Shown piece by piece: positions 1-64,000 of a DNA stretch of 64,000 nucleotides; the stretch's first letter is position 1; each line of letters opens with the position of its first letter. The notes beneath the pieces were generated by a model, which saw nothing but the letters and a program-made list of their open reading frames with translations, ran no database searches and was not told where the DNA came from. The DNA is from Eggerthellaceae bacterium (lineage in GTDB: Bacteria; Actinomycetota; Coriobacteriia; Coriobacteriales; Eggerthellaceae): assembly GCA_017434045.1 (NCBI GenBank), contig JAFRGA010000103.1, positions 1-64,000 of the forward strand, in the 5' to 3' direction. The translations under genes and the position numbers were made by a program.

Positions 1-177
1 ATATGCCATGGCTGGGACCTCCTATGAATGTGGTATGGCCTACGACTACAACCGAAGCCTAACCCACGTTGCCACGAAGATGGCCTTTGCTTCATAGAGC
101 GAGGTCCCGGTCGCTCTACATATCGTCTGTCCCCTCCGATTTTTTTCCCAGAGGTGTATTGAAGGACCAGGCTACTT

Positions 178-374
178 GGCAAAAATTTTCGGTTCGGTAC
201 GAAATCGCGGAAAACAGGGAGGTCGCTGGCAAAAATTTTCGGTTCGGTACGATTTTTTCTAGCCTGATTGGCGTTTAGGGAATTCGACTTCAAAAAGACC
301 CAGTTCACAAGATTGCGTTTCAGCTAATCTTTTTTCTAATGCGCGCAGAATCGTACCGAACCGAAAATTTTTAC
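178..374. repeat. Three copies of an AAAATTTTCGGTTCGGTACGA repeat
   Basis: The unit (GGCAAAAATTTTCGG then TTCGGTACGA) occurs at 178-203 and again at 228-253, exactly 50 bp apart, and in inverted orientation at 349-374. Copies two and three can pair as a long hairpin with about a 95-base loop. Function unknown. Confidence 0.75.
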
Positions 375-377
375 ATT

Positions 378-412
378 CGATGTGGAAAAGGGTCTGACCC
401 TTTTCCACATCG
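378..412. repeat. R1 palindrome (solo)
   Basis: Perfect inverted repeat with arms of 17 bases (CGATGTGGAAAAGGGTC and its complement) around one central base. The same palindrome forms both ends of the MITE-like elements at 2702-2920 and 4743-4957, and stands alone again at 17645-17675. Confidence 0.85.
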
Positions 413-475
413 GATCATTTGTTTCCCATAGGTTTCATAAGACTTGGCCTTTTGTCGCATTCTGCGTTCCCGCTG

Positions 476-503
476 TTTACCAAGCAGCGCGTTTTGCTAT
501 AGT
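476..503 (+). promoter_or_regulatory. Possible lysC promoter
   Basis: TTTACC (476-481) and TATAGT (498-503) are separated by 16 bases and lie about 76 bases before the lysC start. This is a pattern match only. Confidence 0.3.
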
Positions 504-579
504 TGTCCGCACGCACTAAACGCGCAAAAGCGCCGTTCAAGACGTTTGAAAACAGAGCAAGCAACGCAGAAAGTGAACT

Positions 580-1860
580 ATGTCGTTAATCGTTTGTAAG
601 TTTGGGGGAACGTCCGTCGCGTCCCCGGAGCGCATTCGCAACGTCGCGAAGCGCCTGATCGCACGCAAGCAGGCGGGGCATCAGGTCGTCGCGGTCGTCT
701 CGGCCATGGGCAAGACAACCGACGAGCTGGTAGGCCTTGCCGCAGCCGTGAACGAGAACCCGCCCACGCGCGAGATGGACCGCCTGCTTTCCACCGGCGA
801 GCAGGTCAGCATGGCGCTCCTGGCCATGGCCATCGACGCGCGCGGCTATCGCGCTATGTCCTTCACGGGCCGCCAGGCGGGCATCGTCACCGACAACACG
901 CACAACAAGGCTAAGATCGTCAGCGTCGACAGCAAGCGCATCCTTCAAGCGCTGGACGACGGCTACATCCCCATCGTGGCTGGTTTCCAGGGCATCGACG
1001 CCAACGGCGACATCACCACGCTCGGGCGCGGCGGCTCCGACACGACTGCCGTAGCCGTGGCCTGGGGCATCGACGCCGACGTTTGCGAAATCTATTCCGA
1101 CGTGGACGGCGTGTACTCGGCCGACCCGCGCATTTGCCCGCATGCCCGCAAGCTCGACGAGATCAGCTACGACGACATGCTGGAAATGGCCGGCGCCGGT
1201 TCGGGCGTCCTGCAGATGCGCGCCGTGGAGTTCGCGCGCAAGTTCAACGTTGTCATTCATTCGCGCTCGGCATTCAGCGAAGCCGAGGGCACGTACGTCA
1301 AGGAGGCATGCGACATGATGGAGGAAGCCGTCATCACCGGCATCGCACACGACACATCCGAGGTCAAGGTCACCATCCGTGGCGTGCCTGACGCCACCGG
1401 CATCGCGGCGAAGCTGTTCAGCGCGCTGGCCGGCAATGCGGTCAACACCGACATGATCATCCAGAACGTCTCCGAAGAAGGCGCGACGGATATCTCGTTC
1501 ACCTGCCCGGCCGCCGACTTGGGCCGCGCGAAGGAAACGCTCGACCGCGTCGTGCCCGAGATCAACGCACGCGAAGTCTCGGTTGACGAGAGCATCGGCA
1601 AGGTCAGCCTCGTGGGCACCGGCATGAAGTCCACGCCGGGCGTAGCCGCGAAGGCGTTTACCGTGCTCGGCGAAGCGGGCATCAACATCCTGGCCATCTC
1701 GACGTCCCCAATCCGCCTTTCCGTCCTGGTCGACGGCGCGCAAGTCGCCGACGCCGTGCGCGCGCTGCACACCGCGTTCGGCCTGGACGCCGACGAGATC
1801 TTCGAGGAAACGCAGCTCTCCGCCGAGGAAATCGCCGCCAAGATGAACAAGGGCCGCTAG
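580..1860 (+). CDS. lysC: Aspartate kinase
   Basis: Phosphorylates L-aspartate to 4-phosphoaspartate, the first step to lysine/diaminopimelate, threonine and methionine. The 426-residue protein begins with the kinase signature KFGGTSVASPERI (residues 7-19), has the GRGGSDTTAVA substrate loop, and ends with two ACT regulatory repeats (about 265-420), one containing NTDMIIQN, the usual site for lysine/threonine feedback. The ATG at 580 is preceded only by a weak GAAAG ribosome site. The HAD gene follows after 22 bases, so the two are probably co-transcribed. The partner enzyme, aspartate-semialdehyde dehydrogenase, is at 44051, not adjacent. I saw no lysine riboswitch in the leader. Confidence 0.95.
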   Translation: MSLIVCKFGGTSVASPERIRNVAKRLIARKQAGHQVVAVVSAMGKTTDELVGLAAAVNENPPTREMDRLLSTGEQVSMALLAMAIDARGYRAMSFTGRQAGIVTDNTHNKAKIVSVDSKRILQALDDGYIPIVAGFQGIDANGDITTLGRGGSDTTAVAVAWGIDADVCEIYSDVDGVYSADPRICPHARKLDEISYDDMLEMAGAGSGVLQMRAVEFARKFNVVIHSRSAFSEAEGTYVKEACDMMEEAVITGIAHDTSEVKVTIRGVPDATGIAAKLFSALAGNAVNTDMIIQNVSEEGATDISFTCPAADLGRAKETLDRVVPEINAREVSVDESIGKVSLVGTGMKSTPGVAAKAFTVLGEAGINILAISTSPIRLSVLVDGAQVADAVRALHTAFGLDADEIFEETQLSAEEIAAKMNKGR

Positions 1861-1882
1861 ATCGTTTGAAGGCGGGCGCACA

Positions 1883-2680
1883 ATGCGAAAACCAGCGCTC
1901 GTCGTGAGCGATTTAGACGGCACGCTGATAAAACCCAACACAGCCGCGCTTGAACCGCGGACGCTCGAACTCGTCGAGGGCCTGCTCGACGCGGGCATTC
2001 CCTTCATGCCGGCAAGCGGGCGGCAGCATCCCAACGTACGCTGGCTGTTCGAGCCCCTCGCCGAGCGGCTCTCCTTCGTGAGCGAAAACGGCGTATTGGC
2101 CCATATCGGTGACGAGCTTGTGTATCGCGCGACGCTCGAGCACGACCTCGGGCTGGAAATCGTGCGCACCATCCTGGAGCGCTCCAACTGCGAGCCGATG
2201 GTTTCGGGCGAGAAGACGTACTACATCACGCCCGAAAGCCCCACGTTCCTGCGTTATCTCGAAGAGGGCTGCGGTTTCGTCGTCACACGCGTGGACGACC
2301 TGGAAGACATCGGCGAACCTTACGGAAAGCTCTCGGCGTTCTACCCTGAAGGCATCGGCGTTGACCGCTTCTTCTGGGCGGAGCGTTTCGGCAACAGGTG
2401 CGCCGTCACGACCTCGAGCGACAAGTGGCTCGACATGATGCCGTCGGGCGTGAACAAGGCCACGGCGCGGGCCGTCGTGCTCGAGCGCCTTGGGATCGAC
2501 CCGGCCGACGTCATCGCGTTCGGCGATGCGGAAAACGACGTGGAGATGTTGAAGCTGGTCGGCTGCCCAATTGCGAAGGCGAACGGCGCCCCGGGCGCTC
2601 TCGAATGTGCGCTTTACACCACCGACGATGTGGTGTCCTCGCTCGACCGCATCCTCAACGGCCCCGGATACGACTGGTAA
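1883..2680 (+). CDS. HAD-superfamily (Cof-type) phosphatase
   Basis: A 265-residue cytosolic phosphatase of the Cof-like subfamily. Motif I is SDLDGTL (Asp10 nucleophile, Asp12 acid/base) and motif IV is FGDAENDVEML near residue 214. Between them lies the large cap typical of sugar-phosphate or flavin/pyridoxal-phosphate phosphatases, and a Lys/Asn-containing motif III (GVNKATA) at about 189. The substrate cannot be told from sequence. It sits 22 bases after lysC on the same strand, probably in one transcript, but no pathway link is known to me. Confidence 0.85.
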   Translation: MRKPALVVSDLDGTLIKPNTAALEPRTLELVEGLLDAGIPFMPASGRQHPNVRWLFEPLAERLSFVSENGVLAHIGDELVYRATLEHDLGLEIVRTILERSNCEPMVSGEKTYYITPESPTFLRYLEEGCGFVVTRVDDLEDIGEPYGKLSAFYPEGIGVDRFFWAERFGNRCAVTTSSDKWLDMMPSGVNKATARAVVLERLGIDPADVIAFGDAENDVEMLKLVGCPIAKANGAPGALECALYTTDDVVSSLDRILNGPGYDW

Positions 2681-2701
2681 GCTTCCGTACTCTTGAAGCG
2701 T

Positions 2702-2920
2702 GATGATGTGGAAAAGGGTCAGACCCTTTTCCACATCATCACTCTCCCTTCGGGATGCGACGATCTGAGCAATCGCCATGTTAGAGGGAAAAGGCCTTGC
2801 TGCATAACAGAAGGTGAGCCCTCCCGAGAAAGCGGGTGGTTCCATGGGTGGCGATTCGCGTGGCGCAGGGTTAATGGCCCTTGAGCACTGTGGAACAGGG
2901 TCTGACCCTTTTCCCCATTG
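2702..2920. mobile_element. MITE-like element, copy A (R1 palindromes at both ends)
   Basis: The left end is a perfect palindrome (2702-2740, 19-base arms); the right end (2889-2920) is an imperfect version. The interior is recognisably the same as that of copy B at 4743-4957 (shared blocks such as CAATCGCCATG, TAGAGGGAA and GGCCTTGCTGCA). No transposase is encoded. It overlaps the 3' end of the diguanylate cyclase gene. The hairpin ends resemble REP sequences moved by RAYT/IS200-type Y1 transposases, which is inference. Confidence 0.75.
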
Positions 2921-4467
2921 GCTACGCAGTTGGACGGGCAGTCGAGGGCGTAGAGGTCGCGACCCTGGGTCGAGATGCCGTAGAAGGCAAGGCCGTTGCG
3001 GCCGGAGTTTTTCACGAAGTAAAGCGCCTCGTCAGCGTGCTTGTAGATGGTGTCGGCGTCCTTGCTCGCGTTGCTGAAGGCCGCGCCCACGCTGAGCGTC
3101 AGCTTGGGCAGGCCGTCGGAGTCGTCGGCCATACCGTCGGCGACGGCCTTGATCTTCGCGTCGATCACGTGTACGAGCTCGGGCGAGATGTCGGTCACGA
3201 CCACGGCGAACTCGTCGCCACCCAGGCGGCAAGCGTAGTCGCTCGAGCGGAACGCCTTCGCAAGCAGCCTGGAAAGCTTCTGCAAGATCTTGTCGCCGGC
3301 GTCATGCCCGAGCGTGTCGTTGACGTCCTTGAAGTAGTCGGCGTCGATCAGCAGAAGCGCGTACTCCTCGTCGCGGTACGCCTCGAGGAGATGCTCGAAC
3401 ACCGAGCGGTTGTACAGCCCGGTCAGGTGGTCGTGTTCGGCTTTGCGGCGCAGGCTGTCGCTGTGCTTGAGGTTCTCTTCGTAGAGCGTGTTGTACTCGC
3501 TGGCCATGAAGCGCAGCTCGCGGGCGCCGATCAGGGGCAGCTGCTGGTTGTCGCCGACGTACTCGATGTGCTTGCGGATGGGCCACAGCAAAAGCATGAT
3601 GATGGAAAGGGCTGTGAGCAGGACGACCGCCAGCAACGCCCAGGTGAGCACCTGCTGCATGGCGAGCAGCGATTCCAGCTCCGCCGAGCTTTTCACCTGC
3701 TCATCTTGGATTGTGGCGATCAGGGTCGTTTTGCACTGCGCGATGTTTCTCTCGATCTCGTCCACATGCGCCTGGTAGTTTTCGCCGAACATCAAGCTCA
3801 TGGCCTTGTCCAGCTTCTGCTCGCTGCTCAGCGCAGCGTCCTCGGCACTGAGAGGCGCTTTGGCGAGCTCGTCGTTGCCGATATTGGCGCTGGTGTTCGT
3901 GGCGGAAAGCACGAGCTGCGCCGCTTCGTGCTCCAGGCCCATCAGCTCGTTCGAGAGGTCGTTCGCGCGCTCGAGGAAGTTGTGCGCCTCGGAGCTGCCC
4001 GCCAAGCTCTCGAGCTGATCGAGTGCGCTGTCGCGCCGTTTCGTCTGCTGTACCTCGACGAAATAGTTATCCAGGTACTGGACATCGTGGGTGATGACGA
4101 ACTGCCGCAGCTGCGCCGTCAGGTAGTTCGAGGCTTCCTTCATGGAGCTGGCGGCCAATTCGCACTCGATGTAGATCTCGGTTTCGTCGGAAAGGGCCTG
4201 GTAGGTCTCGTTCGTCTTCTGCACCGCCTGCAGGAACAGGCCAGAGACAACGCACGCCAGCACGACCATGACGGCAACGACCTCGCTCATACGCACGCCG
4301 CCCACTCTGCGCGAGGCGTGCTTAGCTGTTGAGGTGCCTGAAGCTGGTTCTTCTGCCCGCGAGGCGCCCGAAGCTTGCCCTTTGGCTCGCGCGGCGCCTG
4401 GAGCCGGTTCGGCCTGTGAATCTGGCTCTTCGGTCTGTGAAGCGGAACCGCTTGTTTCTTCGCTCAT
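2719..4467 (-). CDS. Membrane-bound diguanylate cyclase (GGDEF) with a repeat-derived C-terminal tail
   Basis: Makes the second messenger cyclic di-GMP from two GTP. The start MSEETSG at 4467 has a GGGAAGAAG upstream. The 582-residue protein has a low-complexity cytoplasmic N-terminus, a membrane segment (about 61-82), about 190 residues of extracytoplasmic helical sensor, a second membrane segment (about 273-296), then a GGDEF domain. The active site CRLGGDEF (GGDEF at about 416-420) is intact, and RSSD five residues before it matches the RxxD inhibitory site. The domain ends near residue 510; the last 70 or so residues (from ...CVANGEKGQTLFH) are encoded by MITE copy A, whose left palindrome supplies the stop codon. 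The original C-terminus was therefore probably shorter. The ligand sensed is unknown. Confidence 0.85.
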   Translation of the reverse strand: MSEETSGSASQTEEPDSQAEPAPGAARAKGQASGASRAEEPASGTSTAKHASRRVGGVRMSEVVAVMVVLACVVSGLFLQAVQKTNETYQALSDETEIYIECELAASSMKEASNYLTAQLRQFVITHDVQYLDNYFVEVQQTKRRDSALDQLESLAGSSEAHNFLERANDLSNELMGLEHEAAQLVLSATNTSANIGNDELAKAPLSAEDAALSSEQKLDKAMSLMFGENYQAHVDEIERNIAQCKTTLIATIQDEQVKSSAELESLLAMQQVLTWALLAVVLLTALSIIMLLLWPIRKHIEYVGDNQQLPLIGARELRFMASEYNTLYEENLKHSDSLRRKAEHDHLTGLYNRSVFEHLLEAYRDEEYALLLIDADYFKDVNDTLGHDAGDKILQKLSRLLAKAFRSSDYACRLGGDEFAVVVTDISPELVHVIDAKIKAVADGMADDSDGLPKLTLSVGAAFSNASKDADTIYKHADEALYFVKNSGRNGLAFYGISTQGRDLYALDCPSNCVANGEKGQTLFHSAQGPLTLRHANRHPWNHPLSREGSPSVMQQGLFPLTWRLLRSSHPEGRVMMWKRV

Positions 4468-5083
4468 GCTTGCTTCTTCCCATCGGCCTATGAACGACGC
4501 CCGCTTGAGCGGGCACGATACCAAGGCCGTACATTACCTATTCGATGGTAGAACAAAAGCGCTTATTTTTCTAGAAAAAGCACGTCAAAGGATGGCGATT
4601 TCGAATCGGAGGGGACAGTCCCCTTTGATGCGTTCACCAAGGCGGTTTTCCGGATGCCCGCTTCGCAGGAATCCTTCGCCTTCGACTCAGGATGACAGAA
4701 GGGCGTGATGAAGCGCCCAGCTGTTTAGCACGCTCAACGAACGATGTGGAAAAGGGCCAGACCCTTTTCCACATCATCGCCCTCCCCTCGGGACTCAGCG
4801 ACTCAAGCAATCGCCATGCTAGAGGGAAGGGGCCTTGCTGCAAAACAGGGAAAGCCCCACCCGCATAGCAAGTGTTTCCTTGGGCTGCGCTCCGTACGGC
4901 GCAGGCTTGATAACCCTTGGGCAATGTGGAAAAGGGTCTGACCCTTTTCCACATTGCGGCGTCTGTGCAGCGATGTTGATGAGACGAAGCACACGACCCC
5001 GTCACACAATCGGCCCCATCACACCTCAGGATGGAAATATGCTGACCTGAGTGAAATATGCAGAAGATTCGTGCTTAGGAATC
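4468..5083. other. Gene-free repeat cluster between the GGDEF gene and the surface-protein gene
   Basis: No gene seen. In order it holds an R4 palindrome (4601-4634, GGGGACAGTCCCC core), the right half of an R2 repeat (about 4655-4702, ending CTCAGGATGACAG), and MITE-like copy B (4743-4957). Confidence 0.65.
4743..4957. mobile_element. MITE-like element, copy B
   Basis: Both ends are nearly perfect palindromes (4743-4775 and 4921-4957) with TGTGGAAAAGGG arms. The 145-bp interior matches that of copy A (2702-2920) along its whole length with scattered differences, so the two ends and the middle appear to have moved as a unit. It has no coding capacity of note. Confidence 0.8.
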
Positions 5084-6100
5084 CTAACGTCCGGAAGAGT
5101 TCGAACGGACTCTTCGCATGACAAGGGAGACGACGCCGGCAACGAGAAGCATGGCGGCGACGGTCGCAAGCTCGACATCAATCGGCAGCGTTTTCGCAGT
5201 CGTTGATTGAGAAGAGGATACAACCCCTGTATTTGGCTTTGAGGGATTGGGTGAAACCGGCTCGTAGGGCCTGGGAAGGCTGTCTACCGATGGCGCTTGG
5301 GAAGCAGAACCGACGGCAGCTGATGGTGCGGCAGATGGGCCGTTGGGCACGGCGGATGGAGCGGGGACTTTTCCCGCATTGGGCGGGGCAGTAGGAGGCG
5401 AGACGCTATTCACATCGATTTTGGCCGCAGCAGCCGAAGAGCTGCTCGCCGCCGATTCTCCTGAAGGCGATTCTGCAGATGTGGAGGCTTGCGAAGAGCC
5501 TTTCTCTTCTTTCTCGTTTTCTCCACCGCCAGGATTCTCGCTAGCGGGGCTCTCTTTTGCAGAATCTTTCCCTTCTTGGTTGCCTCCTGCAGGATTTTCG
5601 CTTGCCGGGTTTTCGCCGGCCGGGGTCTCCTCTGCCGGGGTTTGCCCATCGGGATTCTGTCCCGCCGGGGTCTCGTCACCCAGATTGCCTCCCGCCGGGG
5701 TCTCGTCACCCAGATTGCCTACCGCCGGGGCTCCTCCCCCTTGGCCTTCTCCCGCCGGAATCTCACTTGCCGGCGTTTCTCCCCTTTGGCCACCTCCAGC
5801 TGGCGTCTCCTCCTCCTTGTTTTCCTTTTCAGGAGACTCGCCTTGCTTGTTCGCGCCTGCCAGGTTCTCCCCGCCAGGTGTTTCTTTCTGATCGGGTGCT
5901 TTGTTCTTTGGCGCCGCACCGGCTTGGGGAGTCGGGGGCGTTTCAGCCTGATCTGCCAACGCAACCTGACCTGTTGCGAACTGAAGGGCCAGGGCACACG
6001 CAAACATCACGCAGAGGAAGGCAAACGCGAAAAGGGCGGACCGCCCGTTTACCCGCGTTCCAGCTTGAACCTCGTATCGTTGCCGTGCCCTATCCGTCAT
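5084..6100 (-). CDS. Secreted, membrane-anchored protein with Gly/Glu/Pro-rich repeats
   Basis: The 338-residue product starts at MTDRARQ (6100), seven bases after the pilT-like stop, behind a strong AGGAGG site. It has a signal peptide (hydrophobic 21-40, likely cut after QVALA), then about 150 residues of degenerate decapeptide-like repeats built on ETPAGGNLGD and ENPAGGN (about 75-195), a Ser/Ala/Pro-rich stretch, and a C-terminal membrane segment (about 308-328) followed by RRVRSNSSGR. LPIDVE just before that segment is not a clear sortase motif. The layout suggests a cell-wall-spanning stalk or surface protein. It is last in the pilus-like operon. Function unknown. Confidence 0.7.
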   Translation of the reverse strand: MTDRARQRYEVQAGTRVNGRSALFAFAFLCVMFACALALQFATGQVALADQAETPPTPQAGAAPKNKAPDQKETPGGENLAGANKQGESPEKENKEEETPAGGGQRGETPASEIPAGEGQGGGAPAVGNLGDETPAGGNLGDETPAGQNPDGQTPAEETPAGENPASENPAGGNQEGKDSAKESPASENPGGGENEKEEKGSSQASTSAESPSGESAASSSSAAAAKIDVNSVSPPTAPPNAGKVPAPSAVPNGPSAAPSAAVGSASQAPSVDSLPRPYEPVSPNPSKPNTGVVSSSQSTTAKTLPIDVELATVAAMLLVAGVVSLVMRRVRSNSSGR

Positions 6101-6107
6101 GGACCTC

Positions 6108-7184
6108 CTATTTGATGCCTTCGCTTTCGAGCCTGCGTGCGAGGGCCTCCTCGTGAATGCTGAAACGCAACGCCGTCTCTGCGGTAATCCGACCAGCTTT
6201 CGCAAGCTGGAACAGGCTTTGGTCCATCGTGCGCATGCCAACGGGGCTGTTGGAGGCGATGACGGAGTCGATCTGGTAAGTCTTCTCCTCGCGGATGAGG
6301 TTACGGATTGCCGGGTTGGAAATCATGATCTCGAACGCAGGTGTCTGTCCACCGTCAACGGTGGGCACGAGCTGCTGGCAGACGATAGCCTGCAGGACCA
6401 GCGACAGCTGGATGCGGATTTGCCGCTGCTGCTCGGCCGGGAACGTGTCGACGATACGGTCGACCGTGCCAGCTGCGCTTGTGGTATGCAGCGTCGAGAA
6501 CAGCAGCTGCGCCATCTCGGCAGCCGTCATGGCGGTGGCGACCGTCTCAGCGTCGCGCATCTCGCCCAACAGGATGATGTCGGGCGCCTCGCGCAAGGCC
6601 GAGCGCAGAGCCTCGGCGAAGGTGGCCACGTCGGTGGGAATCTCGCGCTGGGTGACAATGCAGTTTTCATGACGATGCACATACTCGATTGGGTCTTCCA
6701 TCGTGATGATGTGCCCTGAGCGCTCGTGGTTGATGCGGTCGATAATGCAGGCCAGCGTTGTCGACTTGCCCGAGCCCGCCGGACCGGTGACCAGCACCAA
6801 GCCCTTCTGCAGCTTGCTGAGACGCAACACGTCCTCGGGAATCTCGAAGTCTTCGGGCTTGGGCAACCCAAACGGAATCACGCGGATGACTGCCGAGAGC
6901 GCGTTGCGCTGACGGAACACGTTCGCACGGAAGCGACCGATGCCGTTAATGGAAAACGAAAAGTCGTCATCGTGGTTCTTGTTCTGCTCCATGGATTCAA
7001 AATCGCGGTCCGCCAGCTGATAGATGGCTTTTACCACTTCCTTGGTCTGCTCTTCGAAAACCTTTTCGTCATTGATGCGCACAAGCTGCCCGCTGGCGGA
7101 ATACGTAATGGGCGTACCGGCGACGACGAAGATGTCAGAAGCCTTGATGTCGATCATTTGTTTCAACAGCGGTTTCAGTTCCAT
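6108..7184 (-). CDS. pilT: PilT-like twitching/retraction ATPase
   Basis: A 358-residue hexameric secretion ATPase of the PilT branch, which drives pilus retraction. Visible motifs are Walker A GPAGSGKST (134-142), the Asp box ending TMEDPIEY, Walker B DIILLGEMRD (202-211), the His box LLFSTLHT (228-235) and AIRNLIRE (292-299), which is characteristic of PilT rather than PilB/GspE. It belongs to a minus-strand cluster with a GspF-like platform protein and several pilin-like proteins; no extension ATPase, prepilin peptidase or secretin gene is in the window. The next gene starts seven bases after its stop. Confidence 0.88.
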   Translation of the reverse strand: MELKPLLKQMIDIKASDIFVVAGTPITYSASGQLVRINDEKVFEEQTKEVVKAIYQLADRDFESMEQNKNHDDDFSFSINGIGRFRANVFRQRNALSAVIRVIPFGLPKPEDFEIPEDVLRLSKLQKGLVLVTGPAGSGKSTTLACIIDRINHERSGHIITMEDPIEYVHRHENCIVTQREIPTDVATFAEALRSALREAPDIILLGEMRDAETVATAMTAAEMAQLLFSTLHTTSAAGTVDRIVDTFPAEQQRQIRIQLSLVLQAIVCQQLVPTVDGGQTPAFEIMISNPAIRNLIREEKTYQIDSVIASNSPVGMRTMDQSLFQLAKAGRITAETALRFSIHEEALARRLESEGIK

Positions 7185-7256
7185 GTTTTCTCCGTTCCCC
7201 CGCCTCCCGGCGGCCTTCTCATAGGTAAAAGGGCTTCAATCCTTCTTACACGTTTT

Positions 7257-7775
7257 CTAATCCGGTATGTAGAACTGGCCCTCTGGCGGCTCCTCGTTCT
7301 GCACTGCGGACATCTTCCATTTGTCGATGCGGTACGCGCCGTCGTGCACCGTGATCTCGACGGTGAGCACGCGGCCGCTGTCGCACGTGAAATCTGCAAT
7401 AACTTTATCGCCTTCCACTTGGGCGTTTGCCTGCACCTTTCCTTGTGCAGCGTTTTGCGCCCCAGCGCAGAGGTCGTCGAGCGACGCCACGACGGCTTCC
7501 ATACCCGCGTTACCGCTTTTGGAAAGCTTGTCGTCCACGCCGGCCAAAAACTCCTGCGCAGCACGTTCACCCAGATACTGCTGGGCCAAAGCGTCGGCCT
7601 GACGCTGAGACATGATAAGCGACGCGTTCGCCGTCGAAAGCGACAACACAGCCAGCACAGCGAGGCAAATGATGACTACAAGCGCAAATACCGAGATGGA
7701 GCCGATGCGCACATGTTCGGGGGTACTCCCTTGTGCGCGGGGTACGACGCCGGGGTTGAGCTGGAACTTCGCCAT
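7257..7775 (-). CDS. Pilin-cluster protein with one N-terminal membrane segment
   Basis: I choose MAKFQLNPG (7775) as start because it begins four bases after the upstream stop at 7780, giving 172 residues. It has a short cytoplasmic N-terminus, a single membrane helix (about 26-48, ISVFALVVIICLAVLAVLSL) and an extracytoplasmic domain with two Cys that could form a disulfide (DLCAG and DFTCDSG). The topology resembles minor pseudopilins, but the canonical G-[FL]xxxE cleavage motif is not evident. It is placed between a pilin-like gene and the pilT-like ATPase, so a role in pilus or secretion assembly is inferred. Confidence 0.65.
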   Translation of the reverse strand: MAKFQLNPGVVPRAQGSTPEHVRIGSISVFALVVIICLAVLAVLSLSTANASLIMSQRQADALAQQYLGERAAQEFLAGVDDKLSKSGNAGMEAVVASLDDLCAGAQNAAQGKVQANAQVEGDKVIADFTCDSGRVLTVEITVHDGAYRIDKWKMSAVQNEEPPEGQFYIPD

Positions 7776-7779
7776 GTGC

Positions 7780-8313
7780 CTACACCCCGCTTTCGTACTT
7801 GGCGGTCTGTATGGTGTACAGAAGCCCGTTAACAGACGCGGGGTCGGCGAGGGCGCCCGCATAGGCATCCTCGGCCGGATCGATCACGATGCCGTCGGCA
7901 GGGGCGCCGGCGCTTGCCTCCGAACGGTCAATCGCACCCTTGGTCCTAACCGGAATCTCGCCCGCTTTCTTGGCATCGTAGACGCTGATGGTGGCATAGT
8001 AGATGGTGCCGCCGTCGCGCTTCGAAGGCGCAACATCGCAGATGACGCGCAAGCCGTCCTTCACCTCATCACATGCCGCATCGGCGGGATTGGCCGCGAA
8101 ACGCTCAGCCGTGGATGTGGCAATGGCAACAGCATCGGTCAGGTTGCGGCTCTCGTTGGCGCGTTCGGCCGTCGCGGCGAACAGCTGCGTGAAGATGGCC
8201 ATGGAAGCAACGAGGAACAAGAGCAGCAACATGGCTTCTACCAGGAACGCAGCTCCGGCCCACCGTTTGCGGGGAGCGACCGACGTGCGTTGGGAGGGTA
8301 GCTGGAAACTCAT
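7780..8313 (-). CDS. Prepilin-like (PilV/minor pseudopilin-type) protein
   Basis: A 177-residue protein beginning MSFQLPSQ behind GGAGGTAG. After a basic leader (RKRWAG) comes AAFLVEAMLLLLFLVASMAIF (about 21-41), which has the hydrophobic helix and the early Glu expected of type IV prepilins processed after Gly; the Glu is at +6 rather than +5 of that Gly, so the cut site is uncertain. The rest is an extracytoplasmic domain with two Cys. It overlaps the upstream gene by four bases (ATGA-type junction), so translation is coupled. Confidence 0.65.
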   Translation of the reverse strand: MSFQLPSQRTSVAPRKRWAGAAFLVEAMLLLLFLVASMAIFTQLFAATAERANESRNLTDAVAIATSTAERFAANPADAACDEVKDGLRVICDVAPSKRDGGTIYYATISVYDAKKAGEIPVRTKGAIDRSEASAGAPADGIVIDPAEDAYAGALADPASVNGLLYTIQTAKYESGV

Positions 8314-8825
8314 ACGCTACCTCCCTGCTCGCTGCGCAAGGCAACTTCCGAAGCACCCAGGTCGGTTGTTATGGTAACGAGCTTGCCATCGAACGAGAAG
8401 TCGAACGTGTTGGATTTGAACAGCGGCGTTGCCGTCTTGGGATTGTAAGGTCGGCCGGCGATGGCGTATTCCAGGTACAGCATGCCCTCGTGTTTGTATA
8501 TGCGCGTCTCGTATGTTCCTATCTCAAACCTCTCCACGAGCACAAGCGCCGGTCCCTCGGGACCCTCTCCACGCTCGACCGCTTGCGCTGCATCGCTCGC
8601 ATGGACGGCACCCGCAAGCAGCCCCGTCTGAATATGCACGTCATCCGTATATGACTGCGTCTTCGATACTGCACTGTATATATGCGCACCGACGGCCAGT
8701 GTGCCCATGAGCACCAGGAAGAACACCGCCAATAGCAGCAACGTGAAAACTCGGGAGGTCGAGTGCTTCTTCTCCTCGCTCTTCGAACGCTCGAACGCCG
8801 ATACTACTGCATGGTTGATGTTCAT
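8310..8825 (-). CDS. Membrane-anchored DUF4860-like pilus-cluster protein
   Basis: 171 residues, with a cytoplasmic head of about 25 residues, a membrane helix (about 27-48, FTLLLLAVFFLVLMGTLAVG) and a compact extracytoplasmic domain rich in beta strands. I recall similar proteins in pilus-like clusters of this bacterial group annotated DUF4860, but could not check. It overlaps both neighbours by four bases (8310-8313 and 8822-8825), the pattern of a translationally coupled operon. Confidence 0.6.
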   Translation of the reverse strand: MNINHAVVSAFERSKSEEKKHSTSRVFTLLLLAVFFLVLMGTLAVGAHIYSAVSKTQSYTDDVHIQTGLLAGAVHASDAAQAVERGEGPEGPALVLVERFEIGTYETRIYKHEGMLYLEYAIAGRPYNPKTATPLFKSNTFDFSFDGKLVTITTDLGASEVALRSEQGGSV

Positions 8826-9148
8826 CGCGGCTTCACCACCACAGAAGGCGGCACGTTATCGCCAAGCCATTCGTACTTGACCACGAAATCGCCGTGGTTG
8901 ATGATCATCCCGTAATCTTCTTCCAAATGCGAGAGCGTTGGCGGGAAGGACCCCTCAATCGCGCAGCACTGCGTAGCTGCTTCCACAACGGCATCGCGCA
9001 CCGAGATCGAAGCCTGGTCACGCGTGATGGAGCGCGACGCCACGGCCGCGAAGACGAAGTACGCGATGAGGAGCACAACGACGACCACGCAGGCAATACG
9101 CCAGCGCTTGAGCCTTGCGAGCTCGGCATATGTTACTTCGTGGTACAA
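8822..9148 (-). CDS. Small pilus-cluster membrane protein
   Basis: About 108 residues if translation begins at the TTG at 9148, which follows GGCGGAGG and does not overlap the GspF-like gene; the longer frame from 9217 would overlap that gene by about 50 bases. One membrane segment (about 17-37, RIACVVVVVLLIAYFVFAAV) is followed by a domain with adjacent Cys (TQCCAIEG). It is probably a minor pilin-like component. No family was recognised. Confidence 0.55.
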   Translation of the reverse strand: MYHEVTYAELARLKRWRIACVVVVVLLIAYFVFAAVASRSITRDQASISVRDAVVEAATQCCAIEGSFPPTLSHLEEDYGMIINHGDFVVKYEWLGDNVPPSVVVKPR

Positions 9149-9167
9149 AGCACCTCCGCCCTGCGCG

Positions 9168-10220
9168 CTAGCCAATCGATCCCATAATACCCACGAGCGG
9201 CAACATGATCGCAACAAGCGTGACGCCGATCGCGATGGTCAAAAACGCCGCGAGCAAAGGCTCGATGTGGTCGAGCGACTCATCTATCTGAAGCACGGCA
9301 TCGTCGAAAAAGGCTTGGGAGAGCTGGGCAAGCGTCTCGTCGGCACTGCCTGAGCGCATGCCGACGTTGAGCATGCGCGCATACAGCGGCTCGAAGACGT
9401 CATGCTCGCCGATGGCTTGGGCAAGGCTGCGTGGGTTGTCGAGGTCGACCATGCTGTCGCGTGCCGCCACAAGACGTTTGTGCAGCACGCGATGGTCCAC
9501 CGTAGCAATTGCCTTCGTCATGGCCTCCTCGTTGGTGATGCCCGACGAGACCAACGTGGCGAGCGCCGCCGTGAAACGCGAGAGCGCGAGCTGGTACATG
9601 GCGCGGCTCGTTATGGGCACCTTCTCGAACAGCTTCATCACGCGCGCACGGCCAGCCTCAGTACGCGCGGAGAACGACAGGTACAGGGCGGCTACCGCGC
9701 AAACGACGGTGATGGCAAACGCCACCCATCCGATAACCGTCGACAACCCCACCGACGCGAACGACTGGGATGCGAGCGAACCGGCCATGTTGTCGTACAC
9801 ATCCGAGAACACGGGCAGGATGAACATCACCGTGAACAGCAGGATCACCGCCATGATGACCAGAAGCCACGCTGGGTACCCTACTGCCGAGCGCAGCTTC
9901 GAGAACATCTTGTCTTCTTCGTCGTAATAAAGCTCGAGGTTGCGAAGCACCTGCTCGAGATGGCCGGACTGCTCGCCGGTGGCGGCCATCTCGACCGCAT
10001 AGGCGGGGAAGCCCTCGGTTGCCTTCATGGCCTGCGAGAAGGTCTCGCCAGCCACCAGGTTCTCGTACATGATGTTGCAAACCTCTTGGAAACGAGAGCG
10101 TTCGCGGTTCCCGGCGAGCATCAGCACCGCTTCCTCGGTCTGGATGCCTGCCGAGAGCATCGTCGCAACGCTTCCGCAGAAGGCGCTCAGCGCGCTACTT
10201 TCGAGCAGTGTCTTTGCCAT
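9168..10220 (-). CDS. Type II secretion/type IV pilus inner-membrane platform protein (GspF/PilC-like)
   Basis: The start MAKTLLESS at 10220 has GAGGAAAC upstream and gives 350 residues. It shows two copies of the GspF helical domain (about 15-135 and 215-340) separated by membrane helices (about 155-180 and 200-225), with a last hydrophobic segment at the C-terminus (LTIAIGVTLVAIMLPLVGIM). The GEQSGHLEQVLRNL and MRSGSADETLAQL motifs are typical of the family. It anchors the pilus/secretion motor in the inner membrane. First gene of the minus-strand pilus-like operon (9168 to 5084). Confidence 0.88.
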   Translation of the reverse strand: MAKTLLESSALSAFCGSVATMLSAGIQTEEAVLMLAGNRERSRFQEVCNIMYENLVAGETFSQAMKATEGFPAYAVEMAATGEQSGHLEQVLRNLELYYDEEDKMFSKLRSAVGYPAWLLVIMAVILLFTVMFILPVFSDVYDNMAGSLASQSFASVGLSTVIGWVAFAITVVCAVAALYLSFSARTEAGRARVMKLFEKVPITSRAMYQLALSRFTAALATLVSSGITNEEAMTKAIATVDHRVLHKRLVAARDSMVDLDNPRSLAQAIGEHDVFEPLYARMLNVGMRSGSADETLAQLSQAFFDDAVLQIDESLDHIEPLLAAFLTIAIGVTLVAIMLPLVGIMGSIG

Positions 10221-10263
10221 GGGCGTGATCGTTTCCTCTCGTGGTTTGTGTTTCCATTCTATT

Positions 10264-11253
10264 TTAATACGTAAATCGGTCTGTGTAGGCGCTTGCATCG
10301 CCCACGAATTGAGTCGCCCCAGTCGAGGCGAAGGTCACATCGCATCGAGACCAGGTTTTCGGATCCACCATAAACTGCGCCGAATGCCAGGTTCCGTCAA
10401 TGTAGACCATGATCCAGGCATGGTATACCTCGTCTTTGCCGACATAGCCTGTCATGAGCTTGGTTGGGATGCGCATCGAACGCAGCATGGCAGACGAGAG
10501 AGACGCGTAGTCGAAGCAGATGCCCTTGCCCGTGGAAAGCGTCTCGTCCGGATCGGGCACGTAACCGCTCTTCTGCGCAAGCTCCTCGGCCTTGGCGTTA
10601 TCGTAGGTGACGTGCCCTGCCACGAACTCGCATATGTTTTTCACCACTTCGCCCTCGTTGGCAGCGGTGCTCGTGAGTTCGCGGGCCTTATCCACGCATG
10701 AGCTCGACCTGTCGTAGTTGCAATACATATTGGACATGAGGAACGGCGCAAACTCCGACGAAAGGCTAACATCGGCCTCCGACGAGAACAGCTCCACGTA
10801 GTTGCTGCCCGAGGTGTTTTGCATGATGCGGAACATGTAGGAGCCCTCTCCCATGTTCAGAGGATACACAGTCTGCGTGCCATCGTTGGGAAGATCGTAA
10901 TTGTAAGTTTCTTCGCCACACTTGACCTGGAACTTCAAGCGTGCAGGACTCGAAGCCTGGGCGGTGACGTAGCCGTCTATCGTATTGTCGGTGTTGATGG
11001 CGGGCTCGCCGCCCGAATCGTCCGCCAGCATCGGCACTGCGACGTTCGCCGGCTGCTTGTACGCGGCGCCTGACACTTCGTCCCCGCTGCTCCCATCTCC
11101 AGCCGACAGTCCGATCGCCTCCGCTTGGTTCGAGCTTGCGCCCTCGCTTCCACTTGACCCGCCGCATGCAGGGATGGCTGCGATGGCGAATGCACATACG
11201 AGGACTAAAAGAACCCTCAAGGTTGCAGAAGCTATACGGCCTTCTTGTTTCAC
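10264..11253 (-). CDS. Transglutaminase-like lipoprotein
   Basis: A 329-residue protein starting at a GTG (11253) after CGGAGCTAG. The N-terminus has a lipoprotein signal ending AAIPAC-GG (lipidated Cys30), then a Gly/Ser linker, a beta-rich domain (about 75-165), and a transglutaminase-like domain with the catalytic triad Cys246 (GKGICFDYA), His278 (EVYHAW) and Asp297 (FMVDPKTW). Related domains act as cysteine peptidases or crosslinkers outside the cell. It lies just upstream of the pilus-like operon on the same strand with a 43-base gap, so it may share its transcript. Confidence 0.8.
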   Translation of the reverse strand: MKQEGRIASATLRVLLVLVCAFAIAAIPACGGSSGSEGASSNQAEAIGLSAGDGSSGDEVSGAAYKQPANVAVPMLADDSGGEPAINTDNTIDGYVTAQASSPARLKFQVKCGEETYNYDLPNDGTQTVYPLNMGEGSYMFRIMQNTSGSNYVELFSSEADVSLSSEFAPFLMSNMYCNYDRSSSCVDKARELTSTAANEGEVVKNICEFVAGHVTYDNAKAEELAQKSGYVPDPDETLSTGKGICFDYASLSSAMLRSMRIPTKLMTGYVGKDEVYHAWIMVYIDGTWHSAQFMVDPKTWSRCDVTFASTGATQFVGDASAYTDRFTY

Positions 11254-11472
11254 CTAGCTCCGTTCATCACTTTAAGGCGGGCAGAAGAAGTTGCCATCCA
11301 CCAGCCATCTGCACAAACTGGCGAGATGTGCCGCCCATCCGTTGGACGTCTGATTATTATACATCTGTTAAAAGGAAATATCTGCCGATTGAAATGGTGG
11401 TATGCTGCAATAGAGCGTTCCATGCCGCCATTTGTCGAAAACTCTTGAAGCTGTCGGATAGGGCGCCTTCTG

Positions 11473-12192
11473 ATGATACAGATTGCATTGCCGAACAACG
11501 AACCATTTGGATTCGACGACGTCGACTCCGTCGTGTGCAACGTTGCCGGCGAACTCGGCTGCGCAAAGCCCATCCTTGTTTACTTCAAGACGTCCATCGA
11601 ATTGTTGGACATGCTCGTCAATTCAGGGAGGACCCTGATTGATTTGGTATTCGTGCCCTATGACCTGCCAGGTCTCAACGGGATAGAGGCGTTAGCTGAG
11701 GCACGTGCCTCCCTTCCTTTGTTGCGAAGCGTCATCACGGCTGAATCGCCTGATCACGCGGCAAAAGCCGCTGCCATAGGCGTCAACGGCTATCTGCTGG
11801 AACCCGTTGATCTCGACGAGTTCGTACGCGTACTGCGGCTCCAGCTTCAAGTAGTGCTCGAATTGCATGGTTCGTCTACGCTGCTCAACACAAGGGCATG
11901 TACGAGACGCATCAGGCACGACTCGGTGCTGTACTGCGAGACCTCTGGACATGACCAGGTGCTTCACCTTGTAGACGGCGAATCGGTTGCCGCAAGGTAC
12001 TCATCGCAGGCGTTGTTCGAACTACTAGGGGGTTGCAGTTACTTCTTCAAGCTTGGCAGCTCCTACATCGTGAACCTGCTGGAAGTCGTAAGCCTCAACA
12101 CATCGAGCGGCGAACTGGTGCTCTCGAACGGGATTTCGTTACCTGTCCCCACCCGGCTGCGCAAAGCGCTCGAGGAAACGCTGCTGGGATAG
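11473..12192 (+). CDS. LytTR-family transcriptional regulator with degenerate receiver
   Basis: 239 residues. The N-terminal half looks like a response-regulator receiver but reads IDLVFVPYDLPGLNG (57-71) where a normal receiver has the phospho-accepting Asp at the Pro62 position; the acceptor thus seems lost. The C-terminal half (about 140-235) is a LytTR DNA-binding domain (SVLYCETSGHDQVLHL, FFKLGSSYIVNL). It is divergent from the transglutaminase/pilus cluster, so it may control it, which is inference. No sensor kinase is adjacent. Confidence 0.75.
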   Translation: MIQIALPNNEPFGFDDVDSVVCNVAGELGCAKPILVYFKTSIELLDMLVNSGRTLIDLVFVPYDLPGLNGIEALAEARASLPLLRSVITAESPDHAAKAAAIGVNGYLLEPVDLDEFVRVLRLQLQVVLELHGSSTLLNTRACTRRIRHDSVLYCETSGHDQVLHLVDGESVAARYSSQALFELLGGCSYFFKLGSSYIVNLLEVVSLNTSSGELVLSNGISLPVPTRLRKALEETLLG

Positions 12193-12374
12193 TTGTCAGA
12201 TGAAAAAGATTGGCAGAATGTTAAATATGGCAAAAAATGTTCAATTTGAACCAATTCCGCCAAAGACACTCTTATTTTGCACTAATGGCTTAGGATACAC
12301 ACTACGCGAAGCGCTGACGTGTAGCTGCTCCAATCAAGTAGTCGATAGTTAAGCCCGGTAATTGGAGGAAGGCC

Positions 12375-12848
12375 TTGGGCGACGGAAACTCAACTTCGAA
12401 CGACCATCGGCATTGGTCCGGCGGCGTTGCCGGGTCTCTTCCAGCCTCGTTCGTCTATATCATAATCGCCCTCGCGATTGGCCTTGCCTTAGTACTCGGG
12501 TTTTCCCTCTACTTCGCGCTATCCCAAAACGTTGCCTCTTCCTCTCAGCCTACGGTCGCATCAGCCCTCGTGAACAGCAAAGAAGCAGATGCAACTCCCG
12601 CCGTCAGCAAAGACGTTTCTAAGACTGCTGGGACGTCTGACGAAAACGGCAACTCAGACGAGCAGATTATCGAAGAAGATGAAAGCCCCTTGTCTTCCGG
12701 GCTTGGTGGAGGTGAGCCCGTTTCCAGCGGGGGTTTGAGTTTCTGGCCCATTGCCATTATCGGAATAGTAATCGTTGCCTTGTTCTTCTTCGTGATCATG
12801 CGTCGTATGAACCGCAATGTCCACGACATGACTTCCATGTTCAAGTAG
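12375..12848 (+). CDS. Hypothetical protein with two membrane segments
   Basis: 157 residues from a TTG start (12375) behind GGAGGAAGG. Membrane segments lie at about 26-50 (VYIIIALAIGLALVLGFSLYF) and 125-142 (FWPIAIIGIVIVALFFFVI), joined by about 75 extracytoplasmic, Ser/acidic-rich residues. A short basic cytoplasmic tail follows (MRRMNRN). It lies between two LytTR-type regulators. No family recognised; a role as a membrane sensor for them is only a guess. Confidence 0.55.
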   Translation: MGDGNSTSNDHRHWSGGVAGSLPASFVYIIIALAIGLALVLGFSLYFALSQNVASSSQPTVASALVNSKEADATPAVSKDVSKTAGTSDENGNSDEQIIEEDESPLSSGLGGGEPVSSGGLSFWPIAIIGIVIVALFFFVIMRRMNRNVHDMTSMFK

Positions 12849-13039
12849 ACGTGCAGGTGCTATCCAAGCACATCGCACGAACCGCCGTTGCAGCAACCCT
12901 AAAGTGGACGCTCTTCCAGCTCTCTATCCCTTACGCACTTCTTCACCCAACCTTCTTGCGTGTTGAATATATGAAGTGTTGAACTATAATTACCTGAACT
13001 CCGTATTACCTTTTGAAGTGCACTTTTGGAGGAATTATC

Positions 13040-13636
13040 GTGGGCAATCAAGTTAAAGCCGCCGTCGCAATCGAGGCAGTGGTATTGGTCATCGCCTTCG
13101 CCTTCACGATCTACTATATTGCAAACGGGCTGTATCAGAGGATCCACCCGCTCGATGCAGTGCTCGTCATCTTGTGGGTGATCGTGGCGGCTGTCCTGCT
13201 GGTCGTCTTCCGAGCGCGTGCGCTGAGTCGAGAGGAAGTCGTCCGTCGCATCTATCTCTCGAAGGACTGGGTGTATAACTTTGAAATCGGCTATGCGCCG
13301 CTTGAGGAGGTCGTGCCGGACCGTGACTCGTACGAGATCGTCATGTTCGCCGCAGACGCCCTCGCCAGGATGTCATACGGGTTCGACGTGGCGCATGCGC
13401 CTGAGGATTTCAAGCCGACGCATATGTTGTCGAGCATGGTTTTCAAGTTTCACCTGGTAGGAGAAGATGTCGATGACGAGGACAAGAGCGTCGTCATCGA
13501 CCAGTGGAAGGGAACGCTTCAAAGCATCTCCCGTACCGAAACAGATGACTATACCTATAAATCGATTGGGTCGTTCTCCAATGCCAAGGAACTTGCCAGG
13601 CTGTTGGACGCGAACGACGTGTTGAAGAAGGATTAA
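13040..13636 (+). CDS. Hypothetical membrane protein
   Basis: 198 residues from the GTG at 13040, chosen because GGAGG sits at 13028-13032. Two membrane helices (about 5-28 and 40-58) form a hairpin, followed by a cytoplasmic domain of about 130 residues rich in acidic and aromatic residues (DWVYNFEIGYAPLEEV). No known domain was seen. It is 66 bases before the second LytTR regulator on the same strand, so co-transcription is possible. Confidence 0.55.
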   Translation: MGNQVKAAVAIEAVVLVIAFAFTIYYIANGLYQRIHPLDAVLVILWVIVAAVLLVVFRARALSREEVVRRIYLSKDWVYNFEIGYAPLEEVVPDRDSYEIVMFAADALARMSYGFDVAHAPEDFKPTHMLSSMVFKFHLVGEDVDDEDKSVVIDQWKGTLQSISRTETDDYTYKSIGSFSNAKELARLLDANDVLKKD

Positions 13637-13702
13637 CAGGTTTAACAAGATTGCTTGTTTTGTTGGCATATTAGTAACAGGGTTGTTCGGGGAGCGAGCC
13701 AG

Positions 13703-14446
13703 ATGATACGCATCATCATATGCGATTCGAATAGGGCCGAAGGCCTTAGTCTGCGCGATGCCATCGACGCTTATGCCTCCAATCACGGTATATTCAACAT
13801 TGAAGTGCTCATCCTTAACTCTCGCGAGGAGTTCGCTGAGTTGCTGAACCGCTTGAGACCCGATTTCTTCCATATCGCCATCTGCCATATCGACGACCGC
13901 TGCGCCAACATGTCATTGGACCAGATAGGATCTACGTTGGGCGAGACACACTCCCTCACGCCAAACACCCATTTCATCATGATGTCTTCCGACCCCAGCC
14001 ATGCCATATGCGCCTTCAAAGCCAATGCCGATTTCATGCTCCTACCCTCTTCAAGTGCAGATTTCGTACGACTTATCGGAGGAGCCCTCAGACAGGCAGT
14101 TAATGGCCAGAGGACCCTCTTCTCGGTAAAGCAGGCGAAAGGCGTGGCGTGCATGAACGTCAACGACATCACCTTCATCGAAACTGGAAAGAAGGGTCCC
14201 ATCATCCACCTTCCCGGTGGTAGAACCGTAATTACAAAGGGAACTTTGCAATCTCTGTTCGAGAAGATCAGCGCGATAAGCGACAACTTCATACGTGCAA
14301 GCGGTTCGTTCATTGTAAACTTGGACAACATGCGAATCATCGGCAAGAGTTCCGTCATCTTCGGCGATGGCGAGGCTATCATCCTGCCTGTCCGCGCACG
14401 CAAGCCCGTACGCGATGCGTACGTCGCCTATCAGACGCGCAGCTAG
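13703..14446 (+). CDS. LytTR-family transcriptional regulator with atypical receiver
   Basis: The start MIRIIICDSN at 13703 follows GGGGAGCGAG and gives 247 residues. The N-terminal receiver-like fold has an acidic pocket start (CDSN) but no clear acceptor Asp at the end of strand 3 (FFHIAICHIDD). The C-terminal LytTR domain (about 145-240) has the usual FIETGKKG and IRASGSFIVNLDNM elements. With the regulator at 11473 it makes a pair bracketing two membrane proteins; no histidine kinase is nearby. A hairpin terminator follows. Confidence 0.72.
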   Translation: MIRIIICDSNRAEGLSLRDAIDAYASNHGIFNIEVLILNSREEFAELLNRLRPDFFHIAICHIDDRCANMSLDQIGSTLGETHSLTPNTHFIMMSSDPSHAICAFKANADFMLLPSSSADFVRLIGGALRQAVNGQRTLFSVKQAKGVACMNVNDITFIETGKKGPIIHLPGGRTVITKGTLQSLFEKISAISDNFIRASGSFIVNLDNMRIIGKSSVIFGDGEAIILPVRARKPVRDAYVAYQTRS

Positions 14447-14496
14447 CGTTGCTTGAAGGCATCGGACATGCCCCCCTGTCACACGCCCAGATGAGA

Positions 14497-14526
14497 AGAT
14501 GAGCCGGAGACGTATCTCCGGCTCAT
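14497..14526. terminator. Hairpin between convergent genes (regulator and gyrA)
   Basis: Inverted repeat with 13-base arms (GATGAGCCGGAGA) and a four-base loop, between the 3' ends of the LytTR regulator and gyrA. It could serve both directions; there is no long T run. Confidence 0.6.
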
Positions 14527-14597
14527 CGGTTTCCCATTGCCAAGCGGGTACGTTGGCTTGTATTGAGCTTTGGGTGCTTGCCTTCAGATGTTTGCCC

Positions 14598-17345
<2,748 letters not shown>

Positions 17346-17379
17346 GTTCTACTCCTGCTTACGTATGAAATAGCTCTCT

Positions 17380-17473
17380 GTCATTCTGAGCCGAAGGCGA
17401 AGAATCTCCGCGAAGCGGGGATCCTGGCAAACCGCTTCGCGGGGATCCTTCGGGCTTCGCCCTCAGGATGACA
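17380..17473. repeat. R2 repeat between gyrB and gyrA
   Basis: About 94 bp starting GTCATTCTGAG and ending CTCAGGATGAC. It has internal inverted arms (CTCCGCGAAGCGGGGATCC against CCGCTTCGCGGGGATCC) and can fold as a long hairpin. Other copies are at 22850-22940, 35489-35579 and 35647-35735, with a half copy near 4655-4702. Confidence 0.8.
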
Positions 17474-17550
17474 AACTGCGTTTTCCTACAACCTCACGGA
17501 TTTCTCTCTATCCTTGCGTAATCGAAGGAGTCCGTCCCTTCGATTCGTTC

Positions 17551-17581
17551 TGCACGGTTGGGGACTGTCCCCAACCGTGCA
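17551..17581. repeat. R4-type palindrome
   Basis: Perfect inverted repeat with 15-base arms (TGCACGGTTGGGGAC) around a single T. The GGGGACTGTCCCC core is shared with palindromes at 4601-4634 and 29703-29798. It lies in the gyrB-gyrA gap. Confidence 0.75.
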
Positions 17582-17644
17582 TCCTTTTCTCTCTATCTTT
17601 CGCAATCTAACGAGCCAGTCCCCTTCGATGCAAACGCTTTGAGT

Positions 17645-17675
17645 ATGTGGAAAAGGGTCTGACCCTTTTCCACAT
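17645..17675. repeat. R1 palindrome just after gyrB
   Basis: ATGTGGAAAAGGGTC and its complement around one base, seven bases beyond the gyrB stop. It could act as a 3' hairpin for gyrB mRNA. It is identical to the ends of the MITE-like elements. Confidence 0.8.
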
Positions 17676-17681
17676 TGCCTG

Positions 17682-19664
<1,983 letters not shown>

Positions 19665-19882
19665 TTAAATGCAGGCAGGATGAAGCTGCGAGGATCCTCG
19701 CAGGCAGAAACTGGGCGCGCGGGTCGTTTGAGCTGCGCGTCTGGGTATTCCCCGCCTATTCCCATGTTTGTGAAGATATTAGCATATCCTGTATATCTTT
19801 GAATAGAGGTAACACAACATGTTCAATTTTCGCTTCTAAGGCATCTGAGAGGTTGTAGACGGGTATGTTTACCCAAAATCCG

Positions 19883-20416
19883 TTATTGTTTACCCAATTC
19901 TGATTTATTTAGCTCCATAGCCGCCGTCATCGCTTTCTCAAATGAATTCTTGAGCGGTTGGCTTTCAATCGTTTCCGTCGTATTTTTGACGTATTCTTGC
20001 TCGGATTCGCTCAAGGGCACGGCTTGGTATGCGTACGTTTGCTTCTCCGTAGGATCCAGTTCGTATGGATGGTGGTTTTTGTACTGCCCACGCGATATGT
20101 ATATGTTGAAATCCTCCACTTCCTCGCCGAAAAGCTGCAAGAGCTTGAGCTTGATGAGCTCGCGCTGGGCATTGAGCTCGGCTGCGAAAATGGATTCGTC
20201 CACGTAGACGATGAGCGTCTTCACGCCATCTTTATTAACTATGTACACGTTATTGGTATGCTGGAGAAACAGAGAGGATGAATCGCGGTACACCGATTCA
20301 AGCACCGTCTTGTAGCGGTCGCGCACCTGTAGGGCACGCAGGTTGATGCGCATCTGGTCCTGGTCGCCGGTAAGGGTTGCGAGGTAATACTCTATGTCCT
20401 GCCCAAGTTTCTTCAT
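19883..20416 (-). CDS. dciA: DUF721/DciA-like replication protein
   Basis: About 177 residues from MKKLGQDIEYY (20416). An N-terminal globular domain of about 110 residues has the pattern of DUF721 (IVNKDGVKTLIVYVDESIFAAELNAQRELIKLKLLQLFG, which in known members resembles a KH-like fold), followed by a charged tail. DciA proteins help load the replicative helicase DnaB in bacteria lacking DnaC. The position between recF and gyrB is classic for this gene in actinobacteria and supports the call more strongly than the sequence alone. No strong ribosome site; an earlier ATG at 20440 is possible. Confidence 0.7.
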   Translation of the reverse strand: MKKLGQDIEYYLATLTGDQDQMRINLRALQVRDRYKTVLESVYRDSSSLFLQHTNNVYIVNKDGVKTLIVYVDESIFAAELNAQRELIKLKLLQLFGEEVEDFNIYISRGQYKNHHPYELDPTEKQTYAYQAVPLSESEQEYVKNTTETIESQPLKNSFEKAMTAAMELNKSELGKQ

Positions 20417-20532
20417 GCTGTAAGTATATAACACGAACATGTGTTTGTATACATATTGTATACTATTAATTAGAAAGAGGGAGGAGGTCCTCAGCGTCTG
20501 CCTCGCTTTTACATGCCTTTCATTGATGCGTT

Positions 20533-20565
20533 AATGATCGTTGGGGACTTTCCCCTTCGATCATT
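20533..20565. repeat. R4-type hairpin overlapping the recF 3' end
   Basis: AATGATCG and CGATCATT arms enclose TTGGGGACTTTCCCC. The hairpin overlaps the recF stop codon (20561-20563) and may act as its terminator. Confidence 0.6.
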
Positions 20566-21688
20566 CCAACGGCAAATGGATGACGTTCGCTTTCTCGAGC
20601 AGCGAAGCGCGAAACGGCGACAGGTCGGTTGTGGTGATGAACGTTTGGATATCGTCGCCGACTGCGTTTACGAGCATGTCGCGGCGCGTCTCGTCAAGTT
20701 CGCTCATGACGTCGTCCAGCAGAAGGACGGGGTTGACGCCGAGCGTTTGGCGCACCATCTGCACTTCGGCGAGTTTCCATGCAAGCACGATGCTCCTCTG
20801 CTGTCCCTGGCTCGCGAAGATGGAAGCGTCTTTATCGGAAAGGAAGAACGTTATCTGGTCGTTGTGAGGTCCGATGAACGAACGGCGGCCCCGCGCTTCC
20901 TCGGGTGAGTAACACGTCAACGCATCATATATATAGGTTCGAACTTCGTCGCGATTGACCGTCAAGGCACTTGAAGAATCGAAAGACGACAAACCCGGGT
21001 ATTTCTCTTGCATGCGCAGCCAGGAAGGTTGGTAATCCGCGTTGAATTTCTCTCCTGATTGGGCAAGAACCGCGTAATTTTGCTGCACGATGGGCACGAT
21101 ACGCGTGTAGAGGGAGCGTCGGTAGCAGTAGAGCTGCGATGCCACTGCGAGCAAGGTTTCGTTGATGGCATCCACAAGCGGTTGAGGAGCTTCGTCTTTC
21201 AACAGGCGGTTCTTGTATCGAAGGGCTTTCTCGTAGTCCCTATATACTATGTTGTAGTTCTTAGACAACTGAACACCCAAATCGTCGAGGGCGTCGCGCC
21301 TCACGGAAGAGGATTTCTTCGCCAGGTTCAAATCGTCGGGCACGAACGAAACCGCAGGCAGTATGCCTTTCACATCGGCAGTTTGCTTGTTCTTCCCGTT
21401 TATCTGAAACCGCTTCTTCCCCGGCTCAAGGTACAACGTCGTGGTGATTTCCCTGTTTCCATCAGAGAGGCGCCCTTGAAGGAACGAGCTCTCCTGTCCT
21501 TGCTCTATGAGCTGGTTGATTTGCGAATGGCGAAACGAGGAAGCTGCCGTGAGCAGATGAATGCCCTCGAGGATGTTGGTCTTCCCGATGGCATTGGGGC
21601 CGCAGAAGATGACGAGATCGCCTAAATCAGGCAATCTGAGCTCGCTATAGTTCCTGAAATTCCTAAACTCGAGGTCTTGAAGGCGCAT
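20561..21688 (-). CDS. recF: DNA repair/recombination ATPase RecF
   Basis: A 375-residue SMC-like ATPase that helps load RecA at gaps. Walker A GPNAIGKTN (30-38), the ABC signature SQGQQRSIVLAWKLAE and Walker B PVLLLDDVMSELD are all intact. It lies 15 bases after the dnaN stop on the same strand, so dnaN-recF are one transcription unit, as in many bacteria. Confidence 0.95.
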   Translation of the reverse strand: MRLQDLEFRNFRNYSELRLPDLGDLVIFCGPNAIGKTNILEGIHLLTAASSFRHSQINQLIEQGQESSFLQGRLSDGNREITTTLYLEPGKKRFQINGKNKQTADVKGILPAVSFVPDDLNLAKKSSSVRRDALDDLGVQLSKNYNIVYRDYEKALRYKNRLLKDEAPQPLVDAINETLLAVASQLYCYRRSLYTRIVPIVQQNYAVLAQSGEKFNADYQPSWLRMQEKYPGLSSFDSSSALTVNRDEVRTYIYDALTCYSPEEARGRRSFIGPHNDQITFFLSDKDASIFASQGQQRSIVLAWKLAEVQMVRQTLGVNPVLLLDDVMSELDETRRDMLVNAVGDDIQTFITTTDLSPFRASLLEKANVIHLPLE

Positions 21689-21703
21689 AGCTGGTTATAG
21701 AGC

Positions 21704-22792
21704 CTAGATACGCACGGGCATGACGAGGTACAGGTAGTTTTCCGATTCCGCCTTGAAAACGCCCGGTTTCAACGAGCCTTGAATCTCGAAGGAGACCTCG
21801 GGGGAGTCCATCGCCGACAAACCCTCGTTAACGTAATGGCTGTTGAAGCCGATTTCCACGTCATCGCCCTCGATTTGGGCCTTCACTATCTCCTGAGTCG
21901 AACCGACGTCCTGGTTCGTCGTCAGCTGGATCGTCTGGCTCGCGACGTTGATGCTGAAACGGACCTGGGAACCGCTGCGCTCGAGCAGGGAGGAACGTTT
22001 GACCGCCGATGAAAGAGCCGATTTGGAAACGAGGCAGCGCGTCTCGTAAGACGAGGGAATGAGCTGCTTGTAATTGGGATAGCGGCCCTCGATGCGGCGG
22101 TTCACGAACACCGTGCCGGCATACGAGACGATGATCTGGTTCTCCGCCAGGGCAAACGAGATGTTCTCACCCGTCTTGGGAAGGCCGGCCAAATCGGAGA
22201 CGAAACCTCCCGCGAGCACGGCGGTGAACTCCGCCTGCCCGCTCTCGAGCGGTGCTTCGGTGACGGCGAGGCGGTACGAGTCGGTCGCCACCATCTTGAG
22301 CACGTCGTTTTCCACGCTGATGAGGACACCTGTGAGGATGGCGCGGCTCTCGTCCTTCGACACCACGCGGCATACCTTGCGGGCCATGGTGGAAAACGTC
22401 TCGAAGGGAACGCTGATTTGCTGTTGCTGGTCGACTTTCGGGAAGCCGGGGAAATCGACGGCATTCATGCACCTGATGGAGAACGAGGAGGACTCGCATG
22501 AGATGATGACGCCCTCGTCGTTCGCCTCGATATGGACCGCCGCATCGGGAAGGTTCTTCACGATGTCGACGATGAGCTTGCCGGGAAGTACGGTGGACCC
22601 TTCCTCCTCGATGAGGGCGGGCGCGGTGTATTGAATGGAAAGCTCGAGGTCGGTCGTCTGGAACGTCACCTCGTCGCCAATCGTCTGGATGAGGATTCCG
22701 GAAAGGATGGGCAAGGTTGACCTGTTAGTAATGCCTTTTTGCACGATGGTCAGGGCATTTAACAACTCTGATTGGCTTATGCTCAGCTTCAT
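21704..22792 (-). CDS. dnaN: DNA polymerase III beta clamp
   Basis: The sliding clamp, 362 residues in three similar domains. I start it at MKLSISQSELLNAL (22792); the longer open frame to 22891 is only read-through of the R2 repeat upstream. The C-terminal VMPVRI is the usual clamp ending. It is first in the dnaN-recF(-dciA-gyrB-gyrA) series running left from the origin, divergent from dnaA. Confidence 0.96.
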   Translation of the reverse strand: MKLSISQSELLNALTIVQKGITNRSTLPILSGILIQTIGDEVTFQTTDLELSIQYTAPALIEEEGSTVLPGKLIVDIVKNLPDAAVHIEANDEGVIISCESSSFSIRCMNAVDFPGFPKVDQQQQISVPFETFSTMARKVCRVVSKDESRAILTGVLISVENDVLKMVATDSYRLAVTEAPLESGQAEFTAVLAGGFVSDLAGLPKTGENISFALAENQIIVSYAGTVFVNRRIEGRYPNYKQLIPSSYETRCLVSKSALSSAVKRSSLLERSGSQVRFSINVASQTIQLTTNQDVGSTQEIVKAQIEGDDVEIGFNSHYVNEGLSAMDSPEVSFEIQGSLKPGVFKAESENYLYLVMPVRI

Positions 22793-22849
22793 CTCATCAA
22801 CTCCTCGAACGTTTGAAAGATTATAGCAATGAGGGGTCTCCACCCTTCT

Positions 22850-22940
22850 GTCATTCCGAGCGTAGCGAGGAATCTCCGCGAAGCGATACACCCGGGGTCC
22901 CGCTCCGCGGAGATCCTTCGGGCTTCGCCCTCAGGATGAC
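22850..22940. repeat. R2 repeat upstream of dnaN
   Basis: About 91 bp from GTCATTCCGAG to CTCAGGATGAC, with the inner arms ATCTCCGCGAAGCG and CCGCTCCGCGGAGAT. It lies 58 bases upstream of the dnaN start, between the clamp gene and the origin-like region. Confidence 0.8.
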
Positions 22941-23471
22941 GAAAAGGCGTATTGAAAAAACGTGATGAAGTGCCGGGACATGTTGAAGGGAGAGGGGATT
23001 CAACACGTTTTCATCTCCTTTATCGATATTTTTCGACTTTGCACGTTTGTTCGAATTCAAATTGTGGAAAAGGTGGAAAACTCTTGTTTTGCCTGATTCC
23101 GCTTGTGGAAAACTATTTATATATAGAATTAGTCATCGAATGAAGAAAATTTATTTACTGCATCCCAACTGCGAAAACTCAATAGATAGAGTTTTATATG
23201 CCATTTCACCTGCGCTTTTGTAATCAAAACTTTTTCTTGACATCTTTTGGGATTTATAAAACGCAGGTCATTCGATTACAGCATGAATATCGGAAGAACA
23301 GATGATGCCATCTACCTGCACTTTGTTTTATTCCCCCAGTTGAGTGAGTTTTAAACATTCCAGCTAACTTTTCACATCGAGAATTTCACGTTCATTCAAG
23401 GTTTTCCACATTTACTGAACTATTTGGGGATAATTTTGAAAACCCCACATAATTGCGTGTTTTCTTTTCAC
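22941..23471. other. Candidate chromosomal origin (oriC)
   Basis: An AT-rich, gene-free 530 bp between divergent dnaN and the GHKL/dnaA side. DnaA-box-like TGTGGAAAA/TTTTCCACA sites are at 23063-23071, 23104-23112 and 23402-23410, flanking a very AT-rich tract (ACTATTTATATATAGAATT and beyond, about 23111-23230) that could be the unwinding region. More such sites lie at 24475-24483 and 24498-24506 upstream of dnaA and 26283-26291 after it, so the origin could be bipartite. The divergence of all flanking replication genes is the best support. Confidence 0.65.
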
Positions 23472-24386
23472 ATGAATTCATCCATACTCGATGAACGGTT
23501 AGTATACTTTCCAAATGAGACGGAACGCTTCATAGGAGAAGACGAGAGTCCTTTACAGGGAATCGGGAAATCGACGGTTATGGACGAGATCAGGGAACAA
23601 GGTCCTTTCGATTACTCCTTTGTGGGAGCCACAGCCCGTGTTGCCCTGTACGACGACATGAAATCTGCTCCCCGCATCACCGAGGTATCGCCCGCCAACA
23701 CCAACGAATTCATCGAGAAGCTGACCACCACCGTTTACGAGCAGGCAAAACTCGTCGGTGGAAAAGTACCTTACACGCTTATAAGGGAAGTATCGGAGAA
23801 TTTCATCCACGCCCAGTTCAAGGAAATCGTCGTTTCCATCCTCGACGACGGAAACACCATCCGTTTCGCGGACCAGGGACCGGGTATCCGCGAGAAGCAG
23901 AAGGCGCAAGAACCTGGATTCTCCTCTGCCATAGAGCCTATGAAAAAGTACATCAGAGGCGTCGGGTCCGGTTTCCCAATCGTGAGGGACTACCTCGACG
24001 ACCGCGATGGCTCCATTGAGATAGAGGACAACCTCGTATCGGGCGCCGTCATCACGATCAGCCTCGAACAGAAACGCAACAAGGAAGCATCTAAGGCCCC
24101 TCAAAAGGATGCAGCATTTATGGGCGAGCCTTCTTCCCAGATGGAATTCGCCCGCGCCGCCGCCCAATCGCTTCTCCCCCTCACAGATAGGGAAAAGTTG
24201 TTCCTCAACATCTTGTACCGTGAGGGAGACTCTGGGATCACCGAGTTGAAGGAAGCCACCGACACACCCGGGTCTACCACGTTCAACACGCTCAAGAAGC
24301 TCGAGGAAATGGGATTGGTTCAGAAAACCGCTGGTAAGAAGCGCTCTTTAACCGAATTTGGCTACCAGGTGGCATCTCAACTCTAA
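23472..24386 (+). CDS. GHKL-type ATPase with C-terminal winged helix, next to dnaA
   Basis: 304 residues from the ATG at 23472; an upstream TTG at 23424 is in frame but would run into the origin region, and no clear ribosome site marks either. A histidine-kinase-like ATP-binding domain spans about 80-200: N box EVSENFIHAQF (106-116), G1 DQGPGI (134-139), G2 GVGSGFPIV (163-171). There is no phospho-acceptor His domain and no membrane segment. The last 70 residues (LTDREKLFLNILYREGDSGITELKEAT...) form a winged helix. It may be an anti-sigma-like or ATP-gated DNA-binding regulator. Its place between the origin and dnaA hints at a role in initiation, which is inference. Confidence 0.7.
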   Translation: MNSSILDERLVYFPNETERFIGEDESPLQGIGKSTVMDEIREQGPFDYSFVGATARVALYDDMKSAPRITEVSPANTNEFIEKLTTTVYEQAKLVGGKVPYTLIREVSENFIHAQFKEIVVSILDDGNTIRFADQGPGIREKQKAQEPGFSSAIEPMKKYIRGVGSGFPIVRDYLDDRDGSIEIEDNLVSGAVITISLEQKRNKEASKAPQKDAAFMGEPSSQMEFARAAAQSLLPLTDREKLFLNILYREGDSGITELKEATDTPGSTTFNTLKKLEEMGLVQKTAGKKRSLTEFGYQVASQL

Positions 24387-24474
24387 CTGGGGCATGACAC
24401 AGGGCATGACACAGGGACGGTTCTCCTGTCATGTCAGCATGCCTTTCACCACGCCTTTTAACGTCTTGACATAG

Positions 24475-24518
24475 TTTTCCACAATCGCAAAGGCAAGTTT
24501 TCCACAGTAGGGTATACT
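24475..24518 (+). promoter_or_regulatory. dnaA promoter region with two DnaA-box-like sites
   Basis: TTTTCCACA occurs at 24475-24483 and 24498-24506, just before a TATACT (24513-24518) that could be the -10 element of dnaA. The overlap suggests autoregulation by DnaA, as known in other bacteria. The -35 element is unclear. Confidence 0.5.
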
Positions 24519-24553
24519 CGTCATTCATCCTTTAGGAGAAGACGAGGTGAACC

Positions 24554-26035
24554 ATGAACACTGAGCAGCTCATGACAGAGTGGACGCGCGTGTGCGACCA
24601 GATACGCACGTACGACTCCATCAACCCCTCCCAGATGAATGCCTTCTTCTCCCGACTTCAACCGCAGGCCATGAGCGATGACTACCTCATGCTCACAGCT
24701 GACAACGACTTCATCAAGACGTGGATCGAGCTTCATTACACCCGCTACATCCAAAAGGCGCTGCGCGAGGTGTACGGGGTTGACTTCACCGTGGCCATCG
24801 AGGTCGACATCAACCAGGCGCCTCCGGCGGAAACGCCGGCAGCCTCCCCCGTTGAGCCCGCTGCCACCCAGCCTGTGGAGGAAAAGAAGCAGATCTCGAC
24901 TCCTCATGAGCCTGAAAGCAGAGAGGTGGCTCATGCAGATGAGGACAATTCCCAAGAAGATGACTCCAACCTCCTCTCCTCCACCTCCACACTCACCTTC
25001 GAGAACTTCGTCATTGGCGAATCAAATAGAATGGCCTACTCGATGGCGGTGGCGGTTGCCGAGGAACCCGGGCGCCCCATGCTCAACCCCCTTTTCATCT
25101 ACGGTCGCTCCGGCTTGGGGAAAACCCACCTTCTCAGGGCCATCCAGAACTACGTGAAGGAGACCTACCCCCATCTGCGGGCTGTTTACGTCGACTCGGC
25201 CGAGTTCTTGAGCGGCTACGTTGACGCCACCGTCGCGCACGACGCGCAGAAGTCGAGCTACAAGAATTTCAAGAAGAAGTACCAGGAAGCAGACATCCTG
25301 CTCATCGACGATATTCAGTACCTTCAAGGAAAGGACCAAACGCTCGACATCGTCTTCCAGATCTTCAACCACATGGTCGACGAGGGCAAGCAAGTCGTCC
25401 TCTCGGCCGATAGGGCCCCTAAGAACATCACGATGGACGAGCGCTACCGCAGCAGGTTCAACAGCGGCGGCACGTTCGACATCCAACCGCCCGAGGTGGA
25501 AACCAAGCTCGGCATCATAAAGAGCTTCTTGGAAGAGTACCGCGCCACGAGCAACAGCCCTGACTTCTACCTTCCCGAGGAAATAGAGCGCTACATAGCC
25601 GAGAACTCGAGCTCCAACATCCGCGAGCTCAAAAGCGCCGTGACCAAGGTCATCTACAACATGACATCCCTAAACCTAAAAACCATGACGGTGGAAGAGG
25701 TCACGAAGCTCCTCGAGAACCATTTCTCGGGTGGTGCGATGAAGAAGCTCACCGTCGCCGACATCCAAAAGCAGGTGGAGCTGTATTACGACGTGCCCCA
25801 CTCCGACCTCATTGGGCAGAAGAGGTCACGCAAGATTGTCTACGCCCGCCAGATTGCCATCTACCTCTCGAGGCAGATGCTCAACCAACCCTACAACGAC
25901 ATAGCGAAGAGCTTTGGCGGACGCGATCATACGACCATCATGTACTCGGTGACGAATGTGGAAGAGAAGATGAAGGAGAACCGGGAACTGAGGGAAGAGA
26001 TTGAGAACATCAGGAAGCGCATACGGGAGATGTAG
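24554..26035 (+). CDS. dnaA: Chromosomal replication initiator DnaA
   Basis: 493 residues from an ATG behind GAGGTG. Domain I is followed by an acidic, Pro-rich linker (about 95-145); the AAA+ domain has Walker A YGRSGLGKTHLL (about 182-193) and Walker B ILLIDDIQYL (about 246-255); domain IV ends with the DNA-binding signature GGRDHTTIMYSV. It opens oriC by binding DnaA boxes. It is transcribed rightward away from the putative origin, with rpmH 416 bases downstream. Confidence 0.97.
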   Translation: MNTEQLMTEWTRVCDQIRTYDSINPSQMNAFFSRLQPQAMSDDYLMLTADNDFIKTWIELHYTRYIQKALREVYGVDFTVAIEVDINQAPPAETPAASPVEPAATQPVEEKKQISTPHEPESREVAHADEDNSQEDDSNLLSSTSTLTFENFVIGESNRMAYSMAVAVAEEPGRPMLNPLFIYGRSGLGKTHLLRAIQNYVKETYPHLRAVYVDSAEFLSGYVDATVAHDAQKSSYKNFKKKYQEADILLIDDIQYLQGKDQTLDIVFQIFNHMVDEGKQVVLSADRAPKNITMDERYRSRFNSGGTFDIQPPEVETKLGIIKSFLEEYRATSNSPDFYLPEEIERYIAENSSSNIRELKSAVTKVIYNMTSLNLKTMTVEEVTKLLENHFSGGAMKKLTVADIQKQVELYYDVPHSDLIGQKRSRKIVYARQIAIYLSRQMLNQPYNDIAKSFGGRDHTTIMYSVTNVEEKMKENRELREEIENIRKRIREM

Positions 26036-26451
26036 ACGCGAGAGACAGGTTAGATTCGTATTCTCTCAACAAGTAACTTCTTTTAAATATATTTCAATAT
26101 TGTTGTTGTAATAAAGACGGTTGAATTGGGGAGAAAGTGCATTTCTCCTTTTCAAACGAGGAAATGTACAGGTTTCAAGCTGGGGAAAACAGGCCTTTCA
26201 ATCAACAGTCCCCTTTGAAATAGTCGGCCTTTGAATCTTTTCCAACATCTATCCAACCTGTATTCGCTTGAAGTTAACAGCGTTTTCCACATTGTCGAAC
26301 TTGTTATATCAGATGACTATATAACTACATATTGGGGTTAGCCTGGTGTTTTGTAGGGAGGTTTTGAAGGCGCAAAACACATTATTGACGAGGGTCAATC
26401 GCGGAATATAATCTAACGGTTGCTCAATTTGCAGTTGAAAGGGTAGTAACT
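26036..26451. other. dnaA-rpmH intergenic region
   Basis: No gene seen. It contains one TTTTCCACA site (26283-26291), an AT-rich patch near 26080-26115, an R4 fragment (CAGTCCCCTTTGA near 26203), and the rpmH promoter at 26385-26412. Confidence 0.5.
26385..26412 (+). promoter_or_regulatory. rpmH promoter
   Basis: TTGACG (26385-26390), a 16-base spacer and a consensus TATAAT (26407-26412), 40 bases before the rpmH ATG. This is the best sigma-70-type promoter I see in the window; it probably drives rpmH-rnpA-yidD-yidC-jag. Confidence 0.7.
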
Positions 26452-26586
26452 ATGAAGCGCACTTATCAACCTAACACTCGCAAGCGTGCGAAGTGCCATG
26501 GCTTCCGTGCTCGTATGTCCACCAAGGGTGGTCGTGCCGTATTGGCTCGCCGTCGTGCTAAGGGTCGCAAGCGTCTCACCGTCTAA
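26452..26586 (+). CDS. rpmH: Ribosomal protein L34
   Basis: Too short for ordinary gene calling: 44 residues beginning [20 protein letters not shown] and ending GRKRLTV, matching the highly conserved, very basic L34. It is preceded by AAGGG and followed after six bases by rnpA, the near-universal pair. Confidence 0.97.
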
Positions 26587-26592
26587 CTTGTC

Positions 26593-26928
26593 GTGGAAAC
26601 GATAAAGTCGAGCTCGGAGATAACCAATCTCTTCGAACGGGGACAGCGGTTCAACACGCCAGAGATCAGCTTAATAGTGTTAAGGAACCGGAATCAGCAC
26701 GACCATTGTGGTCGTGTTGCTTTTATTGCCGGGAAAAGATTGGGAAACGCCGTATGGCGTAACCGGGCGAAACGGCGAATGAGGGGTGTCTGCCAAGCGG
26801 TAGGCGGCCCATTCGCCGGTTATGACGTGGTGTTTTTAGCTAGGCGCAACGTCACGGAGGCGTCGTTTGAGGATATGGTTTCCCGAACGCTGAAAGCCCT
26901 GATAAGAGCAAGGATTGTATCTGAATAA
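26593..26928 (+). CDS. rnpA: Ribonuclease P protein component
   Basis: 111 residues from a GTG start. It carries the conserved FIAGKRLGNAVWRNRAKRRMR motif region (the RNR helix that contacts the RNA subunit) and acts with the RNase P RNA to mature tRNA 5' ends; that RNA gene is not in the window. It follows rpmH by six bases, and yidD begins just after its stop. Confidence 0.93.
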   Translation: METIKSSSEITNLFERGQRFNTPEISLIVLRNRNQHDHCGRVAFIAGKRLGNAVWRNRAKRRMRGVCQAVGGPFAGYDVVFLARRNVTEASFEDMVSRTLKALIRARIVSE

Positions 26929-26929
26929 C

Positions 26930-27208
26930 ATGTGCGAGCAGCATGTGGAAAACACGTCTTGCGCCCAAGATGAACAAAATGGCAAGAGGAAGAGCATCCC
27001 TTGCCTTATAGCCATTGCTTTTATCAGGTTTTATCAGTTCGCTATATCACCCCACCTTGCAGGTTGCTGTAGGTTCGTGCCGTCTTGTTCGGCATATGGT
27101 TTGCAGGCGTTCCAGAAATACGGGTTCATCAAAGGCTTCAAGCTCACCGTAAAACGCCTGGCACGTTGTCGTCCGGGAGGTCCTTACGGCTACGATCCCG
27201 TCCCCTAA
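26930..27208 (+). CDS. yidD: Membrane protein insertion efficiency factor YidD
   Basis: About 92 residues if started at the ATG at 26930; a TTG at 26915 is also open but its AAGGA lies too close. The family signature is clear: LIAIAFIRFYQFAISPHL, CCRFVPSCSAYGLQAF with the paired Cys, and a final CRPGGPYGYDPVP. It helps YidC-dependent membrane insertion and lies between rnpA and yidC as usual. Confidence 0.9.
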   Translation: MCEQHVENTSCAQDEQNGKRKSIPCLIAIAFIRFYQFAISPHLAGCCRFVPSCSAYGLQAFQKYGFIKGFKLTVKRLARCRPGGPYGYDPVP

Positions 27209-27256
27209 CGGGTCGTTGTCGCCGAGGGCTTCTTTGGTATAGAGGAAGGAAGGTTT

Positions 27257-28063
27257 ATGGCACAAGTTTCACAGATTAGCGGAGTTTGGGAAGCGATATT
27301 ATGGGGTATCGCTTGGCTGGTCGAGAAGTTCTACTTCCTCGCCCAGGACTGGGGTTTGGCGATCATTCTCTTCACGATCGTCTTCCGCCTGCTCATGATG
27401 CCCCTCATGCTGAGCCAAACGAAATCAAGTCATCAGATGCAGAAGTTCCAACCTAAAGTGAAGGCCATTCAGGAACAATGGCGCGACGACCCGGTACGCA
27501 TGCAGGAGGAGACTTCAAAACTCTACGCAGAGGCCAAGTTCAATCCCTTGGCAAGCTGCATCCCCATGCTCATCCAGATGCCCATCTTCATCGCCCTTTT
27601 CCAGGTGTTGAGGAGCATCCAGGACTGGCTGCCGGCTTATGTGGGAACGTTCCGTTTCTACAACATCATCCCGAGCCTCACCGCCACCCCCTCCGAGGTC
27701 ATGGAGCAAGGCATTGGGGCTTTCATTCCCTACGGAATCTTGATCATCGTGTTCGTCGGCGCAACGTTTTTGCCCATGCTCTTGATGCAGCGTGACAACC
27801 AGGACCAGCAGCAGAAGAACCAGATGTACCTCATGTCCATCATCATGAGCGTCATGATGCTCTTCGTGAGCTGGAGCTCCCCCGCTGGCGTTCTTCTGTT
27901 CTGGGGCGTTTCCGGCATCATCGCCGTCGCCACCCAGCAGATTTACATGCGCTACCTGAAGAACCAGGACAAGGCCGTCGAAGCAGAGCAGATCGAAGTT
28001 GCTCCCGTTAAGGTTGAGGTCGAGCGCAAGGTCAAGAAAAAGCGTCCCACCAAGAAACGCTAA
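27257..28063 (+). CDS. yidC: Membrane protein insertase YidC/Oxa1
   Basis: 268 residues behind GGAAGG. It has the core five-helix Oxa1 fold without the large periplasmic domain of Gram-negatives. The first helix region is GLAIILFTIVFRLLMMPLML (with the conserved Arg used in the hydrophilic groove), followed by the cytoplasmic helical hairpin (QMQKFQPKVKAIQEQW). The C-terminus is strongly basic (KVKKKRPTKKR), fitting ribosome contact. Confidence 0.93.
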   Translation: MAQVSQISGVWEAILWGIAWLVEKFYFLAQDWGLAIILFTIVFRLLMMPLMLSQTKSSHQMQKFQPKVKAIQEQWRDDPVRMQEETSKLYAEAKFNPLASCIPMLIQMPIFIALFQVLRSIQDWLPAYVGTFRFYNIIPSLTATPSEVMEQGIGAFIPYGILIIVFVGATFLPMLLMQRDNQDQQQKNQMYLMSIIMSVMMLFVSWSSPAGVLLFWGVSGIIAVATQQIYMRYLKNQDKAVEAEQIEVAPVKVEVERKVKKKRPTKKR

Positions 28064-28110
28064 ACATAACAGAACAACATTGGTGAGGATTTCCATAGAT
28101 TGGAGTAGAG

Positions 28111-28680
28111 ATGGCTGAAGAGTTTGAAAGCGACTTTGAAGAACTGGAAGAAAATGAAGCGGAAGTCGTAGAGGACGAGAAGCAGGACGAGAAGGATCCG
28201 ATGAACCTGACCGATGAGCAGCTCGACGAGATTGCCGACACTGCCATCGCCGTTCTCAAGGACGTTTTGAAGTATTTCAACGTAGGCGAAGTGACCATCG
28301 ACGAGTACGAGGGCGACGAGGGAGAGCTTATCCTCGACATCACCGGCGACGACCTTGCCGTGCTCATAGGTCGCCATGGGCGTACGCTCGATGCCCTGCA
28401 GTTCCTGGTGTCCGCCATCACCGTGCGCAAGATCGGTTACCGCTTCCCCGTCATCATCGACGTCGAGAGCTACAAGAACCGCCAGCGCCAGAAGCTCGAG
28501 GCGCTTGCCCGCTCCTCTGCACGCAAGGCTTCAACGCAAGGCCGTAGCGTCAAGCTTCGCCCCATGACGCCTTACGAGCGCCGCATCATCCATGTGGCGT
28601 TGCGTGACGATCCCCGTGTGGAGACTGCTTCCGAAGGGGAAGGGACGGCGCGTCACGTTGTTGTAGTTCCCGTCAAGTAA
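28111..28680 (+). CDS. jag: Jag/KhpB-type KH-R3H RNA-binding protein
   Basis: 189 residues. An acidic N-terminal 40 residues replaces the Jag-N domain. A KH domain (about 70-125, VLIGRHGRTLDALQFL is the GxxG-type loop) is followed by an R3H domain (KLRPMTPYERRIIHVALRDDP). In other bacteria this protein binds many RNAs and affects cell division and elongation. It is 47 bases after yidC, in the conserved rpmH-rnpA-yidD-yidC-jag order. Confidence 0.9.
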   Translation: MAEEFESDFEELEENEAEVVEDEKQDEKDPMNLTDEQLDEIADTAIAVLKDVLKYFNVGEVTIDEYEGDEGELILDITGDDLAVLIGRHGRTLDALQFLVSAITVRKIGYRFPVIIDVESYKNRQRQKLEALARSSARKASTQGRSVKLRPMTPYERRIIHVALRDDPRVETASEGEGTARHVVVVPVK

Positions 28681-28698
28681 CTTCTCTTACATATAAAA

Positions 28699-28734
28699 TG
28701 TAGTAAAGGCCTCGTTTTCCGAGGCCTTTACTAT
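28699..28734 (+). terminator. Terminator after jag
   Basis: GTAAAGGCCTCG and CGAGGCCTTTAC arms with a short TTTTC loop, then a T-containing stretch (ATTACCTGGTTTT). It closes the rpmH-jag operon. Confidence 0.85.
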
Positions 28735-28749
28735 TACCTGGTTTTGAGA

Positions 28750-28860
28750 AAGTTGTTCGACCGAGGGGTTCGCCTACAGCCCTCCGGCGGTAATAACTCA
28801 ACTCACACGCAACACTGCTGCCCGCCTTCGGAAGCGGCTCACCTCTCGGTCAAACAACTT
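28750..28860. repeat. R3 element between jag and rsmG
   Basis: The ends are an inverted repeat (AAGTTGTTCGACCGAGG on the left, CTCGGTCAAACAACTT on the right). Inside are the family hallmarks GGTTCGCCTACAG ... CGGCGGTAAT on the left and CCGCCTTCGGAAGCGGCTCACC on the right. Other members are at 34599-34719, 43681-43850, 50493-50590 and 53628-53720. Confidence 0.8.
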
Positions 28861-28927
28861 ACATTTTTAGGATAAAATCTCAGGCGTTTTGTCAGGTAAT
28901 AATCATTTTGAATGACAGGTGAAGTAA

Positions 28928-29599
28928 ATGGGCTACTACCAACAACTTGACGCACCTAAGAGGCGCTTGGTGGATAAGCATCTTGAGCTCGTGATGGAGG
29001 CGAACAAGACCACCAACCTCACGAGAATAGACAGCATCGACGAGGCGATGATGCTTCATATTGAAGATTCTCTGTCTGGTCTTCCCGAAATGAACGATGC
29101 CATTGAAGGTCTTTACGGTGATTTGGGAAGTGGTGCAGGATATCCTGGTATTCCCCTTGCCATTGCAACTGGTAGAAAGACCTTGCTCATCGATGCGCGT
29201 CAAAAGAAGATGAACATACTGGCTTCGATCATCGAAGAGTTGGAACTCCAAGACCAGGTTGACGTGTATGCCGGTAGAGCAGAATTGCTTGCAAAAACTC
29301 GCTCTGGGGAGTTTTCTGTTCTTACAGCACGGGCGCTCTCGAAGCTTTCCGTGCTCTTGGAGCTTGCAAGTCCCCTGTTGAAGAAGAACGGGTCTTTGAT
29401 TTGCTACAAGTCCCATATAGAAGACGAGGAACTAAAAGATGCCCTCCGCGTCCAAGAGCTTGTGGGTATGAAATTGGTAACTGACCGCTCTTTCAACCTT
29501 GATGAGTATGAACGACGGATCGTCACGTTCAAAAAGGTTGGAAAAGCGAAGGTGCGCCTTCCCCGTCAAGAGGGATTGGCTCAAAAGCAGCCTTTGTAG
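28928..29599 (+). CDS. rsmG: 16S rRNA (guanine-N7) methyltransferase RsmG
   Basis: 223 residues from an ATG behind AGGTGAAG. It methylates G527 of 16S rRNA (E. coli numbering). The N-terminal helices with KTTNLTRI, the SAM site YGDLGSGAGYPGIPLA, the Asp in LLIDARQKKMNIL and the TARAL motif are all present. It sits just before parA as in many bacteria. Confidence 0.95.
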   Translation: MGYYQQLDAPKRRLVDKHLELVMEANKTTNLTRIDSIDEAMMLHIEDSLSGLPEMNDAIEGLYGDLGSGAGYPGIPLAIATGRKTLLIDARQKKMNILASIIEELELQDQVDVYAGRAELLAKTRSGEFSVLTARALSKLSVLLELASPLLKKNGSLICYKSHIEDEELKDALRVQELVGMKLVTDRSFNLDEYERRIVTFKKVGKAKVRLPRQEGLAQKQPL

Positions 29600-30098
29600 A
29601 TTAGGCTCGCGTTTGAAGGGCAACAGAGATTTACGCCTCTTCCTTCGGGATGTTTTTAGACAACATACGTTAAGAACGCTGCTCTATCCTTAAAGGCTTC
29701 GGCGAATCGAAGGGGACAGGCACCTCGGATTCGCGGCATCCAATCCACTTATCTCATATTCACGACTCCGCGAATCGGAGGAGCCAGTCCCCTTGGATGT
29801 GCCACCGGATAATTCTTGCCACTCCCCTTCGATGCGGCTTTGGAAATCCTTGAAACCTAGATTCGCCATGAGGCACGCTATGGAAGGATACGTGCGAAGG
29901 GTTTTCTTGGTTTTACGGTTGCTATTCGGTGAATGAAGAATTTCACCCGTGTAGATGGTTGTATACTTCTTCAACACCGATGAGGTTATCTCTATTTCCA
30001 CTCACTGAGTGTTTCCTATATATCTAGGCAGATGAACTGCCTTTTCTTGCTATTTCGTGTAATGAGATGTCATTGTTTGGCATGTTGAGGAGGATATT
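29600..30098. other. Gene-free stretch between rsmG and parA with R4 repeats
   Basis: No gene seen. R4-type palindromic pieces occur at 29703-29734 and 29771-29798, with complementary arms (CACCTCGGATTCGCGG near 29721 and CCGCGAATCGGAGGAG near 29768), and a further CCCCTTCGATGCGG near 29822. The part from 30000 to 30098 is probably the parA leader. Confidence 0.5.
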
Positions 30099-31151
30099 GT
30101 GGGCATATTCGATAACTTCTGGAAAGACAAGAAGGCAAAGGAAACTCCTATCGAGGAGAAAAAGGTTTCACAAGTTGGTGAAACAGGGGTAAAAACGATT
30201 GAAAATCAAGATGTAGTGGCTGATCATAACGAAGTACCACAAGATGTTTCACGTGAAACATCGGAGAAAACGCAAGACGTGAAACCTGAAGCAGCCACTT
30301 CCGCTTCTTCACCTTCTATTCCCGACGAGTTCGTCTCAACGCCAATAAGATCGTATGAAGAAAAGCTGCCGGTAACCCATGCAATCGGCATTACCAAGAT
30401 TATTTCCATCATCAACCAAAAGGGTGGTGTCGGTAAATCGACAACGGCTATAAACCTCTCTGCTGCTTTAGGGGAGCAGGGAAAGCAAGTCCTTCTTATT
30501 GACCTGGATCCCCAAGGGAATACCACAAGCGGCCTCGGTGTCGAGAAAAGCCAGCTCAACAAATGTATTTACAATGTACTTCTCGATGATACGGAGCTCG
30601 AGGAAATAATCATCCCTGATGTTTGCAAAGGTCTTGACTTGGCTCCTTCCACCATCAACTTGGCTGGCGCTGAAGTCGAGTTGGTAGCGGAAATGGCCCG
30701 CGAACTGCGTTTGAAGGATGCAGTTGGGAAGATGAGGGGGAAGTACGACTACATCTTCGTAGACTGTCCTCCTTCTTTAGGCTTGCTCACGGTCAATGCG
30801 CTTGTAGCGGCCGATAAGCTGATCATCCCCATCCAGACTGAGTTTTATGCGCTTGAAGGTGTGACAAAACTCCTTGAATCAATGAAACGTGTCAAAAGTA
30901 GGCTCAATCCCTCGTTGGAAATCTTCGGAATCCTGTTGACCATGTACGACGGCCGCACGACCCTTTCTCGACAGGTTGCCGCCGAAGTAAGGAAATATTT
31001 TGGCAATCAAGTATTCGAAACTATTATTCCTCGTACGGTAAAGTTGTCGGAAGCGCCAAGTTATGGTATTCCCATTACACAGTACGACCCGCTTGGAAAA
31101 GGCGCCATTTCGTATATGAACCTGGCTAAGGAAGTGATAGAACGTGGCTAA
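30099..31151 (+). CDS. parA: Chromosome-partitioning ATPase ParA/Soj
   Basis: 350 residues from a GTG behind GGAGG. The ParA core begins near residue 98 with the deviant Walker A KGGVGKSTTAIN (108-119), then DLDPQGN and DCPPSLG. The first 95 residues are a poorly conserved, charged extension. A complete parS site (30245-30260) lies inside this extension and is translated as part of DVSRETS. It works with ParB to segregate origins. parB overlaps its last eight bases. Confidence 0.95.
   Translation: MGIFDNFWKDKKAKETPIEEKKVSQVGETGVKTIENQDVVADHNEVPQDVSRETSEKTQDVKPEAATSASSPSIPDEFVSTPIRSYEEKLPVTHAIGITKIISIINQKGGVGKSTTAINLSAALGEQGKQVLLIDLDPQGNTTSGLGVEKSQLNKCIYNVLLDDTELEEIIIPDVCKGLDLAPSTINLAGAEVELVAEMARELRLKDAVGKMRGKYDYIFVDCPPSLGLLTVNALVAADKLIIPIQTEFYALEGVTKLLESMKRVKSRLNPSLEIFGILLTMYDGRTTLSRQVAAEVRKYFGNQVFETIIPRTVKLSEAPSYGIPITQYDPLGKGAISYMNLAKEVIERG
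30245..30260. promoter_or_regulatory. parS site 1 (inside parA)
   Basis: Perfect 16-bp palindrome TGTTTCACGTGAAACA, the consensus ParB-binding site, extended to GA...TC on both sides. It lies within the parA coding sequence. Confidence 0.95.
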
Positions 31152-32199
31152 AACGAGAGGCGGTTTAGGAAGAGGACTTGGATCGCTGCTAGGTGGAGGA
31201 CCTGAAGGAGGTTTTCCCCAGCATCCTGCCCCTCCGGCACCCACTGTCAGTTCCGATAGCCAGGAGGCTCCTCTAGAAAAAGAGGAAGAACAGGTTGAGC
31301 AACCTGTAGAAGTCGTTCAAGCAGAGGACTTGAACATAACTACCGAGGATAACGTCACGATTAAGCGTGTTGTCGAGCGTCAGGCCTTGACGCCTCAAGA
31401 GCAGTCTTCAGATGACAATGCTCCAACCGATGAGATTGACATCAACTTGATAGAGCCCAATCCCGACCAACCTCGAAACAACTTCAAGAAAGAGGAACTT
31501 GAGGAGCTGGCGGAATCTATCAAGCGGAACGGCCTCCTATCCCCCATCCTCGTACGCGAGCATGAGGGCAAGTACCAGATAATCGCAGGTGAAAGGCGCT
31601 GGCAAGCTTGCAAGAAATTGGGGATGAAGAAAATACCCGTTCGCGTGAAGGAAGCTGACGACGATGAGACGATTATCCTCGCGCTGATCGAGAACATCCA
31701 GAGGAGCGACCTCAATCCAATCGAGGAAGCCTACGGGTATCGTCGCATGATGGAACGCGGCAAGATGACCCAGTCGGAAGTAGCCCAAGCGGTTTCAAAG
31801 GGCCGCACTACCATCACCAACTCCCTGCGTTTGCTCGAGCTTCCCGAAGACGCCCAACAGCTCTTGTTCGAGGAGCGTATCACCGCTGGCCATGCACGTG
31901 CCATTCTTTCCATACCCACGAAAGAGGGCCGCCGCAAGCTCACCGACAAGCTCGTGAACGAGCAGTTGTCGGTACGTGAGGCAGAAAACCTGGCGCGATT
32001 GCTTTCCGGAAAGAAGAAGAAGGAGACGGTGACGAGGGAACCGGCTCCGAAATCCTACAAGACCGTTGCCCGCGCTCTAAGCGACTCACTTGAAACCGAG
32101 GTTAAAATAAAGAGCGTTAAAGGCGCCAGTCACATAGAGATCTCGTTCAAGGATGAAGCGGAACTGCAGCGCTTGTTCAGGATCATCTCGAAAGCTTAA
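31144..32199 (+). CDS. parB: Chromosome-partitioning protein ParB/Spo0J
   Basis: 351 residues from a GTG overlapping the parA end. It starts with the short basic MAKTRGGLGRGLGSLLGGG that stimulates ParA in relatives, then a low-complexity acidic linker, the CTPase/ParB box (GERRWQACKKLGMKKIPV, with ENIQRSDLNPIEEA), a helix-turn-helix (SQSEVAQAVSKGRTTITNSLRLL) and a C-terminal dimer domain. It binds the three parS sites in this window. Its 3' end overlaps the convergent rlmN by four bases. Confidence 0.95.
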   Translation: MAKTRGGLGRGLGSLLGGGPEGGFPQHPAPPAPTVSSDSQEAPLEKEEEQVEQPVEVVQAEDLNITTEDNVTIKRVVERQALTPQEQSSDDNAPTDEIDINLIEPNPDQPRNNFKKEELEELAESIKRNGLLSPILVREHEGKYQIIAGERRWQACKKLGMKKIPVRVKEADDDETIILALIENIQRSDLNPIEEAYGYRRMMERGKMTQSEVAQAVSKGRTTITNSLRLLELPEDAQQLLFEERITAGHARAILSIPTKEGRRKLTDKLVNEQLSVREAENLARLLSGKKKKETVTREPAPKSYKTVARALSDSLETEVKIKSVKGASHIEISFKDEAELQRLFRIISKA

Positions 32200-33221
32200 C
32201 GTCTTTTATATGCCAGCTGACCGCAAGCCGCTGCAATATCGGACCCTTTAGAAGCCCTAATTGAGCAGGCTATGCCCGCATTGTCCAACTGCGCTTTCCA
32301 ATAGTCCATAACCTGCCTTTTAACAGGTTTAATAGGCGAATCGTCTATGTAGTTCAAAGGGATGAGGTTCACATGGCACAGCATTCCCCTGCAATAGCTT
32401 ATAAGGGCCTGAAGATCCTTTTCTGTATCATTGACATCTCTCATAAGAGCGTATTCGAATGAGAAACGACGTCCCGTTCCCTCGGTATATCCAGCAAGCA
32501 CCTCCTTTAGCTTTTCAAGGGGCTGCGATGACATTCTCGGCATGATCTCATCGCGTACTTCCTGCCGTGCAGCATGAAGGGAGACGGCCAACGTGAACTG
32601 TTCCGGTTCCTGTGTGAAACGTTCTATCCCCTTCAGAAGCCCACAGGTGGAAACCGTGATATGACGGGCTCCGATGTTCAGCAGTTTAGGATGGTTGATA
32701 ATCCTCAAGGCGGACAACGTGTTGTCGTAGTTGGCGAACGGCTCTCCTTGCCCCATCACCACAACATTGGTCACTCGATTTTCGAAATCTTCTTGGACGA
32801 TGTGAATCTGGTCAACAAACTCGCCTGGATCGAGGCTGCGCGTGAGGCCTGCCTTCCCCGTAGCGCAAAAGCTGCAATTCATGGAGCATCCCGATTGGCT
32901 TGAAATGCATACGGTCAAACGGCCATCGGAAGAGGGAAGTCCCACCGTTTCAATCAAGGCTCCATCATGAAGTTCCAGAAGGTATTTCCGCGACCCGTCG
33001 ACACTCACCTGTTTGTCTACCGTCGAAGGAGTATGGAGAGGGTAAAGCTCCTTGAATTGCTCCCTGGCCACTTTGGGAACGTTGGTCATCTGATCGTAGG
33101 AAGAAACGTTCTTCTGGTAAAGCCACGACAAGATTTGCTGTGTTCTGAAAGAGGGAAGACCCGCAGATTTCACACATTGCTCGACTTCGTTCATAGACAG
33201 GGACTTTATTGGTGCAATCAT
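32196..33221 (-). CDS. rlmN: Dual-specificity 23S rRNA/tRNA adenine-C2 methyltransferase RlmN
   Basis: A 341-residue radical-SAM enzyme. The cluster motif CSMNCSFCATG and the second-half STCGLLKGI and CSIRASKGSDIAAACGQL (with the methyl-carrying Cys) are intact. It methylates A2503 of 23S rRNA and A37 of some tRNAs. It is convergent with parB (four-base overlap) and divergent from ddl, with parS site 2 in the shared upstream gap. Confidence 0.95.
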   Translation of the reverse strand: MIAPIKSLSMNEVEQCVKSAGLPSFRTQQILSWLYQKNVSSYDQMTNVPKVAREQFKELYPLHTPSTVDKQVSVDGSRKYLLELHDGALIETVGLPSSDGRLTVCISSQSGCSMNCSFCATGKAGLTRSLDPGEFVDQIHIVQEDFENRVTNVVVMGQGEPFANYDNTLSALRIINHPKLLNIGARHITVSTCGLLKGIERFTQEPEQFTLAVSLHAARQEVRDEIMPRMSSQPLEKLKEVLAGYTEGTGRRFSFEYALMRDVNDTEKDLQALISYCRGMLCHVNLIPLNYIDDSPIKPVKRQVMDYWKAQLDNAGIACSIRASKGSDIAAACGQLAYKRR

Positions 33222-33247
33222 GGCCTCGTACCTAGTTGTCGGTTGGA

Positions 33248-33263
33248 TGTTTCACGTGAAACA
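33248..33263. promoter_or_regulatory. parS site 2 (rlmN-ddl gap)
   Basis: Perfect TGTTTCACGTGAAACA, between the divergent starts of rlmN and ddl. It is the only one of the three parS sites here that is intergenic. Confidence 0.95.
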
Positions 33264-33325
33264 TTGTAAACGAAGGTAGTTTGATATACTGAACAGGTTG
33301 TTAATGACGAGGAAAGAAGGTCTTC

Positions 33326-34264
33326 GTGAGCGTTAATCCCAAAGAATGCCGCGTAGCTTTGCTTGCTGGTGGAACGAGTGGCGAAAGGGAGATATCCATT
33401 GCGTCCGGCAAGGGTGCTAAAGGGGCACTCGAAGAAGCTGGTTTTACCGTTGAGTGGATCGATCCGTCGAAGTCAGAAGACCTCAAACGCCTAATCGATG
33501 AGAAGTTCGATGTTGCGTTCCTCACCCTTCATGGAAAGATGGGGGAGGACGGTACCGTCCAGGGCATGCTCGAGCTGTTGCATATCCCCTACACCTGCTC
33601 TGGTGTTCAGGCGAGTGCGAACGCCATGGACAAGATCAAGTCGAAGATTCTCTACATGACAGGCGATATTCCTACAGCAAAATTCAAGCAGCTGAATTAC
33701 GGTCAGGAAATCGATTACGACGAGCTTGTTAAGACTATTGGTATCCCCTGCGTCGTCAAGCCGGCTACTGAGGGAAGTGCTCTTGGCGTCGAGATCGTCG
33801 AATCCGCAGAAGACCTCCCTGCCGCCATCGACCGCGTCTTCGCCATCGATAAGCTCGCCCTCATCGAATCGTTCGTCGAGGGCACCGAAGTGACCGCGGC
33901 AGTCTTGGGAAACGACGATCCGCGTGGTCTGCCGGTAATCAAGATCGTTCCCAAGAAGGGCGAGTTCTACGATTTCGAGTCCAAGTACGCTCCTGGCGGA
34001 TCCGAGCACATCTGCCCCGCCCCAATCGATCCTGACATCACTGCGAAGATTCAGGAGTATGCGATTATCGCCCATAAGGTCCTTGGGTGCAGGGGAGTGT
34101 CGCGTTCCGACTTCATCATCGACAAAGATGGCGTTCCTTGGATTTTGGAGACGAACACCATTCCCGGCATGACGGCCACCTCGCTTCTGCCTGATGCGGC
34201 CAAGGCGGATGGGATGACGTTCCCCGAGCTTTGCACGAAGCTCATCGAGTTTGCCCTCGAATAA
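33326..34264 (+). CDS. ddl: D-alanine--D-alanine ligase
   Basis: 312 residues from a GTG. An ATP-grasp enzyme making the D-Ala-D-Ala end of peptidoglycan stems. The signature LLAGGTSGEREISIASG (N-terminal), LHGKMGEDGTVQG, KPATEGSALGV and the metal-binding DFIIDKDGVPWILETNTIPGMT are all visible. It stands alone on the plus strand and is followed by repeats. Cytoplasmic. Confidence 0.95.
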   Translation: MSVNPKECRVALLAGGTSGEREISIASGKGAKGALEEAGFTVEWIDPSKSEDLKRLIDEKFDVAFLTLHGKMGEDGTVQGMLELLHIPYTCSGVQASANAMDKIKSKILYMTGDIPTAKFKQLNYGQEIDYDELVKTIGIPCVVKPATEGSALGVEIVESAEDLPAAIDRVFAIDKLALIESFVEGTEVTAAVLGNDDPRGLPVIKIVPKKGEFYDFESKYAPGGSEHICPAPIDPDITAKIQEYAIIAHKVLGCRGVSRSDFIIDKDGVPWILETNTIPGMTATSLLPDAAKADGMTFPELCTKLIEFALE

Positions 34265-34266
34265 TA

Positions 34267-34520
34267 AAGGGTTCGCCTGCTGCGTTCTCGCACAATCGCC
34301 CTACCGACCCGCATTCGGCCCGCTTCGCGCTGTTTCCACGCCCCAACCGCGCAAACGAAGGCGGCATCCAGAGCGACTCCCTGGCAGTGCGCCTCGATGT
34401 CCCCCGCGCTTGCGGGTATCGCCGCCTTCTTATAAGCGCGGTTGTTGCGTGGGCGCTCAGGAGGGCCTCATGTGGGCCGGTCGGGCGATTTGACCTTGCG
34501 GAAGCGGCTCACCCCCTTCC
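34267..34520. repeat. Long R3-like element after ddl
   Basis: It begins with GGGTTCGCCTGCTGCG and ends with GCGGAAGCGGCTCACCCCC, the two hallmarks of R3 elements, but the interior is about 200 bp and itself folds: CAATCGCCCTACCGACCC (about 34293) pairs with GGGCCGGTCGGGCGATT (about 34474), and CCGCGC...AAGGCGGC (about 34347) with GCCGCCTTC...GCGCGG (about 34420). Confidence 0.6.
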
Positions 34521-34598
34521 CAGCCCATTGTGTTCCAACATAAAAGGGAGCTGTAATTTGTCATATCCCGAAAACCCGCTGCCATGTAGTCAATACAT

Positions 34599-34719
34599 GA
34601 AATAGAGCATGTGGGAAAGGAGTGAGCCGCTTCCGAAGGCGGGCAACGACAAAGGGATTGAATAAGATAAGTTACCGCCGGAGGGCTGTAGGCGAACTTC
34701 TTTCCCACATGCTCTATTC
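34599..34719. repeat. R3 element (inverted orientation)
   Basis: The ends form an inverted repeat (AATAGAGCATGTGGGAAAG on the left and its complement on the right). The internal order is GTGAGCCGCTTCCGAAGGCGGG ... TTACCGCCGGAGGGCTGTAGGCGAA, the reverse of the copy at 28750-28860. Confidence 0.8.
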
Positions 34720-34750
34720 CAGGCTAACGAATGAAAGAGAAATAGAAAGC

Positions 34751-35401
34751 CTAGAGAACGCCGAAGAGGTGGGCGAGGCCGTAGAGAATGGCAACGACTA
34801 CGACGATGATGAATAGCCAGCTGATAACGTAACAACCCTTGTTCCCAGCGCGTGCTTGCTCTACCACTTTTTCCGATACCGTTAAGTGGTCCTTGAGAAT
34901 GGCAGAGCCCGATTCCCTTGAAGGCGTGGAAACAGTTTCTGAGGGAATCCAATCCTTTTCAGTGAAGATCTTCTCGACAGCTTGCGAGCCAAGGTCGATT
35001 CTCGGCCTTACCCCCTGCTTGAACTTCGCGGCACAGCGGTCAACGAAGGCATCCATTTCCTTAGAATAGGCTGGATTGAAGCAGAAGAGCGCCATTTGGC
35101 CCCAGTAATATCCTGGATCGGTCGAATCAGAGAAAGCGACGAAGGAGAGCAGGCACCGGATTTTCTGATCACGTGCTTTCGCAAGTTGGAGCTTTCGAGA
35201 CGTATCGGCGTCAAAATACCCTACTTCAGCATCGAAGCGATTGCGTGCCCACGCAACGTTTCTCCCCTCTTCCATTTTGAAGAAGATCTCGAAATCATCT
35301 CCGACGAGATTGTCGGCGCTCATGAACATGCCGCTCTGCTTTAGATTAGCCGGCTCGAGGTGGGCGTAGAAGCCCTTGTACGATCTGTCTACAAGTTCCA
35401 T
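34751..35401 (-). CDS. Hypothetical tail-anchored protein
   Basis: 216 residues from MELVDRSYKGFY (35401), which has AAAGGGCAG upstream. A soluble N-terminal domain of about 190 residues has mixed alpha/beta character and is rich in aromatic residues. The C-terminus is a single membrane segment (CYVISWLFIIVVVVAILYGLAHL, about 190-212) that would anchor it facing the cytoplasm. I do not recognise a family. Repeat clusters surround it on both sides and no operon partner is apparent. Confidence 0.6.
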   Translation of the reverse strand: MELVDRSYKGFYAHLEPANLKQSGMFMSADNLVGDDFEIFFKMEEGRNVAWARNRFDAEVGYFDADTSRKLQLAKARDQKIRCLLSFVAFSDSTDPGYYWGQMALFCFNPAYSKEMDAFVDRCAAKFKQGVRPRIDLGSQAVEKIFTEKDWIPSETVSTPSRESGSAILKDHLTVSEKVVEQARAGNKGCYVISWLFIIVVVVAILYGLAHLFGVL

Positions 35402-35488
35402 GTTCTGCCCTTTCGCGAAGTTATGAGAGTTTAGCACATACGTTTGGCGTAAAGGATTGGAAGGGGGAGCGGCAGATGCATCTGCACT

Positions 35489-35579
35489 GTCATTCCGAGC
35501 GGAGCGAGGACTTCCCGCGAAGCAGTGTACCCGGGCTCCCGCTTCGGGAATTCTTCGTCGCTTCGCTCCTCAGAATGAC
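35489..35579. repeat. R2 repeat
   Basis: GTCATTCCGAGCGGAGCGAGG at the left and CTCCTCAGAATGAC at the right, with CCCGGGCTCCC in the middle. This copy differs from the others near its centre (GGACTTCCCGCGAAGC). Confidence 0.75.
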
Positions 35580-35646
35580 AAGAATCGAGCGTGATGGACC
35601 ACCCGGCATCGTCACAGATAAATACTCGACACTAATCCCACCAGCT

Positions 35647-35735
35647 GTCATTCCGAGCGGAGCGAGGAATCTCCGCGAAGCGGGAGCCCGGGTACACCGC
35701 TTCGCGGAGATCCTTCGCCTTCGGCTCAGGATGAC
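35647..35735. repeat. R2 repeat
   Basis: GTCATTCCGAGCGGAGCGAGG at the left and CTCAGGATGAC at the right, with a strong internal hairpin (ATCTCCGCGAAGCGG pairing with CCGCTTCGCGGAGAT). Confidence 0.8.
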
Positions 35736-35737
35736 AA

Positions 35738-35827
35738 TGAGGAGAGCGAGTTGAACGTACGGGTTGTTTGATTCGCATGGCGTAACTGGCGTGTTAAACA
35801 ACCCGGTCGTTCAACTCGCTCTCCTCA
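35738..35827. repeat. Long inverted repeat abutting an R2 copy
   Basis: Arms of 32 bases (TGAGGAGAGCGAGTTGAACG then GGGTTGTTT on the left) with two mismatches, loop of about 26 bases. It lies about 75 bases upstream of the dinG-type gene. Confidence 0.8.
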
Positions 35828-35901
35828 ATGTGCAGATGTTGGGAAATGGGGTATTTGGGGGAAGCATCGTCATGAGTCCTGATTAACGCTACAATTGACG
35901 G

Positions 35902-38900
35902 ATGCTGGATATTACGAAATACATATTAGACGGAACGCCTTCAGATATAATCGGGCGATATGAGTCGCTGGTTGATTTTGCGGCTACTGTCGATTTCGGA
36001 GTGCTGGACCGGAACGTGGTCGTTCTCGATACGGAGACGACAGGTCTCTCCTATTCCCGTGACGAGCTCATACAAATCGCTGCTGCACGTATGGAACGTG
36101 GGCAAATTGTAGATTGGTACGTCACCTTCGTGAACCCCGGGCAGTTCTTGACGGACGACATAATCCAGCTCACCAACATCCACGACGAGGATCTCATAGG
36201 AGCTCCCACTCCCGAGGAAGCGCTTGAGGGATTGTCTGATTTCGTGGGTGATGCGTTTGTAGTCGCTCACAATGCAGCATTCGACAAGAACTTCTGCACG
36301 AAACACCCCGAGGGTTACCCCCTTCTTCAGAACACTTGGATCGACTCGCTCGACCTCTCGAAAATCGCCCTTCCCCGTTTGCGTTCCCATAGGCTGCTCG
36401 ATTTGGTTCGCGCATTCGATGCACCCGTTTCCACCCATCGGGCAGATGCGGATGTTGCCGCAACATGTGTCATTTACAGAATTCTGCTGGCCGCTGTGGC
36501 AAGCATGCCATCGACGCTCGTCGGAGCAATTGGAGGCATGGCATCTTTAGAAGAGTGGCCGACAGGAATCGTGTTCAAGGAGATGTACAAGCTTCAGCAA
36601 ATTGGGTTTGAGGCTAAGTCGCAAAATGAGGCCTGTTCAGCAAGCGAACAAGTTTACAACAATGACGATGTTTCACGTGAAACATCTCAAACGCAAGGCG
36701 TCGACGACTTCAATGCATTCATCGATTCGCTTCTTGCAGACAAGGCTGTTGAAGAGAAGAAGGCCCCAGCGTTTTCCCTTCACGCCATGCGCAAGCGGAG
36801 GGTTCTGACGTTGCCTACACGTGTAGCCCGCGCCGATGCTGACGACTTGGTTGGAACGTTGAAGTTTCCCGATTCAGATGCCATCGAGAATGCCTTCAGC
36901 AAAGAGGGTTTGCTGGGACACCTGTATAACGATTACGAACCCCGTGAAGAACAGCGGATGATGGCCCAATCTATAAGGGACGCTTTTGCATCGTCTGAAA
37001 ACCTCGCGATTGAAGCGGGAACAGGCGTGGGGAAGTCGATGGCCTATCTAGTACCCGCCGCACTGTTCGCGCGCGCCAATAGTGTGGGAGTTGGCGTTGC
37101 AACCAAGACAAACTCGCTTTTGGATCAGTTGGTATATCAGGAGCTGCCGGCCCTTTCTCAGGCCTTGGAACAGGAAAGTGGAGAAGAGACGGGTCTGACC
37201 TGGGCCCCTTTGAAGGGCATGTCACATTATCCTTGTTTAAGGAAGATATCACGCCTCGTTGACAACGGGCCTGGAACGCGTGAGATCGGTGGCAAGCCGA
37301 TGAGCCAGGCTCCCTCGTTGGCAACCGTTCTCTCCTACGTCGAGCAAAGCGAGTACGACGACCTCGATTCCTGCAAGGCAGATTACCGTCTGCTTCCCCG
37401 CTATACGATCACCTCGAAGAGCAGCGAATGCCTGAGGAGGAAATGCCCGTTTTTCGGGAAGCTCTGCTTTGTCCACGGAGCGCGCAAACGTGCCGAGATG
37501 GCCGACATCATAGTGACGAACCATTCGCTCATGTTCTGCGACCTTGCAGCTGACGGGGGGCTGTTGCCCACCGTTCGCCATTGGATCGTCGATGAGGCCC
37601 ATGCCGCGGAGAACGAGGCCCGTTCAGCCTTCGCCGTCACACTCGACTCAGAGGAGCTTTCACGCATCATCGGCCAAGTTAGCGAATCCGCGGGCAACAG
37701 GAATCTGTTTGCGCGCGTCGAACGGAGCGTGGAGCATTCGGAGGGCGAGCAGTTGACGGTTCTCTTCGGGTTGCTTGCCAAAGCGCGCTCGGCGGGAAAC
37801 GACTTTGCGGTCACGGCGAGCGAGTACCTTCGCCGCGTGAAGGATTTGCTGTACTTCGACCCGGTAAACAAGACGCGCAGGGGCCAGTCCTACGAGCAGG
37901 TCGACATCTGGATAAACGGGGAAGTGCGCAAAACGCAGGTGTTCTCGGATGTCGCTTGCCAAGTAAACGAGTTCATCGACGTTACCGACAGATTCCTAAA
38001 AACAGCATCTGACCTGGTTGCATACCTTGAAGGAATAGACGAGGCGGCTGTTGCCCAACGCGAGGTGGCCTCCTGCGTCATGGACTTGCGCGATGCACGC
38101 AACGCCGCCGAGCTCATATTCCAGGTTGCACCGGACAACTACGCCTACCAGGCTTCCCTCTTCAAGAAGAAGGACCGCTACGGCGACAAAGTGCAGGCCC
38201 TGCTACTCGATGTGGGCGACATGATGAACGAGACGCTTTATATGCGTACCCATTCGGTCGTGTACGCCTCCGCCACGCTTACCGTCGGCAAAAAGTTCGA
38301 TTCGTTTGTCGATGCGGTGGGATTGAACCGTGGCGAGTTCTCGATGTCGCGCCAGCTCATGCTCGACTCGAGCTTCGATTACGACAACAACATGATCGTA
38401 TACGTCGTCTCGGACATGCCCGAACCGAACGACCCTCAGTATATGAGTTATTTAAACAGCCTCTTGACCAGGGCTCACATAGCTCAAAACGGCTCCATGC
38501 TCACGCTTTTCACCAACCGGCGCGAGATGGAGCGCTGCTACGAGGAAGTCTCGCCGGCCCTTAAGAACGAAGGCCTGAGACTCGTTTGCTAACGTTACGG
38601 CGTGTCGGTCAAGGGACTGAGAGACGACTTCCTCGCCGACGAGCATCTGTCGCTATTCGCCCTGAAATCGTTTTGGGAAGGTTTCGACGCGCCGGGTGCC
38701 ACCCTAAAGGGCGTCATAATACCCAAGCTGCCGTTTGCACGACCCACAGACCCGCTTTACTGCGAGCGGGCGTCGAGGGATGAGCGCGCTTGGTGGCACT
38801 ACGTCCTTCCGCAGGCGGTCATCGAGACCAAGCAGGCGGCTGGGCGCCTCATTCGCAAGCACGATGACCATGGGGTGCTGATTCTGGCCGACAAGCGTCT

Positions 38901-39012
38901 CGTGTCGAAACGTTACGGCAGGACGTTCTTGAACTCCCTGCAAAGCAAGACGGTTCGCGTGCGGACGATGGACGAGATCGTGCAAGCGCTGGAGATGATG
39001 TCCGGCTGGTAG
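35902..39012 (+). pseudogene. dinG: DinG-type helicase with N-terminal DnaQ exonuclease, interrupted by an in-frame stop
   Basis: Two open stretches in the same frame (35902-38592 and from 38593 to 39012) are separated only by a TAA at 38590-38592; together they make a normal-length 1036-residue protein. The N-terminus is a DnaQ-like 3'-5' exonuclease (VLDTETTGLS 41-50, HNAAFD, HRADADVAAT). The helicase follows with Walker A EAGTGVGKS (about residue 371), four Cys for an iron-sulfur cluster (one in SHYPCLRK, three in SECLRRKCPFFGKLC) and DEAH (about 564). Motifs V and VI (FWEGFDAPGATLKG, QAAGRLIR) lie after the stop, so the truncated product should lack helicase activity. A CAA-to-TAA change would explain it. 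Readthrough or restart at the GTG at 38602 cannot be excluded. parS site 3 lies inside at 36669. Confidence 0.8.
36669..36684. promoter_or_regulatory. parS site 3 (inside the dinG-type gene)
   Basis: Perfect TGTTTCACGTGAAACA within the linker between exonuclease and helicase domains, translated as DVSRETS, the same peptide as at the site inside parA. Confidence 0.95.
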
Positions 39013-39076
39013 CGCGGAAGCCGGAAAAACAGCTGTAGGGAAAAGCACCCGGGCAAATGCGGAAATGGAGAAGGGC

Positions 39077-40372
39077 ATGTCGAACGCCTTTGACCACCTG
39101 CATATCAAGAGGCACACGAGAGGCTCCTCCAACGAGCTTTCCTTCGATGTTCTCGACGCGGCTCGCGATGCTTCGGAAAGCAAGTCCAAAAGGTACAGGG
39201 GGATTAGGACTCCGAGTGTATTCAGGCCGACCCGTCCTATCGAAGACAGGCAAGCTATCCCACAGCAAGAACCGTTAATCTCGGTAGAGGATGCAGAATC
39301 AGGTAACGAAGAACCGCAGGAGGGTTTGGTAGGGCAGGATAACTTCGTGGAAGCTCCCGCCATGCCCCTCTCGACAACACCTTCTGCAGGGCGAGACCAC
39401 ATGGCACGTGGCAAGTCGGCGCTGTCCGAAGAGGAAGAAGTAGCCAGAAGGAAGCAGCGTCGCAGATACCGCCTCATAATTATCTGGGCTTTCGTCACCA
39501 TTGCGGCTATCGCTGCCGTGCTGGTGGCCGCTTACACGTGGTATCAGCACAACGAGAAGATAGAGTTGTTCCAAACCCATTTCAACGGGCTCGTCGACAA
39601 GTTCGTAGAAGCCGATGCGAGCGTCCCCCTCATGGAGGCGTTCATGAACAATCCGTTTGGGTCGTCTGAGGAAGACAGAACCGCTCTCAGGGAAGCTACC
39701 AAGAATTCAAAACCAATTCTCGACCAGTTGTCGGCGGACTTGGCGAATGCTCATCAGTATGCCGTTACGGAAGAAGACGAACTTGCGTTGGAGCAGGTTG
39801 AAACTGCAAGGTCGGCGCGATCAACCATGATGACGGCCGCGTCCAACGCCCTCGAAGCTGTGGAAGCGGCAGTTGCGCAATCATCTGAGGTGAACACAGC
39901 ATGGCATAGCGTATTGGGCGCTGATGAAGTCGCCCGCAGTGCTGCTGTTTTGGCCAACAGTGCCGACAACGAAGACCAGGTCAAGCAGTCACGTGATCAA
40001 TCGAAAGACGCGCAGGACAAGTTGAAATCCGTAAAGGCCAGCATAGAGAAAGTGGCCAAGGAACGCCCCGACCTGGATCTTTCGGTTTATATAGCATATC
40101 TGGACAAGCGCATCGAATCCCTTGATCACGCAATTGCCACAAGCGATGCCCTCCTTGCAGGCGACAGGGAAAAGGCTGCATCCGAAAACGAGGCTTACAA
40201 CAGGACAGATGAGGAGGCGGCTGCTTTGGCGCAGGGCATCCCCCTCTCCTCTGAAGAGGCGGTGGAGAGCACGTACGAGGAGACCGTGAAGGCGTGTGTC
40301 GCCGATTATCGTGAAGCTCGGGAGAAGACGGTCGATTCAGACCTGCTCATACGGCAATATATGAAGGAGTAA
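39077..40372 (+). CDS. Hypothetical single-pass membrane protein with helical extracytoplasmic domain
   Basis: 431 residues from MSNAFDHLHIKRH (39077), placed seven bases after GGAG; an ATG at 39065 is less likely. The first 130 residues are cytoplasmic, charged and probably disordered, ending in a basic run (RRKQRRRYR). One membrane segment (about 132-154, LIIIWAFVTIAAIAAVLVAAY) follows, then about 275 residues that are almost entirely helical and Ala/Glu/Lys/Asp-rich (likely coiled coil). No known domain recognised. It is 65 bases after the dinG-type gene on the same strand. Confidence 0.65.
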   Translation: MSNAFDHLHIKRHTRGSSNELSFDVLDAARDASESKSKRYRGIRTPSVFRPTRPIEDRQAIPQQEPLISVEDAESGNEEPQEGLVGQDNFVEAPAMPLSTTPSAGRDHMARGKSALSEEEEVARRKQRRRYRLIIIWAFVTIAAIAAVLVAAYTWYQHNEKIELFQTHFNGLVDKFVEADASVPLMEAFMNNPFGSSEEDRTALREATKNSKPILDQLSADLANAHQYAVTEEDELALEQVETARSARSTMMTAASNALEAVEAAVAQSSEVNTAWHSVLGADEVARSAAVLANSADNEDQVKQSRDQSKDAQDKLKSVKASIEKVAKERPDLDLSVYIAYLDKRIESLDHAIATSDALLAGDREKAASENEAYNRTDEEAAALAQGIPLSSEEAVESTYEETVKACVADYREAREKTVDSDLLIRQYMKE

Positions 40373-40398
40373 GCGAAAACTGGGTCATTTTTTGCTAT

Positions 40399-40509
40399 CC
40401 CTGCTCGGGCGGGAGGTGGGGGTGTTCGCTTGGCTTCGGTTAACTATGAAAGGTTTGAAGTTAGCACCTGCAGAATCGCTCACACCCCCACCTCCCGCCC
40501 GAGCAGGGC
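40399..40509. repeat. Long inverted repeat between two membrane-protein genes
   Basis: Perfect 27-base arms (40399-40425, starting CCCTGCTCGGGCGGGAGG, and 40483-40509) with a 57-base loop. A second, partly overlapping pairing, TTAGCACC (40463-40470) with GGTGCTAA (40516-40523), would compete with it. It may be a terminator for the upstream gene or a leader structure for the gene at 40645. Confidence 0.75.
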
Positions 40510-40644
40510 TGTCGGGGTGCTAAATGAACCCACCCTACGTGGGTAAAAGGTGATTCCCGTATATATCCGCAGCAAAAGTCGTATACTTTTTAATACATAT
40601 ACGCAAAATCGTTTTATCTTACGTATGAATCGGAAGGTAAGTAC

Positions 40645-43395
40645 ATGTCACAGGCAATGGATTACGTAGAGTACCTCTCGAGGGAAATCGGCGCTCGCAC
40701 GCCTGGTTCCGAGGAAGAGGAGCTGGCGGCTCTTTACATAGCTGACGAGATTCAAAAGGAAACCGGTTTTTCCGCGACTATCGAAGAGTTCCAGAGTTCG
40801 GCGAACCTGGAAGGCGCACGTGCCATCTTGTCGATGATCACAATTGTAGCCTCGGTGCTAGCCATGCTGTTCAGCATTCTCACGCCCGTGATGTTCCTGC
40901 TCGCCCTCGTTTCCGCAATAGTGTACGTGTTGGAATCGTATGACAAGCGCGTGTTGTCCAACAAGTTCCCCAACCCGCCGAGCCAAAACGTTTTGGCGAA
41001 GTACATCCCAGGTAGCCAAGAGGAAGGCGAGCGTCGCGGTGCCCCACGGCGCAAGATCGTGCTCTTGGCCCATTACGACACTTGCAAGGTGACTCCGGGC
41101 GTCGTACGCGCCGTAGAGGGAATGAAGCTTCCCTTGCCCAGGATTTGCCTGGCCGCCATTATTGCGGCGGCGTTCTTCCTTTTGCTGAGGATATTCCTTG
41201 GCGGCACTGGCGGTGTGGCGCTCATCTTCCTTAACATTCTCACGATCGTCTCGATTATCCTCGTTGCCCTTCCCATCGTGGAAGCCCTGCTTTACAGGGC
41301 AGCGCCGTTCAGCGAAGGTGCCAACAACAACGCAACGGGCGTCGCTGCCCTTCTGGAAGTGGCCAAGCGCATAAGCTCTGGTAGCTTGAGCGAGGCCGAT
41401 TTGCTGGCAGAGGAGCAAAATGTCGTCGTCCATGGCGAAGAGGCCGCCTACGAGGAAGGCCTTGTTCCCGAGGGAGCTTCGCTTGCCTATGAAGCCCGTG
41501 CTAACGTGGCAGAGGAAGAAGAGCTGATGAGCGAGGAGGACCGTTTGCTGGCTGCAAAGGCCGCAATCGCCGCCCTCACAGGCCAAGAGGTCGAGCAGCG
41601 CGTTTACAGCAACGTTTCTTCAGAGCCGCCGGCGCCGCGTTCGTATGCGGATGAGCAGGTTTCAGCAACTCAGTCGTATTACGACGAACAGCCCATGCAG
41701 GTCGAACAGGAGGTCGTCTACGCGGCCGCTCCGGCCTTTGGCGGCGTGGCTTCCCCTGCCGAAGCCGTTCCGGAAGACGAGATCGACACCGGATTCGAGA
41801 ACGCCCCGAGCTGGTTCGTCTCGGCGCAGCGCAATGCCAAACGCAGCGAGTCTTCACAGCCGGTTCAGAAGTCCCGCTATACCGAGGCCATCCAAGCAGC
41901 CGAACGCGATCTTGCCGATCGCGAGCGTGCGCGCGAGGAAGAGGCGCGCGCTTTGTACGAGCAGGAAGTTCGTGCGCGTGAAGAGGCGACGCGTGTCGCC
42001 CTTGCGGCGATGAGGGGGGACGCAGCGGTCGAGCCCGAGGTAGAACACGCTGCAGAACTGCACGAGGAACCTGTTCAGGCATATGAGCCTGTCGAAGCGT
42101 ATGCTCCCGCAGAGCCGCAGCCGCCCTTGGCAGAACCTACGGATGAAGGGGAGCTTTCGGCTTACGAGGAGTTCGAGAGGTTGGCAGCGGCATTTTCCGC
42201 CGAACAACTCGCAATGGCGGATGCTGCTACGGCGGCAGCTACGGTTGGGGAGGACTCCGAAGGGTCTGCCGAACAGCATGCCGAGCAGGAGGACGAAGGC
42301 CCATCCAGCGAACCCACGCAAGAAGAGCTCGAGCTGGAAGAATCGGATGAACCTGCGGAAGCGGCCGAACTCGAGGTTGACCTTGGTCAGACGATAGCCT
42401 ATACGCCCGAGCTGCTTCACCAGGCGATGCGGAAGCAGATGGATGATCTCGACGAGGCCGTCGGAGGCGAGCAAGCTCGCGCGCGCAGATCTCTCGATCG
42501 TATTGCCGGCCTTGACATGGGCGGGGAATCTGGCGATGACCTCAACGCGCAGGCTCGCCAGACGCTGTCGTCTCTGCCGAGCGTCGAAGGAGAGAGCGGT
42601 AAGGAAGCAGTTTCCGAGATCGACAACCCGTCGAGGTCTGGGCTTTTCCGCAGGCTCAGGGCAGATGTGCCTTCGGTTTCCGGCATAGTAGATGCTGCGC
42701 CCGAAGAACCTGCACGCGTGATCTCGCCCCTCGAGTCCGCTGCAATTCCGAGGATTTCCCTCGACGCCGACCAAAACGACGAGCAGCGAAAGGGTGGTCG
42801 CTGGGAGGGCGGCGCATACTCCCGCGTGCGTCTAGGCCATGTGAACATGCGCTCCGGAGAGGAAGAAGAGGACGCTGAGCAACAGGAACTCGTCGAGTCA
42901 GCCGAAGACCAGCAGCTCAGCGAGGAAATCGAGCAGATTTACCATTTCCGCAACCCGTTGTACAACACGGAGATCTGGTTTGTGGCCATCGGCTCGGACG
43001 ACGAGTTCCACGATGGTGCCAAGGCGTTCATCGACGAGCATCGCAATGAGCTTCGCGGTGCCATGGTAGTCGAAATCGAATCGCTGGGCGTCGGCGAACT
43101 CTGCGTCGCCTCCGAAGAGGGGAAGTTCAGTAAGGTGCAGACCTCTTCGCGCGTCAAGCGTTTCACGCGTGATGCAACCGAGGCGACGGGGATCGTTCTC
43201 GGCCATGTTGCGCTCGCGACTGACAGCATTACGAGCGTCATACAGAAATCCGGCCTGCAGGCGATGCATCTCCTGGGCATTGAGGATGGCCTCCCCGCCC
43301 TGAAGGGCAGCGCCGATGACATCCTCGAGAACGTCGACGAGATGATTCTGGAAGAGAACATCGAGTACCTTATGGAGCTGCTGAAACAAGAGTAA
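40645..43395 (+). CDS. Degenerate M28-like peptidase split by a long acidic insertion
   Basis: 916 residues. The N-terminal 245 residues show an M28 aminopeptidase start: a helical cap, two membrane segments (about 60-95), LLAHYDTCKV (His143, Asp145), two more membrane segments (about 165-215) and EGANNNATGVAALLEVAKRI (224-243), where the usual metal-bridging Asp is Asn228. About 510 residues of Ala/Glu-rich, partly repetitive sequence follow (about 245-755). The fold resumes with TEIWFVAIGSDDEFHDGAKAF and TDSITSVIQKSGLQAMHLLG, where the expected NxDxxG and final zinc-binding His are not seen. It is therefore probably not an active peptidase, or uses altered ligands. Its role is unknown. Confidence 0.7.
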   Translation: MSQAMDYVEYLSREIGARTPGSEEEELAALYIADEIQKETGFSATIEEFQSSANLEGARAILSMITIVASVLAMLFSILTPVMFLLALVSAIVYVLESYDKRVLSNKFPNPPSQNVLAKYIPGSQEEGERRGAPRRKIVLLAHYDTCKVTPGVVRAVEGMKLPLPRICLAAIIAAAFFLLLRIFLGGTGGVALIFLNILTIVSIILVALPIVEALLYRAAPFSEGANNNATGVAALLEVAKRISSGSLSEADLLAEEQNVVVHGEEAAYEEGLVPEGASLAYEARANVAEEEELMSEEDRLLAAKAAIAALTGQEVEQRVYSNVSSEPPAPRSYADEQVSATQSYYDEQPMQVEQEVVYAAAPAFGGVASPAEAVPEDEIDTGFENAPSWFVSAQRNAKRSESSQPVQKSRYTEAIQAAERDLADRERAREEEARALYEQEVRAREEATRVALAAMRGDAAVEPEVEHAAELHEEPVQAYEPVEAYAPAEPQPPLAEPTDEGELSAYEEFERLAAAFSAEQLAMADAATAAATVGEDSEGSAEQHAEQEDEGPSSEPTQEELELEESDEPAEAAELEVDLGQTIAYTPELLHQAMRKQMDDLDEAVGGEQARARRSLDRIAGLDMGGESGDDLNAQARQTLSSLPSVEGESGKEAVSEIDNPSRSGLFRRLRADVPSVSGIVDAAPEEPARVISPLESAAIPRISLDADQNDEQRKGGRWEGGAYSRVRLGHVNMRSGEEEEDAEQQELVESAEDQQLSEEIEQIYHFRNPLYNTEIWFVAIGSDDEFHDGAKAFIDEHRNELRGAMVVEIESLGVGELCVASEEGKFSKVQTSSRVKRFTRDATEATGIVLGHVALATDSITSVIQKSGLQAMHLLGIEDGLPALKGSADDILENVDEMILEENIEYLMELLKQE

Positions 43396-43433
43396 CGGTC
43401 CTGCTTTGATGCCAGGCGAGTGGGGGAGAGACA

Positions 43434-43649
43434 ATGGTTGATATCGCGGCCGCCATGGCGAAGCGCGGCTTCAAGGAACTGACCGACGAAGAGTTGTGCG
43501 GCAACGACATCACCGTCGTCAAATGCCGCGCCTGCAGCGGTTATGGCAACTGCGGCTACAAGACGTTCCGCCTGTACGAGGGGAAGCCTTACTCCGTGTG
43601 CAACCTGCGCTTGAAGAAAGCTCAGGGACTGGAGACAGATGAGGGGTAG
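43434..43649 (+). CDS. Small cysteine-rich protein
   Basis: 71 residues from an ATG behind GGGGGAGAG, 38 bases after the M28-like gene. It has four Cys in a compact pattern (ELCG, CRACSGYGNCGY) and another in VCNLR, which suggests a small zinc- or iron-sulfur-binding fold. No family recognised. Confidence 0.55.
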   Translation: MVDIAAAMAKRGFKELTDEELCGNDITVVKCRACSGYGNCGYKTFRLYEGKPYSVCNLRLKKAQGLETDEG

Positions 43650-44050
43650 GGGTCACCGTTCTTCATAGTAACTCGTTCTCTCGAAGGGGTTTGCCTACGG
43701 CGTCCTCGGGAGGTCCGCCCGCCCGGAGGGGTTCGCCTACAGCGTCCTCGGCGGTAATGGCTTCATCCGTACGCCGCATCACTGTCCGCCTGCGGAAGCG
43801 GCTCACCCCTCCGGGCGCGCGGGCCCTTCGGAAGCGGCTCAGCCCTTCGGGCTACCTGCTCACTCATGAAAGCAGAAAACAAGACGTCGCTTCATCCCGA
43901 AGAGTCACTTACAAATGCATGGAGGTTGTTAAGATAGGGCAGTAAGCGCGTTGTACAACATCACGTTTCTGTTAAATAGTGTTTTGAATCCGATGATGGT
44001 GGACTAGTATTGCCACATCATCAAATGACGAGAAAAGCGAGGAAAACCAT
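43650..44050. other. Gene-free stretch before asd with nested R3 elements
   Basis: No gene seen. R3 material occupies 43681-43850; the rest (43850-44050) should contain the asd promoter, but no clear consensus was found. Confidence 0.5.
43681..43850. repeat. Nested R3 elements
   Basis: A complete R3 copy (about 43721-43817, CCCGGAGGGGTTCGCCTACAG to GGCTCACCCCTCCGGG) sits between the left half (43681-43710, GAAGGGGTTTGCCTACGGCG) and right half (43824-43850, CCCTTCGGAAGCGGCTCAG) of another. The outer ends are CGAAGGGG and CCCTTCGG. Confidence 0.7.
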
Positions 44051-45100
44051 ATGACTTGGGATAAAGTTATTCCGGCAAATCCGGTTGTGGCCGTTGCGGG
44101 CGCGACGGGCGCCGTGGGCCAGGAGTTCATGAACGTCTTGCACGACCTCGACTTCCCTGCCGCAGAGGTGCGCGCCTTGGCGAGCGCCCGGTCTGCCGGC
44201 AAGGCCATCCCCTTCGGCGGTTGCGGCCAGGTTCCGGCTGGCGATTTGATCGTGCAGGAGATGACGCCCGAGGCGTTCCAGGGCGTCGATATCGCGCTGT
44301 TCTCGGCAGGCGCCGGCGTTTCCAAGGAGATGCGCGAGGCCGTCGTGGCCGCAGGTGCCGTCATGGTGGACAACTCCAGCGCGTTCCGCATGGACGAGGA
44401 TGTTCCACTGGTCGTCCCCGAGGTTAACCCCGACGACGTCAAATGGCACAACGGTGTGATCGCCAACCCCAACTGCACGACCATCATCATGTCGCTGCCC
44501 CTGAAGGCGCTGCATGACGTCTCGCCGGTGAAGCGCGTGGTCGTCTCGTCGTATCAGGCGGCAAGTGGCGCTGGCGCGCCGGCTATGGCCGAGCTGTACG
44601 ACCAGACGCGCGAGTATCTGGATGGGAAGCGCGGCGACGAGCTCACCATCTCGGCGTTCGCCCATCAAATCGCCTTCAACTGCATCCCGCACATCGACGT
44701 GTTCCTCGAGGATGGCTCCACCAAGGAGGAGTGGAAGATGGTGGTCGAGACGAAGAAGATCTTCGGCGCCCCCATCGACGTCGCCCCCACCTGCGTGCGT
44801 GTGCCTTCGCTGCGCTGCCATGCCGAGTCGGTCAACGTCGAGTTCGAGTCCCCCATCACCGTCGAGCAGGCGCGTGCCGCGCTCGAGGCCTTCCCGGGCG
44901 TGACCGTCATGGACGACCCGGCCAACAAGGTTTACCCCATGCCCGGCATGCTCCAGGGAACCGACGACGTTTACGTCGGGCGTCTTCGCAACGACCCGAC
45001 CATCGCGAACGGCCTGCAGTTCTGGTGCGTAGGCGACCAGATCCGCAAGGGCGCCGCGCTGAACGCCGTGCAGATCGCCAAGCTGCTGATCGCCGGCTAG
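44051..45100 (+). CDS. asd: Aspartate-semialdehyde dehydrogenase
   Basis: 349 residues. Reduces 4-phosphoaspartate from LysC to aspartate semialdehyde with NADPH. The N-terminal nucleotide loop is GATGAVGQEFMNVL (18-31), the active-site Cys142 is in NPNCTTIIM, the base His is in LRCHAESVNVEF. VVSSYQAASGAG is typical of the family. It stands alone on the plus strand with its own terminator; lysC is 43 kb away in the window. Confidence 0.95.
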   Translation: MTWDKVIPANPVVAVAGATGAVGQEFMNVLHDLDFPAAEVRALASARSAGKAIPFGGCGQVPAGDLIVQEMTPEAFQGVDIALFSAGAGVSKEMREAVVAAGAVMVDNSSAFRMDEDVPLVVPEVNPDDVKWHNGVIANPNCTTIIMSLPLKALHDVSPVKRVVVSSYQAASGAGAPAMAELYDQTREYLDGKRGDELTISAFAHQIAFNCIPHIDVFLEDGSTKEEWKMVVETKKIFGAPIDVAPTCVRVPSLRCHAESVNVEFESPITVEQARAALEAFPGVTVMDDPANKVYPMPGMLQGTDDVYVGRLRNDPTIANGLQFWCVGDQIRKGAALNAVQIAKLLIAG

Positions 45101-45153
45101 CGTACAACGCGTCAATTGCCCGGAACCGTTGACGTGTTTCGGGACTTGGGGTT

Positions 45154-45187
45154 AAGTGGGTTGCAGGTCGTGGCTTGCAACCCACTT
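45154..45187 (+). terminator. Terminator after asd
   Basis: AAGTGGGTTGCA and TGCAACCCACTT arms with a 10-base loop, followed by TGTTCT. Confidence 0.75.
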
Positions 45188-45277
45188 TGTTCTATAGTGT
45201 GAACATGCCAGTTGCTCGCGACGATTGGCATCTTCGTTAATGGCGCGTTCCAACATGTATCGAGAGGTTTCGCGGTC

Positions 45278-46033
45278 GTGGGAAAAGTGCGGCTCGATAG
45301 TCTGCTGGTGGACAGGGGGTATTTTCCCTCTGTTGACGAGGCGCTGCGTGCGGTGATGGCGCATGAGGTGAAAGTCGGGGATGCGTATGCCACAAGCGCC
45401 GCTTTGTTGGTGTCGCCTGATGCGGATGTGCTTGTGAAAGGCAGGCAGCGCTTCGTGTCGCGCGGCGGATGGAAGCTGCAGGGCGCACTGAGCGTGTTCA
45501 ATCAGGATGTGACGGGGCTGCGCTGCATCGACGTCGGCTGCTCGACGGGCGGTTTCACGGATTGCCTGCTGCAGGCGGGAGCCGCCTCGGTTGCTGCCGT
45601 GGACGTTGGGTATGGCGATTTGGCCTGGAAGCTACGCCAGGACGAACGCGTGGCGGTCTTCGAGCGCACGAACATCCGCGTGGCCGACCCAGTTGCCCTA
45701 GGCGCTCCCTTCGACCTGATCGTTGCCGATCTCAGCTTCATCGGCCTCGCGCGCCTCGCGCCCGTTTTCGCACGTTTGGCACAACCGGGCAGCGTGTTCA
45801 TCGGCCTCGTGAAACCCCAGTTCGAGTCGCATCACGACGAGACGGACGACCGGGGTCTCGTCGTCGACGAAGATGTCCGCATTCGCACGGTGCAAGAGGT
45901 GGTAAACGCGCTCGAACATGAAGGATTCTCTGTGGTGGATGCGGTCGAGTCGTCCCTTCGCGGCAAGCGTTCGGGTAACGTCGAGTATCTTGTCAAAGCA
46001 GAGTATGTTGGAGAACGCGTTGATGGTGAATAG
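45278..46033 (+). CDS. TlyA-family rRNA methyltransferase/haemolysin-like protein
   Basis: 251 residues from the GTG at 45278, ten bases after AGAGG; the longer frame from 45212 has no site. An S4 RNA-binding domain (RLDSLLVDRGYFPSVDEAL, about 4-65) is followed by an FtsJ-like methyltransferase domain with SAM loop CIDVGCSTGGFTDCLLQAG, the acidic AAVDVGYG, and the catalytic VADLSFI and GLVKPQFE. Relatives 2'-O-methylate 16S and 23S rRNA, and are also reported as haemolysins. Confidence 0.88.
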   Translation: MGKVRLDSLLVDRGYFPSVDEALRAVMAHEVKVGDAYATSAALLVSPDADVLVKGRQRFVSRGGWKLQGALSVFNQDVTGLRCIDVGCSTGGFTDCLLQAGAASVAAVDVGYGDLAWKLRQDERVAVFERTNIRVADPVALGAPFDLIVADLSFIGLARLAPVFARLAQPGSVFIGLVKPQFESHHDETDDRGLVVDEDVRIRTVQEVVNALEHEGFSVVDAVESSLRGKRSGNVEYLVKAEYVGERVDGE

Positions 46034-46072
46034 TTAGTTGACACGGAATAGCGCACGTCGTTTGGAGTGGAA

Positions 46073-47437
46073 ATGCAAATCACACCTGCAGAAATAGCCG
46101 AAACAACCGCGATGGTGGCTGAACAGCACCTCGATATCCGCACGATCACGTTGGGGATGAACCTGCGCGCATGCACCGACGCGGACGTCAACACGGTGGC
46201 GCTCAAAGTGTACGACCGGATGACGCACGTCGCCGAAAACCTGGTGCCCACGGTCGAGCAGCTCGAGCGCGAGTTCGGCATCCCCATCGTCAACAAGCGC
46301 ATTGCGGTCACGCCCATAGCCGAGGTGTGCGCTGCCGTCACCGCCGACGACCTTTCGCCGATTGCGCAGGCGATGGACCGCGCTGCCAAGGCGGTCGGCG
46401 TTGATTTCGTTGGCGGGTTCAGCGCGCTCGTCCACAAGGGGGCCTCTGCAGCCGACGCCAAGTTGATGGAATCCATTCCGCAGGCGCTTGCGACTACCGA
46501 CTTCGTGTGCGCGTCAGTGAACGTGGGCTCGACCCGAGCTGGCATAAACATGGACGCCGCCTACAAGATGGCCGGCATCATCAAGCAAACCGCCGAGCTC
46601 ACCGCCGACCGCCAATGCATTGGCGCAGGCAAGCTCGTCGTGTTCTGCAACGCCGTCGAGGACAACCCGTTCATGGCGGGTGCGTTTCACGGTTCCGGCG
46701 AGGCCGACCAGGTCATCAACGTGGGCGTTTCGGGTCCCGGCGTCGTGCGCGCCGTGCTCTCGAAGATGCCAAAGGATGCTGACATCGAGGCGGTTTCCGA
46801 AGCCATCAAGGCCACGGCCTTCAAGATCACCCGCGCCGGCGAGCTGATGGCGCTCGAGGCGTCGAAGCGTCTCGGCGTGGCGAAGGGCATACTTGACCTT
46901 TCGCTTGCGCCAACGCCTGCCGAGGGCGATTCGGTTGCGGAGATCCTCGAGGCCATCGGCGTGGGAACATGTGGCGGTCCCGGCACGACGGCCGCGCTTG
47001 CCCTGCTCAACGACGCCGTGAAGAAAGGCGGGGTTATGGCATCGAGCTCGGTCGGCGGGCTTTCGGGTGCCTTCATCCCCGTTTCGGAAGATGCGGGCAT
47101 GATTCGCGCCGCCGAGTCGGGGGCGCTGTGCCTCGAGAAGCTCGAGGCCATGACGAGCGTATGCTCCGTCGGCCTGGACATGATAGCGATTCCCGGCGAT
47201 ACGTCGCAGGAAGCAATATTTGGCATCATCGCAGATGAATGTGCAATTGGCATGATCAACAACAAGACGACCGCCGTACGTCTCATACCCGCCATCGGCA
47301 AGAAGGTGGGCGACAGGCTGGAGTTCGGCGGGCTTCTGGGCTATGCGCCGGTCATGCCCGTCAACACTTATGCCGGCACCGTGTTCGCGCATCGCGGTGG
47401 ACGCATGCCGGCGCCGCTCAATTCGCTGAAGAACTAG
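46073..47437 (+). CDS. DUF711/PFL-family protein (UPF0210)
   Basis: 454 residues from the ATG at 46073, five bases after GGAG; a GTG at 46067 lies within that site. It matches the widespread UPF0210 family (conserved [53 protein letters not shown]). Structures show a pyruvate-formate-lyase-like fold, but no glycyl radical site is apparent and the reaction is unknown. In many bacteria a small ACT-domain gene precedes it; here the preceding gene is tlyA-like instead. Confidence 0.85.
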
Positions 47438-47484
47438 AGACCCGCAGATCACCCTGGGCGGTCGGCGTGCTAGGCGCATGAAAA

Positions 47485-47509
47485 AGCGGGAGGCGTTTCG
47501 CCTCCCGCT
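47485..47509. terminator. Bidirectional terminator between convergent genes
   Basis: AGCGGGAGGCG and CGCCTCCCGCT arms with a three-base loop, with A-rich DNA before (GAAAA) and after (CGAAAAC). It serves the PFL-family gene and the secreted-protein gene. Confidence 0.8.
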
Positions 47510-47524
47510 CGAAAACAGGCGCGA

Positions 47525-48394
47525 TTACTTGATCTTGTAGTTCTTCTGGTAAAGCTTGGAATAGCCTTTCCACGTCTTGTTTTGGTACGTGGCTACCGAA
47601 ACCTTGTATTTCGACCCTCTTGGCGAGGAATACCCGATCTTTTTAGCGGTCGTGAACGAGAACGTCTTTTTCCCCTTGTTCTTTCCCGCAGCCTTGTACG
47701 TCTTGCTGTTAATCATCAGATAACCCTTTTTCAGCGGGTTCTTCAACGTTACCGTGGTCTTGATCTTGTAGGTGTACCAGATGTCGTAGATGGTTCGGTA
47801 GACATATCCCGTGTAAGGGCTGACATGGTGTTGCTTGTGTCGTACGACGTTGACGGCCTTAACCTTCACGGATTTGATCTTTGGCTTTTTGTTCGGGCCT
47901 GTCGTGAACGTCACCGCTTTCGAGGCATTGCCCACGGCGCCGGTGTATAGCGATGCATAGATGAGCTTGACCTGGGTCTTCTTGTTCGGTTTGAGGCCTT
48001 TTACCGTGTAGTTGTTGTATGAGTACAACGGGCTGTCGTAGATCTTCCAATCGGTCCATTTCTTACCGATTTTCTGCCGGTACCCCAGGTACAGATTGCA
48101 GCCGGCGCATGCGTTTGGGCCAGCATTGACGAAGAAGTACGTGGAATAGACCTCGTACATGGACTTCTTGTTAGTGGGCACCGCTGTGATCGTGCCGTAC
48201 AAGTCGTCAATTGCAGATTGCGTGCCGATATTAGTTTCCAGCTGACCTGCCATAAGCTGCGTTTTCGTGGAGTTGCCTTGATCTGCGGCATAGGCGGGGG
48301 TGCTTGTCAACGACATGAAAAGCATGCCCGCAAGCAGCACAAAGAGAAGAATAGGAACCCTGCGCATCAAGCTTTGCCCTTGTGTTTTATCCAT
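47525..48394 (-). CDS. Secreted Lys/Tyr-rich protein
   Basis: 289 residues from MDKTQGQSLMRRV (48394), close after GGGGGCGG. A signal peptide (LLFVLLAGMLFMSL, probably cut at AYA-AD, about residue 36) is followed by about 250 residues rich in Lys, Tyr and Thr with repeated beta-like patterns (YTVKGLKPNKKTQVKLIYA, VKVKAVNVVRHK), resembling fibronectin-like beta-sandwich domains. The expected charge is strongly positive, which would suit binding to cell wall polymers. One Cys pair (ACAGC) is present. No enzyme motif seen. Confidence 0.65.
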   Translation of the reverse strand: MDKTQGQSLMRRVPILLFVLLAGMLFMSLTSTPAYAADQGNSTKTQLMAGQLETNIGTQSAIDDLYGTITAVPTNKKSMYEVYSTYFFVNAGPNACAGCNLYLGYRQKIGKKWTDWKIYDSPLYSYNNYTVKGLKPNKKTQVKLIYASLYTGAVGNASKAVTFTTGPNKKPKIKSVKVKAVNVVRHKQHHVSPYTGYVYRTIYDIWYTYKIKTTVTLKNPLKKGYLMINSKTYKAAGKNKGKKTFSFTTAKKIGYSSPRGSKYKVSVATYQNKTWKGYSKLYQKNYKIK

Positions 48395-48646
48395 AACCGC
48401 CCCCGATCTCCCTTTTCCAGCTGCCAAGTCGATAACCAGTTGACCCATGTATTGTAGCGTATCGGAACATAATGGAAGCTAACAGCTCGTCGAATTGCCG
48501 TTTCTTGTCGGTAAGAACGGAATGTGTCGTTAGCTACGGGCAAGTGACACATTCCCGAACGGCTCGTATCAGAAGGAGTTAACTTGGTACAATATTGAAG
48601 TTAAAGACTTTTCGGAAAGACGAGACAGAGCAACAAGGCGGACTAC

Positions 48647-51600
48647 ATGCAGTACAAAGGCAAGAAATACATTGAAATCCAAAGCGATGCCGACCGCGCG
48701 AAAGCGTCGAAACCGGCGCTTAGGGCGGGCATCGACGTAGGGTCGACGACTGTCAAGCTGGCAATCCTCGACCAGAACGACCAGGCGGTATGGTCGCTCT
48801 ACCAGCGACATCATTCGGATGTTCGCGCGACCATCGCCCAGGTGCTTCAAGCGGCGGCGGATGATGGTTACGGCGACAAGCCCATGACCATCGCCATCAC
48901 CGGCTCCGGCGGCCTGCTTTTGGCCAAGTGGCTTGACGTAGAGTTCGTGCAGGAGGTCATCGCGTCGAAGACGGCCGTCGAGACGTTCATCCCGAAAACC
49001 GACGTCGCCATCGAGCTCGGCGGCGAGGACGCGAAGATCATCTACTTCGGCCAGTCTATCGAGCAGCGCATGAACGGCACCTGCGCAGGCGGCACCGGCG
49101 CTTTCATCGACCAGATGGCTGCTCTGCTCAACACCGATGCGGGCGGTTTGAACGAGCTTGCTGCCAACCACACCACGATCTATCCCATTGCGAGCCGTTG
49201 CGGCGTGTTCGCCAAGACCGACGTGCAGCCCCTGCTAAACGAAGGTGCGCGCAAGGAGGACATCGCGGCTTCCATCTTCCAGTCGGTAGTGACGCAGACC
49301 ATCAGCGGCTTGGCATGCGGTCGTCCCATCCGAGGCCATATCGCGTTCTTGGGCGGTCCCCTTCAATACCTGCCCGAGCTGCGTAAACGTTTCTACGAGA
49401 CGCTCGACCTGGATGACGAGCACATCATCGTACCCGAGAACGCCCACCTGTTCGTGGCGAGCGGTTGTGCCGCGGCGGGCGCGTTGGTCGAAGACGTGAA
49501 GCTCGAGTGTCTCAACGATGTCATCGAGCGCCTGCAAAACCTGGGCGATATCCAAGGCTCGGAGGTGACGCGCCTCGCGCCCCTGTTCGCGAATGACGAG
49601 GAGTACGAGGAGTTCAAGCGCCGCCACGACGCCGAGCGCGTGGACACGGCCGACCTCGCCAGCTACCGAGGCGTGGCATATTTGGGCATAGATGCGGGTT
49701 CGACGACGTTCAAGGCCGTACTTATCAGCGAAGACGGTAAAATCTTGTGGGCTCATTACGTCTCGAACAAAGGCGACGTGCTTGGATGCGCCCGCACGGC
49801 TCTGGCAGAGCTGTACGCGGCGCTTCCCACCGACCCCGAAACGGGCGAGCCCCTCGTGGTCATCGGGCATTCGACCGTCACCGGTTACGGCGAGGGGTTG
49901 CTGTTGCAGGCCCTGCAGGTCGATACCGGAGAAATCGAGACCGTCGCGCATCTGCGCGGCGCGCGCGAGCTTCTGCCCGACGTCGAGTTCATCCTCGACA
50001 TCGGCGGACAGGACATGAAATGCCTGCGCGTGAAAGACGGCGTCATCGACCACATCATGCTCAACGAGGCGTGCAGCTCCGGTTGCGGCTCGTTCATCGA
50101 GAGCTTCGCGAGCGGCCTGGGGCTTGACGTCTCAGAGTTCGCTGCGACGGCGATTCGCGCGCAGGCGCCGGTTGACCTGGGAAGCCGCTGCACCGTGTTC
50201 ATGAACAGCCGCGTGAAGCAGGCGCAGAAGGAAGGCGCCACCGTCGGCGACATCGCAGCCGGCTTGGCTCTCTCGGTCATCAAGAACGCCCTGTTCAAGG
50301 TCATCAAGATCCGCGACCCGCACGATGTGGGAGAACGCGTCATCGTGCAGGGCGGCACGTTCCTCAACGACGCGGTGCTCCGCTCCTTCGAGCAACTAGC
50401 CGGCGTGGACGCGGTGCGTCCGAACATTGCCGGGAACATGGGGGCCTACGGTGCGGCCCTCCTCGCCCGCGACCGGTACTGGGCTGCTGGTCGGGACGGT
50501 GTCCGCCTACAGCTGCTCGGCGGTAATTCGTCTTCAGCATCCCAGAATCCCACTCCGCCTGCGCAAGCGGCGGACACCGTCCCGACCAGCAGCCTATCCG
50601 AGGTTGCGGGCGAGGCCGGTCCGACCTCCGGCTACGAGGGAGAAGGGTTGGATGCGCAAGCGGCCAGCACCCCCACGCCCAGCGCGGGGGATTCCTCCGA
50701 GGTTGCGGGCGAGGCCGGTCCGACCTCCGGCTACGTTAAGTCGACACTGCTATCGCTCGAGGAGCTGGAGGCCCTCAATCCCACCCATCGCACCGTCAGG
50801 TGCAAGGGATGCTCCAACTCGTGCCTGCTCACGGTCAACGACTTCGGGAAGGACGCGAACGGCAAGCACCGCCGCTTCATCACGGGCAACCGCTGCGAGA
50901 AGGGCGCGGGACTGGCGGGCGCCTCGACGAGCGCGCATAACGTACCGAACTTGTTCGACTACAAGGCGCATCGGCTCTTCGACTACGAGGCGCTTGCACC
51001 GGAAGATGCGCCGCGCGGCACGGTGGGCATCCCGCGCGCGCTGAACATGTACGAGAACTACCCGTTCTGGTTCACGTTCTTCACCAAGCTGGGCTTCCGC
51101 GTTATCCTCAGCGACCCGTCCACGAAGAAGACCTACGAGGCCGGCATCGAGTCCATGCCGAGCGAGTCGGTGTGCTACCCGGCCAAGCTCAGCCATGGCC
51201 ACGTCATGAACTTGCTGGAAAAGCACCCCGATTTCATTTGGATGCCCTGCGCCAAGTGGGAGCGCCAGGAAGACGAGGGCGCCGGCAACCACTACAACTG
51301 TCCGATCGTTGCAAGCTATTCCGAGGCGTTGCGTCTGAACATCGACGAGTTGCGCGAGACCGACGTGGCCTTCCTGAACCCCTGGTTGCCGTACGACCAG
51401 AAGGATCACCTGAAGAAGCGCCTGCACGTGGAGCTGTGCGAGACGTACGGGGACGTCGTCGGCCGACACGCCAAGCTTCCCTCGCGTTCCGAAGTTGACG
51501 CGGCGGTTGACCTTGCTTGGGCCGAAGACGAGCGCTTCAAGGACGACATGCGCGCCAAGGGCGAGGAGACCCTCGCCTGGATGGAAGAGACCGGCACGCA

Positions 51601-53536
51601 TGGCATCGTGCTGGCGGGCCGTCCCTACCATAACGACCCCGAGATCAACCACGCCATCCCCGAGCTGCTCACCAGCTTCGGGCTGGCGGTGCTCACCGAG
51701 GATTCCGTTGCCCATCTGGGCACGCTCGAGCGTCCTATCCGCGTGGTCGACCAGTGGATGTACCACACGCGCCTGTATGCTGCGGCGAAGGTCGCCACGA
51801 AGCGCCGCGACCTGGACCTCATCCAGCTGAACTCGTTCGGCTGCGGGCTTGACGCGCTCACGACCGACCAGGTCCAGGAGATCTTGGAGGCTGCGGGCAA
51901 GGTGTACACCGTGCTGAAGATCGACGAGGTGTCGAACCTCGGCGCTGCGCGCATCCGCGTTCGCTCGCTGCTTGCGGCCTTGCGCGACCAGGCCGAAGAG
52001 GCAGCTGAGGCGGCGCAGGCAGCTGCATGCCCGGCCGTGGCCGCCGCCGAGGCGACCATCGCCGCCGCCGAGGACGCCGTTGCGGCAACCGATGCGGCCT
52101 TGGCCGATTTCGAGCAGAAACGCGACGAGCGCACTGGGGCGACGCTTGCCGCCGCCGCCCAAGAGGTGGCCGGCCGCATGGCGCATACGACCCGAGCCGA
52201 TGCTGAGGCTTCCACCACCGATGGCGTGGCGTCGACCACGAACGTTCCGCGCGTGCTGAACAAGCTCGAAGGCGCAACGACCGAGTTCCCGCGCGTCGAG
52301 TTCACCAAGGAGATGAAGGAAGCCGGCTACACCATCTTGGCGCCGCAAATGGCACCGTACCATTTCGAGCTCCTGGTTCCCATCTTCCGTGCCTACGGCT
52401 ACAACGTAGAGCTCTTGCCGTCGGTGGACCATGGTGCGGTGGACGCGGGCCTGAAGTACGTGAACAACGACATCTGCTATCCGTCTATCCTGGTCACAGG
52501 GCAAATTATGGAGGCAGTTACCAGCGGGCGTTACGATACCGACAAACTGGCCGTCCTCATCACGCAGACGGGCGGCGGCTGCCGCGCCACGAACTACATT
52601 GCGCTGATCCGCAAGGCGCTCAAAGCCGCGGGGCTGGGGCATGTTCCCGTCATCTCGCTGGCCTTGCAAAGCCATATCGACGAGCACAACTCAGGCTGGG
52701 AAATCACGTTGCCCATGCTGAAGCAGGCGGTTTACGCGCTTTCGCTCGGCGACTTGCTGATGACAGCCCTGTATCGCACGCGTCCGTACGAAGCCGAGCC
52801 GGGTGCAGCTCAGCGTCTGTTTGATCACTGGATGGCCGTGTGCAAGGCTCAGCTTGCGGCTGGCACGAACCGCCGCGAGTTCGGCAAGACTTGCCGGGGC
52901 ATCGTGGAGGATTTCGACACGTTGCCGCTGGTAAACGACGGTACCAAGCCTCGCGTCGGCGTGGTGGGAGAGATTCTCGTGAAGTTCCATCCCACAGCGA
53001 ACAACCAGGTTGTCGACGTCATCGAGCACGAGGGTTGCGAAGCGGTCGTGCCAGGGCTCGTGGAATTCTTCTTGTTCGGCATCGTCGGGCGCATCTTCCA
53101 GAAAGACCCGCTTGGGCGCTCCACAAAGGGTGCCATCGGCGCGCACGGCATTTTGAGGCTTTTGGCCACCATGCGCAAGCCGCTTATCGATGCGCTCGAG
53201 AAATCGGCACGCTTCGAGGCGCCGACTGACATCTTCACGCTCGGCGAGTATGCGGAGGAGATCCTCTCCACCTGCAATTCGATGGGCGAGGGTTGGCTGC
53301 TCACTGCCGAGATGGTTGAGCTCATTCGCCACGGCACGCCCAACGTCGTGTGCGCGCAGCCGTTCGCGTGCCTGCCGAACCACGTGGTGGGCAAGGCCGT
53401 GATCAAGGAGCTGCGCCGACGCTACCCCATGAGCAACATCGTGGCGGTGGATTACGATCCGGGCGCATCCGAAGTGAACCAGCTCAACCGCATCAAGCTC
53501 ATGATTTCGGTTGCGAAAGCTAATATGGAGAAATAG
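48647..53536 (+). CDS. Giant 2-hydroxyacyl-CoA dehydratase activase fusion protein
   Basis: 1629 residues. Two activase (BadF/HgdC-type) ATPase domains come first: domain 1 (about 26-290) has [14 protein letters not shown] and the iron-sulfur Cys146 and Cys185; domain 2 (about 343-600) has [13 protein letters not shown] and Cys476 and Cys515. After a low-complexity linker (about 612-705) follow a Cys-rich segment ([11 protein letters not shown]), a DUF2229 domain ([15 protein letters not shown]) and a dehydratase-subunit-like region ([14 protein letters not shown]). Such fusions are common in anaerobes and are thought to use ATP to drive electrons to a low-potential cluster, but their substrate is unknown. 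The linker contains an in-frame R3 repeat and two copies of a 39-bp sequence. An Ala-rich coiled-coil insertion is also seen (about 1110-1180). Confidence 0.85.
50493..50590 (+). repeat. R3 repeat inserted in frame inside the activase gene
   Basis: It has the R3 hallmarks GCCTACAGCTGCTCGGCGGT and CCGCCTGCGCAAGCGGC, and terminal inverted arms (GGGACGGTGTCCGCC and GGCGGACACCGTCCC). It is translated as [14 protein letters not shown]... to about AADTVPTS without breaking the frame. Confidence 0.85.
50598..50734 (+). repeat. 39-bp direct repeat in the activase linker
   Basis: The sequence beginning TCCGAGGTTGCGGGCGAGGC and ending ACCTCCGGCTAC occurs identically at 50598-50636 and 50696-50734, encoding [13 protein letters not shown] twice. 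The second copy leads into the conserved part of the protein. Confidence 0.9.
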
Positions 53537-53627
53537 CCAGCTCAGATGCAGTAGCGTTATTGCGAGCGGCCCGGTTTTCCGGGCCGCTTCGCGCTTTGCA
53601 GACCGCTTTGCGCATTGGAGACCGACC

Positions 53628-53720
53628 GCCCAAGGGGTGAGCCGCTTCCGAAGGCGGGCAGCGAGATGGAGTGCGATGCGAAAGATTACCGCCGGAGGGC
53701 TGGAGGCGAACCCCTTGGGC
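53628..53720. repeat. R3 element after the activase gene
   Basis: The ends are GCCCAAGGGGTGAGCCGC and GCGAACCCCTTGGGC; the interior holds TTCCGAAGGCGGGCAGC and TTACCGCCGGAGGGCT. Same orientation as the copy at 34599-34719. Confidence 0.8.
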
Positions 53721-53740
53721 GGGCAGCGGCCGGGCAGCCG

Positions 53741-54282
53741 TGCACTTCCCTTCGATTCCTGCACGATGCCGTGCATTTCCCCCGAATCCTTGCATCGGCG
53801 CGAACTCGTGCAAGGACACAGGCGAAGTGCACGTCTGCCTGCAGGAAAATGGCGGAAATGCACGCCGAAACGGGCGTCCGGCGGGCTTTTCGACGTGCAC
53901 TTCCCCGCTTTCCTTGCACGAGATGAAGCCCCTGTAAGGAATCGGGCGAAGTGCACGTCATCCTGCAAGAAAACACGGGAAGTGCACGGCGCGGATTCGG
54001 AGGGCCGCAAGGATTCCCGCGAAGTGCACGGCGCAAGTGTGGCCGGCTGCAGGAAAAGCGGGGAAGTACACGCGAGCGTTAGAGCTAGGCCCTTTCCGTA
54101 CAATTCCCCATCATCCCTGCGTTTGAAAGATTTCATGCAGCAATTCGGGGGAAATGTACGTCGAACTGCAAGGATGATAGCGAAATGAGCGGAAAACTGC
54201 GTGCTGAGCACCCTGGAAAACGTTCATTTCCAGCATATCTCTGCACGAGTTTTTCAAGGTGCAGCAAATGCGGGGAACTGTA
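53741..54282. repeat. Array of fourteen 23-bp elements in both orientations
   Basis: Every unit is 23 bp with consensus TGCAAGGA-N5-GCGAAGTGCA or its complement. Starts: forward type (TGCACTTCC... ) 53741, 53772, 53896, 54099, 54223; reverse type 53809, 53840, 53933, 53964, 54006, 54048, 54136, 54167, 54260. Ends are best conserved, the middle varies. Gaps depend on orientation: same-direction neighbours 8 or 19 bases, forward-then-reverse always 14, reverse-then-forward 33, 28 or 33. Forward-reverse pairs form 60-base hairpins. Details are given in the findings. Confidence 0.85.
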
Positions 54283-54482
54283 CGGAAAAGGCCGTGCGGA
54301 CGAGTCGGACGGACCCTGCGGAAGCGGCTCACCCCGCCGGGCGGGCGGCCTGTCAGAAGGGCCTTGTGGTGTTTTGGCAGGTCAGCCCGCTCAGCCTGTC
54401 ACGAGCTCGGGTTTTGTGCCAGGTAGCCTGCGACAATATCTGATAGCATGGGAACAGTCGGCAATAGAGAGATGGGTTCTTG

Positions 54483-55337
54483 GTGTCGGGAAAACTGATC
54501 ATATGCCCCACGCCGCTGGGAAATCTGGGCGACATGACGTTGCGCGCCCTGGAGGCGTTGCGCGCAGCTGACGTGGTATGCGCCGAGGATACGCGCGTGA
54601 CGGGAAAGCTCCTGGCTGCACTCGGCGTGGAAGGAAAGCGCCTCGAGCGCCTCGACGAGAACGTCATCGGGCAGCGTGCGGGAAGCATTGTCGAGCGCGT
54701 GTTGGCAGGCGAGGTCATCGCCTATTGCACCGACGCCGGCATGCCGGGCGTGTCGGACCCTGGATTGCGCCTGGTGCGCGCAGCGCGTGAGGCGGAAGCG
54801 CCCGTTGAAGTGCTGCCCGGGCCCACGGCTGCTGCAACTGCGTACGTTGCAAGCGGTTGCGTTGATGCCAACTTTTATTTCGGGGGCTTCTTCCCCCGCA
54901 AGGCAAACGCGCGTAAGGAGCTCCTCGAGTCCCTTCGCACCCTTGACGCGGCACTCATTTTCTATGAAAGCCCGAATCGCCTGGTCGATGCCTTGAAGTG
55001 CATCGAAGGCGTTTACCCGCATCGAACGCTTGCGGTGTGTCGAGAGCTCACCAAGCTGCACGAGGAGGTTCTTCGCGGAACCGCGCTCGAGCTGCGAGAA
55101 GCCCTCCAGGCGCGTGCTACCGTAAAAGGCGAGATTGTCATCGTGATAGACGCCCCAGGTGATGCTGAGCGCACTGAACAGGCCGAAACGGCCCAGATAG
55201 GTGCTGCCAAACGGGCAGCCACACTGCTCGGCGAGGGAATGCGCCCCAAGCAGGTCGCACGACAGCTGGAAGAGGAGTTCGGCATTTCCCGCAACGAGGC
55301 ATACGACATCGCATTGAACGCGAAAAACGAAATCTAG
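54483..55337 (+). CDS. rsmI: 16S rRNA 2'-O-ribose C1402 methyltransferase RsmI
   Basis: About 284 residues, MSGKLIICPTPLGNLGDMTL, from the GTG at 54483; a TTG one codon earlier is possible. A tetrapyrrole-methylase fold with conserved PLGNLGD, ADVVCAEDTRVTGKLL, CTDAGMPGVSDPG, LPGPTAAATAYVASG and FYESPNRLVDAL. It methylates C1402 in 16S rRNA. It stands alone, downstream of the 23-bp array, and converges on the transporter gene. Confidence 0.93.
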   Translation: MSGKLIICPTPLGNLGDMTLRALEALRAADVVCAEDTRVTGKLLAALGVEGKRLERLDENVIGQRAGSIVERVLAGEVIAYCTDAGMPGVSDPGLRLVRAAREAEAPVEVLPGPTAAATAYVASGCVDANFYFGGFFPRKANARKELLESLRTLDAALIFYESPNRLVDALKCIEGVYPHRTLAVCRELTKLHEEVLRGTALELREALQARATVKGEIVIVIDAPGDAERTEQAETAQIGAAKRAATLLGEGMRPKQVARQLEEEFGISRNEAYDIALNAKNEI

Positions 55338-55500
55338 GGAAACGCATATCGCATAACGCAAAGAGGCCGTACCAATAGGTTGTCCTGAGCATTTGGGCGA
55401 TCACTTCCGTTCTATCGCCTAACCCCAGGTGAATCGCTTGTCAATTGCGAGAGAACAATGGGGCTCCCGAATAAAGAACGCACGTCGTCGAATAAAGCAA

Positions 55501-55530
55501 AGGCGCCGCCTCGCACATGAGACGGCGCCT
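55501..55530. terminator. Hairpin between rsmI and the transporter gene
   Basis: AGGCGCCGCCTC pairs with GAGACGGCGCCT (one G-T) around a six-base loop, 165 bases after rsmI and 54 bases after the convergent transporter stop. Confidence 0.7.
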
Positions 55531-55583
55531 CGGTATTCGCGAGAGCCTTGAAGCAGGCTTTCACGCATTTGCGCGCTGCGTAG

Positions 55584-56969
55584 TTACCCAGCTGGGAAGA
55601 TCATGGGAAGCACGTTCGCAACGAGGATGGCGATGACCAGAACCGGGGCGATGTACTTGATCATGAGGGTCCAGGCGCCAGCGCCCCTGAACTTCGAGGA
55701 GGCGCGAACCTCGTCGATGACAACCTTTGGTTTGACAATCCAGCCAACGAAGATGCACGTCAGAAGCGCGACGATGGGCATCATGACCGAGTTCGAGATG
55801 AAGTCGAAGAAGTCGAGCAGCTGGGTCCCAGGACCGAGCGGCTCGATCCAGATGAGAGCGTTGTAGCCTGCGTTGATGAAGCAGCCCGCAGCGATGACGA
55901 ACACCGCGCAGGCGAACAGCGACTTGCCACGCGACCAATGCGTGCCGTCCTGGATGATGGACGTGCAGGCCTCGATCAGCGAGATGGCGCTCGTTGCGGC
56001 TGCGAACAGCACCAACACGAAGAACACGATGCCGATTATCTGGGCGGTGGAGCCCATGTTCACGAATACCTCGGGGAGGGTGACGAACATGAGGGAGGGG
56101 CCGGCGCTCATCGTGCCGCCATCACCCAAGCCCAAGACCACGAATGCGGCGGGGACGATCATGAGGCCGGCGAGGAAGGAGACGATGAGGTCGAAGCCGG
56201 CGATGCTAATCACCGATTCGGAGAGGCTCTCCTTCTTCTCGAGGTAGCTGCCGTACGTGACCATGATGCCCATGGCCAGCGACAAGCTGTAGAACATCTG
56301 GCCGAGCGCGTTGATTACCAGGTCAGGCGAGAACTTGCTGAAATCTGGAATCAGGTAGTACGCAGCGCCCTCCCTAGCGCCGGGCTGCATGAGCACGAAC
56401 ACCGAGATGCCGATGGCCATGACCAGCAACAGCGGCATCATGATCATGTTCGCCTTCTCGATGCCGTTCTTCACGCCGAGGGCGACGACGCCGATGCACA
56501 GCAGCATGAAAACAATCATGAACACGTAGGTGAAAACCGGGTCGGTGATGAACCCGCCGAAGAACCCTTCGGCAGCAATGGCGCCTGGCGCTTCGGTTAC
56601 GTAACTGACCAGGTATTTAGTAACCCAGCCGCCGATAATGCAGTAGTACGGCGTGATGATGAACGGCACCAACGCCGCCAAGACGCCCGCGAACTTCCAG
56701 CGCTTGTTCAAAGTCGAGAAGGCGCCAATGACCGACTGCCTGGTGTGCCTGCCGAGCGCAGTCTCGAGCAAGAGCAGCGAGATGCCGAACGTGAATGCCA
56801 GGATGAAGTAGGTGAGGATGAACATGCCCCCGCCATACTTGGCTGCCAACGTGGGAAAACGCCACAGGTTGCCCAATCCTACAGCACTTGCCGCGCCCGC
56901 AAGGATAAACCCGGCCTTGCCAGACCAGGCGGCGCGGTTATGCGTCCCGTGAGTTGATTTACTTGCCAT
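55584..56969 (-). CDS. Sodium-dependent transporter, NSS family
   Basis: 461 residues from MASKSTHGTHN (56969), just after AGGGGAGAAA. Multi-pass inner-membrane protein (about 11-12 segments) with the LeuT-fold signature SAVGLGNLWRFPTLAAKYGGG in the first segment, where the unwound helix binds Na+ and substrate. Family members co-transport amino acids or related amines with sodium; bacterial ones of this short type often carry tryptophan, tyrosine or leucine. The exact substrate is not visible. It is monocistronic. Confidence 0.9.
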   Translation of the reverse strand: MASKSTHGTHNRAAWSGKAGFILAGAASAVGLGNLWRFPTLAAKYGGGMFILTYFILAFTFGISLLLLETALGRHTRQSVIGAFSTLNKRWKFAGVLAALVPFIITPYYCIIGGWVTKYLVSYVTEAPGAIAAEGFFGGFITDPVFTYVFMIVFMLLCIGVVALGVKNGIEKANMIMMPLLLVMAIGISVFVLMQPGAREGAAYYLIPDFSKFSPDLVINALGQMFYSLSLAMGIMVTYGSYLEKKESLSESVISIAGFDLIVSFLAGLMIVPAAFVVLGLGDGGTMSAGPSLMFVTLPEVFVNMGSTAQIIGIVFFVLVLFAAATSAISLIEACTSIIQDGTHWSRGKSLFACAVFVIAAGCFINAGYNALIWIEPLGPGTQLLDFFDFISNSVMMPIVALLTCIFVGWIVKPKVVIDEVRASSKFRGAGAWTLMIKYIAPVLVIAILVANVLPMIFPAG

Positions 56970-57365
56970 TGTTTCTCCCCTTGGTGTCAAAAATGCGCTC
57001 CGAAAAAGCGCATCCTCCTCCAGTTAAGCTAACACATTATAGCGGTGATGCTTTGGATAGGCCACCTTTCGGCGTGCTATTTATTTGATGGGGCGTCTGT
57101 GGCGCCACTTGGTGCATTGGCACAATGCTAGAGAAAAACGCCTCGTCGTCAAAGCGATCCTGTGGTATTAGATAGTACTGCAGTAATGCAGTTGCGAAAG
57201 CCGCTTACATACTGGGCTCTTATGGCGAAAGCGAGATTGAGCTTGTTGTGCGGATAATTGAGCGCCGAGGACAAACGATTATTGCAAAGGTTAGAATGTA
57301 CGCAGAAGGCAGCTACTGCGATACAACTGAATAAAACGGCAATGTAAACGAACCATAAACGGACT
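56970..57365. other. Divergent intergenic region without evident genes
   Basis: About 395 bp between the transporter start and the first coiled-coil protein start. It must hold two divergent promoters. The GCGCTCCGAAAAAGCGC near 56993 is a small hairpin in the transporter leader. I see nothing else. Confidence 0.4.
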
Positions 57366-58421
57366 ATGAACGAAGACGATTTCTCATTTGGCTCAGAAGA
57401 TAGCAAACCGCGCAAGCCATTCATCCATTGGCTTGCGTTAATCGTTGTTGCTATCCTGTTCGCTCTCGCAGTCGCGCTACTGCCGGGAGCGCTCGCCCAT
57501 GCCGACACCGTGCTCATAACCTCCGATTTCGCTATTCCTCATACCGACGTCAAGACGCTCGAAGACGAGCATGCGAAGGCGGAGGCCGAAGTTGAGAAGG
57601 CAAGCAAGAAAGCAGAGAAAGTGCGCGCCGAAGTAAACGCCCTCTCCGCAGAGCTCTCCGAGCAAAAGAAGCGTGGGAACGAGTCTGCAAAGCGCCTCTA
57701 CTTGCTCAAGAGCAAAGGATTCGAGTTCTTCGACCTGCTGCTCGGCGCTGAATCGCTTGACGATTTCCTCAAGATGTCCACGTACCTCGACGCCATCACG
57801 AAGCATGATGCAAGGCAAATTGCCGAGACGAACGCCCTTCATGACGAGTTCGTCGAGAAGCAGCGGGAGCTTGCCGACGTTCAAACACAGGCGCAGGAGC
57901 GTCTTGACGAGGCTGCATCTGCTTTGAACGAGGCTCGCGAATCCCGTGCTAGCAAGCAGCGCCTTGGGGTTGCCACGGCGTACGCCCAAGACTCTGGCGC
58001 AAGCGTCGCAGACGATGGTGCTGACTGGTTCGCCACCGAGGAGGAATTCGTGGCTGAATGGGCTCCTCGTATCGACGCCTATCTCGCCGGATCGCCGATG
58101 GAGGGCCTTGGCGAGTGCTTTGCAAAGACCTCCTGGCGCTATTGCGTTGACCCGCGCTGGTCGCCGGCTATCTCCAACACCGAGAGCTCGAAGGGGCGGC
58201 TTTGCGTACGCCCGTACAATGCTTGGGGGTGGGGTGCTGCCGACGAGGACCCGATCGGACTCGCTCTGGAATGGGGTTCTTGGGAAGAGGCGATCGATGC
58301 GCATATTCGAGGCTTGGCGAACGGCTACGGATACACCATTTCGCTTAGCGGCGCGAAAGCTTACTGCACCGACTGGAAAGACTGGTATAAGAACACCCTC
58401 AGCGAGATGGGCACAATCTAG
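57366..58421 (+). CDS. Secreted coiled-coil protein with lysozyme-like C-terminal domain (paralog 1)
   Basis: 351 residues. A 20-residue cytoplasmic head, then a signal/anchor helix (about 21-45, LALIVVAILFALAVALLPGAL, with a possible cut at AHA-D), a long coiled coil (about 62-198) interrupted by KSKGFEFFDLLLGAESLDDFL, as in PcsB/EnvC-type hydrolase regulators, and a C-terminal domain (about 219-351). This ends with WSPAISNTESSKG (Glu273), PYNAWGWG and GSWEEAIDAHIRGLANGYGY, a pattern of goose-lysozyme/transglycosylase-like folds where the Glu would be catalytic. A role in cell-wall remodelling is inferred. Its paralog follows after 112 bases. Confidence 0.75.
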   Translation: MNEDDFSFGSEDSKPRKPFIHWLALIVVAILFALAVALLPGALAHADTVLITSDFAIPHTDVKTLEDEHAKAEAEVEKASKKAEKVRAEVNALSAELSEQKKRGNESAKRLYLLKSKGFEFFDLLLGAESLDDFLKMSTYLDAITKHDARQIAETNALHDEFVEKQRELADVQTQAQERLDEAASALNEARESRASKQRLGVATAYAQDSGASVADDGADWFATEEEFVAEWAPRIDAYLAGSPMEGLGECFAKTSWRYCVDPRWSPAISNTESSKGRLCVRPYNAWGWGAADEDPIGLALEWGSWEEAIDAHIRGLANGYGYTISLSGAKAYCTDWKDWYKNTLSEMGTI

Positions 58422-58533
58422 GCGGCAGCGCGTTCAGCAATCTCCGCGCTTTTGCTGGTTTGGTGTGCCCTCAGGTGGGCGTATGCGCATCCCCGTATAA
58501 TGGAATTCCCACCGAACTGAAAGCAGATTAAAC

Positions 58534-59805
58534 ATGGCAGGTTTTGCGGGAACACCACCTCAGCAGGGAGTAGCCTCCTCTGTCGTGCGCACATGTGCAT
58601 GCGCGGCGATTGCGGCAACCCTATCGATTCCCCTCGTCATCGCGCCCGACCCAGCTTGGGCGGAAGAGCTAGACATTTACCCTGTTGCCGATGAGTTCCA
58701 GCAGGAGGTTGAGCGCACGGCAGCGGAGTACGATGAAGCCATTGCTGCGGTTGCCAAGGCAGAAGCCGATATTCAGGAAAACACAGTGCGTATCGACGAG
58801 ATTTCGGCCAAGATTCCCGAACAACAAGAGCGAGGCAACAACGCGGCACGGAGCCTGTATAAGCTTCACCAGCAGGAATCGGGATTGCTGCAGTTGCTGT
58901 TCGACAGCGGGTCGTTCTACGAATTCCTCGTCAACGTCGATAGCCTCAACCGCATTTCCACCGCCCATGTCGAAGAGCTGCAATCACTTGCCTCCATGAA
59001 AAGCGAGCTCGACACCAGGCGGGTGGCGCTCGAAAATGCCCGCGAAAGCGCTGTGAAGCACGCTGAGGAAGCGGATGCAGCCCTGAAGGCCGCCCAAGAG
59101 GCTCGGCTCGAAGCGCAAAGGCGCGCGCAGGAGGAAGCGCGTCGCCAAGCCGAGGAGGCTGCGGCAGCAGCGGCTGCTGCGGAGGCAGAACGGATAGCTG
59201 CAGCACAAGCAGCTGAATCGGCCCAAGCCGAAGAAGAGGAGCAGGTTCCGGAGGAATCTGCCGAAGCCGCAGGAAAAGGGGATGACCAGGGAAGCTCGAA
59301 AGCCTCCGAAGAGCAAAGCGAGGCCAACGAGGAGCCGAAAGCCCAAGCTGAACCGGAGCAGGCACCTGAGCCCGAACCGGAGGTTCAGCCGGAGCCCGAG
59401 CCAATCGAACAGCCCACGAACGATGGCGCAGACTGGACGGCAGATCAGGCTGCCTTCATCAATGAATGGTCAGGTCGCATCGATGCCTATCTCGCCGGAT
59501 CGCCGCTTGACGGTCAAGGCGTCAACTTTGCGAAAGCCGCTTGGGCGTACGGTGTTGACCCACGCTGGTCGCCTGCCATCTCCTGCGTTGAGAGCACGAA
59601 GGGCGCCAACTGCTTCCTGCCGCACAACGCCTGGGGCTGGGGTGGTGCGAGCTGGGGATCGTGGGAAGAGGCGATTGATGCGCATGTGGCAGGTTTGGCG
59701 CGCGGGTATGGCTACACCATCTCGATTGACAACGCCAAGAAGTACTGCCCGCCCAACTGGGAGAAGTGGTATAACAGCACGCTCGAGCAGATGAACATGA
59801 TCTAG
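58534..59805 (+). CDS. Secreted coiled-coil protein with lysozyme-like C-terminal domain (paralog 2)
   Basis: 423 residues. Signal peptide (about 15-43, probably cut after AWA), PcsB-like coiled coil (about 50-175, with HQQESGLLQLLFDSGSFYEFL in the same place as paralog 1), an Ala/Glu helical stretch (175-225), a Pro/Glu-rich linker (about 230-295) and the same C-terminal domain (about 300-423): WSPAISCVESTKG (Glu353), PHNAWGWGGA, GSWEEAIDAHVAGLARGYGY. The linker, absent from paralog 1, could span the wall. Two Cys in the domain (SCVES and NCFLP) are positioned for a disulfide. Confidence 0.75.
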   Translation: MAGFAGTPPQQGVASSVVRTCACAAIAATLSIPLVIAPDPAWAEELDIYPVADEFQQEVERTAAEYDEAIAAVAKAEADIQENTVRIDEISAKIPEQQERGNNAARSLYKLHQQESGLLQLLFDSGSFYEFLVNVDSLNRISTAHVEELQSLASMKSELDTRRVALENARESAVKHAEEADAALKAAQEARLEAQRRAQEEARRQAEEAAAAAAAAEAERIAAAQAAESAQAEEEEQVPEESAEAAGKGDDQGSSKASEEQSEANEEPKAQAEPEQAPEPEPEVQPEPEPIEQPTNDGADWTADQAAFINEWSGRIDAYLAGSPLDGQGVNFAKAAWAYGVDPRWSPAISCVESTKGANCFLPHNAWGWGGASWGSWEEAIDAHVAGLARGYGYTISIDNAKKYCPPNWEKWYNSTLEQMNMI

Positions 59806-59846
59806 TGTCTTGGAAGCTGGCGGGAGCGGCAGAGAAGGTGCTAGAG

Positions 59847-59909
59847 TGCGATGGGGGCGGGTGCTTTGTCGCGCGGTTCCCGCATGACAAAGCACCCGCC
59901 CCCATCGCA
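59847..59909. repeat. Long perfect inverted repeat
   Basis: Perfect 24-base arms (left arm starts TGCGATGGGGGCGGGTGC) with a 15-base loop, 41 bases after paralog 2. A normal terminator hairpin follows at once, so this is an extra element. Confidence 0.85.
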
Positions 59910-59916
59910 TAAACGA

Positions 59917-59938
59917 AGCGGGGGCCTACGCCCCCGCT
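59917..59938. terminator. Terminator between convergent genes
   Basis: AGCGGGGGC and GCCCCCGCT arms with a CTAC loop, between paralog 2 and the foldase gene. Confidence 0.75.
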
Positions 59939-59968
59939 CGAACCAAGGTGTTTTAGATAGCCGCCGCC

Positions 59969-61243
59969 TTACGCTGCGGACTTGGAGGCCTCGGAGCTTG
60001 CGGCTTCGCTTGAGGCGGAGGAGCTTGCAGATTCACCAGAAGCGGCGGTGCTTTCTGCGGACTCGGAAGCGGCGGCCTCGCTCGAGCTTGCTTCTTCGAG
60101 CTCGACGTCAACGCCTTCCTCGTCGGCACCCTCTTCGTTGCCTTCCACGACTTCGACGTCGCTCTCGCCCGATTCTTTGCTTTCGTACTTGCTCATGTCG
60201 ACGTTGTACGAGGCGTCAGCCGGAATCGGGTTGATGACGATGTTGGCGGCTTTGCGTTGCTCCTCAAGCCATGCCTTGTAATCGTTGTCAACTTTCATGG
60301 ACTTGGCCATCTCCTTGGCGGCGTCCTGGAACTCTTTGGGAAGCTGGTCAAGCTTGGTGATTTTCTCGGGCTTGTTGAAGACGTCGGTAACTTTGATGAT
60401 GTGAATGCCGTATTCGGTTTCGACCAGGTCGCTAACCTCGTCTTTGTCGAGCTCGGCGAGGGCGTCGGTGTACTCGGCCACGAAGTTGCTCGTGACATCC
60501 CAGCCGACGTCGCCGCCCTTCTCGGCGCTTCCTGTGTCATCGGAGTTCTGCTTGGCGAGCTCGGCGAAGTCGGCACCGCCCTTGATCTGGCTGAGAACAG
60601 CCTCGGCTTTTTCGCGTGCGGCCGCCATGGCTGCCTCGTCAGTCTTGTCGTCGACCTTGAACAGGATGTGCGAGGAGCGCTTGGCGCCGTCGTAGTACAT
60701 GCCGACAGTGTCGGCAGCGGTGAGCAGATCCTCATCGGTGACGTTTGCGTTGTCCTGGAAATGGGTGTTCAGCTTGTCTTGCAGAAGCGAGGTCCTGATG
60801 CTTTCGCGATAGGACTCTTCAGTGAATCCCGCCTGTTTAAGGGCAGCCTGCCAGGCCTCCTCGGACTCGAAGTTGGACTTCATCGATTCGACATGCTGGT
60901 CGATTTCGCTGTCTTCGACCGTGATGCCGAGCGAGCTGGCGTTGCTCTTGAGCAGTTCCTTGTCGACAAGGGAATTAATCGTTTGCTCGCGAAGGCTTTC
61001 GGGGGTCATGGCGTTTGCGGAGAGGAACTGTCCCCAGGAATCGTCGTCGTCAAGACCGTATTGGCCGCGGATATTCTGAACGTAATCGGTCACGGTAGCT
61101 TCGGGGATTTCCGTTCCGTTCACGGTAGCAGCGGCTCCGCCAGAACCCGTCGTCTGGGTTCCGCCTGAGCATGCGATAAGCACGCTGCAAGCGCTTATGA
61201 CGCCAAGAGCGATCAAGGCCTTTAGGAACTTCTCCATTTTCAT
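59969..61243 (-). CDS. PrsA/SurA-like peptidyl-prolyl isomerase lipoprotein
   Basis: 424 residues from MKMEKFLKAL (61243), eight bases after GAGGAG. Lipoprotein signal ending VLIAC-SGG (lipidated Cys25), a SurA-N-like helical chaperone part (about 40-190), one parvulin/PpiC rotamase domain (about 195-300, SSHILFKVDDKTDEAAM ... GGDVGWDVTSNFVAEYTDALAELDKDEVSDLVETEYGIHIIKV pattern) and an acidic/Ser-Ala-rich low-complexity C-terminal tail of about 75 residues. It acts outside the membrane to fold exported proteins. It is convergent with the secreted coiled-coil genes that could be its clients, which is inference. Confidence 0.88.
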   Translation of the reverse strand: MKMEKFLKALIALGVISACSVLIACSGGTQTTGSGGAAATVNGTEIPEATVTDYVQNIRGQYGLDDDDSWGQFLSANAMTPESLREQTINSLVDKELLKSNASSLGITVEDSEIDQHVESMKSNFESEEAWQAALKQAGFTEESYRESIRTSLLQDKLNTHFQDNANVTDEDLLTAADTVGMYYDGAKRSSHILFKVDDKTDEAAMAAAREKAEAVLSQIKGGADFAELAKQNSDDTGSAEKGGDVGWDVTSNFVAEYTDALAELDKDEVSDLVETEYGIHIIKVTDVFNKPEKITKLDQLPKEFQDAAKEMAKSMKVDNDYKAWLEEQRKAANIVINPIPADASYNVDMSKYESKESGESDVEVVEGNEEGADEEGVDVELEEASSSEAAASESAESTAASGESASSSASSEAASSEASKSAA

Positions 61244-61529
61244 ATCGTGTTCTCCTCGAGGTGAGAGAAGCCCGACGTAAACGTCGGCTACCCGCGCAAG
61301 CATCAACGTGCACCATTGTCGCACAGCCCATTTTTCGGGCAAAACGGTGCACAATATGGACAAATTCGCTTCACTATTTCTCGCTTGAGAATACATATCG
61401 GTGCATGAAAAAACCCTTGAGGCACACAACGAGGACGCAACGGCAGGTCTTCGACATGTCTGTTGAGATTAGACAAGCGCTTGTGATACGATTCCCCAGT
61501 TACACTCAGATTGCTCAAAGGGGTTTCGG

Positions 61530-63344
61530 ATGAAGCAAGACAACATACGCAACGTGGCCATCATCGCACATGTCGATCACGGCAAGACCACCATCGTCGA
61601 CCGGCTGCTGTACACGGCGGGCGTGTTCCGAGAGAACCAGCAGGTTGCTGAGCGCGTTTTGGACAGCAACGACCAGGAACGCGAGCGCGGGATCACGATT
61701 CTCTCCAAGAACATTTCCGTCACGTACAAGGACGTGAAGATAAACGTCATCGACACGCCGGGCCATGCCGATTTCGGCGGCGAGGTGGAACGCGTGCTGA
61801 ACATGGCCGACGGCGCCCTGTTGATCGTGGACGCGTTCGAGGGCCCGATGCCGCAAACGCGCTTCGTCCTGCGTCACGCCCTGGCCACGGGCATGCGCAT
61901 CGTCGTGGTCGTGAACAAGATCGACCGCCCGGGCGCGCGTCCCAACGAGGTGGTCGACGAGGTGTTCGACCTGATGGTCGAGCTTGATGCCAGCGACGAG
62001 CAGCTCGATTTCCCCGTCGTTTTCACAAGCGCCATGGCCGGCTATGCGCGTTTCGAGCCCGAAGACGACAACATGAACATGATTCCCCTACTCGAGACCA
62101 TCTTGAAGGAAGTGCCCGCACCCGAGTGCCAGCCCGAAGGCCCCATCGCCCTGCAAATCTGCACGGTCGACCATTCGAGCTTCGTCGGGCGCATCGGCGT
62201 GGGACGCCTCCATTCCGGCACCATTCACAAAGGTGAGCAGGTGCTGGTGGTGAAAGCCGACGGCACGCGCTACAACACCACCATCAAGCAGGTGTTCACG
62301 TTCGAGGAGCTCGGCAAGAAGGAACATAAGGAAGTGTATGCCGGCGACATCGTCGCCGTCGTGGGTGTAGACGACGCCGATATCGGCGACATGGTCACGA
62401 GCCGCGAGCATCCCGTGGTGCTCGACCCGATCAAGGTGGAGCAACCCACCATGTCCGTCGTGTTCGAGGCGTCCACGAGCCCCCTCGTCGGCCGCGAGGG
62501 TGACATCGTCGGCTCCCGCCAGCTGCGCGAACGCCTGTTGCGCGAGGCCGAGTCCAATATCAGCATGCGCATCACCGACGTCGAGGGCTCCACGGGCATG
62601 GAGGTGGCCGGGCGCGGCGTCCTGCACCTTTCGGTCCTGATGGAGACCATGCGCCGCGAGGGCTTCGAGTTCCAGGTCGGGCGTCCGCAAGTCGTGTTCC
62701 GCGAGGACGAGGACGGCAACCGCATGGAGCCCATCGAGGAGGCGACGGTCGACGTGCCGAGCGAGTACGCCGGCAAGTGCATCGAGGTGTTCGGCAACGC
62801 CGGCGGCGAGATGACCGACATGATCCAGCGCGGCGATGACACCCACCTCGTGTTCAAGATCCCCACGCGCGGCACCATGGGACTGCGCACGCGCCTTTTG
62901 AATGCAACGCGTGGCGAGGCGACGATGTTCCACCACTTCAGCGAGTACGGTCCGTACCGAGGCGAGATGGCGCATCGCAAGAACGGCATGATGATCTCGA
63001 TGAGCACGGGCAAGTCGGTGGCGTATGCGCTCGACACGCTGCAGGAGCGCGGGCGGCTGTTCATCGGCCCGGGCGAGGATTGCTACGAGGGCATGATCGT
63101 GGGCGAGTCGGCTAAGGAAGGCGACATGACCGTCAACGTCGAGAAGTCCAAGCAGCTCGGCAACCAGCGTTCGAGCAACGCCGACAAGGCCATCCAGCTG
63201 ACGCCGCCTGTCACGTTCACGCTCGAGGAGGCGCTGGAGTACATCGAGGACGACGAGCTGGTCGAGGTCACGCCCAAGTCCATCCGCTTGCGCAAGCGCC
63301 TTCTGACCGCCGTCGAGCGCAAGAAGGCCGCTGCGGGCAAGTAA
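61530..63344 (+). CDS. typA: Ribosome-associated GTPase TypA/BipA
   Basis: 604 residues from an ATG after AAAGGGG. A translational GTPase: G1 AHVDHGKTT, switch I RERGITI, G3 DTPGHADF, G4 NKIDR; then EF-G-like domains and the TypA C-terminal domain ([24 protein letters not shown]). It helps ribosome assembly and stress or low-temperature growth in other bacteria. It is followed by a perfect 30-base hairpin. Confidence 0.96.
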
Positions 63345-63359
63345 GCCGAGCAGGGAGCT

Positions 63360-63425
63360 GCGAACAGGGGATGCCCGTTCCGCTCGTCTTTACTTAGACG
63401 AGCGGAACGGGCATCCCCTGTTCGC
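63360..63425. repeat. 30-base perfect hairpin after typA
   Basis: Perfect 30-base arms (63360-63389 starting GCGAACAGGGGATGCCCG, and 63396-63425) with a six-base TTACTT loop, 15 bases after the typA stop. It is longer than normal terminators and lacks a T tail, though it may still function as one. Confidence 0.9.
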
Positions 63426-63737
63426 GTTTGGCTGAAGAAACGAAGGCGTGCAGCCCATACGAGCGATTAACGTTTGCGTCCGCGATTTGCCAGGCAAAAA
63501 TTTTTGCCACGAACTCCCAGGCGCTCTACCCCGTAAGCGCCACAGGGCTGTTCGCTTAAGGTAATACTCTTGAAAAGACCAACACGTTTTATCCGACCAT
63601 GTAGTTGGCGGCGGACAACTATAAATGGCATTTTGATGGGGATGACCTGCGGTGATACTCTAAAACACCAACTGTCCTATAACTCCGTTGCGGCTTCATC
63701 TAGTTCTGAAGAATAGCCTAGCAGGCAATGAAGCGAG

Positions 63738-63838
63738 CGGCGTCCAGGCGCCCCAGGTTGGCTTAAAAGACGAGCGAAGTGTACTGTGGTACACGAGCGA
63801 AGGCTTGAAAGCCAAGATGGGGTGCATGGGCGTCGCGC
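63738..63838. repeat. Structured element next to tRNA-Ser
   Basis: Imperfect 28-base arms (GCGGCGTCCAGGCGCCCCAG... and its partner ending GCATGGGCGTCGC) enclose an inner GTGTAC-TGTG-GTACAC hairpin. It could be a repeat element or a small structured RNA; I cannot tell which. Confidence 0.5.
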
Positions 63839-63852
63839 AGCGTGCGAATGAA

Positions 63853-63874
63853 AAATCGCCCGACAGGGCGATTT
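63853..63874 (-). terminator. Terminator of tRNA-Ser
   Basis: AAATCGCCC and GGGCGATTT arms with a four-base loop; read on the minus strand the stem is followed by TTCATT and sits 10 bases beyond the tRNA 3' end. Confidence 0.8.
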
Positions 63875-63884
63875 GAAATCCAGA

Positions 63885-63977
63885 TGGCGGAGAGGCAGGG
63901 ATTCGAACCCTGGTTACCGGGTTCACCGGTAAAACGGTTTTCGAGACCGCCGCATTCAACCGCTCTGCCACCTCTCC
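63885..63977 (-). tRNA. tRNA-Ser(CGA)
   Basis: 93 bases on the minus strand with a 7-bp acceptor stem (GGAGAGG/CCTCTCC), discriminator G and encoded CCA. The anticodon loop CTCGAAA, closed by GCGGT/ACCGT, gives anticodon CGA, which reads the serine codon UCG. The long variable arm (TACCGGTGAACCCGGTA) is typical of serine tRNAs, and the T arm GGTTCGAATCC is intact. Confidence 0.95.
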
Positions 63978-64000
63978 GCAAGGTGGCTGAAAAGTGGCGG

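Follow-up and report, generated by a model that had tools for sequence, protein, structure and literature searches.

An array of fourteen directional units between an activase-like gene and rsmI

We investigated a 64,000-nucleotide stretch of DNA (the window; contig JAFRGA010000103.1, positions 1 to 64,000) from the draft genome of an Eggerthellaceae bacterium (assembly GCA_017434045.1, hereafter the home genome, G000; 2.22 Mb in 103 contigs, 76.7% completeness), in which an acyl-CoA dehydratase activase-like gene and rsmI flank an array of short repeated units in both orientations. A weight-matrix scan of the window placed exactly 14 units of 23 bp at 53741..54282, separated in order by gaps of 8, 14, 8, 33, 14, 8, 19, 19, 28, 14, 8, 33 and 14 bp. 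The original prediction, which had given this number of units and their order and gaps, was right to the base; its F orientation is the minus strand here. At the threshold used for the array, the matrix had zero matches in 116 kb of Markov-1 resampled sequence.

The units follow the consensus TGCARGRA-N5-GNGAARTGCA, with a CG after the final TGCA in almost every case, giving a true unit length of 25 bp. The unit is directional and bipartite, combining, in the species of the window, a left box TGCARGGA with a right box GAAGTGCACG, and differences such as G19/A19 separate two unit subfamilies.

Ten of the 14 units form two modules with identical geometry. Module A (53772..53955, plus strand, exactly 184 bp) consists of five units in the arrangement -14+8+33-14+, where signs give the strand of each unit and numbers the gaps: U1 (53772..53794, minus), U2 (53809..53831, plus, with AACTCG just before it), U3 (53840..53862, plus; its counterpart is displaced by 11 bp in sister species G002), U4 (53896..53918, minus) and U5 (53933..53955, plus). 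An extra unit lies 8 bp outside this module (53741..53763, minus). Three linker units on the plus strand follow module A, the first after a 31-bp step from the preceding unit (53964..53986) and the other two after 42-bp steps (54006..54028 and 54048..54070). Module E (54099..54282, plus strand), likewise exactly 184 bp long and belonging to a different subfamily, closes the array with U1 (54099..54121, minus), U2 (54136..54158, plus), U3 (54167..54189, plus), U4 (54223..54245, minus) and U5 (54260..54282, plus).

A genome-wide family with a conserved 184-bp module

The array belongs to a family that recurs across the home genome. An exact search with the degenerate unit returned 80 matches genome-wide against 0 for the reversed control, and the original consensus with three mismatches allowed returned 128 against 8. 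The 16 arrays that were fetched (the one in the window and 15 other stretches) contain 182 units over threshold, among them a stray unit at position 32146 of the window. The proposed search for further copies in the genome and its relatives spoke strongly for the original prediction, yielding approximately 180 units at home and diverged modules in sister species. The recurrence of the spacing classes was also borne out, in that a few shared spacings are found across the 16 arrays and again in sister species. Gap classes are nearly uniform across the arrays, at 8 or 19 bp between units of the same direction, 14 bp for -+ neighbors, and 33 or 28 bp for +- neighbors; the gaps listed for the home genome include 56 ++ gaps of 8 bp, 42 -+ gaps of 14 bp, 25 ++ gaps of 19 bp and 20 +- gaps of 33 bp, the remainder being nearly all singletons.

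The common core of these arrays is the five-unit, 184-bp module. Alignment of 19 module copies over 204 columns contained just one 1-bp gap. An indel-tolerant sequence model built from these copies found 24 modules, 23 in the home genome and one in species G009, and the matched length equaled the model length in 23 of them, with the remaining one 1 bp shorter; since a model that tolerates indels finds equal lengths, the length conservation is not due to the choice of copies. Module A, itself one of the copies in the model, is the model's second-best match in the genome (E 2.5e-46). The spacers between the units of a module are only 54–63% identical, and at least 225 spacer substitutions on the module tree stand against the single 1-bp indel. 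A full array opens with a subfamily A module, continues through linker units that vary in number and follow one another at 31 or 42 bp, and closes with a subfamily E module; in several arrays, end modules flank variable inner units in this way, as in BOX elements.

Same-direction units are spaced by whole helical turns

Across three species, units of the same direction lie 30–32, 41–43, 52–53, 62 or 73 bp apart, which extends the one-turn difference between same-direction gaps noted at the outset to a comb of approximately 31, 42, 52, 62 and 73 bp. At a period of 10.5 bp, the 139 pooled same-direction distances gave a phase of R=0.92, and the 22 distinct species-distance classes gave R=0.70 (p about 2e-5), although both figures make the distances look more independent than they are, given the common ancestry of the copies and the treatment of neighboring values such as 30, 31 and 32 as separate classes. 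Since the modules are related by descent, some recurrences of a spacing were simply inherited. The comb of distances, combined with the one-turn shifts between species described below, few as these are, is a stronger argument for helical phase than the pooled statistics.

Sister species keep the geometry while the unit sequence changes

We searched for the family in related genomes, all of which are fragmented drafts, and found arrays in genus members G000, G002, G005, G007, G009, G010 and G013, whereas a 313-kb sample of G012 showed none. The model built from the home species matched 22 times in G002 (best E 6e-11), 7 times in G013, 6 times in G005 and more weakly elsewhere in the genus; with stricter filters, it matched nothing in 248 additional genomes of the order. 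A model from nine G002 modules matched G013 (E 5e-12) and the home genome (E 5e-10) and, with stricter filters, no further genome among 138 genomes of the family. An exact two-unit pattern had zero matches in named genomes, because adjacent units seldom both fit the pattern. Among the genomes searched, the array family thus occurs in a single genus of rumen Eggerthellaceae. One window protein has its closest named relatives in Eggerthellaceae/Coriobacteriaceae, the nearest, 91% identical, coming from a RUG-series (rumen) metagenome-assembled genome (MAG) and another, 81% identical, from a roe-deer MAG. Among open-access papers, we found no description of such arrays in Eggerthellaceae or Coriobacteria.

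The sequence of the unit differs from species to species. The right box, GAAGTGCACG at home, is GGAAGTGCGC, GATGTACG or CCATGGACG in sister species, and the left box is TGCANNGATANCGG in several relatives as opposed to the TGCARGGA of the home species. Full units read approximately TGACAGA-N6-GGAAGTGCG in G002, TGGCAGGATACCGGGGAAGTGCGC in G013, TGNTGGAAATCGGGCTTGATGTACG in G005 and TGCACCGATACCGGGTCCATGGACG in G010, whereas those of G009 are closely related to the home units and form a module that is likewise 184 bp long.

The module geometry is retained across these differences. Measured between outer unit ends, the module reads -63+ 31 + 30 -63+ in the home genome, -64+ 31 + 29 -64+ in G010 and -62+ 30 + 30 -63+ in G005, and the same spacings recur at a second G010 locus, which was picked out of a 337-kb sample by its unit sequence, without use of the model. 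In G002, the total length of the module is unchanged and U3 has moved by 11 bp; in G013, the U2-to-U4 distance is 10 bp longer and a sixth unit faces the third. One locus in G005 and another in G007 have -73+ in place of -63+, making the pair one turn longer; G007 and the -73+ variants are each represented by no more than one to three loci. Three places at which the word search had missed a unit were inspected, and in each a diverged unit lay within 1 bp of the position predicted by the spacing grammar.

The third unit shows further variation. Its right box is palindromic in G005 (loci L086 and L088) and G007 (L323 and L328), reading CGTACATGTACG and TGCACATGTGCA, and would therefore be readable in both directions; at the same place in G013, two units face each other.

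Could the spacing have been kept by common descent alone, through neutral tandem or segmental duplication of old sequence? The modules clearly share ancestry, and unequal crossing over can give 31- and 42-bp steps. Such duplication does not readily account for a module in which at least 225 spacer substitutions accompany one 1-bp indel, for a geometry that is retained in species with a different unit sequence, or for length changes between species that amount to whole helical turns, and we consider it exceedingly improbable.

Arrays are intergenic and occupy different sites in different species

All 16 fetched arrays are intergenic, with units in both orientations. For the 13 arrays with called genes on both sides, the flanking genes are convergent in 4 cases, tandem in 5 and divergent in 4, as expected if intergenic sites were chosen blindly. 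A promoter or terminator role was rejected on account of this unbiased orientation. No array position conserved between species was found: the proteins encoded next to the arrays of G002 and G013 had no match among those encoded next to arrays in the home genome, apart from one weak match at 28% identity. The intergenic space between the activase-like gene and rsmI spans 943 bp in the window and 60–140 bp in most readable relatives. Given these unshared positions and the short intergenic space of the relatives, the arrays either postdate the separation of the species or turn over fast.

The same observations, namely, different intergenic sites in each species and extra DNA where relatives have a short intergenic space, are also what commends the main rival to the platform interpretation developed below, in which the arrays are non-autonomous, transposon-like elements of the MITE kind and their units are binding sites for a transposase encoded elsewhere, as in the multi-site ends bound by MuA and TnsB. 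Bipartite sites of 22–25 bp are typical of such multi-site transposases, and a site sequence that changes together with, by inference, its reader is compatible with this origin. The arrays, however, appear to lack fixed ends, stopping at different units and differing in length, the shortest (113 bp) being truncated by a contig end and the longest reaching about 900 bp; their flanks gave no readable target-site duplication, the exact insertion ends not being legible; and no transposase gene was found beside the arrays inspected. The phage, plasmid and virus collections contained no copy of the array, and nothing in them marked the arrays as a plasmid or phage iteron or centromere. We therefore regard a transposon-end identity as somewhat unlikely, and it could be the platform itself seen from the side of its dispersal.

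Paired units do not compensate as RNA hairpins would

The -+ pairs can be folded on paper, and the original prediction had described compensating changes in hairpin partners and suggested a structured transcript. We compared the centers (positions 9–15) of paired units with those of shuffled partners and found that true partners match no better: 0.526 versus 0.517 for U1-U2 and 0.376 versus 0.454 for U4-U5 in the home species, and 0.544 versus 0.585 for the -+ pairs of G002. RNA hairpins with compensation were thus rejected in two species. Single units showed no folding of their own either: six consensus sequences, drawn from five species, did no better than their shuffled versions.

A consensus fold from RNAalifold contains 10 pairs that change on both sides, which could be taken to favor a structured RNA or a hairpin-built transcription terminator or attenuator; these changes arise because two subfamilies are set by the unit consensus rather than by partner identity, and the covariation term contributes just -1.85 of -42.9 kcal/mol. 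The variable centers show no covariation, runs of same-direction units are unable to pair, and divergent flanking genes are as common as convergent ones. A comparison with described RNA families also came out negative, with no Rfam 15 family over the gathering threshold and sub-threshold matches only, mostly to miRNA families. As partner units do not compensate, the hairpin or RNA reading is not supported; neither the compensating changes nor, considering also the unbiased orientation of flanking genes, the structured transcript could be upheld, and we judge an RNA function very unlikely.

No link between the arrays and a RAYT transposase was found

The arrays have several traits in common with REP, REPIN and BIME hairpin doublets, which are moved by RAYT (Y1) transposases: units inverted across a short spacer of constant length, an intergenic location, a mosaic layout and a species-specific sequence. 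RAYT genes are described as always having two of their REPs as flanks (PMC2817692). The home assembly holds two Y1 transposase genes, one IS200-type and one RAYT-like. The RAYT-like gene (locus L040) encodes 252 aa, scores 57.3 bits against NF047646, under the cut-off of 80, and resides on an 8-kb contig (G000:C73), amid seven copies of a different palindrome, AGCCCAAAGAGGA-N3-TCCTCTTTGGGCT, with which it constitutes an ordinary REP/RAYT system. Seven further members of the genus also have this palindrome; in the home genome, it is restricted to the 8-kb contig, which may accordingly be a binning error, foreign to the genome.

In the proposed check for a co-occurring Y1 transposase, no array units were found in the fetched flanks of either home Y1 gene or of the Y1 genes examined across the genus, although the home assembly, at 77% completeness, may lack a RAYT that the genome encodes. 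Y1_Tnp had no match in G009, which is 96% complete and has the module, or in G005 and G007. Furthermore, the array unit has no stem of its own, and partners are uncompensated. The REP/REPIN/BIME reading is thus largely refuted, and transposition of the pairs by a RAYT is improbable, although the likeness to a REP/BIME mosaic that had been proposed for the array holds as an analogy, that is, for a dispersed, intergenic and modular build.

A predicted platform for an ordered protein complex

Among the three options that had been put forward for the array, namely, a REP/BIME-type mosaic, a structured transcript and a multi-site DNA-binding platform, the last appears to be the best supported, considering the turn-quantized spacings, the conserved length and a geometry that outlives the site sequence. 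We propose, with a probability of roughly 0.55, that the array is one copy of a modular DNA element dispersed through the genome, and that its units serve as sites for a sequence-specific protein that forms an ordered complex. Same-direction neighbors are whole helical turns apart (31, 42, about 52, 62 and 73 bp), placing them on the same face of the helix, and opposed neighbors favor a single outer-end separation of 63 bp, which becomes 73 bp in rare variants. The five-unit, 184-bp module is the conserved core, which extra units join in 31- or 42-bp steps, and the element would spread to new intergenic sites while protein and site sequence change together in each species and the geometry is held. 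The units, their spacing grammar, the conserved length, the geometry across species, the intergenic dispersal and the absence of partner compensation were observed directly, whereas protein binding, oligomerization of the protein and its co-evolution with the sites are what we infer here from the DNA; a geometry kept while the sequence changes is expected when protein and sites change together.

More tentatively, and with greater reserve than for the platform itself, we suggest that selection might hold the geometry, that is, direction, helical phase and the five-unit module, while the recognized sequence is replaced in each species and the protein and approximately 180 sites change specificity jointly. 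We know of no described interspersed repeat family that holds its geometry while the recognized sequence changes. If this suggestion is correct, at least six natural site sequences would be set on one spatial frame within a single genus of gut bacteria, so that the contributions of sequence recognition and of architecture to a bacterial nucleoprotein complex could be told apart. The arrays would also allow one to ask how specificity changes in a protein whose chromosomal sites number well over a hundred, and would add a class of interspersed repeats independent of palindromes and RAYT transposases.

In build, the array family is nearest to BIMEs, REPINs and BOX elements, and represents interspersed mosaic repeats with a novel property. 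BIMEs, composed of REP units in Escherichia coli and other bacteria, are intergenic, dispersed mosaics with both orientations and regular spacing (PMC2817692, PMC3733652). The arrays, too, are intergenic, dispersed mosaics of a short, regularly spaced unit in both orientations, and BIMEs are known or proposed protein-binding platforms, as we suggest for the arrays. In contrast to BIMEs, the array unit is not a palindrome, lacks the GTAG/CGTC-tagged stem and has no link to a RAYT, and the arrays contain long same-direction runs, spacing by whole turns, and a geometry kept despite change of the unit. The basic copy of a REPIN is an inverted pair with a conserved spacer (PMC3116915), a feature shared by the arrays, whose core, however, is not a doublet but five units over 184 bp, with uncompensated arms.

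BOX modules are 45–60 bp or longer and predicted to fold as RNA. The BOX elements of Streptococcus pneumoniae and S. suis, known only from streptococci, are modular, with two end modules around variable tandem inner repeats, and are species-restricted and intergenic (PMC3049150). Modules A and E resemble such ends around variable inner units, whereas all parts of the arrays are built from one directional 25-bp unit.

At the level of individual sites, the closest counterparts are found in Mu attL/attR, Tn7 ends and plasmid iterons, which consist of directional, helically phased and clustered sites of 19–25 bp. Array units are also directional, helically phased and clustered, but these counterparts are present singly on a replicon or confined to both termini of an element, whereas the arrays number approximately 16 or more, are intergenic and appear to lack fixed ends.

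Other repeats beside the arrays and in relatives

A second repeat, unrelated to the array units, was observed around the array. This repeat B, with the core GGGTGAGCCGCTTCCG, has about 47 copies in the home genome (with up to two mismatches) and often forms an imperfect hairpin of approximately 100 bp. One copy, a long imperfect hairpin, lies beside the array at 53626..53722, and a second copy of the core lies on its other side at 54315..54350 (minus); further positions in the window are 28829, 34499, 34620, 43793 and 43829. Repeat B occurs within about 150 bp of at least 7 of the 16 arrays, far above chance.

Several relatives carry repeats of other kinds. In species G011, the 25-bp sequence TGACATAAAGTCGGGTTTTTTGTCA is repeated in 89 copies (loci L261–L275), often as inverted pairs 61 bp apart; it was considered as a member of the array family and dropped, given that the pairs face the opposite way and lie at other distances. 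The closest named relative, MAG RUG14206, has one inverted repeat, whose 41-bp stem encloses a loop of 14 bases (L129:970-1065). The roe-deer relative has, at the same intergenic site as the window array, a perfect hairpin with a 39-bp stem and a 30-base loop (L102:5384-5491), which carries CTGTCA and CACTTCC motifs resembling the units of G002. In Collinsella, the same activase gene is followed by the inverted repeat TTTCGGAAGTGCGG, whose loop measures about 90–100 bases (L115:8656-8786, L116:5710-5839 and L120:8657-8785).
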